A stretch of DNA of 38,930 bases from Acidimicrobiales bacterium (GTDB lineage: Bacteria > Actinomycetota > Acidimicrobiia > Acidimicrobiales > SZUA-35). Below, one piece after another: positions 1 through 38,930 of this stretch. The notes under the pieces were generated by a model. It searched no databases. It worked only from the letters and a program-made list of their open reading frames with translations, and was not told the origin of the DNA. Each line of letters begins with the position of its first letter. Position 1 is the first letter of the stretch. The position numbers and the translations under genes are program-made. The DNA lies in the NCBI GenBank assembly GCA_024638805.1, contig JAHEJO010000004.1, positions 1 through 38,930 of the forward strand, written 5' to 3'.

Positions 1-1172
1 TCGTCGGTGTCGGCGACATCGTTCATCGCGGCGACATCATGGCGGTGGTCAAGACCGAGAAGTCCGACATCGATGTCGAGGTATGGGACACGGGCACCGT
101 CACCGAAATCCTCGTCCAACCGGGTGAAGAGGTCCCGGTCGGCAGGCCGCTGGCTCGCCTGTCGGTTTCCGGCGACGGCGAACCGGACGAATCCGAAACG
201 ACGGTGGCCGCGAGCCCAGAAGTCTCACAAGGACCGCTCACCGACGACGACGCAACCCCGGTCGACCCCCGCACCCCTGTCCCAGCACCGGAACCGCTGG
301 TGACCGGCGCCGCCGTCGGCACCGGCGCCAGCCCGCTCGCCCGTCGACTGGCCCGTGAACAGGGCATTGACATCACCGCGTTGACGGGTTCAGGACCGGG
401 CGGTGCCATCGTCGAGCGGGACATCGTCCAGCGGTCGGCGCCCCTCGCGGCCGGAACATGGCGGAAACCGGTGGCGGGACGGAGAACGGCCCCGCCGACC
501 GGCCGCTCCACAGATGCGATGCGGCGAGCGATCGGCAACCTGATGAGCCGATCCAAGCGTGAGATTCCCCACTACTACCTGCGTGCTGAGATCGACCTCG
601 AGGCAGCACTCCAATGGGCGGAACAGGAGAACACCACACGGCTCGTGCAGGAGCGCATCCTCCCCGCCGCGGTGCTGCTGAAGGCCGTTGCGGTAGCGGC
701 GGCGAAGTACCCACAGTTCAACGGGTTCTGGATCGACGACGAACTGCAACAATCGAACGACGTGCATCTCGGGGTCGCCGTGTCGCTTCGCGGTGGTGGC
801 CTCATCGCACCGGCGATCCACGATGCGAACGAGCTCTCCGTCGCCGAGCTGATGGCCGGTCTGCGCGACCTCGTCGGCAGGGCCCGGCAGGGCCGCCTAC
901 GGGGATCGGAGATGTCGGACTCCACGATCACCGTGACGAACCTGGGTGACCGCGGGGTCGACGTCGTGCACGGCGTGATCTACCCGCCCCAGGTGGCTCT
1001 GGTCGGCTTCGGAAAGACCGCGAAGCGTCCTGCGGTGATCGACGACCGGGTGGTTCCCCGTCGCCAGGTCACGATCTCACTGGCCGCCGACCACCGGGCC
1101 ACCGACGGTGCACTCGGCGCCCGTTTTCTCAACACCATCGATCAACTGCTGCAGAAACCGGAGGAGCTATGA
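1..1172 (+). CDS. 2-oxoacid dehydrogenase E2 (dihydrolipoyl acyltransferase), 5' partial
   Basis: E2 core of a pyruvate- or branched-chain-type dehydrogenase complex; it transfers an acyl group from lipoyl-lysine to CoA. The frame is open from base 3, so the start is outside the window. Domains in order: the end of a lipoyl domain, with the lipoylated lysine in TEKSD (codon 60-62); an acidic proline-rich linker; a peripheral-subunit (E1/E3) binding domain around SPLARRLAREQGIDITALTG; and a catalytic acyltransferase domain ending in the active-site motif DHRATDG. The ATG at 39 lies inside the lipoyl domain and is not the start. The stop overlaps the next gene by four bases (ATGA), so E2 and the carrier protein are translationally coupled. 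E1 genes are expected upstream. The substrate (pyruvate or a branched-chain oxoacid) cannot be decided from this piece. Confidence 0.93.
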   Translation, partial: VGVGDIVHRGDIMAVVKTEKSDIDVEVWDTGTVTEILVQPGEEVPVGRPLARLSVSGDGEPDESETTVAASPEVSQGPLTDDDATPVDPRTPVPAPEPLVTGAAVGTGASPLARRLAREQGIDITALTGSGPGGAIVERDIVQRSAPLAAGTWRKPVAGRRTAPPTGRSTDAMRRAIGNLMSRSKREIPHYYLRAEIDLEAALQWAEQENTTRLVQERILPAAVLLKAVAVAAAKYPQFNGFWIDDELQQSNDVHLGVAVSLRGGGLIAPAIHDANELSVAELMAGLRDLVGRARQGRLRGSEMSDSTITVTNLGDRGVDVVHGVIYPPQVALVGFGKTAKRPAVIDDRVVPRRQVTISLAADHRATDGALGARFLNTIDQLLQKPEEL

Positions 1173-1414
1173 ACCCCGACGACGCCCGAGCCGTCATCCT
1201 CGCCGCCATCGGCCAGGTGGCACCGGAGGTCGATCCTCACGAACTCGGACCCGACGAGGAGATCTGGTTCGGCCTCGATCTCGACTCGATGGACCAACTC
1301 CAGATCATGGAACACATCTCCACGCAAACCGGTGTAGAGGTTCCCGAAGCCGACTACCCAAAACTGCAGACCATCGACGACCTCGTCGGCTACCTGTCCG
1401 CAGCCGTGTCCTGA
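1169..1414 (+). CDS. Acyl carrier protein
   Basis: An 81-residue acidic protein of the usual ACP length. The phosphopantetheine attachment motif is GLDLDSMD, with Ser40 as the predicted carrier residue, and the rest predicts a short helical bundle. Its ATG overlaps the E2 stop by four bases, so it is made together with the dehydrogenase core and is not in a fatty-acid synthesis operon. An ACP attached to an oxoacid dehydrogenase operon suggests that acyl groups from the complex are passed to a carrier, or that the carrier serves lipoate/octanoate supply. Both ideas are inference. No dedicated ketosynthase is nearby. Confidence 0.9.
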   Translation: MNPDDARAVILAAIGQVAPEVDPHELGPDEEIWFGLDLDSMDQLQIMEHISTQTGVEVPEADYPKLQTIDDLVGYLSAAVS

Positions 1415-1530
1415 CCACGACCGTGCACGAAGCCTTCATGACATTCGGCCCTAGGGATCCGCAGTTGCCCCGAGTCTGATGAGGACGTACAGAAGTTGTG
1501 CGAACGTTGTGGCCAGAAAGGAATGAACAC

Positions 1531-2016
1531 ATGAACAACAAGCCCTCGGAGTCCCCGGAGACTCGAGCATCCGAGCCTGGTACGTCGCCGGTCTCGTGGG
1601 ATCCCCTCGATCGTTTCGCCGGCGCGTTCGCCGGCGTACCCGACTGGTTCGGGGCACGGTGGCCCGAACGCTTCTCCGCCGGTCCCGGCGCCATCAAGAT
1701 CGAGGAGTTCATGGAGGGTGGGGCTCTCGTGATCCGTGGGGAGATCCCCGGCGTCGACCCGGAAAAGGACATCGAGATCTCCGTCGATCACGGTCGCCTC
1801 ACGATTCGTGCCTCCCGCGAACACAGAGAAGAGACGACCGGGGACGGCTACAGGTCCGAGTTCCACTACGGCTCCTACACCCGGGTGCTGACCCTGCCCG
1901 ACGGGGCCGATGCCGACAACATCGAGGCCAGCTACACCGACGGCATCCTCGACCTGAGGGTACCGATCGATCCCGAGCGGCAAACGGCGCGCAAGATCTC
2001 CGTAACGAAGAGCTGA
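1531..2016 (+). CDS. Hsp20 family small heat-shock protein
   Basis: ATP-independent holdase chaperone of 161 residues. The alpha-crystallin domain spans about residues 55-147, with the conserved EIPGVDPEKDIEI strand region near 71-83 and GILDLRVP at 138-145; a short C-terminal tail follows. The N-terminal 50 residues are rich in Ser, Pro, Trp and Phe, as is normal for the variable oligomerisation arm. ATG 1531 is chosen because AAAGGA (1517-1522) lies 8 bases upstream; an in-frame start at 1498 has no ribosome binding site. A 116-bp gap follows the carrier-protein gene, so an internal promoter is possible. Among the genes around it, it is the clearest marker of a stress programme. Confidence 0.93.
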   Translation: MNNKPSESPETRASEPGTSPVSWDPLDRFAGAFAGVPDWFGARWPERFSAGPGAIKIEEFMEGGALVIRGEIPGVDPEKDIEISVDHGRLTIRASREHREETTGDGYRSEFHYGSYTRVLTLPDGADADNIEASYTDGILDLRVPIDPERQTARKISVTKS

Positions 2017-2040
2017 CCGGCGGCCGGCTCCCCCTTTGAC

Positions 2041-2991
2041 ATGACCAGCCGCTACCTGACCATCGTGGGAACGGCCAGTCAGGTCGGAACGCGTGCACGC
2101 GATCCGGGGGGCTACGCCCTTCGTTGGGATGACCAGCTGATCCTCTTCGACCCAGCCGAGGGGTTCGCCCACCGATGTCTCGTGGCCGGGGTGCCGGTCG
2201 GCAAAGCGACCGCGGTGTGCATCACGCACTTTCACGGGGATCACTGTCTGGGTCTACCGGGGATCATCCAGCGTCGCTCCCTCAGCCAGCAGGACACGCC
2301 GCTGCCGGTGTTCTTCCCTGCCGACAGCATCGCCACCTTCTCCCATCTGATGCACAGCTCGCTCTACGACGACGGGCCGGTTGCACCCTGCCCGGTGTCC
2401 AGACCCGGAGTGGCGGGGCGGCTGGGCGCATCGGACCTCATCGCCGAGCCGCTCCACCACCGCGTACCAACGATCGGTTACCGGATCCAGGCACCGGCCA
2501 AACTCCACCTGGAACCGGAAAGGGTCGCCGATGCCGGGTTGGCTGGCGCAGCGATCGGGGAACTGGTGGCACATGGAGAAATCGACACGGAGTCCGGGAC
2601 GGTCGCCGTCGAAGATCTTGGGACCGAACGCGCCGGCCAAGCGTTTGCATTCGTCATGGATACCCGACTGTGCGGCGGGGCGTTTCGACTCGCAAAGGAT
2701 GTGGACCTTCTCATCGCCGAAGCGACCTACCTGGACCGCGATCGAACTCTTGCCGAGCGAGGGATGCACATGACCGCACGACAGGCTGCGTGGCTGGCAC
2801 GGGAATCCGGGGTCGGACAACTTGTGCTGTCCCACTTCTCGTCCCGCTATGCCGACACCGCCGACTTCGACACCGAGGCGACCGAGGTGTTCCCGCCGAC
2901 GACGGTTGCCACCGATACCTCGGTGATCCGGATGCCGGGAAGCAGCGCAGAACCAACGGTCGGCAGCGCCTGGGACACAGTCGGGACCTAG
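2041..2991 (+). CDS. RNase Z-like MBL-fold metallo-hydrolase
   Basis: A 316-residue metallo-beta-lactamase-fold protein of the RNase Z (ElaC) group. The zinc motif HFHGDH is at 63-68, followed by GLPGI as in tRNA 3' processing nucleases. Further expected ligands are a His in EPLHHRVPTIGYR, an Asp in VMDTRLC and a His in LVLSHFSSRY near the C terminus. The glycine-rich ITHFHGDHCLGLPGI context is typical of tRNase Z. It may mature tRNA 3' ends or act on another substrate. Its place between hsp20 and a flavoprotein gene suggests a stress-linked paralogue, not the housekeeping copy. ATG 2041 has no strong ribosome binding site and lies 25 bases after the hsp20 stop. Confidence 0.88.
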   Translation: MTSRYLTIVGTASQVGTRARDPGGYALRWDDQLILFDPAEGFAHRCLVAGVPVGKATAVCITHFHGDHCLGLPGIIQRRSLSQQDTPLPVFFPADSIATFSHLMHSSLYDDGPVAPCPVSRPGVAGRLGASDLIAEPLHHRVPTIGYRIQAPAKLHLEPERVADAGLAGAAIGELVAHGEIDTESGTVAVEDLGTERAGQAFAFVMDTRLCGGAFRLAKDVDLLIAEATYLDRDRTLAERGMHMTARQAAWLARESGVGQLVLSHFSSRYADTADFDTEATEVFPPTTVATDTSVIRMPGSSAEPTVGSAWDTVGT

Positions 2992-3069
2992 GCCCCTTCC
3001 GAGAGCCGCGCGCCGCCTCCACCATGACGGTTGAAGCTCCATTCGACCATTGACAAAGGGATGGTGACC

Positions 3070-3480
3070 ATGCGCCATACGTTCCAGGAACTCGACCAAA
3101 CGGAATGTGACTACTTGCTGAGTTCGGTTCCAATCGGTCGCCTCGGGTTCGACTTCGGCGGCCATCCCATGGTTCTGCCGGTGGCGTTCCGGTTCGTCAA
3201 CCGCGAGATCGTTTTCCGGACCTCTGCGGGGGTCAAGCTGCACGCTGTGGCCAGTAACCACCCGGTGGCCTTCGAAGCCGACTACTGGGACGAGGTCCAT
3301 CGCACCGGTTGGAGCGTGCTCGTCCACGGCCACGCCCAGGAAATCGAGAACTGGGAGGAATTCCAGGACAAGGAGCGGCTCGGTCTGCTCCCGTGGGCCG
3401 ACGAGGACGACAGCGATCGCTGGGTCAAGATCGTGCCCGAACGAACGACCGGGCGCAGGATCATCATCGAGGGCGAATGA
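3070..3480 (+). CDS. PNPOx-fold (pyridoxamine 5'-phosphate oxidase-like) flavin-binding protein
   Basis: A 136-residue split-barrel protein of the pyridoxamine-oxidase-like group that binds FMN or F420. The pattern fits: an N-terminal helix ending LLSSVPIGRLGF, then the beta strand HPMVLPVAFRF, then FRTSAGVKLHAV, then the W-S-V-L-V-H-G-HAQEI strand. ATG 3070 is preferred because AAAGGG (3055-3060) is correctly spaced; a second in-frame ATG at 3061 overlaps that site. Proteins of this size are common in mycobacterial dormancy regulons, but here the cofactor and reaction are unknown. The stop overlaps the next ATG by four bases. It probably belongs to the same transcript as hsp20. Confidence 0.82.
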   Translation: MRHTFQELDQTECDYLLSSVPIGRLGFDFGGHPMVLPVAFRFVNREIVFRTSAGVKLHAVASNHPVAFEADYWDEVHRTGWSVLVHGHAQEIENWEEFQDKERLGLLPWADEDDSDRWVKIVPERTTGRRIIIEGE

Positions 3481-4847
3481 CCGAACCGTTCCCGGCCTGT
3501 GGGGCGATCGCTCTGGGGCGGTCCACCTTCGACACCGACTTCGGCCAGCGGGTGTTCTCTCGGGCAGAGAGCCGCCTCCGGAGCCTGAACCCGGCCAGTC
3601 AATCCCACCCAACCCTGCTCATCGACCCCGCCGACGTCGGACCGGCCGTGCGATCCTTCGACGGATCCCAGCAACTCATCGTGGTCGCGTTCGCCACGTT
3701 CACCGACTCTCGCCTTCTCGCCGCGGTGCTGGAGGCCACAGATCATCCTCTGTTGTTGTGGGGCTTTCCCGAGTCCCACGACGGAGGGAAACTGCGACTC
3801 AACTCCCTGACCGCGCTCAACCTTGCCGGGTACGTGCTGGGTCGGACAGACCGGCCCTTCCACTACCTGTATGCCGATCCCGACGATGACCGGGTGCTCG
3901 AACAGCTCGCCCAGACGGTTGAGGGGCCACCGATCACTCCTACTCCCCTCGTGCCGCCCCTCTCCGGGCGCGACGCACAGGAACTGGACCGGTGGCGCAT
4001 CGGCGTGCTCGGCGACCCCCCGGACGGCTTCGAACCATGCGAAACCGACCGCTCCACCCGTGGCTGGGTACGGACCGAACCACTCGAACTGGACCGTCTC
4101 TTCGACCGCGCCCGCATCGCGCCGGCCGGCGCCGTCGCCGATCGTGTGACCGAAGTGAAGGTGTCCCTGCGGGGCGCCGACCAGCTCGACCAGCGTGCAC
4201 TCCACCAGAGCATCCGCCTCGAACTGGGGCTGCGCTCGCTCGTCGAGGAGAACTCGTGGGACGGGGTCGCCGTCAGGTGCTGGCCCGAGTGTTTCACAAC
4301 CTTCGGAGCGGCGTGTTGTGGTCCGATCGGGAGCCTGACCAACGACGGCGTTCCCGCATCCTGTGAAGCCGACGCACTCGGAGTCGCAACATCACTTCTT
4401 CTCCAGAACGCGGCGGGCCGGCCGGCGTTCGTCGCCGACATGGTCAGCCTGGACACGCCAACCGACACCGGCGTCTTCTGGCACTGCGGATCGGCACCTC
4501 TGTCGCTGGCCGATCCCTCCGGCCCGATCGAAGCGGCTGCCCATTCGAACCGGCACCTCCCGCTCATTCATCAGTTCGGATTCGCCCCGGGTCCGCTCAC
4601 CATCGCTCGGATCTCGCAGTCCCGAGGAGGTTTGCGGCTCCTGATCGGGAAGGGCGAGGTGATCGCCGGCGACCGGCCATTCGCCGGCACCTGCGGCGTC
4701 GTTCGCTTCGACACCCCGGCCGAAAACGTCCTGGCGACGATGATGACCGAGGGTCTGGAGCACCACTATGTGATCGTCGCCGGTGATGTGACCGCTGAAC
4801 TGCGCAGCTTCGCCGAACGGGTCGGCTGGGACGCGATCGATCTGTAG
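3477..4847 (+). CDS. L-fucose/L-arabinose isomerase-like protein
   Basis: A 456-residue protein with the fold of FucI/AraA-type ketol isomerases. Family motifs seen are CWPECF at 268-273; the metal-site segment GVPASCEADALG with Glu297; FVADMV with Asp321; HCG at 336-338; and a C-terminal HHYVIVAGD with His429/430, which matches the third metal ligand position of FucI. The N-terminal half is a Rossmann-like region. The start is the ATG overlapping the previous stop (ATGA); an upstream in-frame extension runs through the flavoprotein gene and is not used. No sugar transporter, kinase or aldolase lies nearby, so ordinary fucose or arabinose catabolism is unlikely. In this operon it may isomerise another metabolite; the substrate is unknown. 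Confidence 0.8.
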   Translation: MTEPFPACGAIALGRSTFDTDFGQRVFSRAESRLRSLNPASQSHPTLLIDPADVGPAVRSFDGSQQLIVVAFATFTDSRLLAAVLEATDHPLLLWGFPESHDGGKLRLNSLTALNLAGYVLGRTDRPFHYLYADPDDDRVLEQLAQTVEGPPITPTPLVPPLSGRDAQELDRWRIGVLGDPPDGFEPCETDRSTRGWVRTEPLELDRLFDRARIAPAGAVADRVTEVKVSLRGADQLDQRALHQSIRLELGLRSLVEENSWDGVAVRCWPECFTTFGAACCGPIGSLTNDGVPASCEADALGVATSLLLQNAAGRPAFVADMVSLDTPTDTGVFWHCGSAPLSLADPSGPIEAAAHSNRHLPLIHQFGFAPGPLTIARISQSRGGLRLLIGKGEVIAGDRPFAGTCGVVRFDTPAENVLATMMTEGLEHHYVIVAGDVTAELRSFAERVGWDAIDL

Positions 4848-4855
4848 CAGCGAGG

Positions 4856-4867
4856 GCGGACGTCCGC
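4856..4867. repeat. Perfect 12-bp palindrome after the isomerase-like gene
   Basis: GCGGAC followed at once by GTCCGC, 9 bases after the isomerase-like stop and in the gap where this gene and the histidine kinase converge. It has no loop and no T-run, so it is a weak candidate for a bidirectional terminator. It could also be a protein-binding site. Confidence 0.35.
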
Positions 4868-4967
4868 TCCACTCATTTCGGTCTGGTGAGGGTCGGCACG
4901 TCCGGCGAAGTGTGGGTGAGGCCTGACTTCCCGAGCAGCGAAGCTTCGAGCGGTTGTGCCACGGGCG

Positions 4968-6326
4968 TCAAGGGGCGGAGGGCAACAGAACGCAGAATCG
5001 GGCACCGTTCCTGTACGCCGTGTCGACCCAGACCTCACCACCGTGGCGCTGAACGATGTCCCGAGTGATGGCCAGACCGAGACCGGATCCCCCTCGTCCG
5101 CGGCCACGAGCGTCGTCGACGCGTGCGAAACGGGCGAAAACTGCCTCGGCGAAATCGTCGGGTACGCCCGCACCATCATCGACCACGGTGAACTCGATGG
5201 TCGCGGTGCCGGGCCGCTCCTCAAGCGTCACCTCCACTCGAGAGTGGGCGTGCCGTACGGCGTTGTCGAGGAGATTCCGTACCATTCGACGAAGCTGGCC
5301 AGGGTCCCCGAGCAGGTGAGCAGCCGAGAGGTTGCTCAGATCGATCTCGACCTTGGATCGGAGGCGAATCCCACCGACTTCACCGAGGACGATGTCATCG
5401 AGGTCGACAGGCCGTTCGACGAGCTCTCCCTGGCGTGCGTCGGACCGGGCGAGTATCAGGAGGTCATCGAGCAGGACCGAGAGTTCGATCACCTCCTCGA
5501 GAACCCGTTCGTAGGTCTCCTCCGGGTTGGCCAGCGCATCCGAACGGTCGACTTCGAGGTCGGTGCGCATCCGAGTGAGCGGGCTTCTGAGCTCATGGGA
5601 TGCGTCGGCCACGAAACGGTTCTGCCGACGAACCGAGTCCTCGATCCGCTCGAGCATGTCGTTCATCGTGTGCGCCAAGCGGTCGATGTCGTCGCCGATT
5701 CCCGATTCAGGGACGCGGCGTCCGAGATCGGCATCACCGATCGATGCGACCTCCGCACGGATCCTCTCGACCGGGCGCAGTGTTCGACCGACCAGAAACC
5801 ACACGAGGGCGGACAGACCGATGCTGGAAACGACCAGAGCGGTGAGAAGCGAAAGTCGCAGCACGGTGATCGTGCCGCGCAGATCGTCGATGTTGGATGC
5901 GACGTGGAGCGTTGCCGTCCCGCTCGATGTGTTGATCGTGCGGGACAGAACACGGTATTCGTCGTCTTCTACGGGCAGGTCCTTGACGGTCCGGGACTCC
6001 TCGACCTCGGGCAGGAGCGGACCGATCGGCGCCAGATCAGCTGCGTTCTGGGTGGCGGCCAACAACACACCCTCGGGGCCGACGAGCTGAACCACGGCGT
6101 CGTCGCCGGACAGATTGGTGAGGATCAACGGTTGGTCACCCCGACTCAGATCCGCCGACGCCAAGTCATCCGCCCTACGGCTGAGCGAGGCGTCGACGTT
6201 GTCGAGAAGCTGGTTGGTCTGGATGGTGACCAGCACGAATCCGGCCAACGCCAGAACCAGTGCCGTGCCCAAGGTCGCCACCGCGGTGATCTCGAACCGC
6301 ACGCTTCGAGGCCGCAGACGATTCAT
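4968..6326 (-). CDS. Two-component sensor histidine kinase
   Basis: Membrane-bound kinase of 452 residues. Transmembrane helix 1 is about 12-36, an extracytoplasmic sensor region of about 120 residues follows (no recognised domain), and helix 2 is about 156-180. A HAMP linker (about 180-232) leads to the H-box DASHELRSPL with the phosphorylated His244. The ATPase domain shows the N-box RNLLDNAVRHA, G1 DDGAGVP, the F-box FARFAR and G2 GGSGLGLAI, so it looks fully active. It starts inside the stop of the response regulator gene (TGATG, one shared base), so the pair is coupled. The signal cannot be read from the sequence; the charged periplasmic domain suggests an envelope or extracellular cue. 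It faces the stress operon tail to tail. Confidence 0.95.
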   Translation of the reverse strand: MNRLRPRSVRFEITAVATLGTALVLALAGFVLVTIQTNQLLDNVDASLSRRADDLASADLSRGDQPLILTNLSGDDAVVQLVGPEGVLLAATQNAADLAPIGPLLPEVEESRTVKDLPVEDDEYRVLSRTINTSSGTATLHVASNIDDLRGTITVLRLSLLTALVVSSIGLSALVWFLVGRTLRPVERIRAEVASIGDADLGRRVPESGIGDDIDRLAHTMNDMLERIEDSVRRQNRFVADASHELRSPLTRMRTDLEVDRSDALANPEETYERVLEEVIELSVLLDDLLILARSDARQGELVERPVDLDDIVLGEVGGIRLRSKVEIDLSNLSAAHLLGDPGQLRRMVRNLLDNAVRHAHSRVEVTLEERPGTATIEFTVVDDGAGVPDDFAEAVFARFARVDDARGRGRGGSGLGLAITRDIVQRHGGEVWVDTAYRNGARFCVLLPSAP

Positions 6327-7003
6327 CAGCCGCCGTTCTCGTCGAGCCGGTAGCCGGCCCCGCGAACCGTCTGGATCGAATGGCGCCCGAACGGTTCGTC
6401 GATACGGTGGCGGAGGCGGCGCACGTAGACCTCAACGATGTTGGGGTCGCCGTCGAAATCGTAGGGCCAGACGCCGGCGAGGAGCTCGGCCTTCGACAGC
6501 ACCTGCCCGCTTCGCCGCATGAAGTATTCGAGGACGTCGAACTGCCGGGCGGTGAGTTCGATCTCGACCGGACCTCGTAGCACCCTGCGCTCGGTCGGAT
6601 CGAGGCGGAGATCGCCGGCGGTCATCGGTGACGGGATCCGACCGCTGGACCGGCGTAGAAGTGCCCGGATACGTGCGACGAGGCTCACGAACGCAAACGG
6701 CTTGACCACGTAGTCGTCGGCACCGGTGTCGAGAGCCTCCGCCTCGTCGAGGTCGCCGTCTTTCGCGGTCAGCATCAGGATCGGAGTCCAGTCCCCGGCG
6801 GACCGGAGGTGGCGGCAGATCTGGAATCCGTTCATACCCGGCAACATGATGTCGAGGATGACCAGGTCGTAACGCCCTTCGCTCGCCATCCACACGCCGT
6901 CGTGACCGTCGTGGGCCACATCGACGCTGAACGATTCGTTTTCAAGACCGCGACGAACCGCCGCTGCGAGCTTCAGATCGTCCTCCACGAGCAGTATCTT
7001 CAC
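6326..7003 (-). CDS. OmpR/PhoB-family response regulator
   Basis: A 225-residue DNA-binding regulator and partner of the downstream kinase. The receiver domain (1-115) has the acidic pair Glu7/Asp8/Asp9, the phospho-acceptor Asp51 in VILDIMLPG, the conserved Thr in LMLTAKD and Lys in YVVKPF. The C-terminal winged helix (about 130-222) contains ELTARQFDVLEYF and VYVRRLRHRID and ends GAGYRLDENGG. It starts at GTG 7003, with GGGGGAG seven bases upstream. It is read away from a small acidic gene, with 138 bp between the starts, so it may regulate itself, that gene and the island on either side. Target genes are not shown by the sequence. Confidence 0.95.
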   Translation of the reverse strand: MKILLVEDDLKLAAAVRRGLENESFSVDVAHDGHDGVWMASEGRYDLVILDIMLPGMNGFQICRHLRSAGDWTPILMLTAKDGDLDEAEALDTGADDYVVKPFAFVSLVARIRALLRRSSGRIPSPMTAGDLRLDPTERRVLRGPVEIELTARQFDVLEYFMRRSGQVLSKAELLAGVWPYDFDGDPNIVEVYVRRLRHRIDEPFGRHSIQTVRGAGYRLDENGG

Positions 7004-7054
7004 CGGCCGACTCCCCCGCCATCCTGCCAGAGGATCGGACCGGCCGCTGACTGC

Positions 7055-7068
7055 GGGACTTCAGACTC
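7055..7068. promoter_or_regulatory. Partial inverted repeat resembling a DosR-type box
   Basis: GGGACT-TC-AGACTC lies between the response regulator and the divergent small gene. Compared with the published mycobacterial DosR core GGGACT-WW-AGTCCC it matches 11 of 14 positions. DosR is a NarL-type regulator, whereas the regulator encoded here is OmpR-type, so this may be coincidence or a site for an unlinked regulator. It lies upstream of TATAAC at 7095-7100, a possible -10 for the small gene. Confidence 0.25.
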
Positions 7069-7141
7069 TTGATGACACGGAACCGCCGGCGGAGTATAAC
7101 GGGAGTAACGAATCTCCAGATGCGAAGAGGAGGTCGAGGGC

Positions 7142-7363
7142 ATGATCGTCCACACATCCACGGGTCACGAATCCACACCCCGCACGATGCCGCCCGACGA
7201 CACCGTCGAGATCGACACCGAACGCTTGATCGCTGCGATCGAGGAGTTCCTGGCCGATCCCATTGGCGACGGTCAGTACGACTTCGGTGACCCGATCACT
7301 CTCGACGAGTTCGAGACCGCCCACCACTGGCACGGCGCGTACGCCGCCCCGCTGGTGTTCTGA
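7142..7363 (+). CDS. Small acidic protein of unknown function
   Basis: A 73-residue, strongly acidic protein with no family I recognise. A central helix (about 24-40, ERLIAAIEEFLADP) is followed by a loop rich in Asp/Gly and a His/Trp-containing end (HHWHGAYAAPLVF). It has an excellent ribosome binding site, GAAGAGGAGG at 7124-7133, eight bases before ATG, and a possible -10 (TATAAC, 7095-7100), which supports it as a real gene. It sits alone, divergent from the response regulator and upstream of the universal stress gene. It could be a target of the two-component system. There is no signal peptide, membrane segment or cysteine. Confidence 0.65.
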   Translation: MIVHTSTGHESTPRTMPPDDTVEIDTERLIAAIEEFLADPIGDGQYDFGDPITLDEFETAHHWHGAYAAPLVF

Positions 7364-7472
7364 GGGACACGACCTCCGATGGTCTTCCAGCAGCAGCGCC
7401 TGTGGACCGGCGGGGAGCCGGATGGTCGAAGGAAGTGCCGCGAACCCAGGTTCGACGACGAGTGGCGACTCG

Positions 7473-7529
7473 ATGATCAAACGATCGATTGCGGTCGCCG
7501 TGGACTGGAGCGGGCCCGGCGAGCGTTGA
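7473..7529 (+). pseudogene. Possible 5' scrap of a VDWSG-type gene
   Basis: ATG opens a frame of 18 residues reading MIKRSIAVAVDWSGPGER and then stops. The IAVAVDWSG start is like the first strand of RNase H-fold proteins of unknown function in actinomycetes. The remainder is absent, and the nearby inverted-repeat element could have removed it. There is no ribosome binding site. It is weak evidence, resting on one short motif. Confidence 0.22.
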
Positions 7530-7577
7530 CACACAAGGATTAGGTTCTTCGATGCCGCCGAACGGCACTTCGGTCTG

Positions 7578-7741
7578 GTTGAGTGGTCGGGAATGCCGTT
7601 GAGGCTCAGGGCGGCGAGACGCAGTGCACACAAGGACGCAGATTTCGGCACTCCTCGTGAGCGGAATGACGGAATTGAGGACGCAGTGTGGGCGTGATGG
7701 ATCGTCGTCCTGAGACCGGCATGTGTTTCCGACCACTCAAC
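7578..7741. repeat. 164-bp element with imperfect terminal inverted repeats (MITE-like)
   Basis: The left end GTTGAGTGGTCGGGAA (7578-7593) matches the reverse complement of the right end (7726-7741, reading GTTGAGTGGTCGGAAA) at 15 of 16 bases. Similarity continues inward with gaps: both arms then carry ATGCCG and later CTCAGG followed by CG-CGA. The middle has no gene; it has two copies of GACGCAGTG. There is no clear target-site duplication. The structure is that of a miniature inverted-repeat element or a decayed insertion sequence, ending one base before the TAAGAT hexamer of the universal stress gene, so it may affect that promoter. Confidence 0.5.
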
Positions 7742-7747
7742 TAAGAT
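7742..7747 (+). promoter_or_regulatory. Possible -10 of the universal stress gene
   Basis: TAAGAT lies 46 bases before the chosen ATG at 7794, directly against the right arm of the inverted-repeat element. No good -35 is seen at the usual distance, so an activator may be needed. Confidence 0.35.
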
Positions 7748-7793
7748 CCGTGCTCGAGGGGTGAGTTTCGACAACCGCTCACCAGGAGTCTCA

Positions 7794-8756
7794 ATGGGCA
7801 CATTTCGCCGAATCCTTTTCACCCCGCTGGCCAGGGGCGACAACGATCGAGCGCTGGCCGCCGTCGCCGCACTAGCGGACCGTCACCGATCCACGATCAG
7901 CGTGCTGGCGTCGATCGACGAACCATCTCGGCTGCAGCGTCTCCTCCATGACGCGTCATTCTTCGAGGAGGTGCAATACGCCCAGTCCCAGGCGATGCTG
8001 GACGAGATCCGCCATTGGTGCCAACGAGCGGGTTGCCCGGACGTCGACGTCGAAATTGAGATCGGCAGCGCTGCGCTGGCCGTTCTACGACGGGTCCATG
8101 TCGAAGCTCACGATCTCGTCGTCATCACCAGCGATTCGATCGCGTCGGACCACGCGACCGTCCGACGGCTCCTCCGGAAGAGTCCCTGCCCGGTCTGGGT
8201 GATCAGACCCGCCCGGGTCGCCACCGCCAGGATTCTTGTCGCCATCGACCCCAATCCTGCCGAAGAAGCACTGAACCGGCGGATCCTCGAGCTCGCCGCC
8301 ACGATGGCGGCGGGTTCGGAGCATCCCCGGGTCCATGTCGTGCACGCATGGGAGCTCTACGGCGAAGCAACCCTGCGCAACCCCGACTTCCAGGGCAAGA
8401 GCATCATCGACCTGGAAGAGCTGTCGAGGAGGCAGGAAGACGTGGTACGAGCCGCCATCGACGACCTGTTGGAGAACGTCGATGCCGGCGCCACCCGGTG
8501 GATCCTGCACGTGGAGAAGGGCGAACCGGTTGCGGTTCTGACCCAACTCATCGACGACGAGAACGTCGACTTGCTCGTGATCGGTACGGTGGCCCGCAGC
8601 GGTGTCAGCGGCCTGGTGATGGGGAACACAGCCGAACGGGTGCTCGATGCGGTCTCCTGCGGTGTACTGGCGGTCAAACCACCCGGGTTCACCTCACCGA
8701 TCCAGTTCGGCCGGCGTACTCCAGGATCAGACGGATGGATGAGCACACCGCTGTGA
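7794..8756 (+). CDS. Tandem universal stress protein (two UspA domains)
   Basis: A 320-residue cytoplasmic protein made of two Usp domains, about 1-143 and 146-300. The first begins FRRILFTPLARG and ends CPVWVIRP. The second begins ARILVAIDPNP and carries the ATP-binding pattern GTVARSGVSGLVMGNTAE, so probably only the second half binds ATP; in the first the glycine loop is degraded (SDSIASDHATVRRLL). ATG 7794 is preferred over an in-frame GTG at 7761 because AGGAG lies six bases upstream. Tandem Usps are typical of hypoxia and stationary-phase responses, which fits the hsp20 and flavoprotein genes upstream. No partner gene follows in the same transcript. Confidence 0.92.
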   Translation: MGTFRRILFTPLARGDNDRALAAVAALADRHRSTISVLASIDEPSRLQRLLHDASFFEEVQYAQSQAMLDEIRHWCQRAGCPDVDVEIEIGSAALAVLRRVHVEAHDLVVITSDSIASDHATVRRLLRKSPCPVWVIRPARVATARILVAIDPNPAEEALNRRILELAATMAAGSEHPRVHVVHAWELYGEATLRNPDFQGKSIIDLEELSRRQEDVVRAAIDDLLENVDAGATRWILHVEKGEPVAVLTQLIDDENVDLLVIGTVARSGVSGLVMGNTAERVLDAVSCGVLAVKPPGFTSPIQFGRRTPGSDGWMSTPL

Positions 8757-8864
8757 CCGATCGGGTCGAACGTCGATGAGAAGTCGCTGAATCCCGCGAC
8801 CCGACGCCAGCTGAGCCGATGTGACATGGAACATCGGTGCACCGGTCCCCTCCGGTGCGTTCGA

Positions 8865-8870
8865 TACGCT
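8865..8870 (+). promoter_or_regulatory. -10 hexamer of serB (near-leaderless)
   Basis: TACGCT ends nine bases before ATG 8880, with no ribosome binding site between. The mRNA would start at or within a few bases of the ATG. The same hexamer is used at 30919-30924. Confidence 0.45.
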
Positions 8871-8879
8871 CGACCTCGC

Positions 8880-10118
8880 ATGAACCCTCGAAGATCTCCG
8901 TCCACCACCCAACAGCAGACGATCCTCGTCACCGTAACCGGCGACGATCGACCCGGGATCACCGCCCGGATCATGGACGTCATCGGGGCGGCCGGAGCCG
9001 ACATCGAAGACGTTGAGCAAACCAGTACCAGAGGCAAGTTGTCGCTGTCGATCGTGGTGGTGGTACCGCCCGGACGGGATCTGGTCAAGGACCTTCTCCT
9101 CGTCGGTTGGGAACAGCGGATGCACCTCGATTTCGAGATCGTCGACTCGGCTCCGACGCCTCGCAGCGAGGGTTTGATCGTCACGATGGTCGGCCACGAG
9201 ATACATCCGCTCGAGTTCGGAGCCATCGCATCCATGTGTGCCAGGACCGGGAGCAACATCGATCGCATCACTCGGCTGGCCCGAGAGCCGGTGATGGCCT
9301 ACGAGTTGGTTGTCCGGGGTGGCCGGGTTGACGAGCTGCGTCGCAATCTGTTGCTCGCTGCCCGCGATCTGCGTTGTGACGTGGCTGTTGTCCAAGAGGG
9401 CCTCGGCCAGCGAGCCACCCGGCTTATCGTGATGGACGTCGATTCAACCCTGATCCAGAACGAGATGATCGACCTCCTCGCCGCCGAGGCCGGCCACGAA
9501 GCCGAGGTTGCTGCCATCACCCATCGAGCGATGGTTGGCGATGTCGATTTCGCAGAGTCGTTGCACGCGAGGGTCGCACTGCTCGAGGGTCTGCCAGCGT
9601 CCTACTTCGACCGGGCCAGAGCCAGGATTCGGCTGACGCCGGGGGCGGCAACGTTCGCCCGCACGCTGAACGCTCTGGGCTACCGCACCGCCATCGTGTC
9701 GGGCGGATTCACTGCGATCACCCGCTCGCTGGCCGATGACCTCGGCATCGACTACGCCTTCGCCAACACCCTCGAAGTGGCCGACGGAGTCCTGACCGGC
9801 CGGGTCATCGGGGACATCATCGATCGTGAACGCAAGGCCCAGATCGTCCACGAACTGGCGGCCAAGGAAGGGATCTCGGTGGATCAGGTCGTCGCAATCG
9901 GTGACGGCGCCAACGACTTGGCGATGCTCAACACAGCTGGCCTCGGGATCGCATTCAACGCCAAACAGGTCGTGAAAGACGCAGCGGACACCAGCCTCAA
10001 CGTGCCCTATCTCGATGCCATTCTCTTCCTTCTCGGCTTTCGCCGCGACGACATCGAAGCCGCCGGTCTGGCCGGACCGATCCCGGGAGCCAGCCGACCC
10101 TGCGTCGAGCGGGACTAG
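8880..10118 (+). CDS. serB: Phosphoserine phosphatase with N-terminal ACT domains
   Basis: Last step of serine synthesis: phosphoserine to serine. It has 412 residues. Two ACT-type regulatory domains come first (about 14-90 and 98-172; VTGDDRPGITARIMDVI is the first ACT motif). A HAD phosphatase domain follows: motif I MDVDSTLIQ with nucleophile Asp186 and Asp188, motif II VSGGFTAIT, and motif IV GDGANDLAML. This double-ACT layout is known from mycobacterial SerB2, where serine binds the ACT region and inhibits; feedback inhibition here is inference. ATG 8880 was chosen because the hexamer TACGCT lies nine bases upstream and the ACT domain begins soon after. The thioesterase promoter overlaps its stop codon. 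Confidence 0.95.
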   Translation: MNPRRSPSTTQQQTILVTVTGDDRPGITARIMDVIGAAGADIEDVEQTSTRGKLSLSIVVVVPPGRDLVKDLLLVGWEQRMHLDFEIVDSAPTPRSEGLIVTMVGHEIHPLEFGAIASMCARTGSNIDRITRLAREPVMAYELVVRGGRVDELRRNLLLAARDLRCDVAVVQEGLGQRATRLIVMDVDSTLIQNEMIDLLAAEAGHEAEVAAITHRAMVGDVDFAESLHARVALLEGLPASYFDRARARIRLTPGAATFARTLNALGYRTAIVSGGFTAITRSLADDLGIDYAFANTLEVADGVLTGRVIGDIIDRERKAQIVHELAAKEGISVDQVVAIGDGANDLAMLNTAGLGIAFNAKQVVKDAADTSLNVPYLDAILFLLGFRRDDIEAAGLAGPIPGASRPCVERD

Positions 10119-10121
10119 CCT
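10116..10121 (+). promoter_or_regulatory. -10 hexamer of a leaderless thioesterase mRNA
   Basis: TAGCCT, whose TAG is also the serB stop, is followed by six bases and then the GTG start at 10128. Exactly the same hexamer and spacing precede the aldo/keto reductase at 14727-14732 on the other strand. No ribosome binding site fits in the gap. Confidence 0.55.
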
Positions 10122-10127
10122 GCCAAC

Positions 10128-10565
10128 GTGCTCACGCTGCCCGTCGAAACCACCATCAAGGTTCGTTTCGCCGAGTTGGACCCCTATGGGCACGTCAACC
10201 ATGCGATGTACCTGACATATCTCGAACAGGGGCGAGCCGAAGCACTCGAGGCAGCCGATCTTTCGCTGTCGCGTGTGGCCGGCGAGGGATTCCAATTCGT
10301 CATCACCCAGGTGCACGCACGCTACCTCGTGCCCGCCACCGCCCGGGAGCCCGTGATCGTCCGTACGTCGATCGGTTCGCTGCGGCGAATCTCGGGGGTG
10401 TGGTCCCAGGAAATCGTCAGCCCCGACGGCTCGACCGTCTACCTCACCGCCGAACTGAGCGCCGGCATCACCGACCGCAACGGGCGGCCGGCCAAACCAC
10501 CGGAGTGGATCATCGACGGGCTCCGACGGCTGGTGAAGCCTGCCGCCGACGGTACCGGCGGCTGA
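10128..10565 (+). CDS. Hotdog-fold acyl-CoA thioesterase (4HBT family)
   Basis: A 145-residue single hotdog domain. The signature ELDPYGHVNHAMYLTYLEQGR is present in pieces: Asp18 in ELDPYGHVNHAMY is the usual catalytic residue of 4-hydroxybenzoyl-CoA thioesterase-type enzymes. It probably hydrolyses an acyl-CoA thioester; chain length is unknown. The GTG start is set by the promoter hexamer six bases upstream. The metallo-hydrolase gene follows after 3 bases, so the two are co-transcribed. Confidence 0.9.
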   Translation: MLTLPVETTIKVRFAELDPYGHVNHAMYLTYLEQGRAEALEAADLSLSRVAGEGFQFVITQVHARYLVPATAREPVIVRTSIGSLRRISGVWSQEIVSPDGSTVYLTAELSAGITDRNGRPAKPPEWIIDGLRRLVKPAADGTGG

Positions 10566-10568
10566 GCG

Positions 10569-11588
10569 ATGGCTCTGGAACACAACACCGAGTTCGACCC
10601 CCGTTACGGCGAATGCGTCGAGGTCGCCCCGCAGATTCGTCGCGTCGTCGCTCCGAACCCGAATCCGTTCACCTTCACTGGCAGCGGGGCGTACCTGGTC
10701 GGGAGTGGCGATGTAGCGGTGATCGATCCCGGCCCCGAGTTGCCCGAGCACCTCGATGCCATCGAGGCCGCTCTGGCGCCGGATGAACGCGTCACCCACA
10801 TCCTGATCACCCACACCCATACCGATCACACCGCCGCTGTACCGGCCCTCAAGGAGCGGACCGGCGCCCTGACCTACGGCTACGGCCCCCACGGCCCGGT
10901 GAGTTCGGTGGACCCACTGGACCGGCTCGATTTCAGCGCACACATCTCACCCGAGGAGAGCCGGATCTTCGCCCAGGAGTGGGCTCGACTTCCCGAGGAA
11001 CTCAAACGGGAAGGACCCGACACCGATTTCGTGCCCGACGTCGAGGTCGGGCACGAACCCGCTGATGAGGACGGTGTCAGCGGTCGGATCGACGGTGCGG
11101 GGTGGTCTGTTCAGGTGCTGCACACCCCCGGCCACACGAGCAACCACATCTGCTTTCGTCTGGTCGACGATGGGTCGAGGCGCTCGGCGCTCTTCACCGG
11201 TGATCACGTGATGGGCTGGGCAACGTCGGTGATCTCGCCCCCCGATGGCGATGTGACCCAGTATCTCGACAGCCTCGAACGCCTGCTACTGGCGCCCGAC
11301 GACCGGTACTTCCCCACCCACGGACCGATCATCGACGATCCTGCGCCGTACGTTCGGGCGTTCATCGAACACCGCAACCATCGAACCGATCAGATCATCG
11401 AGATCCTCAGCAGCGGCCCTACGACGGTGGTCGACATCGTGCCGAGGATGTACGGCGACGTCGACAAGCGGCTGTGGAGGGCGGCGGGCAACTCGGTCTA
11501 CGCCCATCTCCTCACGCTGCGCGACCATGGTCGGGCACGCAGTTCCGACGGCTCGGACTCGATCGTGGCCGTATGGGGTTTGGCGTGA
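10569..11588 (+). CDS. LACTB2-like MBL-fold hydrolase with C-terminal winged helix
   Basis: A 339-residue protein. The metallo-beta-lactamase domain has the zinc motif THTHTDHTA at 81-89, a second His in HTPGHTSNHICF, and Asp in FTGDHVMGW. The last 60 residues (ILSSGPTTVVDIVPRMYGD through SVYAHLLTLRDHGRA) form the small winged-helix domain of the LACTB2 group, whose animal members are endoribonucleases; other relatives act on thioesters. Coupling to a thioesterase gene three bases upstream makes either role possible. The ATG has no ribosome binding site, so it is probably reached by ribosomes ending the previous gene. Confidence 0.88.
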   Translation: MALEHNTEFDPRYGECVEVAPQIRRVVAPNPNPFTFTGSGAYLVGSGDVAVIDPGPELPEHLDAIEAALAPDERVTHILITHTHTDHTAAVPALKERTGALTYGYGPHGPVSSVDPLDRLDFSAHISPEESRIFAQEWARLPEELKREGPDTDFVPDVEVGHEPADEDGVSGRIDGAGWSVQVLHTPGHTSNHICFRLVDDGSRRSALFTGDHVMGWATSVISPPDGDVTQYLDSLERLLLAPDDRYFPTHGPIIDDPAPYVRAFIEHRNHRTDQIIEILSSGPTTVVDIVPRMYGDVDKRLWRAAGNSVYAHLLTLRDHGRARSSDGSDSIVAVWGLA

Positions 11589-11612
11589 ACAACCTGTTGG
11601 CGCAGCACCCCG

Positions 11613-11628
11613 GCCGGTGACCACCGGC
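11613..11628. repeat. Inverted repeat between two hydrolase genes
   Basis: GCCGGTG-AC-CACCGGC, seven-base arms with a two-base centre, 25 bases after the MBL-hydrolase stop and just upstream of the TAACAT hexamer of the next gene. Its position near -35 suggests an operator for the alpha/beta hydrolase. A terminator is less likely, since no T-run follows. Confidence 0.4.
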
Positions 11629-11631
11629 GTC

Positions 11632-11637
11632 TAACAT
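11632..11637 (+). promoter_or_regulatory. -10 hexamer of a leaderless alpha/beta hydrolase mRNA
   Basis: TAACAT followed by seven bases and ATG 11645. There is no ribosome binding site in between. A dyad at 11613-11628 covers the bases just upstream. Confidence 0.55.
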
Positions 11638-11644
11638 CGGGCGC

Positions 11645-12415
11645 ATGCCCGCACGGCCCCGGACCGAGAAGATCCAATTCGTCGGCGGCTCGCGGGCATC
11701 CCTGACCGGCGTGCTCCATCGACCGGAGCAGCGGGCGAGAGGATCGGTGCTGATGGCGCACTGCTTCACCTGCGACAAGGACATCCACACGATGACCCGA
11801 TTGGCCAAAGGGCTCAGCGATGCCGGCTATGCCGCGTACCGTTTCGACTTCACCGGTCGTGGCGAATCCGGTGGCGACTTCGCCACGAAAACGCTCAGCG
11901 CCAACGTGTCCGATGTTGTCCGAGCGGCCACGACCCTCATCGAGTTCGGCTTCGGCCCGTGCGGTCTGATCGGTCACAGCCTCGGCGGCGCCGCTGTTCT
12001 GTTGGCCGCCGAACGGCTGAAGACCGTGCGGTCATTGGTGACGATCGGCGCGCCGAGCGATGCCGGCCACGTGCGCCACCTGTTTGCCGGCGACGAAGAC
12101 CGGCTCCTGAGCGAGGGGCGAGCTGAGGTCACGATCGGGGGCCGGACGTTCGAACTCGAGGCCGGTTTCGTTCACGATCTCGCCAGCCACGATGTGGTGC
12201 GGGCCGTCGGCCGACTCGGTCGACCGTATCTCACCGTCCACAGTGAAGATGACAACGTCGTACCGGTCAGCGAGGGCGAGCGACTGCACGCCGCGGCCGC
12301 CGAACCGAAACGGTTCCTCCGCTACGAGACCGGTGGCCACCTGTTCAGCGACCGGACGATGGCCGCAGTGCTCGCCGCCGACATCATCGACTGGTTCGAC
12401 GACACGCTCGACTGA
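11645..12415 (+). CDS. Alpha/beta hydrolase
   Basis: A 256-residue serine hydrolase. The nucleophile elbow is GHSLGG with Ser112; Asp in HSEDDNVVP and His in ETGGHLFSD complete the triad. The N-terminal part MAHCFTCDKDIHTMTRLAKGL and FDFTGRGESGG matches the hydrolase half of proteins that are often fused to OsmC peroxidases; the OsmC half is missing here. The natural substrate is unknown. It is likely leaderless and has its own promoter. No signal peptide is seen, so it is cytoplasmic. Confidence 0.9.
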   Translation: MPARPRTEKIQFVGGSRASLTGVLHRPEQRARGSVLMAHCFTCDKDIHTMTRLAKGLSDAGYAAYRFDFTGRGESGGDFATKTLSANVSDVVRAATTLIEFGFGPCGLIGHSLGGAAVLLAAERLKTVRSLVTIGAPSDAGHVRHLFAGDEDRLLSEGRAEVTIGGRTFELEAGFVHDLASHDVVRAVGRLGRPYLTVHSEDDNVVPVSEGERLHAAAAEPKRFLRYETGGHLFSDRTMAAVLAADIIDWFDDTLD

Positions 12416-12508
12416 CCACAGCCGTCTGGAGCCTCAAGGTTCGGTCATCGATCGCCGATCCAATGGTGGCAGCCCGCGTCGTGGCGCGTACCTGAGGAGA
12501 CAGCTTTC

Positions 12509-13564
12509 ATGCACAGGACCTTTATCGGAGCATTCGCAGCACTGGCCCTCCTGACGGCTGCGTGCGGCAACGAGACCGACACCGCACTCGACAAGGGAAC
12601 CATCGACTTCGACGCGGTCGCCCCCACCACTGAACCGACGAGCACATCGACCACGGGCGACAGCGTCGAGGACCAGATCGCTGTCGACAGCGACGAGACG
12701 CCAGACCCACCGGCCACTACCGCCACCTCGCCCGACGTCGACGTGGTGAAGACACAAACCCTCGGTTCGGGCATCCTGGCCAAGACCATCGAAGGACCCG
12801 AGGGTGTGTCGTCGGCTCGCTTCGTGGGAACGTTCACCTTCGTCGGCACCCCCGACTCCGACACGCCGGGCGAGGTTTCGTTGACCTTCAGCGGTGCGTA
12901 CGACCTGCCCAACGATGCGTCGCAGGTCTCGATGGACTTCGGCGACATCGCCAGCTTGGCGAGCGAGAGCGGAGACGACGGCATGGCGATGTTCGAGACG
13001 TTCTTCGCCGAACCACTCGAGATCACCACGATCGGTGACAAGGCGTGGATCAAGTGGGGTTTCCTCTCGCTGTTCGGCGCCGGTGACGGGATGTGGCTGG
13101 AAACCGAAGCTGACGAGTCCGACGGCTTCACCGCCGACTTCGGCTTCGGGGGCAGCGGCTCACCCACCGAACTGCTGGACCTGTTGAGCGAAGCGAGTGC
13201 CCGGCTCGACGAAGTGGGTACCGACGAGGTCCGGGGTGTCTCGACCACCCACTACCGGGCGCTGGTCGACACCGAGGCGTTGGCCGCGGAGATGAGCGCC
13301 GCCGAACGGGCCGAATTCGAAGAGGAGCTCGGCGCTCGTCCGATCGCCGACCTGCCGATCGACTTCTGGCTCGATGACGACGGCCTGCTGCGCAAGTATG
13401 TCATCGACCTTTCCGATCCGGACATGTTCACCGACGAGGACCAGATCGAGAGCGCCCAGATGGTATTCGAGATCTGGGACCACGGCGCCGATCTCGGGAT
13501 CACCCCGCCGCCGGCGAATCTGATCCTGACCGAAGCGGACCTCGGCTTCGACATGACCGGCTGA
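12509..13564 (+). CDS. Secreted lipoprotein, LppX/LprG-like
   Basis: A 351-residue exported lipoprotein. The signal peptide has a short positive start, a hydrophobic core (AFAALALL) and a lipobox LTAAC, so Cys19 would be lipidated. A Thr/Ser/Pro/Asp-rich linker (about 35-90) separates it from a folded domain with alternating strands. The C-terminal part, DFWLDDDGLLRKYVIDLS followed by EIWDHGADLGITPPP, resembles the mycobacterial LppX/LprAFG lipid-carrier fold; that assignment is inference. The ribosome binding site GAGGAG is eight to nine bases upstream of ATG, so unlike its neighbours it uses a leader. It is probably anchored on the outer face of the cytoplasmic membrane. Confidence 0.85.
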   Translation: MHRTFIGAFAALALLTAACGNETDTALDKGTIDFDAVAPTTEPTSTSTTGDSVEDQIAVDSDETPDPPATTATSPDVDVVKTQTLGSGILAKTIEGPEGVSSARFVGTFTFVGTPDSDTPGEVSLTFSGAYDLPNDASQVSMDFGDIASLASESGDDGMAMFETFFAEPLEITTIGDKAWIKWGFLSLFGAGDGMWLETEADESDGFTADFGFGGSGSPTELLDLLSEASARLDEVGTDEVRGVSTTHYRALVDTEALAAEMSAAERAEFEEELGARPIADLPIDFWLDDDGLLRKYVIDLSDPDMFTDEDQIESAQMVFEIWDHGADLGITPPPANLILTEADLGFDMTG

Positions 13565-13606
13565 GAACCGGCGTGGCAGGGCGCGGGCCTTCAACGTCCG
13601 ATGCGG

Positions 13607-13810
13607 TCACCGCTCATGCCTCGCCCGCCGGTAGATCTCCTGGTCGATCGAACCGGTCAAGGGTGACCCGGACCCGACGGTGTACAGCTGGGCGGCGGTG
13701 AAGAGCCCGCCGGGAGTGGGATCGTACGGGAGAGCGCCGAGGGTTTCGACGAGTGCGTCGACGAGATCCTCGACCTCGTCGTGCCACGCCGGTCCGTCGA
13801 TCAAGCTCAC
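13607..13810 (-). CDS. Small conserved-looking protein downstream of the aldo/keto reductase
   Basis: A 67-residue protein that I do not recognise. It has an acidic helical first half (AWHDEVEDLVDALVETLGALP) and a second half with PGGLFTAAQLYTVGSG. GTG 13810 is chosen because AGGAG (13821-13825, overlapping the reductase stop) sits ten bases upstream. An in-frame ATG at 13843 would overlap the reductase by 20 bases and has no such site. It is 13 bases after the reductase stop, so the two form a transcript. No membrane or metal motif. Confidence 0.55.
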   Translation of the reverse strand: MSLIDGPAWHDEVEDLVDALVETLGALPYDPTPGGLFTAAQLYTVGSGSPLTGSIDQEIYRRARHER

Positions 13811-13823
13811 AGTTCCGCCACTC

Positions 13824-14720
13824 CTACGGAAGGGGCACCCCATCAGAGAGCTGGATCAGCGCATAGACGTCCTCTCGTTCGAGGTGCACGCCCGCAGCTT
13901 GCGCCTGCTGTTCGAGACGCTGCGGGCTCTGAGTCCCGAGAAGGACGACGGGGCGGGACGGATGGGCGAGAACGAAGGCGATGGCGACCGTCGCCCGGTT
14001 CACGGTCTCGCGCTCGGCGAGTTCGTCCATCTTGGCCACCAACGCCGGTTCGACACCGTCGCCGGTCGCCAGCGCTCCACCGGCCAGCGGACTCCATGCC
14101 AACGGCGTCAGAGATTCTCGCATGCACCGATCCATGACGCCGTCCCGCATCGGGTCCAGATGGGTGATCGAGTACTCCATCTGGTCGGCGACAAGGGGGA
14201 AGTCGAGGAACCTCTGCAGCGCATCGGACTGGGCTGCGGTGTGGTTGGACACGCCGAATTCCCTGACCTTTCCCTGGTCGCGCAGGGCGGTCAGGGTGCC
14301 CGCCACCTCCTCGGGGTGAGAGTAAAGATCGGGCCGGTGGATCATGAAGAGGTCCACGAAGTCGACCGCCAGTCGTTTGAGGCTGTCGTGGACGGCGCCG
14401 GTCAGGTAGTCGCGCCCTGAGTTGTACGGTACCGGCGGTCGGATGCCGCCTTTGGTGGCCAGCACCATACGACCCCGCATTGCGGGGGACTCGGCGATGA
14501 GCTTTCCGAGCAGGGCCTCGTTGTCGCCGAACCCGCTTCCACCCCAGTCGAGACCGTACACATCGGCGGTGTCGACGAGATTCATGCCGAGGTCCAGGGC
14601 GGTTTCGAGGATCCTGCGAGCCTCAGCCGGCTCGTCGTTGGTGAATCGCCAGCAACCGAATCCGAGCGGACCCACGTCGAGCGATCCGAGCGTCCGGGGC
14701 GATGGCGATATCAGGTTCAT
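13824..14720 (-). CDS. Aldo/keto reductase
   Basis: A 298-residue NADPH-dependent oxidoreductase with a TIM-barrel fold. The catalytic tetrad is complete: Asp50 and Tyr55 in DTADVYG, Lys90 in LATKGG and His128 in FMIHRPD. The C-terminal HPSRPVVLLGTQSPQRLEQ forms the phosphate-binding region for NADP. The substrate is unknown. The start ATG is six bases after TAGCCT, so the mRNA is probably leaderless. It diverges from the HD-domain gene, with 98 bp between them. Confidence 0.92.
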   Translation of the reverse strand: MNLISPSPRTLGSLDVGPLGFGCWRFTNDEPAEARRILETALDLGMNLVDTADVYGLDWGGSGFGDNEALLGKLIAESPAMRGRMVLATKGGIRPPVPYNSGRDYLTGAVHDSLKRLAVDFVDLFMIHRPDLYSHPEEVAGTLTALRDQGKVREFGVSNHTAAQSDALQRFLDFPLVADQMEYSITHLDPMRDGVMDRCMRESLTPLAWSPLAGGALATGDGVEPALVAKMDELAERETVNRATVAIAFVLAHPSRPVVLLGTQSPQRLEQQAQAAGVHLEREDVYALIQLSDGVPLP

Positions 14721-14726
14721 GGGGCA

Positions 14727-14732
14727 AGGCTA
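14727..14732 (-). promoter_or_regulatory. -10 hexamer of a leaderless aldo/keto reductase mRNA
   Basis: Read on the minus strand, TAGCCT is followed by six bases and then ATG 14720. Identical in hexamer and spacing to the thioesterase promoter at 10116. Confidence 0.55.
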
Positions 14733-14806
14733 GAGGATTGGGCAGCGCGTACGACCGGGCGTTCGGGCGCAGCGACAGTCCCTGGTTGAGTGGATCGCTC
14801 CTGTGC

Positions 14807-14812
14807 AACACT
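14807..14812 (+). promoter_or_regulatory. Possible -10 of the HD-domain gene
   Basis: AACACT ends six bases before ATG 14819, with TTGAGT at 14786-14791 as a possible -35 (15-base spacer). Weaker than the other cases, but there is no ribosome binding site for this gene either. Confidence 0.3.
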
Positions 14813-14818
14813 GTGCTG

Positions 14819-15412
14819 ATGACCGATGTCGTCGACACCTCAGCCCCGAACCCCAAGAGTTTCCACGCGATGATCGACGGGACCAAGGCGGACTGGGATC
14901 ACATCACCGAGCAGATCGACCTGTACAACCGGAGCTTCGTGGACCGTGTGCTCGAGCACCTGACGATGCTCGCCGACGACAGCAGCGGTTTTGCGGTCAA
15001 CCGACTCGAACACAGTCTGCAGACCGCTACCAGGGCATACCGGGACGACAAGGACACCGAGTACGTGGTGTGCGCCCTGATCCACGACATCGGCGACATG
15101 CTCGCCCCCTACAACCACGCTGATGTGGCCGCCAAGATCCTGGAACCATTCGTCAGCGAGGCAAACACGTGGATGGTCGAGAAGCACGGGATCTTCCAGG
15201 GGTATTACTTCTTCGACCACGTCGGGCTCGACAAGAACATGCGCGATCAGTTCGCCGGTCACGAATTCTTCGACCGTTGCGCCGAGTTCTGTCACAACTA
15301 CGACCAGATGGCGTTCGATCCGTCCTACGACGCCATGACCCTCGCCGATTTCGAGCCAGCGGTGCGCGAGATCATGGGGCACGGCCCACGGCGCAGCATC
15401 TACATGGAGTAG
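14819..15412 (+). CDS. HD-domain protein, possible PhnZ/TmpB-type diiron oxygenase
   Basis: A 197-residue HD-domain protein. Metal ligands expected for the family are visible: His65 in LEHSLQTATRA, His89-Asp90 in ALIHDIGD and His100 in YNHADVAA, plus His residues in VEKHGIFQGYYFFDHVG and an Asp near the C terminus. The size, the HSLQTA spacing and the HGIFQGYYFFDH segment resemble the mixed-valent diiron oxygenases PhnZ and TmpB, which cleave C-P bonds, more than phosphodiesterases. No phosphonate genes are nearby, so the substrate is open. The ATG was chosen as the first Met before the conserved region, with a possible promoter just upstream. Confidence 0.78.
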   Translation: MTDVVDTSAPNPKSFHAMIDGTKADWDHITEQIDLYNRSFVDRVLEHLTMLADDSSGFAVNRLEHSLQTATRAYRDDKDTEYVVCALIHDIGDMLAPYNHADVAAKILEPFVSEANTWMVEKHGIFQGYYFFDHVGLDKNMRDQFAGHEFFDRCAEFCHNYDQMAFDPSYDAMTLADFEPAVREIMGHGPRRSIYME

Positions 15413-15436
15413 CCGGCCGCCACCGAGGCGTCGGCC

Positions 15437-15910
15437 CTATCCGCCCTCGTGATCCAGCAGCCATTTCTTGGCATCGAGGCCGCCGGCGTAGCCGGTGAGG
15501 CGGCCGCTTTTGCCGATCACACGGTGACATGGCAGCACGATACTCACCGGATTCCTGCCATTGGCCGACGCCACCGCCCGCACCGCCGTCGGCCGCCCCA
15601 GGCCTCTTGCCTGCTCCGCGTAACTGATGGTCTGCCCGAACGGAATGGAGACCAGTGAACGCCATACCTGAACCTGGAAATCGGTGCCTCGCAGGTCCAG
15701 CGGGAGTTCGAAGTTGGTCCGGTCGCCGGCAAAGAACTCACAGAGTTGGACCGCGGTGGCCCGAGAGACCTCGTTGGTCTCGTCGATCGTGTCGAAGGAC
15801 CAGCGATCGTCGTCGGGCCAAAGGATCGCCACGAGGCCATCGGTGCTGGTGATGATCTGGAGTCGACCGATCGGCGTATCGGTGAGTGTGCGGTACAGCG
15901 TATCGGTCAT
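15437..15910 (-). CDS. ogt: Methylated-DNA--protein-cysteine methyltransferase (Ogt type)
   Basis: A 157-residue suicide enzyme that removes methyl groups from O6-methylguanine. The active-site motif PCHRVIG contains the acceptor Cys; the DNA-binding helix has the expected RAVASANGRNP before it, and FGQTISYAEQARGLG precedes that. The start is the ATG at 15910, which overlaps the Ada-AlkA stop by four bases; an upstream in-frame Met at 15979 lies within that gene. It forms one alkylation-repair operon with the fusion gene. Confidence 0.94.
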   Translation of the reverse strand: MTDTLYRTLTDTPIGRLQIITSTDGLVAILWPDDDRWSFDTIDETNEVSRATAVQLCEFFAGDRTNFELPLDLRGTDFQVQVWRSLVSIPFGQTISYAEQARGLGRPTAVRAVASANGRNPVSIVLPCHRVIGKSGRLTGYAGGLDAKKWLLDHEGG

Positions 15911-17388
15911 CGTTTTTCCTTTTGGTCGAGGTGGAGGTTCCAGAGGAGGTGCATCGCGTAGGACCGCCACGGCCGCCATCGCTCGGCGTGGGCGGCGAGG
16001 GTGGGGGCCGAGGAGGCCAGACCGAGTTCCTGTGCCTGACGGACGAGGACCAGATCGCCCGCTCCGAACGCATCGGGGTCACCGAGCGCCTTGGCGGCGA
16101 CCAGATTTGCGGTCCACGGGCCGATACCGTCGACACGCTGCATCGCTGTGACGGCGGTCGACCGGTCCGCCCAAGGTGACACGTCGATCCAGCCGGCGTC
16201 GATGGCGGCACAGAGGTTGACGAGCGCCGTGGCCCGGTTGGGGGGCAGGCCGAGATCGGCGGGGTCGAGCTCGGCCCACGTCCGGGCCGTCGGGAATGCG
16301 TACCTGACATCGCCCGCGGGTGTGGTGAGGGGGATGCCGTGGGCAGCGACCAGACGCGATGCGACGGCCACGGCGCTGGCCAGTGACACCTGCTGGTGCA
16401 GGACCGCTCTCACCGCAGCATCGGTGCCGTCCACCTCCCCGGGTGATCGCAGGCCGGGGGTCCGTCGGAGGATTCGGGCCAGGACCGGGTCCTGACCCAG
16501 GTCGTCGGCGATGGCGTGCGGGTCGGCGTCGAGATCGAGCAGGCGCCGCATGCGGTTGATCGCCTGCGGAAGATCGGGGAGGGCGCTCAGACGAAAGCGG
16601 GCGGCGAGGTGACCACGGTCGGCGGTGCTGAAATCCACTTCGACCGCTCCACCACCGGAGTCGAGCAGCAGCGAGCGCCGGTACACCAGACCTTCGACCT
16701 GCTCGACCCCGGCGACCGCGTGCAGGGCCAGCCAGCGCAGTAACTCCCGGGTGGCCAACGGTGCTCGAAACGAGAGTCTGAGGTCGATCCACTCCGGGTC
16801 ACCAACCGCCCCTCGGGATCCTCGGCGGCGCATCTGAGACGGGGTGGCGGCGAAGACCTCGGTGATCGTCTGGTTGAACTGCCGCACGCTGTGGAATCCG
16901 GTACCGAATGCGATGTCGGAGAAGGTCAGTGATGTGGTTTCGATCAGCGCTCGGGCCGAACGAGCTCTCCGGGCTCGAGCCAGCGCTTGGGGACCGCTTC
17001 CAACCTCCTGGGTGAGAACTCGTTGCAGGTGACGGTGGCTCACCGCCAGCTGCTCAGCCAGACCGGAGACGCCGTCCCGGTCGATGACGCCGTCCTCGAT
17101 CGCTCGCATCGCCCGGGCGACGAGATCGTCTCGCCGGTTCCACTCCGGGGAACCGGGCGTCGCATCCGGGGCGCATCGCTTGCACGACCGAAAGCCTGCC
17201 CGCTGGGCGGCTGCCGGGGTCGGGAAGAAGCGCATGTTGGTCCGTTTGGGCCGTGTCGGGGTCGGGCACGACGGCCGGCAGTAGATGCCGGTCGACGTGA
17301 CCCCGAGGGTGACCCAGCCATCGAAGCGTGCGTCGCGACTCTCGACCGCTCGCATCCATGCTTCAAGGGGTTCGGCCGGGGCAACCAC
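15907..17388 (-). CDS. Ada metal-binding domain / AraC HTH / AlkA glycosylase fusion
   Basis: A 493-residue adaptive-response protein. Order: an Ada N-terminal zinc domain (about 12-85) with the four Cys in GIYCRPSCPTP and FRSCKRC; an AraC-type helix-turn-helix pair (about 95-190); then an AlkA N-terminal domain (about 205-290) and a helix-hairpin-helix glycosylase domain with RVDGIGPWTANL and the catalytic Asp in FGAGDLVL. So one chain senses methyl phosphotriesters, regulates transcription and excises 3-methyladenine; the O6-methylguanine transferase is supplied by the next gene. GTG 17388 is used; ATG 17355 is a possible shorter start. Regulation is likely autogenous, through methylated Ada domain binding upstream. 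Confidence 0.93.
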   Translation of the reverse strand: MVAPAEPLEAWMRAVESRDARFDGWVTLGVTSTGIYCRPSCPTPTRPKRTNMRFFPTPAAAQRAGFRSCKRCAPDATPGSPEWNRRDDLVARAMRAIEDGVIDRDGVSGLAEQLAVSHRHLQRVLTQEVGSGPQALARARRARSARALIETTSLTFSDIAFGTGFHSVRQFNQTITEVFAATPSQMRRRGSRGAVGDPEWIDLRLSFRAPLATRELLRWLALHAVAGVEQVEGLVYRRSLLLDSGGGAVEVDFSTADRGHLAARFRLSALPDLPQAINRMRRLLDLDADPHAIADDLGQDPVLARILRRTPGLRSPGEVDGTDAAVRAVLHQQVSLASAVAVASRLVAAHGIPLTTPAGDVRYAFPTARTWAELDPADLGLPPNRATALVNLCAAIDAGWIDVSPWADRSTAVTAMQRVDGIGPWTANLVAAKALGDPDAFGAGDLVLVRQAQELGLASSAPTLAAHAERWRPWRSYAMHLLWNLHLDQKEKR

Positions 17389-17394
17389 TCCCCC

Positions 17395-17400
17395 AGTCTG
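17395..17400 (-). promoter_or_regulatory. -10 hexamer of ada-alkA
   Basis: On the minus strand CAGACT is followed by six bases (GGGGGA) and GTG 17388. The six bases could also act as a ribosome binding site if a longer mRNA exists. Confidence 0.45.
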
Positions 17401-17406
17401 TCCCGG

Positions 17407-17419
17407 TTGCGCCCCGGTT
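17407..17419 (-). promoter_or_regulatory. Candidate Ada box
   Basis: On the minus strand AAC-CGGGGC-GCAA. The E. coli Ada boxes are AAT and GCAA separated by six bases; the spacing is kept and seven-base GCAA half is exact, with AAC in place of AAT. AACCGG also recurs 11 bases on. It lies just upstream of the -10 of the Ada-AlkA gene, where autoregulation would be expected. Confidence 0.4.
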
Positions 17420-17458
17420 ACCTAGCGGAAATCGGACATCTCGCTCGTTCGTACCGGA

Positions 17459-18937
17459 TCACTCGACGTACATGGAGATGTCATGGGGATGACTCTCGCG
17501 CAAACCGGCTCCGGTGATCTTGGTGAGACGGGTGTTGTTCTGGAGGTCGGCAAGCGTTCCGGCCCCGGCATACCCCATGCCGCTGCGGATTCCACCGACG
17601 AGCTGGGACACCAACTCGGTGAGCGCCCCCGCATAACGCACACGACCCTCGACCCCTTCCGGTACATGCTTGAGCGGTCCGCCGCCGACGTTGCTGGCCG
17701 TGCCGGATCCGTAACGGTCGGCCGCCCGACCTCGCATGGCCCCCGCCGAACCCATGCCCCTGTAGGTCTTCCACATGGCTCCGTCGACGAGTTCGAGCTC
17801 GCCAGGCGCCTCGTCGCAACCAGCGAGTGCGTTCCCGAGCATCACGACGTCGGCGCCGGCGACAAACGCTTTCACGATGTCGCCGCTGTTGACGACACCC
17901 CCGTCGGCGATGATCGGCACACCGAGGGTACGACCCGCCTCGACGCATTCGAAGATCGCCGACACCTGGGGCATGCCGGCACCGGCGACGACCCGGGTGG
18001 TGCAGATCGAGCCCGCTCCCACGCCCACCTTCACCGCATCAGCCCCAGCCCCGACCAACGCTTCGACGCCCTCACGGGTCACGACATTGCCGCCTACGAC
18101 CGGGAGGTCGGGCCAACCCTTCTTGATCGTTTGGACCGCATGAACGACCCCTCTCGTGTGGCCGTGGGCGGTGTCGATCACGATCATGTCGACGCCCGCA
18201 TCGATCAGAGCCTCGGTCCGCTCGGCGGTGTCGGTGACGCCGACTGCAGCAGCGACCCTGAGACGGCCGCTGTCGTCGAGCGATGCGTTCGGCTTCTCGA
18301 TCCGTTTGGTGATGTCCTTGACCGTGATCAGACCGGTGAGTCGGCCCTCGCCGTCCACCAGAGGGAGCTTCTCGATGCGGTGGCGGTGCAGAATGCTGAC
18401 CGCATCGTCGAGGCTGGTCCCGGCCGGGGCGGTCACGAGACCCTCGCCGGTCATGAAGTCGGTGACCGGAAGGTCGAACTCGTCGGGACCGCAGAACCTG
18501 ATGTCACGGTTGGTCAGGATCCCCAGCAGTCGACCGTCGTCGGCGCAGATCGGTACACCGCTGATCTTGTGCCGGTTCATCAAGACCTCCGCATCGGCCA
18601 GGGTGCTGTTCGGCGTCAACGAGATCGGCGAGGTGATCATGCCGCTCTGAGCCCGTTTGACCCGGTCGACCTCGAGAGCCTGCTCGTCGATGTTCAGGTT
18701 GCGATGCAGGACGCCGATCCCCCCTTCGCGGGCCAGTCCGATCGCCATCGGCGCCTCGGAGACGGTGTCCATGGCGGCCGACATCAACGGCGTCGCCAGC
18801 CGGATCCCGCAGATCGACGTTGCGATGTCGACCTCGTGGGGTAGCACTTCGCTCCAGCCCGGAACGATGAGCACATCATCGAAGGTGAGCGACTCGAACG
18901 AATCCAGGAGGCGGGCATTGATGTCACGGGCGTTCAT
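17459..18937 (-). CDS. guaB: IMP dehydrogenase
   Basis: IMP to XMP, the committed step to GMP, using NAD+. 492 residues. The barrel starts FDDVLIVPGWSEVLP (19-33), two CBS domains follow (about 95-215), and the active-site loop GAGSICTTRVVAGAG carries Cys312. The flap and C-terminal MGSAGAMRGR and GGIRSGMGYAGA motifs are present. The ATG at 18937 overlaps the purN stop by four bases; an upstream in-frame extension of 114 residues lies over purN and is a shadow. Being last in the purine operon, it ties IMP production to GMP synthesis. The Ada-AlkA gene begins 70 bp beyond the stop. Confidence 0.97.
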   Translation of the reverse strand: MNARDINARLLDSFESLTFDDVLIVPGWSEVLPHEVDIATSICGIRLATPLMSAAMDTVSEAPMAIGLAREGGIGVLHRNLNIDEQALEVDRVKRAQSGMITSPISLTPNSTLADAEVLMNRHKISGVPICADDGRLLGILTNRDIRFCGPDEFDLPVTDFMTGEGLVTAPAGTSLDDAVSILHRHRIEKLPLVDGEGRLTGLITVKDITKRIEKPNASLDDSGRLRVAAAVGVTDTAERTEALIDAGVDMIVIDTAHGHTRGVVHAVQTIKKGWPDLPVVGGNVVTREGVEALVGAGADAVKVGVGAGSICTTRVVAGAGMPQVSAIFECVEAGRTLGVPIIADGGVVNSGDIVKAFVAGADVVMLGNALAGCDEAPGELELVDGAMWKTYRGMGSAGAMRGRAADRYGSGTASNVGGGPLKHVPEGVEGRVRYAGALTELVSQLVGGIRSGMGYAGAGTLADLQNNTRLTKITGAGLRESHPHDISMYVE

Positions 18938-19587
18938 GAGCGAACCTCGGCGGGGTGATGTGGCGGGGTCGGGCGTTTGCGATTCGTCGGCGGCCCCGAC
19001 TCGAGCGCGATCGCGACCGCTTGGGGAAGGATTCGATGTTCTACAGCATGGACTCGCTCGGTGAGCGTGTCGAGCGTGTCGCCCGGCTCGATCGGCACCT
19101 CGGCGGCCACGATCACCGGGCCGTCGTCGACGCCGCCGTCGGGCACCCAGTGAACCATCACACCGGTGTGATCGACCGTGCCCGACCCGTAGGCGTCGAA
19201 GGCGTCGGTGATGGCGGTGGCCCCCGGGAACATGCCGGGCAGGGCGGGATGCAGGTTGACGATGGGGAACCGGCGGCACAGGCCGTCGGTGAGGATGCGC
19301 ATCCAGCCCGCCAGGATCACCAGTTCGGGCCGCAACGCCTGCAGGATCGGCAATAGTCGGGCGTCGTAGCGGTGGCGGGATTCTCCCGGGAACCGCTCCA
19401 GCACGATCCCGGCAACGCCGCCGCTCGCCGCCCGTTCCAGGACACGAGCATCCGAATGGTCACTCACCACCGCAACGATCTCGCCGTGGAGATCGCCGGC
19501 GGCGGTCGCATCGAGCAGCACCTGCGCATTCGAACCGTTTCCGGATGCGAGAATCACCAGTCGCGGAGGGCTACCGGGATGGGTCAC
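18934..19587 (-). CDS. purN: Phosphoribosylglycinamide formyltransferase
   Basis: GART step: transfers a formyl group from 10-formyl-THF to GAR. 217 residues. Motifs: LASGNGSNAQVLLDA (phosphate-binding), NLHPALPG and HWVPDGGVDDGPVI with the catalytic Asn-His-Asp set. The start is GTG 19587, which overlaps the purDM stop by four bases (GTGA); no ATG is available nearby, and the strand LVILASGNGSN starts ten residues in, as in the family. It follows a purD-purM fusion, so the three activities are read in the same order as the animal enzyme. Confidence 0.95.
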   Translation of the reverse strand: MTHPGSPPRLVILASGNGSNAQVLLDATAAGDLHGEIVAVVSDHSDARVLERAASGGVAGIVLERFPGESRHRYDARLLPILQALRPELVILAGWMRILTDGLCRRFPIVNLHPALPGMFPGATAITDAFDAYGSGTVDHTGVMVHWVPDGGVDDGPVIVAAEVPIEPGDTLDTLTERVHAVEHRILPQAVAIALESGPPTNRKRPTPPHHPAEVRS

Positions 19588-22106
19588 GAGAGGACGATGC
19601 CCGGTGTTGCCGTGACCTCGCCGATCACGTAGGTCTCCTCGAGGATTGCGTCCCGTACCGATACGGTGTCCGCCGGAGCGGTGACGACGACCATGCCGAT
19701 CCCGCAATTCAGGATCTGGTGCGCATCCTCGACGCCGAGTCCCGCTTGCTTGATCAGGTACTGGAACAGCGGTGGCTGTTGCCACGTCGACCGGTCGATG
19801 AACGCCCCGAGATCGTCGGGCAGCACCCGGGGAAGGTTGTCGACCAGCCCGCCGCCGGTGATGTGCGCCAGCGCCGCCACCTTCTTCGTTCCGAGGGCGT
19901 CGCCCAGCACCCAGAGATAGCTGCGGTGTGTGGCCAGGAGTGCGTCGAGAATCGATTCGCCGGCGCCCCCCGGCAACAGCGCATGCACGTCCTTGCCGGC
20001 GATGACGCTCCTGGCCAGCGAGTAGCCGTTGGTGTGCAATCCGGACGACTTCACCCCGATCAGCTGATACCCCGGTGCGATGCCGGCGCCGGGAAGCAGG
20101 TCGGCCCGCTCGACCACGCCGACCATCGTCCCGGAGATGTCGACCGAACCGGGCGCGAGCACGCCGGGCATCTCGGCGGTCTCACCACCGAGGAGAACAC
20201 AACCGGCGGTTCGACACGCAGCCGCCATTCCGTCGACGATCTGACCGACCACCTCCGGATCCAGCTTGGCGGCTGCGACGGTGTCGAGGAAGAAAAGGGG
20301 GACCGCCCCCTGGACGAGGACGTCGTTGATGCCGTGGTTGACGATGTCGGTGCCGAGCCCGGCCCAGGCCTCGGCCGCATCACGCCCGGTCGCGGTGGAG
20401 AGCTCGGCGAGCATCGTCTTGGTTCCGACCCCGTCGGTGCTCGCCACGAGCAGGGGATCGTCCATCGCCGACAGCTGGGTGGCCGCAAAGACCCCACCGA
20501 AGCTCCCGAGCCCGGCGACGACCCTGTTGTCGTGGGTGCTCTTGACCGCACCGCTGATTCGTCTCGTCGTCGCTGCGCCCGCTGCCAATGACACACCCGC
20601 GTTGGCGTAGGCATCGTTCTCGGCATCGCCGGGGATCGTCCTGACCGACGTCTCCTTCGCTTTCAGCCGTTCCGCGGCCCGGTCGACGTAACGCCAACCG
20701 ATGTCGTTGCGGGCGAAGAGACCGTCGCCGACGATTTGGTCGACGATGGCGTAGCTGCGCTCCAACGCCTCGGCCAGATCGGAGCCGATCCCGACCGCAT
20801 TGATCACCCGACCGCCACGGCTCACGAGCGATCCGTCGATGTCGGCGGTGCCCGCATGGATCACACGCGCACCCTCGACGCTGACGATCGGCGGGACCCG
20901 AACACCGGTCTTGGGAACGGCTGGGTAGCCGTCGGCGCACACGACCACCGCCGACGCGGTCATACCCTCTTTGGCGGTCATGGGTTCCCAGGGTTGTGAC
21001 GTCGCGGCGGCGTACATGACCTCGAGCAGGTCGTCGTCGAAGAGGGGCAGGAGCACCTGGGCTTCGGGATCACCGAAGCGGCAGTTGTACTCGATCAGGC
21101 GGGGGCCGTCGGCGGTGAGCATGAGTCCGGCATACACCACCCCCACGTAGGGCGTACCCTCGTCGACCATTCCGGCCTGGACCGGGACGAGGAACATGTT
21201 CTCCACAAGCTCGATGAGCAACGGGTCGAGACCGGGAACCGGGGCGAACGCCCCCATACCGCCGGTGTTCGGTCCTGTGTCGCCCTCGCCGACCCGTTTG
21301 TGGTCCTGGGCGATCAGCCCCCCCAACGGATCGATCTGCACCGCTGAACAGATCCCGAAGAGGCTGACCTCCTCGCCGCTCAGCTGCTCCTCGAGCACGA
21401 TGGCGCCCCCGCCGTCGCTCAGGAACTCGATCACCGCTGCCTCGGCCTCGAATCGGTCCTCGGGCACGATCACGCCCTTTCCGCCTGCCAGACCGTCGGC
21501 TTTCACGACCACGTCGAAGGGTTGGTCGGCCAGCCATTGGAGGGCGGCATCTACGTCGGTGAAGGTCGCATTGACCGGGCCGGGGATGCCGTGGCGGTCG
21601 GCGAAGGCACGGGCGAAACTCTTGCTGCCCTCGAGTCGAGCGGCTGCCGCCGACGGTCCGAAGCAGTTGATCCCGGACCGTGCGAGGCGGTCAGCCAGAC
21701 CGTCGACCAGCGGTTTCTCGGGACCGACGACGACCAGATCGACGTTCTTCTCCGCACAGAAACCCACCACCGCCTCGAAGTCGTCGACGTCGAGAGCGAC
21801 GTTGTAGGCGCGGGTGCCCGGGTTGCCGGGGGCGACGTACAGCTCCCGGAGTCGAGGTGATTCGGCGATCGAGTTGGCCATGGTGTGCTCACGCCCACCC
21901 GACCCGATAAGAAGAACGTCGAGGAGGCCTACCCGGTCACCACCGGCCCGGGTCTCGGCCTCGAGCCCTTCGAGTTCGGTCTCGATGACGGTGTCGAGTG
22001 GCGCCGAACCGGGAACGGTCCTGGTGGTGGGACCGTCGAGATCGACGCCGGTGTCGGTGTCGGTCACCGGTTCGGACCCAGCTCCTTCACTTCGTCGTTC
22101 GTTCAA
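19584..22106 (-). CDS. Fused phosphoribosylamine-glycine ligase / AIR synthase (PurD-PurM)
   Basis: An 840-residue bifunctional enzyme that does steps 2 and 5 of purine synthesis. The first half (about 63-490) is GARS, beginning VLLIGSGGREHTMA and containing KADGLAGGKGVI and the ATP-grasp NTGGMGAFAPVP and EYNCRFGDPE. The second half (about 505-840) is AIRS, beginning YANAGVSLAAGA, with STDGVGTKTMLAEL, GGETAEMPGVL and KSSGLHTNGYSLAR. The join is a short linker (about 490-505). The first 60 residues are an acidic low-complexity tail. The start as given is TTG 22106, overlapping the purF stop; GTG 22067 is an alternative. No stop codon divides the halves, so the fusion is in-frame in this sequence. 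Confidence 0.92.
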   Translation of the reverse strand: MNERRSEGAGSEPVTDTDTGVDLDGPTTRTVPGSAPLDTVIETELEGLEAETRAGGDRVGLLDVLLIGSGGREHTMANSIAESPRLRELYVAPGNPGTRAYNVALDVDDFEAVVGFCAEKNVDLVVVGPEKPLVDGLADRLARSGINCFGPSAAAARLEGSKSFARAFADRHGIPGPVNATFTDVDAALQWLADQPFDVVVKADGLAGGKGVIVPEDRFEAEAAVIEFLSDGGGAIVLEEQLSGEEVSLFGICSAVQIDPLGGLIAQDHKRVGEGDTGPNTGGMGAFAPVPGLDPLLIELVENMFLVPVQAGMVDEGTPYVGVVYAGLMLTADGPRLIEYNCRFGDPEAQVLLPLFDDDLLEVMYAAATSQPWEPMTAKEGMTASAVVVCADGYPAVPKTGVRVPPIVSVEGARVIHAGTADIDGSLVSRGGRVINAVGIGSDLAEALERSYAIVDQIVGDGLFARNDIGWRYVDRAAERLKAKETSVRTIPGDAENDAYANAGVSLAAGAATTRRISGAVKSTHDNRVVAGLGSFGGVFAATQLSAMDDPLLVASTDGVGTKTMLAELSTATGRDAAEAWAGLGTDIVNHGINDVLVQGAVPLFFLDTVAAAKLDPEVVGQIVDGMAAACRTAGCVLLGGETAEMPGVLAPGSVDISGTMVGVVERADLLPGAGIAPGYQLIGVKSSGLHTNGYSLARSVIAGKDVHALLPGGAGESILDALLATHRSYLWVLGDALGTKKVAALAHITGGGLVDNLPRVLPDDLGAFIDRSTWQQPPLFQYLIKQAGLGVEDAHQILNCGIGMVVVTAPADTVSVRDAILEETYVIGEVTATPGIVLS

Positions 22107-23569
22107 CCGAGAACCCCGTCGAATCTCCCCTTGTTGTCACCGAGACTCAGCTGGACCGGCACGGGATAGGAGCCGGTGAAGCATGCGTTGCAGTATCCGT
22201 ACTCGCCTCGTTCGATCTGATCGAGGCCGATGGCGCCGGACGGACCGATCGCCTGCATCATCCGATCGACACCGAGGAACCCGAGCGAGTCCGCTCCGAT
22301 GTGTTGGGCGATCTCGGGAACGCCCAGCTGGTGGGCGATCAGCTGGTCGTAGGAACCCATGTCGACGCCGAAAAAACACGGGTGGGCGATCGGCGGGCAG
22401 GTGATCCGCACGTGCACCTCGGTGGCGCCGGCTTCGCGGACCAGCCGCACCAGCGGGCCGCTCGTCGTGCCGCGCACGATCGAGTCGTCGACCATCACGA
22501 CCCTCTTGCCGTAGAGGTTCTCCGCCAACGTCATGAACTTGAGGGCAACGCCCTGGCGGCGGAGATCGTCGGTCGGTTCGATGAACGTCCGACCGATGTA
22601 GCGGTTCTTCACGAACCCCTCGTTGTAGGTGATGCCCGAGACGGCGGCGTATCCGATCGCGGCGGGCATCGACGAGTCAGGGACCGGAATGACGACATCG
22701 GCGTCGACGGGGTGTTCCCGGGCGAGCTCCTCTCCGAGTCGCTGCCGCACCGCGTGCACGCTCTTGCCATCCCACACCGCGTCGGGCCGGGAGAAGTAGA
22801 TGTGCTCGAACGTGCAGCGAGCCTGGTCCTTCTGGGGTCTGACCGCCTGGAAACTCTTCATCAGTGATCCCTGCAGCACCACGACCTCGCCGGGCTCGAT
22901 CTCCCGGATCTTTTCGCATCCGAGGGTTCGCAGTGCGCCGGTTTCGGAGGCGACGGCATGCCCTCCGGAAGGGAAGCGGCCCAGGCTCAGCGGGCGAAAT
23001 CCCCATGGATCACGGCAGGCGATCACCTTGGTGCCGACGATGAGCGCCAGGGAAAACGCACCTTCCCATTTGGGGATCGTGTTGGCGAGCCGCTCCTCCC
23101 AGGTCGCTCCGTCGGCGGCGGCGAGCATCAGCGCAACGACCTCGGTGTCCGAGGAGCTCATCAGCCCGGCGCCGCGTTCGAGCAGCTGTTCTCGCAGGCG
23201 GTCGGCGTTGGTGATGTTGCCGTTGTGGGCGACGCCCAGCGGGCCGTACAGGGTCTCGACCACGAACGGCTGCACGTTTCGGTCGTTGTCGCCGCCGGTG
23301 GTGGAGTAACGGGTGTGGCCGATGGCCATCGACCCGACGAGCGGATCCAGGGTGCCGGCACTGAAGACCGAACTCACCAAACCCCTCCCCTTGTGAGCCC
23401 GCAATACGCGACCATCGCTCACCGCGATGCCGGCCGCTTCTTGTCCGCGATGTTGCAGGGCGTGAAGGCCGAAGAAGGCCGGCCGGGCCGCCTCTCCGGA
23501 AGGCAGGGAAACCCCGAGGACTCCGCACTCCTCCTCGGGATGATCGGATTCGTACATGGGTGCGTGCAT
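22103..23569 (-). CDS. purF: Amidophosphoribosyltransferase
   Basis: First committed step of purine synthesis: PRPP plus glutamine to phosphoribosylamine. 488 residues. An N-terminal propeptide of 14 residues precedes Cys15 of CGVLGVSLP, the glutaminase nucleophile exposed after cleavage; the shorter start at Met5 (23557) would leave a 10-residue propeptide. The PRPP-binding motif is VVMVDDSIVRGTTSG. Cys in TCPPIAHPCFFGVD and YGYCNACFTG suggest the iron-sulfur-containing B. subtilis type. No ribosome binding site is seen; it starts nine bases after purE. Confidence 0.97.
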   Translation of the reverse strand: MHAPMYESDHPEEECGVLGVSLPSGEAARPAFFGLHALQHRGQEAAGIAVSDGRVLRAHKGRGLVSSVFSAGTLDPLVGSMAIGHTRYSTTGGDNDRNVQPFVVETLYGPLGVAHNGNITNADRLREQLLERGAGLMSSSDTEVVALMLAAADGATWEERLANTIPKWEGAFSLALIVGTKVIACRDPWGFRPLSLGRFPSGGHAVASETGALRTLGCEKIREIEPGEVVVLQGSLMKSFQAVRPQKDQARCTFEHIYFSRPDAVWDGKSVHAVRQRLGEELAREHPVDADVVIPVPDSSMPAAIGYAAVSGITYNEGFVKNRYIGRTFIEPTDDLRRQGVALKFMTLAENLYGKRVVMVDDSIVRGTTSGPLVRLVREAGATEVHVRITCPPIAHPCFFGVDMGSYDQLIAHQLGVPEIAQHIGADSLGFLGVDRMMQAIGPSGAIGLDQIERGEYGYCNACFTGSYPVPVQLSLGDNKGRFDGVLG

Positions 23570-23578
23570 TGGGTGGGT

Positions 23579-24061
23579 TCAGGGGTTGTGTTCGGCGTCG
23601 GCGTCGAGCACGGTGCGCGCACGAGCGGCGAGGTTGGCCCGTATCCGTTCTTTGAGTTCGGGATCGTTGAGCCCAAGGATCCTGGCCGCCGCCAGCGCAG
23701 CATTGGTGGGGTGCAGCGCCGTCAACGGATCCACGCCGGGCGGTGTGCGCAGGCTCGACAGCACGTCCAGCCCGGCGAATGCATTGGCCGACGGGGGGCA
23801 GGCGATCACCGGTGACGCAACGTTGGCTGCGGTCAATCCGGACAGTGCGTCGCTCATCCCGGCGACGGTTACGAAAACCACCGGTTCGGGGTCGTTGTCG
23901 TACTCGGCCAGCAGCGTGAGCACGTGCTGCGGCACGCGATGCGCCGAACCGACCCTCCAGGTGTTGGGCACACCGAGTTCGTCGAGGACCGCCCGGATTC
24001 TGGCGACCCACTCGACATCGCTGGGCGAACCGCTGAGGACGACGACCCTTCCCGAACTCAC
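23579..24061 (-). CDS. purE: N5-carboxyaminoimidazole ribonucleotide mutase
   Basis: Converts N5-CAIR to CAIR. 160 residues; class I PurE. The substrate loop is LSGSPSDVEW, followed by GSAHRVPQ with the catalytic His; the conserved PVIACPPS and LTALHPTNAALAAARIL follow. The start is GTG 24061, overlapping the purC stop by four bases. PurK, normally its partner, is not in the window. Within the operon it sits between purC and purF. Confidence 0.95.
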   Translation of the reverse strand: MSSGRVVVLSGSPSDVEWVARIRAVLDELGVPNTWRVGSAHRVPQHVLTLLAEYDNDPEPVVFVTVAGMSDALSGLTAANVASPVIACPPSANAFAGLDVLSSLRTPPGVDPLTALHPTNAALAAARILGLNDPELKERIRANLAARARTVLDADAEHNP

Positions 24062-24993
24062 GCTGAACCCTCCAGGATGTGGGCGAGATTGGCCCGCAAG
24101 CGGTCCTCGGCCGGTTGTGCACCGGGCTCGAAGACCCGACCGGTGAGACGTTCGTACAGTTCGACGTAGCGGGACGAGGCAGCATCCAACACCGAACCGG
24201 GCAACTCCGGCGGAGCCCCCTCTCCGGTGTAGCCGATCTCCTTGAGCGCAAGCCGCACGGGTTCTTTGTCGAAACTCTCCGGGCCACGACCCGAGGCGAG
24301 ACGTTCTGTGAGTGAGTCAACCGCCCAGAACCTGCTGGAATCGGGCGTGTGGACCTCATCGATCAGCAGAAGGGTGCCATCGGGGGCGAGTCCGAACTCG
24401 TATTTGGTGTCGGCGAGGACGAAACCGGCGCCGGCGGCCACCTCGGTGCCCCTGCGGAACAGTTCGAGGGCTACCTTCTGGATCTCGGTCCACAACCCCG
24501 GCTCGACCAGACCTGTGGAGGCGACGTCGTCGACGGTGATCGGCTGATCGTGTCCGCCCTTTTCGGCCTTCGTGGTCGGCGTGATCAGCGGTTCGGGCAG
24601 CGGGCCGTGCGGTTCGAGCCCATCGGGAAGGCGATAACCGTAAAGGACGCGTTCCCCGGCGAGGTAGCGGGGGAGAACCGACGTGCTGGTGGACCCGGTG
24701 AGCCGGCCCCGGACCACCACTTCGACCGGTAGGGGTTGCGCATCGATGGCGATCAGAGCGTTGGGGTCGGGGATCTCGACGACGTGGTTGGGCACGATGT
24801 CGGCGGTGAGGGCGAACCACCAGGCGGCCAGCTGGTTCAACACCTGACCTTTGTGGGCGACCGTGCCGATCACCCGATCGAACGCGCTCAGACGATCCGT
24901 CGTGACGAGCAACCGCTTCTGACCAGGGAGTTCCCAGCTCTCTCGGACTTTGCCCGAACTGTGTCCCGGCAGATCGAGCCACACATTGTCCAT
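24058..24993 (-). CDS. purC: SAICAR synthetase
   Basis: Joins aspartate to CAIR with ATP. 311 residues, longer than the 235-residue enterobacterial form and like actinobacterial PurC. Motifs: GHSSGKVRESWELPG (ATP loop), TDRLSAFDRVI, VEVVVRGRLTGS, ADTKYEFGL and LLIDEVHTPDSSRFW. ATG 24993 begins 12 residues before the conserved SGKVRE, which fits the family. Two in-frame Met codons at 25020 and 25023 are possible alternatives, and the frame stays open through the gap towards purQ. The stop overlaps purE. Confidence 0.95.
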   Translation of the reverse strand: MDNVWLDLPGHSSGKVRESWELPGQKRLLVTTDRLSAFDRVIGTVAHKGQVLNQLAAWWFALTADIVPNHVVEIPDPNALIAIDAQPLPVEVVVRGRLTGSTSTSVLPRYLAGERVLYGYRLPDGLEPHGPLPEPLITPTTKAEKGGHDQPITVDDVASTGLVEPGLWTEIQKVALELFRRGTEVAAGAGFVLADTKYEFGLAPDGTLLLIDEVHTPDSSRFWAVDSLTERLASGRGPESFDKEPVRLALKEIGYTGEGAPPELPGSVLDAASSRYVELYERLTGRVFEPGAQPAEDRLRANLAHILEGSA

Positions 24994-25229
24994 CGTTGCT
25001 CTGCCTGCCACGGCCCCCATCATATTCGCCTCGGACCGAGCCGACGACGATATGGCGATGGGCCGATCAGGTTTCTCGTGCGTGACGTAGCGATGCACGG
25101 TCACCAGCTGTTCGTGGGAGACGCATCGAGGTATTTGATACGGCGACGCGTCGAGCCATCGGTCCGTGAAGAGGATGAACCGGTCCTTGCAACGCAGTAT
25201 GTGGAGGACCTCCGACGGACGCTGAGCGT
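24994..25229. other. 236-bp gap between purQ and purC
   Basis: The only sizeable break in the purine operon; all other junctions overlap or are under 10 bp. The minus-strand frame of purC stays open through all of it and beyond, giving about 80 extra residues before Met 24993, including LHILRCKDRFILFTDRW. I recognise no protein. A small dyad (ACGCT-C-AGCGT) lies just after the purQ stop. It may hold an internal promoter, or be a decayed gene. Confidence 0.4.
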
Positions 25230-25964
25230 TCAAGCGGCGCGCACGCCGGCCCGAAACAGCGGCAGGCAGTTGCCGGTCCCGCCGCGACCTCGCAGGGGGT
25301 CCTGCCACTCATGGATGTGATTCTCCGGATGGGGCATCATCCCCAGGATGAGGCCGGTCGGGTCGGTGATGCCGGCGACGTCGCCGACCGATCCGTTGGG
25401 GTTGTGGGGGTAACCGCCGACGCCGTAGCGAAGCACGACACCCTTGCGGCCTTCGATCGCGTCGAGGTCTGCGGAGACGAACCGGCCTTCCCCGTGGGCC
25501 ACGGGACAGCGCAGCGCATCGGACAGTTCGGCGGTCCACACGCTGGCCGGGCTCGGATCGAGGGTGATCCAGCGGCACTCGAACCGCCCGGATTCGTTCT
25601 CGGCGAGGGTGGCGGTGGCGGCCGGGCCCTCGTCGCCGGGCAAGATCCCGGTGCGCACCAATGCCTGGAAACCGTTGCAAATGCCGATGATCGGTTTGCC
25701 GGCGTCAACCGCTTCGTACAACCGGTCGGCGAACCAGCCGATGAGATCCAGGCCGAACAGGCGTCCGGCGCCGAGGGCATCACCGTAGGAGAAGCCACCG
25801 GGCAGGGCGAGGATCTGATAGTCGCCGACACCGCCGAGACCGGCGCGCAGATCCGTCAGAGGGACGGTGACCGGTTCGGCTCCGGCGAGACGAAACGCAT
25901 CGGCGAGGTCGCCGTCACGGTTTGTTCCGAGAGCGACCGGGATCAGCACTCGTGGGGCGCTCAT
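25230..25964 (-). CDS. purQ: FGAM synthase glutaminase subunit
   Basis: Class I glutamine amidotransferase, 244 residues, supplying ammonia to PurL. GGFSYGDALGAG at 56-67, the nucleophile Cys96 in GICNGFQ, and the His-Glu pair in MMPHPENH. ATG 25964 overlaps the purL stop by four bases. A separate PurQ, with a separate PurL that carries an N-terminal PurS-like part, is the bacterial multi-subunit layout. The stop is followed by the long gap to purC. Confidence 0.96.
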   Translation of the reverse strand: MSAPRVLIPVALGTNRDGDLADAFRLAGAEPVTVPLTDLRAGLGGVGDYQILALPGGFSYGDALGAGRLFGLDLIGWFADRLYEAVDAGKPIIGICNGFQALVRTGILPGDEGPAATATLAENESGRFECRWITLDPSPASVWTAELSDALRCPVAHGEGRFVSADLDAIEGRKGVVLRYGVGGYPHNPNGSVGDVAGITDPTGLILGMMPHPENHIHEWQDPLRGRGGTGNCLPLFRAGVRAA

Positions 25965-28819
25965 TCGATGTGCCCTGTGAACGCCGAGCCGATCGCGCCG
26001 TGGGTCACCGAAATGGGACCGATCACGACGTCGTCACCGTCGGTGACCCGACCGAGCCGTTGTGTGCCGTCGACCTCTTCGAGACGTGGTGCATTCTCAG
26101 GGGCGACCTCGAGGAGGTAGCGGGCCGGCCCTTCACCGAACAGCACGTGAGGATCGGCGGTGAGGACATCGGCCACCAGTTCCAATCCCCGGCGACCGCC
26201 GAAGGCCCACTCGGCGGCGGCGACGGCCAGCCCGCCCTCGGACAGGTCGTGACCGGAGACGACGATCCCCTCGGAGATCAGCGAGGCGACCGCCCGGTGC
26301 GTGGCCGGCGCCCCGGCTTGGGGGGCGGGAAGGTCGCCCCCTGCACCAGCGCCGAGATTGGGGTGAATCATCTCGTAATGAGAACCGCCGAGCGCTCCTG
26401 CCGCTTGACCGACCAGCCAGACGTCGTTGCCCGCTGCGACCGCTCCGGTCAGGGGAACGACGGCCGGATCCTCGACGAGGCCGACCGCGGTGATCACCAG
26501 TGTGGGGGCCACCGGATCAGCCGCCCCATCCGGCCCCACGAACTCGTTGTAGAGGCTGTCCTTACCGGACACGAATGGCGCATTGAAGGCCAGCGCAGCG
26601 TCGTGACAGGCACGGCAGGCGGCAACGATCTGGCCGAGCGTGAGCGGGTCGGTGGGTTTGCCCCACGCGAAGTTGTCGAGCAGCGACAGCTGGTTCGGAT
26701 CGGCACCGCCGAGTACGGCGTTGCGGACCGCCTCGTCGACAACCTGCCATCCCATCGCGTAGGCGTCGATGGCGCCGTACAGGGCGTTCACACCGACGCC
26801 GATCGTCATCGCCCGCCCACTCGATGTGCCGGGGGGCCGCTGGGTCGTTCCGTCGGCCGGGCCGTCACCCTCGGGACCGCCGTAGGGACGGACGACGGTG
26901 CCACCCATGATCTCGTGGTCGAAGGTGCGCACGACATCCTCGTTGGAACGGATGCTCGGGTGTGCCAAGAGCCTCAGCAGGTCACCCACCGGATCGCCGG
27001 TGGCCACGTTGACCGACTCCCTCTGGATTCGGGGCTGTCGCATCACCGCGGTCATGCGACGCCGGGGACGGCCGTCGTGCAGGAACCGGCAATCGAGATC
27101 GATGATCGTGCGGTCGCTGACGGAGTCGACGACACAGAGCCGGCCATCGCCGGTGAATTTGCCGATGACGGCGGCGTCGACACCCCAGCGGCGGGCGACG
27201 GCCAGGACCGGTTCGGGATCCGGAACCGCCATGACCATGCGCTCCTGGGCCTCGCTCAGCCAGATCTCCCATGGGGCGAGACCAGCGTATTTCAGGGGAA
27301 CGGCGGCGATGTCGACCCGGGCGCCGAGCTCGTGGGCCATCTCACCAACCGCCGAGCTCAACCCTCCCGCTCCGCAGTCGGTGATCGCGTTGTAGAGACG
27401 GGCGTCGCGAGCCCCGACCACGACGTCGATCAGACCCTTCTCGACGATCGGGTCGCCGATCTGGACCGACGACCCCGCAACATCCGCGGTGTCGATACCC
27501 ATCGTCTGGCTCGAGAACGTCGCCCCGCCCACACCGTCTCGTCCCACCGCACCGCCGAGCACCACGATGCTGTCGTCCGGGCGGGGGGCGGTCGGGTTGG
27601 AGCCGGTGGGCAACAGGCCGACGCATCCCGCGAAGACCAGCGGCGTGGTCGTGTACCGGGGGTCGTGCACGACGGCGCCAGCGATGGTCGGGACCCCGAT
27701 CTTGTTGCCGTAGTCGCCGATCCCGTGGATCACCCCTTCTCGAATCCGGCGCGGGTGCAGGACCCCATCGGGAAGTCCGGATGGGTCGGTGTCGTCGGGA
27801 CCGAAGCACAGCACATCGGTGACGGCGATCGGCTTGGCCGAAACTCCCAGGATGTCCCGGACCACCCCGCCGACCCCGGTGTTGGCCCCGCCGAAGGGTT
27901 CGAGCGCGGAAGGATGGTTGTGGGTCTCGGCCTTCAACGCCAGGTCGAACCGGTCGTCGAATTGGACGATGCCGGCATTGTCGACGAAAGCGCTGCGCAC
28001 CCAGGGAGCGTCGATCGTGTCGGTGGCCGCCCGCAGGTAGGACTTCAGCAGACCGTCGACCTCGCTGGTCGAGCCGTCGGCTTCGTTCACGGTGATGTGG
28101 GCCCGAAACGTTTTGTGGGCGCAGTGTTCGCTCCAGGTCTGGGCCAGCGTCTCCAGCTCTGCGTCGGTCGGATCTCTCCCTTGCATGGTGAAGTGATCGC
28201 GGATCACCTCCATCTCTTCGGGATCGAGACCGAGGCGACGGACCTGGTTCAGTGCGGCCAGCCCGTCGGTGTCGAGCCCGCGTATCGCGATCGTGACGAC
28301 CGCCGGAGCCTCGTCGCCGCTCCCGACGAAGGCGGGCTCGAGGTGACCGAGAGCCCACCGTTCGATCACCTCGTTGTGGAGAATCCGATCCGAGAGTACG
28401 GCCAGCTCGGTGTCGGACAGATTGCCTCCGATGATCCAGCGGGTCCCGATCGTCGCCGCGTCCACGTTCACGCCAGCCTCCCTGGCGGCCCGGACGAGTT
28501 CGGCCCCCTCGCGATCGGTCACGCCCGGACGAAGCCCGGTCTCGAGCTGGGTTTCGCCGGGTCCGGCGCTGGCCCGGTCCGCCGGTTCGGCCGGTTCCCA
28601 CCAGCCATGGACGGGATCGATACAGAGTTTCCTTGCCAGCGTCTCCAGTTCGGCATCGGTCAGCAGTGCCCGTACATGGATGAGACGGAACCGGCGAATC
28701 GTGACAACCGGCAGCGCGAACAGAGCGGCCTCTCGTTCGGCTCGTTCATCCCGATGTCCGGGCCCGACCACGAACGCGTGCGTATCCACCGCCGTCACCA
28801 GGTCCCCCCGCAACTCCAC
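25961..28819 (-). CDS. purL: FGAM synthase with PurS-like N-terminus (PurSL)
   Basis: Converts FGAR to FGAM with ATP and glutamine-derived ammonia. 952 residues, about 200 more than a small PurL. The first 220 residues hold two related short alpha/beta units (VVTIRRFRLIHVRALLTD and VVTIAIRGLDTDGLAALN) that look like tandem PurS domains. The catalytic body begins near WSEHCAHKTFR, then ETHNHPSALEPFGGANTG, and the second half has FVSGKDSLYNEF and SGHDLSEGGLAV. The start is GTG 28819, fixed by a hexamer six bases upstream. It is the first gene of the purine operon; no separate purS gene is present, which supports the fused reading. Confidence 0.93.
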   Translation of the reverse strand: MELRGDLVTAVDTHAFVVGPGHRDERAEREAALFALPVVTIRRFRLIHVRALLTDAELETLARKLCIDPVHGWWEPAEPADRASAGPGETQLETGLRPGVTDREGAELVRAAREAGVNVDAATIGTRWIIGGNLSDTELAVLSDRILHNEVIERWALGHLEPAFVGSGDEAPAVVTIAIRGLDTDGLAALNQVRRLGLDPEEMEVIRDHFTMQGRDPTDAELETLAQTWSEHCAHKTFRAHITVNEADGSTSEVDGLLKSYLRAATDTIDAPWVRSAFVDNAGIVQFDDRFDLALKAETHNHPSALEPFGGANTGVGGVVRDILGVSAKPIAVTDVLCFGPDDTDPSGLPDGVLHPRRIREGVIHGIGDYGNKIGVPTIAGAVVHDPRYTTTPLVFAGCVGLLPTGSNPTAPRPDDSIVVLGGAVGRDGVGGATFSSQTMGIDTADVAGSSVQIGDPIVEKGLIDVVVGARDARLYNAITDCGAGGLSSAVGEMAHELGARVDIAAVPLKYAGLAPWEIWLSEAQERMVMAVPDPEPVLAVARRWGVDAAVIGKFTGDGRLCVVDSVSDRTIIDLDCRFLHDGRPRRRMTAVMRQPRIQRESVNVATGDPVGDLLRLLAHPSIRSNEDVVRTFDHEIMGGTVVRPYGGPEGDGPADGTTQRPPGTSSGRAMTIGVGVNALYGAIDAYAMGWQVVDEAVRNAVLGGADPNQLSLLDNFAWGKPTDPLTLGQIVAACRACHDAALAFNAPFVSGKDSLYNEFVGPDGAADPVAPTLVITAVGLVEDPAVVPLTGAVAAGNDVWLVGQAAGALGGSHYEMIHPNLGAGAGGDLPAPQAGAPATHRAVASLISEGIVVSGHDLSEGGLAVAAAEWAFGGRRGLELVADVLTADPHVLFGEGPARYLLEVAPENAPRLEEVDGTQRLGRVTDGDDVVIGPISVTHGAIGSAFTGHIE

Positions 28820-28825
28820 CGGGTA

Positions 28826-28831
28826 GTTCTA
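28826..28831 (-). promoter_or_regulatory. -10 hexamer of the purine operon
   Basis: On the minus strand TAGAAC is followed by six bases and GTG 28819. The gap to the upstream HAD gene is 29 bp, so it would be the operon promoter if purL is not co-transcribed with that gene. No purine riboswitch or PurR-like palindrome is seen in the gap. Confidence 0.4.
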
Positions 28832-28848
28832 TCGGCTCGACGGGCCGC

Positions 28849-29499
28849 TCACGCCCCGGCCTTCTTGCGGGTCAGTCGATCCGAGCCACTGTCGATGCCC
28901 GGTAACTGGGGCTGGAGCCACGCGTGCCTGCTGGCGAGTTCAAGAACGATCTCCTCGACCTGTTCCCAATCATCAGCCCGTGGTCCGTCGAGACCGCGAT
29001 TGTACGGCTGGTCGAAAACGATGACGTCATTGCCCTCCCGGCGAAGTGCGAGCACGTTGTGTTCGGCGTCGTCGATGTACACGTCAGCGTCCACCTGGGG
29101 TTTCGCGCCGAGGAAGCAGATGTCCCGGTACGGGATTCTGGCCTCGTCGAGCCAGGCGACCGTGTCGGACACCGCCGCCTCGTGGCTCCAGTTGACGTAC
29201 AACCGGTGGGTGATGATACGGATCCAGATCCCCGCGTCGCTGAGGCGCCAGAGCGAATCGGCCGCTCCCTCGATCGCAGGGAGGTGCCGAAGCATTCTCT
29301 TCTCGGAGACGGCAGCATGGTGCAGCCGATTGAACTCCTCGATGGTCAGGTCCCACTCACGAAAGTCCCAGCTGCGCTCCAGCGGGAGCGTTTCGGGATC
29401 GACACCACGCCGTTCGGCGACGAATTCCCGGAAGCCGATGGTGTAGTCGGCGCACACCCCGTCCAGGTCCACGCCGAAGATGAACCCGGTCGAACTCAC
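28849..29499 (-). CDS. HAD-family 5'(3')-deoxyribonucleotidase-like protein
   Basis: A 216-residue HAD phosphatase of the NT5C type. Motif I is VDLDGVCADY (nucleophile Asp11, acid Asp13), motif II is RIITHRLY and motif IV is YIDDAEHNV. Related enzymes hydrolyse deoxynucleoside monophosphates. Its location just upstream of the purine operon suggests a nucleotide-salvage or pool-control role. GTG 29499 is the start, with TACCCT eight bases before it. Confidence 0.82.
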   Translation of the reverse strand: MSSTGFIFGVDLDGVCADYTIGFREFVAERRGVDPETLPLERSWDFREWDLTIEEFNRLHHAAVSEKRMLRHLPAIEGAADSLWRLSDAGIWIRIITHRLYVNWSHEAAVSDTVAWLDEARIPYRDICFLGAKPQVDADVYIDDAEHNVLALRREGNDVIVFDQPYNRGLDGPRADDWEQVEEIVLELASRHAWLQPQLPGIDSGSDRLTRKKAGA

Positions 29500-29507
29500 G
29501 ACCGGAG

Positions 29508-29513
29508 AGGGTA
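29508..29513 (-). promoter_or_regulatory. -10 hexamer of the HAD nucleotidase-like gene
   Basis: On the minus strand TACCCT, eight bases before GTG 29499; no ribosome binding site lies in the gap. Confidence 0.4.
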
Positions 29514-29547
29514 CTCGTCGATGGCGATCGGGCAGGTGATGACGGGA

Positions 29548-29826
29548 TCAGACGTTTGAGGGAGCCGTCGCCATCTCGAGCTTGTCGAGCGCTCCCGACC
29601 ACCACGTGTTCTCCACCACGGTAAGACCGGGCACCTCGGACAAGAGTTCGTCGATCGTGGAGATGAACCCAGGCGAGTCGCTGTCGAGGCGGAAGTCGAG
29701 TAGATGATCGATGATGCGGTTGCGATCCGAAAGCTGGCCGCTCATCGCTGACCGAAGTTCGGCGACTCGTGCGTTGATCTCGGAGTAGTCGTTGATCACA
29801 TTCGCCATATTGTCATTCATCGGCAT
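29548..29826 (-). CDS. Small hypothetical protein
   Basis: A 92-residue protein I do not recognise, predicted mostly helical (INARVAELRSAMSGQL; RNRIIDHLLDFRL; GFISTIDELLSE) with a Trp-containing end (TWWSGALDKLEMA). The first Met codons are 29838, 29826 and 29820; GGGGGG just upstream of 29826 makes 29826 or 29820 the likely start. There is no signal peptide or membrane segment. It follows a small lipoprotein gene on the same strand, with 85 bp between. Confidence 0.55.
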   Translation of the reverse strand: MPMNDNMANVINDYSEINARVAELRSAMSGQLSDRNRIIDHLLDFRLDSDSPGFISTIDELLSEVPGLTVVENTWWSGALDKLEMATAPSNV

Positions 29827-29889
29827 GTCACCCCCCATCAGGTGAAGGTGTCATCCGACTCATGCTGTGAACCGAACGACCCATGGCAA

Positions 29890-29903
29890 TCGCAGATCTG
29901 CGA
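29890..29903. repeat. Perfect 14-bp palindrome between two small genes
   Basis: TCGCAGA/TCTGCGA, eight bases after the lipoprotein stop and about 65 bases upstream of the next gene's start. It lacks a T-run, so an operator is more likely than a terminator; it can also fold as a five-base stem with GATC loop. Confidence 0.4.
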
Positions 29904-29911
29904 GTCAGATC

Positions 29912-30211
29912 CTAGGTTACGCAGGTCTCGATGGCGGCGTCGACCGCTCGGTTGTAGATCTCGAACTTCTCGGCATCCGGGCTGTCGGCGTCTACGGACG
30001 AAACGGTCGCAAACGAGTTGATCTCCTCCTCGGTCAGGTCTGGCGAGCTGTAGACCTCGTCGGCCACACATTGTACCTGGGTTCTGTCGAGCTCGGTTTC
30101 CGCCTCGAGTATCTCGACCAGCGATTCACGGCTTGCACCGCTACCGACGCATGCGGTGGCCGTCAGGGCGACGACGACAACGGTGCTGAGGAGTCGGGTG
30201 GGGTGCGACAT
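29912..30211 (-). CDS. Small lipoprotein
   Basis: A 99-residue exported protein. A signal peptide (SHPTRLLSTVVVVALTATAC) ends in the lipobox TATAC, so the first Cys would be lipidated. The mature part is acidic, has two further Cys (VQCVADEVY and AIETCVT) that could form a disulfide, and a repeated short helix pattern (SSPDLTEEEINSFATV). Function unknown. ATG 30211 is used, with GGA seven bases upstream; an in-frame TTG at 30223 would overlap the upstream gene's stop. Confidence 0.7.
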   Translation of the reverse strand: MSHPTRLLSTVVVVALTATACVGSGASRESLVEILEAETELDRTQVQCVADEVYSSPDLTEEEINSFATVSSVDADSPDAEKFEIYNRAVDAAIETCVT

Positions 30212-30219
30212 TCTTCCAG

Positions 30220-30912
30220 TCAATCAGGGATCGGCGGTCTTCGGACCGTGAGCGCGATCCAACCGAGCAGCAGGATTCCGAACAGCAGTTTGACGGATTC
30301 GCCGAGCCGGTCCCGCAGGTGGCTGACCGGCTCCGCGTCGATCCGTGCGTACCGGGGACCCAACGCATCGAGCAGCGCCTGTTGCTCGGACCGTCGCTGT
30401 CCGAACTCGCTGAGCAGGCGTCCGGTGCTTTCGAGCGCTTCCACCCCGGCGATGAGCTCCATCTCGTTCTCTGGAGCCGAGACCGATCGCTCGCGCTCGA
30501 CATACTGTGCCTGTAGCGTCGCCAGTGTGGTCTCGATCGCCGCGATCGACGTCTCGTAGCGGTCGCGTTGCAGATCGAAGTCATGGGCCAGGAACATGTC
30601 GGCAGCCCGTTCCGCAGCCGCCTCGGCGCTGGAGAGTGAATCCGCGGTCCCCACGATCGTCAGCCGCTCGCGATCCCGTGGGGGCAGTGCCTCGATCTCG
30701 GTGTCGGAATCGCCCGCCGGCGGCTCCAATTCGTTGATCCATGCCGCCGAGGCCCTCTGAATGCTGGGGTGCCAGGGCCACGAAACCCGAGCATCGTCCA
30801 GCTCGAGGTGCACCCGGTACTGGGGGTCCCCCGCGGTCGCCACGCCCCACGCCAGATACATCCCGGCGACGACGCATGCCATGACGGCGACGCTGACCGC
30901 TCCCTTGACCAC
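30220..30912 (-). CDS. Two-helix membrane protein with coiled coil
   Basis: A 230-residue protein. N-terminal transmembrane helix about 4-27 (VSVAVMACVVAGMYLAWGV), a long outside part, and a second helix near 208-222 (LLFGILLLGWIALTV) with a short charged tail. Between about 90 and 190 lies an Ala/Glu/Leu-rich coiled coil (ETTLATLQAQYVERERS and on). This two-helix layout with a long helical hairpin is shared by chain-length determinants (Wzz type), but there are no polysaccharide genes near. GTG 30912 is set by TACGCT six bases upstream. The stop is close to the lipoprotein gene, suggesting one transcript. Confidence 0.65.
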   Translation of the reverse strand: MVKGAVSVAVMACVVAGMYLAWGVATAGDPQYRVHLELDDARVSWPWHPSIQRASAAWINELEPPAGDSDTEIEALPPRDRERLTIVGTADSLSSAEAAAERAADMFLAHDFDLQRDRYETSIAAIETTLATLQAQYVERERSVSAPENEMELIAGVEALESTGRLLSEFGQRRSEQQALLDALGPRYARIDAEPVSHLRDRLGESVKLLFGILLLGWIALTVRRPPIPD

Positions 30913-30918
30913 GTGGTG

Positions 30919-30924
30919 AGCGTA
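30919..30924 (-). promoter_or_regulatory. -10 hexamer of the two-helix membrane gene
   Basis: On the minus strand TACGCT, followed by six bases and GTG 30912. The same hexamer lies before serB. Confidence 0.5.
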
Positions 30925-30952
30925 CGTAAACCGCCCGCCGGTTGCTGGTCGC

Positions 30953-32953
30953 CTACCCCCTGAGTTCGGTTTCGATCACGGGGACGATGCCAGGATCGGC
31001 GAGCGTCGTCGTGTCGCCGATCGTGCGGCCTTCGGCGAGATCGCGCAACAACCGACGCATGATCTTGCCCGATCGGGTCTTGGGAAGTTCGGGAACGATG
31101 GCGAGATCGGCCGGCTTGGCGATCGGGCTGATCACCTTGGCCACGTGATTTCTCAGCTCGGTGCGAAGTTCCGCGGTCGACTCCACCCCACCCCGGACGA
31201 TCACGAACGCACTGATCGCCTGGCCCGTCGTAGCGTCGTCACGCCCGACGACCGCCGCCTCGGCCACCGCCGGATGGTCGACCAGCGCCGATTCGATCTC
31301 GGTGGTGGAGAGACGATGACCGGAGATGTTCATCACATCGTCGACCCTGCCCAGAAGCCAGATGTCGCCGTCGTCGTCGAGTTTGGCGCCGTCGCCGGCG
31401 AAATAGCGACCCTCGAACCGGCTCCAGTAGGTGTCCCGATACCGATCGGGATCACCCCAGATTCCCCGCAGCATCGACGGCCACGGCTCGGTCAGGGTCA
31501 GATAGCCGCCGCCGGGCACGCCGACCGGCAGACCGGCATCGTCGACGAGCTCGGCGCTGATGCCCGGAAGGGTCCCACTGGCCGAGCCCGGCTTCAGCGT
31601 GGTCACGCCGGGCAGCGGAGCGATCATCATCGCGCCCGTTTCGGTCTGCCACCACGTGTCGACGATCGGACAGCGGCCACCACCGATGTAGGTGTGATAC
31701 CACACCCAGGCCTCGGGATTGATCGGCTCGCCCACCGACCCGAGCACCTTCAACGACGAAAGATCACGCCCCTCAGGCCATTCGGTGCCCCATTTCATGA
31801 ACGTGCGTATGGCGGTGGGTGCGGTGTAGAGCTTCGTCACCCCGTAGTCCTCGATGATTTCCCAGAAACGATCCTTGGCCCAGGTCAGACGATCGCCGTC
31901 CCGATTCGATTGGCGCGGGGTGTCCGGCGTGCCCTCGTACATCACCGAGGTGGCACAGTTGGCGAGAGGGCCGTACACGATGTAGCTGTGACCGGTCACC
32001 CAACCGATGTCGGCGGCACACCAGTACACGTCGGTCTCGGGGTGGAGATCGAACACGTAGTTGTGGGTATAGGCCGCCTGTGTGAGATAGCCCCCGGTCG
32101 TGTGCATGATGCCCTTGGGCTTACCGGTCGTGCCCGACGTGTACAGCAGATAGAGCAAATCCTCGGAGTCCATCGACTCGGGCGGGCATTCGGCGTCGGC
32201 GCTCGGCACGAGCTCGTGCCACCAGTGGTCACGACCATCGACCATGTTCACGGGGTCGGCGGCATCACCGATCCGGCGCACGACCAGCACGTTCTCGATC
32301 GTCGACGTGCTCTCGAGCGCTTCGTCGACAATGCCTTTCAACATCGACGGGGCGCCGCGCCGGTAGCCGCCGTCGGCGGTGATCAACACCTTGGCTTCGG
32401 CATCGTTGATCCTGTCCGAGAGCGACGCCGCGCTGAAACCACCGAAGACGACCGAGTGAGCGGCTCCGATACGGGAGCAGGCCAACATGGCCACCGGCAA
32501 CTGCGGGATCATCGGCATGTACAGCGCGACCCGGTCACCCTTGCGCACCCCCATTCCCTTGAGCGTGTTGGCCACACGCTGGACCTCGGTGAGCAGGTCG
32601 GCGTAGGTAATCGTTCGCTTGTCGCCCGGCTCGCCCTCGAAGTGGAACGCCACACGATCACCTCGCCCCTGGGCGACGTGACGGTCGAGACAGTTGGCCG
32701 AGACGTTCAGTTTGCCGCCGACGAACCACTTGGCGAATGGGGCGCCGCTCCAATCGAGCACCTCGCTCCAGGGTTCGATCCAGTCGAGCCGTGCCGCCTG
32801 TTCGGCCCAGAATGCCAGTCGATCCTGCGCCGCGCTCTCGTACAGGGCGTCATCAGCAACCAATGCCTCGGCCACGAACTCCGGTGATGGAGGAAAGGTT
32901 CGGCGCTCGTCGAGGAGAGCTTCGATGGCGTCGGAGGAACCGGGTTCAGTCAT
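30953..32953 (-). CDS. acs: Acetyl-CoA synthetase
   Basis: AMP-forming activation of acetate to acetyl-CoA. 666 residues. The nucleotide loop is [14 protein letters not shown], the adenylate motif [10 protein letters not shown], the hinge near [17 protein letters not shown], and the C-terminal active-site lysine in [11 protein letters not shown], a common acetylation target. A size of 650-670 residues is normal. ATG 32953 was chosen because a hexamer lies seven bases upstream and the ACS N-terminus begins soon after; an in-frame extension to 33121 overlaps the divergent gene region. The acetyl-CoA thiolase lies 1.5 kb further on. Confidence 0.96.
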
Positions 32954-32960
32954 GACGTCG

Positions 32961-32966
32961 ATTCTT
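32961..32966 (-). promoter_or_regulatory. -10 of acs with matching -35
   Basis: On the minus strand AAGAAT lies seven bases before ATG. TTGGAC (32985-32990) is 18 bases upstream of it, giving the best -35/-10 pair in the set. Confidence 0.5.
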
Positions 32967-33068
32967 CCGTATGCCGGTCCTGGCGTCCAACGGGCCCAAC
33001 CTTGCCGATGGCCCGGAGCTGCCGGTCGCGGTACCGTTGCCGATGGCGGACGTAGGAAGCGGAACGAC

Positions 33069-33764
33069 ATGGGAGCCAGGCGCCAAGGCAGACGGACGAC
33101 GACGCAGATTCTGCGCAGCATCGATCAGCTCACGCTGCGGGTTGGGCTGGTCGAGTCCGATCCTCTCCGGAGTCTGCGCCAGCTCGAACGGTCCCTCGCC
33201 CGGACCGCGATCGGGATCGGACTGCTGACACGAACCGGGGGTGCCGAGGCAGCGGAGAGTGCTCTGTTCGCTTCGGTCGAGGCGCAGCTGAGACCGCTGG
33301 CGGCAATGGTCGGCGATCCCGACGCAGTTCCTCCGCCCTTCAGCCCCGAGATACGCCAGCGGGTGAGCTATGCGAGCGTGATCCTGCTCGGTACCCGCGC
33401 CAGGCTGGCCGACTCGAGCGTGCGACTGCCCACCAAGATCGTTCTCGAGGAAAGCGCCGAACGTTTCAGGCTCTTTCGAAGAGCGTGGACCGCGTTTCGA
33501 GAGGACATCGAATCCGACGATGGGGCGCTGAGCGCGTCGGCCAACGGTCTGGTCGACCTGTACTGGACGCTCGGCTTCGGCGAACGGGAACTCCGTGTAC
33601 ATCGCCTGAACACCCTGTGTGAGCTCCTCGAGAAGGTGTCGGGACGCGAAGGTGATCTCGCCGAGGATCCCGCCCTGGTTCGCAACGTCACCACCACCGC
33701 CAACCAGCTGAGCCGTCCGACCGGCGCCGAACACCGTGAGTGGGTGCGTTCACTGCTCGCATGA
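33069..33764 (+). CDS. Hypothetical helical protein
   Basis: A 231-residue protein with no family I recognise. It is rich in Arg, Leu, Ala and Glu and looks almost all helical; Arg-rich segments ([33 protein letters not shown]) suggest amphipathic helices. No signal peptide, membrane helix or Cys. ATG 33069 has AGGA about 12 bases upstream. It diverges from acs and is followed 61 bases later by the membrane gene; an operon is possible. Confidence 0.6.
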
Positions 33765-33825
33765 CGCGGCGTCGGGTCCGCCGGGCAGATCCTCATCCGA
33801 GCCCCGGAGCCGACGATAGGAAGCG

Positions 33826-34362
33826 ATGACTGCGCCGTCGGACCTCGATGCTGCATTCGTTGCCAAGCTGGCCGAGATGAGGCAACGAAAGCTCACGGGA
33901 CGGTCCCTCGGCGCAGTCCAAGGTCTCTCCGAGAGAGAGGCCCGCGGGAACCTGTGGCTCGCCCATCGCTGGCCCGAGAAGTACGGCGAGCGCTGCGTGC
34001 ACATACGCGGGCGGTGGGTGTGCCGTCGATGCAGCGTGCTCTATCCGATCGGGGTCGTCGTGGCCACACTGTTCGCCGCCGGTGTCGAACTGTGGCCCCG
34101 ATCGTGGGACATGACCGCGATCTGGGTGCTGTGCATCCCAGGAACGGTGGCCTACTGCGGCGAAGCGGTTGGACTCTTCACCTATCGGGCCCGCTGGCAG
34201 AGCCTCGCCATGGCGATCACAGCCGTCGGGTTCGGCAGGGGCCTCGGATACGAGTTCCTTGAACGCTGGAGCGGTCAGTTCTGGTGGCCGGTCACCGTGT
34301 TCGGCGGGCTCTGGTTCGCTGCCACCGTCATCGGCTCGCTGCGAACCCGAGCCGGGCGCTGA
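33826..34362 (+). CDS. DUF2085-like membrane protein
   Basis: A 178-residue protein with about four transmembrane helices after residue 70 (LYPIGVVVATLFAAGVEL; WDMTAIWVLCIPGTVAYCG; SLAMAITAVGFG; FWWPVTVFGGLWFAATV). A cytoplasmic-looking N-terminal part contains CVHIRGRWVCRRC, a Cys4-like pattern that, with the following membrane region, matches the DUF2085 group. The Cys set may bind a metal. Function unknown. TAGGAA before ATG gives only a weak ribosome binding site. Confidence 0.65.
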   Translation: MTAPSDLDAAFVAKLAEMRQRKLTGRSLGAVQGLSEREARGNLWLAHRWPEKYGERCVHIRGRWVCRRCSVLYPIGVVVATLFAAGVELWPRSWDMTAIWVLCIPGTVAYCGEAVGLFTYRARWQSLAMAITAVGFGRGLGYEFLERWSGQFWWPVTVFGGLWFAATVIGSLRTRAGR

Positions 34363-34387
34363 GCACACCCGGCACCGCCGGTCGCTG

Positions 34388-34409
34388 AACTTGACCGACC
34401 GGTCAAGTT
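34388..34409. promoter_or_regulatory. TetR-type operator overlapping the thiolase promoter
   Basis: A perfect dyad: AACTTGACCG, two bases AC, then CGGTCAAGTT. Its left arm contains TTGACC (34391-34396), which serves as -35 for the hexamer CAGGCT at 34414-34419 (17-base spacer). A repressor bound here would block RNA polymerase. The size and symmetry are like operators of TetR-family regulators of acyl-CoA metabolism; no TetR gene lies in the window. Confidence 0.7.
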
Positions 34410-34413
34410 GGGG

Positions 34414-34419
34414 CAGGCT
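34414..34419 (+). promoter_or_regulatory. -10 of a leaderless thiolase mRNA
   Basis: CAGGCT is followed by six bases and ATG 34426, so transcription would start at the ATG. The matching -35 lies within the dyad at 34388-34409. Confidence 0.6.
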
Positions 34420-34425
34420 GATGCG

Positions 34426-35631
34426 ATGCCTGAAGCAGTCATCGTCTCCACCGCCCGCAGCCCGATCGGACGGGCCTTCAAAGGTTCACTCAAGGAAGAA
34501 CGGCCCGACGACATCACCGCTCAGATCGTCAAGGCGGCGTTGGCCAAAGTGCCCGAGCTCGACCCTCACCAGGTCGAGGACCTGATGCTGGGCTGTGGTT
34601 CGCCCGCCGGGGAACAGGGGTTCAATCTCGCCAGGGTGGTGGCGGTACTCAGCGGTCTCGACGACGTCCCCGGCGTGACCGTGAATCGATACTGTTCGAG
34701 CTCGCTCCAGACGATCCGGATGGCCGCCCACGCCATCAAAGCCGGCGAAGGCGACGCCTTTGTCGCGGCCGGGACCGAGTTCGTGAGCCGCTACGGCAAC
34801 GGTGCTTCGGACAATGCCGACGCCGCCAACCCCCGATTTGGTGACGCACACGCCCGCACAGAGGAGCGCGCCGCCGGTGGAGCCGACACCTGGGCACCGC
34901 CCGAGGGGCTGCCCGATGTCTACATCACCATGGGCCAGACCGCCGAAAACGTCGCCCAGATCGAGAATCTCTCCCGCGAGACACAGGACCGATGGGGCGT
35001 GAGGAGTCAGAACCGAGCCGAGGAGGCGATCGACCGCGGCTTCTTCGAGATGGACATCACCCCGGTGACACTCTCCGACGGCACGACCCTGGCCAAGGAC
35101 GACGGACCCCGGGCGGGTACCACCTACGAGGCGGTCAGCCAGCTCAAGCCCGTCTTCCGGCCGGACGGCACCGTGACCGCCGGCAACGCCTGTCCTCTCA
35201 ACGACGGCGCCGCCGCCGTCGTGGTGATGAGCGACACCAAGGCGAAGGAACTGGGCATCACACCCCTGGCCCGCGTCATCAGCAGCGGTGTCACCGGGCT
35301 CAACCCCGAGATCATGGGGCTCGGTCCGGTCGAGGCGTCACGGATGGCGCTGCGCCGGGCGGGGATGACGATCGACGACATCGACCTCGTGGAGATCAAT
35401 GAGGCGTTTGCGGCCCAGGTGCTCCCGTCGGCCGAAAGACTGGGGATCGACCACGAGAAGCTCAACGTCAACGGCGGCGCCATAGCCCTCGGTCACCCCT
35501 TCGGCATGACCGGCGCACGGATCATGACCACCCTGATCAATGGGCTGACCGACAGCGATAAGAGCGTCGGCCTCGAAACGATGTGCGTCGGCGGTGGCCA
35601 GGGCATGGCCATGATCATCGAACGGGTGTGA
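34426..35631 (+). CDS. Acetyl-CoA acetyltransferase / 3-ketoacyl-CoA thiolase
   Basis: A 401-residue thiolase. The acyl-carrying Cys90 is in NRYCSSSLQT; the C-terminal catalytic His is in GHPFGMTG, and the second Cys is in MCVGGGQGMAM. It joins or splits acyl-CoA and acetyl-CoA in beta-oxidation or acetoacetyl-CoA synthesis; chain length cannot be told. ATG 34426 is chosen because the leaderless hexamer lies six bases upstream; the in-frame ATG at 34408 overlaps the operator. Likely repressed by a TetR protein through the overlapping dyad, with derepression by an acyl-CoA (inference). Its stop overlaps the convergent DUF4389 gene by 17 bases. Confidence 0.94.
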   Translation: MPEAVIVSTARSPIGRAFKGSLKEERPDDITAQIVKAALAKVPELDPHQVEDLMLGCGSPAGEQGFNLARVVAVLSGLDDVPGVTVNRYCSSSLQTIRMAAHAIKAGEGDAFVAAGTEFVSRYGNGASDNADAANPRFGDAHARTEERAAGGADTWAPPEGLPDVYITMGQTAENVAQIENLSRETQDRWGVRSQNRAEEAIDRGFFEMDITPVTLSDGTTLAKDDGPRAGTTYEAVSQLKPVFRPDGTVTAGNACPLNDGAAAVVVMSDTKAKELGITPLARVISSGVTGLNPEIMGLGPVEASRMALRRAGMTIDDIDLVEINEAFAAQVLPSAERLGIDHEKLNVNGGAIALGHPFGMTGARIMTTLINGLTDSDKSVGLETMCVGGGQGMAMIIERV

Positions 35632-37057
35632 GATCGGGCGGTTCGCCGCCCGACACGCCGGCGTCGTGGGCAGGCGTCGGCTCCGACCCTCCCTGGTCGA
35701 GGCGGAACGGCGGATACACGTCGGTCATCAATGCCGCATAGACGACCACACGGTAGATCCACCGGTTGAGACCGATGATCAGGTCGAACAGCGGACGCGG
35801 ATAGCGACCGGTGAACAGCAGCATCACGACCGCCACCAGGACGAGAAGCGCCAGCAGCGAGATTCCACTGACGCTGGTGCCGTCCTCGGTGCTCCACTGG
35901 GCACTTCCTGTCACGAGCCCGACGAAGATGTAGTGCGGGATGGCGAGCAGCCACCACTTGACGAGCACCAGGCCCCGGGACAACCGCTCGGGGTAAGCGA
36001 TGTCGAGGGTGGCCGGGTCTTCGGGACGTCGATCGAGGCTGAACGGCGGGTAACGATCGGTTCCCAGGCCGCCACTCAGGGCGTAGTACGAGACCCGCCA
36101 TGACCACCGCAGAACACCGACGTTGAAGTCGAAGAGCCCCCGGGGATAACGCCCGGTGAACAGGATCGAGAAGAAGGCGACCACGGTGAGGACGGCGAAG
36201 GCGATCCACATGAAGAACAGCACGATGAAGTGCGGGATGGCGAGGAACCACTTGACCAGCCATTTCCACTGTGACAATCCGGGATCCAGTGCGGCGGTGA
36301 GCGCCACCGGGTGAGCGGCGTCCACGAGCGGCGCTCCCTGCGGTGGTTCGCCAGTCGCATCCGCCGGGCTGGGAGCAGCCAGGGGTGCAGCCTGCCGGCC
36401 CGAGGCTCCGGCGATGATCAAGCCGATCGCCAGCGGCGCCAGAACCGCACCGACGCCCAGCATGATCAGAGCGGTCGGAAGAATGAAGCCGGCCTTCACG
36501 CCCACGTTCACATCGGCGGTGACGCCGGGCGAGCCATCAGCGTTCATCAACACAGCCGACCAGGTCCCGCCTATCGCCTCCCATTCCAGCTCGAGTGGCA
36601 CCGGCCCGCTTTCAGCCTCGGTCCAGAATCCCTGGGCGGTGGGCGCGGCGATCTCGTCGACACCGGCAATGTTGCGGTACACCGGGGTGCGATCCCGCAG
36701 TTCCACGATCTGATTGTGGGCTACGCCGGCCAGGTAGGCATCGACCTCGTTCTCGGGCCCGATCCCGATGAACATGTCCCGCCCCGACGGGGACGACTCG
36801 ACCCGGAGACGCACATCCGCGTCCAGAAGATCGATCACCCAACCGGGCGTACCCGGATCGGAGGCAAAGTCGAGATCCTCCGCACTGACCGCAACCGTGG
36901 CGGTTTCGATCCGGTCAAGGGTCGTCTGGAAATACCCGTCGTCGTCTCGACCAAAGGCATAGCCCACTCCGATCACAGTCCCTCCGAAGAGGAGGGCGAG
37001 CGCGGGCAGCACCAATAGACAACCGATGGCGAGGGCGACGATTCGTACAGGGCGCAC
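35615..37057 (-). CDS. Membrane protein with two DUF4389 domains
   Basis: A 480-residue protein. A first transmembrane helix near the start, an outside domain of about 140 residues (FQTTLDRIETATVAVSAEDLDF onward), a further helix, a cytoplasmic linker rich in Pro/Ala, and then two DUF4389 units. Each has KWFLAIPHFIVL or KWWLLAIPHYIF, then a hydrophobic stretch, LFTGRYPR, FDFNVG or FDLIIG, and DRYPPF or DVYPPF. It likely has six or more membrane helices. Function unknown. GTG 37057 is used, with AAGGAG eight bases upstream; an in-frame GTG at 37066 lies directly against that site. Confidence 0.82.
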   Translation of the reverse strand: MRPVRIVALAIGCLLVLPALALLFGGTVIGVGYAFGRDDDGYFQTTLDRIETATVAVSAEDLDFASDPGTPGWVIDLLDADVRLRVESSPSGRDMFIGIGPENEVDAYLAGVAHNQIVELRDRTPVYRNIAGVDEIAAPTAQGFWTEAESGPVPLELEWEAIGGTWSAVLMNADGSPGVTADVNVGVKAGFILPTALIMLGVGAVLAPLAIGLIIAGASGRQAAPLAAPSPADATGEPPQGAPLVDAAHPVALTAALDPGLSQWKWLVKWFLAIPHFIVLFFMWIAFAVLTVVAFFSILFTGRYPRGLFDFNVGVLRWSWRVSYYALSGGLGTDRYPPFSLDRRPEDPATLDIAYPERLSRGLVLVKWWLLAIPHYIFVGLVTGSAQWSTEDGTSVSGISLLALLVLVAVVMLLFTGRYPRPLFDLIIGLNRWIYRVVVYAALMTDVYPPFRLDQGGSEPTPAHDAGVSGGEPPDLTPVR

Positions 37058-37148
37058 GAGAACCACTCCTTCAAAGCGATGGTGCCGACGATTGTCGTTC
37101 CGGCCGACCGCACCGTGAAGAGTCCAACGTCCCCACCGGGAGAAACCG

Positions 37149-37616
37149 CTACTTGGAGATCGGAGCCACCGTGGCGTTGGTGAGCGAGGCGAGCGCGCTC
37201 GGGGCCAGGGAGATCTCGAGGCCCCGACGGCCGCCGCTCACATACATCGCATCGAGCCCAACCGCACTGTCGTCGATGACCGTAGGCAGGCGGCGTTTCT
37301 GGCCGAGCGGGCTGATACCACCAACCAAGTAGCCAGTCGCCCGTTCAGCTGACACGGGGTCGGCAATCGACGCCTTCTTGGCACCGATCGCCCGGGCCAG
37401 TGCCTTGAGGTCGAGCTTGGCGCTGACCGGCACGACCGCCACGGTCAAACCCAGATCGGCCACATCGGCAACCAGGGTCTTGAACACCGCAGACGGATCG
37501 ATGTCGAGCTTCTCCGCAGCCTCGCTCCCGTAGCCTTCGTTTGCCGCCGAGTGCTCGTAGGTGAGCACCTCGTGCGGGATCCGGCGAGCTTGGAGTAGTT
37601 TGATCGCCGGTGTCAC
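37149..37616 (-). CDS. ybaK: Cys-tRNA(Pro) deacylase (YbaK/EbsC)
   Basis: A 155-residue editing enzyme that clears mischarged Cys-tRNAPro. Key features: the catalytic Lys in FKTLVAD, GGISPLGQKRRLPTVID, and GGRRGLEISLAP. Size and motif spacing are typical. The GTG start at 37616 has no clear ribosome binding site. It sits between cobU and the DUF4389 gene without a shared role. Confidence 0.93.
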   Translation of the reverse strand: MTPAIKLLQARRIPHEVLTYEHSAANEGYGSEAAEKLDIDPSAVFKTLVADVADLGLTVAVVPVSAKLDLKALARAIGAKKASIADPVSAERATGYLVGGISPLGQKRRLPTVIDDSAVGLDAMYVSGGRRGLEISLAPSALASLTNATVAPISK

Positions 37617-37644
37617 GATAGGGCTGTGCTCCGAGCCCGATCGT

Positions 37645-38223
37645 TCACAGCTCGAGCGGGATCAGGGTCCGCTGTGCCTCCCGCCAACCAGCGTCGTCCA
37701 ACTCCACGAGCCGGCCGGCGACGACCAGGAACGAACGGGCGAACTCGCCGACCAGCATCCGGTTGACTCGACCCTGGAGGTTTCGCTGTCTGGCGCCCGG
37801 CCCTCGATCCGGTGTCACCCCCATACCGATCTCGTCGCTGACGACGACCGTCGGTCCCGATCGGGTGGCGAGTCCGATCGACACCGCCCGGGCGGACTTC
37901 TCGATCATCTCCGGAGACTCCCCGGTGAGCAGCCGGTTGTGGAGCCATGTGGTGATCGAGTCGAGCACGAGCAGATGGGCGGGGTGCACCGAGGCGATCG
38001 CATCGGCCAAATGGATCGGGGCCTCGATGACATTCCAGTCCGGTGGCCGTTTCGACTTGTGGGCCAGGATCCGCTCGGCCATCTCGGGGTCGAGGGGTTC
38101 GGCGGTGACGATCGCCGACACGGTCAGGCCGTGGGCGCGAGCGGTGCTGGTGGCGAGTTTCTGGGCGGCGAAGGACTTGCCCGATTGAGCTCCGCCGATG
38201 AGCAGAACGGAGTGTGCGCTAAT
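37645..38223 (-). CDS. cobU: Adenosylcobinamide kinase/guanylyltransferase, apparent ATT start
   Basis: Phosphorylates adenosylcobinamide and loads GMP on it, in the nucleotide-loop assembly of cobalamin. 192 residues. P-loop LIGGAQSGKS at the start; HKSKRPPDWNVIEAP carries the His that takes GMP; VSDEIGMGVTPD and GRVNRML follow. No ATG, GTG or TTG lies before the P-loop in this frame; the first, GTG 38121, would delete it. The best start is ATT 38223, overlapping the cobO stop (ATTAG) with AAGAAGGGA seven bases upstream. If the DNA is correct, this is a rare ATT initiation. Confidence 0.9.
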   Translation of the reverse strand: MSAHSVLLIGGAQSGKSFAAQKLATSTARAHGLTVSAIVTAEPLDPEMAERILAHKSKRPPDWNVIEAPIHLADAIASVHPAHLLVLDSITTWLHNRLLTGESPEMIEKSARAVSIGLATRSGPTVVVSDEIGMGVTPDRGPGARQRNLQGRVNRMLVGEFARSFLVVAGRLVELDDAGWREAQRTLIPLEL

Positions 38224-38812
38224 AGTCGATTCCCTTCTTGGCCAGTATCCCCTGATCGAAGGCGTGTTTGACCACCTTCATCTCGGTGACGGTGTCGGCG
38301 ACGTCGATGACTTCCTGGGCCATGTCCCGCCCGGTCAGGATCAGGTTGAGCTTTTCCGGCCGAGCGACGATGGCGGCTGCCACCTCCGTCGGGTCGACCC
38401 ATCCCCACGCCATGGCGTAGCTGATCTCGTCGAGCACGATGAGCCGATGGGCGCCGCTGGCGATCAGGCCTTCGGCGAACTCCCAGCCCGCGATCGCCTT
38501 GGCCTTCGATTGGTCCAGGTCCTCCGAATCCCAGGTGAAGCCATCGCCGGCGGCGTACCAGTCGACCTCCAATCGCCGGCACAGCTTCTCCTCGCCGACG
38601 TGCCATTCGCCGCTCTTGAGGAACTGGACCACGGCGACGGGCCAGTCCATCGCCAGCGCCCGCAGGACCACACCGAACGCTGCGCTCGACTTACCCTTCC
38701 CGTGACCGGTATTGACCAGGACGAGGCTGGGGACGGTTCGGAACCGGTCCTTGTCGGGGGCGGCGGTGGGGATGTCGGCCGGTGTGGCTGTGGGGGTGTG
38801 GTCGTCAGACAT
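38219..38812 (-). CDS. cobO: Corrinoid adenosyltransferase (CobO/BtuR type)
   Basis: Transfers the adenosyl group of ATP to cobalt of corrinoids. 197 residues. P-loop VNTGHGKGKSSAAFG at 33-47, KSGEWHVGEEKL, and LIVLDEISYAMAWGWVD with the Walker B acid. An N-terminal extension of about 25 residues is Thr/Ala/Pro rich. ATG 38812 has AAGGA five bases upstream and TAGACT (38831-38836) as a likely -10. cobU follows with overlapping ends. No B12 riboswitch would fit in the short leader. Confidence 0.95.
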   Translation of the reverse strand: MSDDHTPTATPADIPTAAPDKDRFRTVPSLVLVNTGHGKGKSSAAFGVVLRALAMDWPVAVVQFLKSGEWHVGEEKLCRRLEVDWYAAGDGFTWDSEDLDQSKAKAIAGWEFAEGLIASGAHRLIVLDEISYAMAWGWVDPTEVAAAIVARPEKLNLILTGRDMAQEVIDVADTVTEMKVVKHAFDQGILAKKGIDY

Positions 38813-38830
38813 CGGAGTCCTTGCGGGGGC

Positions 38831-38836
38831 AGTCTA
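38831..38836 (-). promoter_or_regulatory. -10 hexamer of cobO
   Basis: On the minus strand TAGACT, 18 bases before ATG 38812, leaving room for a short leader with the AAGGA site. Confidence 0.45.
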
Positions 38837-38858
38837 GACACCCCAGGGTTGTTGCGTG

Positions 38859-38930
38859 TCAAGCAGCGGTCGTGAGTTGTGCGGGTTGGCGGTGGGCCCA
38901 GGCGGTGTGTTCGTTGTAGTGGGTGCGGGT
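38859..38930 (-). CDS. Possible 3' end of a gene entering from the right
   Basis: On the minus strand 23 codons are open from the window edge and end in TGA (HYNEHTAWAHRQPAQLTTAA is the last part). The HYNEH stretch recalls the C-terminal HYN-x-RPH motif of DDE transposases (IS3/IS481 type), but the match stops there. Too short to assign. Confidence 0.25.
   Translation of the reverse strand, partial: TRTHYNEHTAWAHRQPAQLTTAA

Follow-up and report, generated by a model that had tools for sequence, protein, structure and literature searches.

A putative ATT start codon places cobU in a five-nucleotide overlap with the cobO stop in an Acidimicrobiales bacterium

Introduction

The pcnB gene of E. 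coli starts with ATT. So does infC (PMC5472188), which is autoregulated through IF3, and in Streptomyces the regulator sigR, repressed by IF3, has a GTC start that is conserved across species; the stop of sigR, not its start, overlaps rsrA (PMC5472188).

Reinitiation at overlapping stop and start codons, as in ATGA and TGATG pairs, is well documented (PMC6728339, PMC10666635). Canonical starts exclude overlaps of 5 nt; ATTAG is among the forms that are possible with ATT, a rare route (PMC10666635), and ATT has about 0.3% of the efficiency of ATG in E. coli (quoted in PMC10666635). Extra IF3 lowers reinitiation, less so with a Shine-Dalgarno sequence, and random initiation at non-canonical codons has been cited for ribosomes that stay on the message (PMC2268962). 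The same work argues that a 30S-IF3 complex is necessary for accurate reinitiation, which would therefore disfavour reinitiation on ATT.

Here we describe a cobO-cobU junction in a window of 38,930 nucleotides, one whole contig of an 84.6% complete metagenome bin from an Acidimicrobiales bacterium (G000). Like ATGA and TGATG pairs, the junction has start and stop bases in common, an upstream purine stretch and functionally linked genes; unlike them, it has an overlap of 5 nt (ATTAG), a length called incompatible with canonical starts, and its start would be ATT. As in infC and pcnB, ATT is the sole plausible start of a conserved gene, but cobU is a metabolic gene of the vitamin B12 pathway that overlaps an upstream stop and shows no sign of regulation. 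With sigR it shares being an actinobacterial gene with a non-canonical start, but cobU differs between species in its type of start, and its genomic setting suggests that constraint is relaxed. Two species of the same genus (G001 and G002) carry cobO-cobU-cobT-cobS operons with the same order at this junction; unlike in G000, their cobU begins with ATG, in TGATG or TAATG, and cobT and cobS are retained.

Results

The cobU frame has no canonical start ahead of its P-loop

The genes at the junction are as follows.

38219..38812, minus strand: cobO, corrinoid adenosyltransferase, with an ATG start and a TAG stop at 38221-38219 (PF02572, E 4e-58; NF004637)
37645..38223, minus strand: cobU, adenosylcobinamide kinase/guanylyltransferase, 192 codons from the proposed ATT at 38223 to TGA (PF02283, E 7e-37)
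38173..38196, minus strand: P-loop of CobU, GGAQSGKS (usual form GGARSGKS)

The cobU frame is open on the minus strand from 38277 to 37645, and its first ATG, GTG or TTG is the GTG at 38121, well past the P-loop, which starts at 38196; initiation there would drop this essential N-terminal motif. Both points had been made in a first-pass annotation of the DNA, and the reading frame agrees with them. The gene names given there are borne out by the domain matches, PF02283 matching CobU over positions 1-167 of the 168 in the domain, with 127 bits, and PF02572 matching CobO with 197 bits. Near-cognate codons 5' of the P-loop in this frame are ATC 38256, ATT 38223, CTG 38205, and ATC 38199. ATT 38223 lies 9 codons ahead of the P-loop glycines, and relatives have ATG or GTG at 7-8; this position relative to homologous starts, together with an independent ATTAGC in another genus (see below), makes ATT 38223 the likely start of cobU, as had been proposed. 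The peptide predicted from it is SAHSVLLIGGAQSGK.

Geometry of the cobO-cobU junction

38219..38223, minus strand: ATTAG, 5-nt stop/start overlap formed by the proposed ATT start and the cobO TAG stop (read directly from the sequence)
38231..38239, minus strand: AAGAAGGGA, Shine-Dalgarno-like purine stretch in the Lys-Lys-Gly codons of cobO

The end of cobO reads GAC TAT TAG, and in the +1 frame cobU reads ACT ATT AGC. The last T of ATT (38223-38221) is common to the cobO stop (38221-38219), and the overlap, counted from the first base of ATT through the last base of TAG, is 5 nt. Stop and start (38223-38219) thus overlap as in termination-reinitiation pairs. This overlap had been recognized in the first-pass annotation, which had also correctly placed ATT seven bases after the purine stretch, whose end at 38231 (from 38239) is 7 bases upstream. 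In relatives too, including those with ATG starts, the stretch at this site specifies the conserved KKG of CobO, so it is not special to ATT.

Because a 5-nt overlap makes the first T of the stop serve also as the start's third base, ATG, GTG and TTG are impossible there, and no canonical start can exist in the register of ATT 38223. A change of 38221 to G makes ATG, removes the cobO stop and extends CobO by 201 residues past its conserved ending GIDY.

An Rfam search of the window gave no riboswitch match. A 65-base stretch upstream of cobO (window 38830-38894) recurs in G000 on a different contig (L002), with 89% identity.

Starts of cobU in relatives

We surveyed 153 distinct CobU loci from the family, the order and beyond, 52 of which adjoin cobO, for an ATG, GTG or TTG located 4-30 codons ahead of the P-loop. 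Such a start was missing at 7 of the 153 loci; lacking a canonical start is uncommon for cobU. Among the cobO-adjacent genes 5 of 52 lacked one, all in the source bacterium's own family, namely G000 (ATT) and four species of genus g8 (G020, G011, G025, and G028). Two cobU genes with no recognizable adjacent cobO, L160 (in G401) and L107, also have no canonical start within this range.

Comparison of the junction in relatives, which the first-pass annotation had recommended, makes the observation more general than first reported. All four readable g8 species lack a canonical cobU start and have CTG or ATT: G020 carries ATT in an identical ATTAGC (GACTATTAGCGG at the junction) with no other canonical start, G011 reads CTGAGT, and G025 and G028 read CTGATC. 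The start candidate shared by the latter three is the CTG of a CTGA overlap, a near-cognate counterpart of the widespread ATGA overlap; for G025 and G028 ATC is possible as well. The g8 CobU proteins retain the conserved columns (1-3 departures of 38), and CobS is present in the genomes of these species. The nearest cobU-bearing relatives of G000 are the ATG-starting G001 and G002, and the ATT is thus not conserved in close relatives in the manner of an IF3-regulated, infC-type start. In the CobO tree G020 falls among the CTG species and G000 among the ATG species, and the CobU tree agrees where it is resolved. Because the two group apart, ATT arose twice, independently in G000 and G020.

Operon erosion and divergence of CobU

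37149..37616, minus strand: ybaK, Cys-tRNA deacylase (TIGR00011, 176.6 bits; synteny)

Gene order is transporter-cobO-cobU-cobT-cobS in G001 and G002 and cobO-cobU-ybaK in G000, where ybaK starts 28 nt after cobU, at the place in which the sister species carry cobT and cobS. In G003 ybaK comes next after cobO and cobU is missing, and G004 has cobO and no cobU, so that two of the four other members of the genus are without CobU (cobT, the transporter genes and the G003 ybaK were named from their sequences). CobS was found in G001 and G002 and was not found in the G000, G003 or G004 assemblies; as the G000 assembly is 84.6% complete, its CobS could sit in the missing part. No second CobU copy was found in the G000 assembly. 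Gene content and order show the cobO-cobU-cobT-cobS operon eroding within the genus of G000.

This erosion is a stepwise loss of the nucleotide-loop genes cobU, cobT, and cobS from one operon in a single genus (window 37149-38223; L039, L040, L196, and L198).

CobU of G000 scored 124 bits against the NCBIfam equivalog NF004469, below its 161-bit cut-off, which is consistent with divergence; membership in the Pfam family is unaffected. The protein keeps the P-loop G, S, G, K, and S and H55, and is changed by R13Q, C89S, N130D, R144A, and D148N. Of 38 conserved columns it deviates at 7, where the median is 2; one of the 153 deviates at more. Its branch length is 0.54, versus 0.17 for G001 and 0.17 for G002; for CobO the values are 0.21 in G000 and 0.075 and 0.18 in the sisters. 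CobO of the G000 lineage is also faster than that of G001, and the acceleration is therefore not wholly specific to CobU. For cobU, dN/dS was approximately 0.25 between G000 and G001 (dS near 1.2) and approximately 0.15 between G001 and G002. The reading frame is intact across 192 codons, which together with the dN/dS points to a CobU that was constrained for most of its history.

Apparent near-cognate starts in other genes

We screened sampled contigs of four genomes for coding potential. Few genes were flagged, and most of the flags were shadow or over-extended frames, a selenocysteine-type in-frame TGA, or a frameshift, on which grounds a genome-wide loss of start rules was rejected. In the 400-kb control sample of G042 no convincing case was found, the flagged frames looking by eye like shadow frames.

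Besides cobU, two candidates survived, an alpha/beta hydrolase gene and a PIN-domain (VapC-like) gene. In 10 of 10 species, which belong to four genera and include G000 (G025, G030, G020, G011, G021, G013, G015, G002, G000, and G003; L322-L332), the first column of the hydrolase alignment is an invariant CTG, the apparent start. This CTG overlaps, or just follows, the stop of a small conserved gene; there is no canonical start nearby, and in G025 and G011 the ORF has no space for one further upstream. None of 13 other near-invariant Leu columns is codon-uniform, and the remaining Leu codons of the gene are CTG in 35% of cases, which gives 10 of 10 a chance of about 2.5e-5 when relatedness is ignored. 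In G011 (L335) and G004 (L336) the PIN gene and its upstream partner overlap in a CTGA, and no canonical start lies ahead of the domain; its G021 relatives carry an ATG or GTG just ahead.

A molybdopterin oxidoreductase gene of G011 with an in-frame TGA (L263:13564-15255, minus strand) is probably a selenocysteine formate dehydrogenase. A DUF2262 frame of G025 (L317:1624-2154, minus strand) is a direct continuation of an upstream frame past an in-frame TAG and may represent a broken gene or readthrough.

Loss of IF3 was considered as a cause and rejected. Neither infC nor its usual neighbour rplT was found in G000, and infC is present in relatives; because rplT is absent too, this region is probably missing from the assembly.

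Discussion

By a modest preference, we read the locus as one in which CobU starts at ATT 38223 by reinitiation, the ATT being tolerated under weakening selection and not itself selected. Any CobU made would start at this codon. A ribosome (or its small subunit) finishing cobO at TAG, already positioned over the overlap, would restart on ATT with fMet-tRNA, aided by the purine-rich KKG codons just upstream. Overlap with the stop would relax the need for a canonical start, and ATT would be used because of the 5-nt geometry. So weak a start would be tolerated in G000, with cobT and cobS being lost and selection on CobU weakening, and would not be tuned to set the CobU:CobO ratio. The loss of cobT and cobS from the operon, the failure to find CobS in the assembly and the degeneracy of CobU all indicate relaxed constraint, which is probably the cause of the tolerated start.

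The same losses could mean that cobU is dead or nearly dead, its canonical start gone as CobU became unneeded, with little or no protein made. Such an outcome would fit the absence of cobT and cobS from the locus and of CobS from the assembly, the absence of any CobU in two of four other genus members, and the substitutions at R13, C89, N130, R144, and D148. We consider it unlikely, though worth keeping in view, given 192 codons with neither stop nor frameshift, a dN/dS of about 0.25, and a CobU domain matched at nearly full length with 127 bits. The functional-looking cobU of g8 also lacks a canonical start, and therefore a missing ATG alone is not proof of death.

It is improbable that ATT was selected to hold CobU low relative to CobO, perhaps sensed by IF3. 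Precedents exist in the ATT of infC and in the GTC of Streptomyces sigR, repressed by IF3 (PMC5472188), and non-canonical starts are maintained across genus g8. However, the two nearest cobU-bearing relatives use ATG, the start type switches freely between ATT and CTG, and the pathway is being dismantled in the genus of G000. The claim in the first-pass annotation that CobU is kept low relative to CobO is thus unsupported, with CobT and CobS gone from the operon, CobS not found, and CobU degenerate.

It is decidedly improbable that translation begins at a different near-cognate codon, for instance CTG 38205 or ATC 38256. Aside from ATC 38199, which sits right at the P-loop, these are the sole in-frame alternatives ahead of that motif, and in other members of the family the start is likely to be CTG, but CTG 38205 would leave three residues before the P-loop glycines, fewer than annotated-type starts do in relatives, and ATC 38256 lies inside cobO and is not conserved.

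That a sequencing or assembly error hides a normal start, as had also been suggested, is very unlikely even for a metagenome-assembled contig: a single-base ATG would delete the cobO stop, so that several wrong bases would be required, and the assembly of another species (G020) has the same ATTAGC. Relatives with ATG at the position of 38223, which were to have exposed such an error, are geometrically excluded since G at 38221 destroys the cobO stop. Least credible is a programmed frameshift yielding a CobO-CobU fusion in which cobU needs no start, for which the overlap of the two genes in different frames could be cited; the shift would have to be +1 in G000 and G020 but -1 in G011, G025, and G028, the junctions show no slippery sequence in common, and the closest relatives have ordinary ATG starts.

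Returning to reinitiation at ATT under weakening selection, the window would catch an operon midway through loss. For this family of uncultured Acidimicrobiales as a whole, we propose only tentatively that near-cognate starts (CTG and ATT) may be a standing and conserved trait of genes in which translation reinitiates on an upstream stop, recurring at stop overlaps because the overlap relaxes the demand on the start. The start-codon rule would then be relaxed, annotation would miss or truncate genes, and otherwise forbidden 5-nt overlaps would be possible. Such an overlap, called possible only via starts such as ATT (PMC10666635), would have two independent natural cases in one gene, and these two cobU ATTAG cases stand beside a hydrolase gene in which ten species retain the apparent CTG start. 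Confirmation would mean that start-codon rules are looser at reinitiation sites and that gene finders truncate or miss such genes, and a bypass of IF3 proofreading by reinitiation would become testable with natural sequences.
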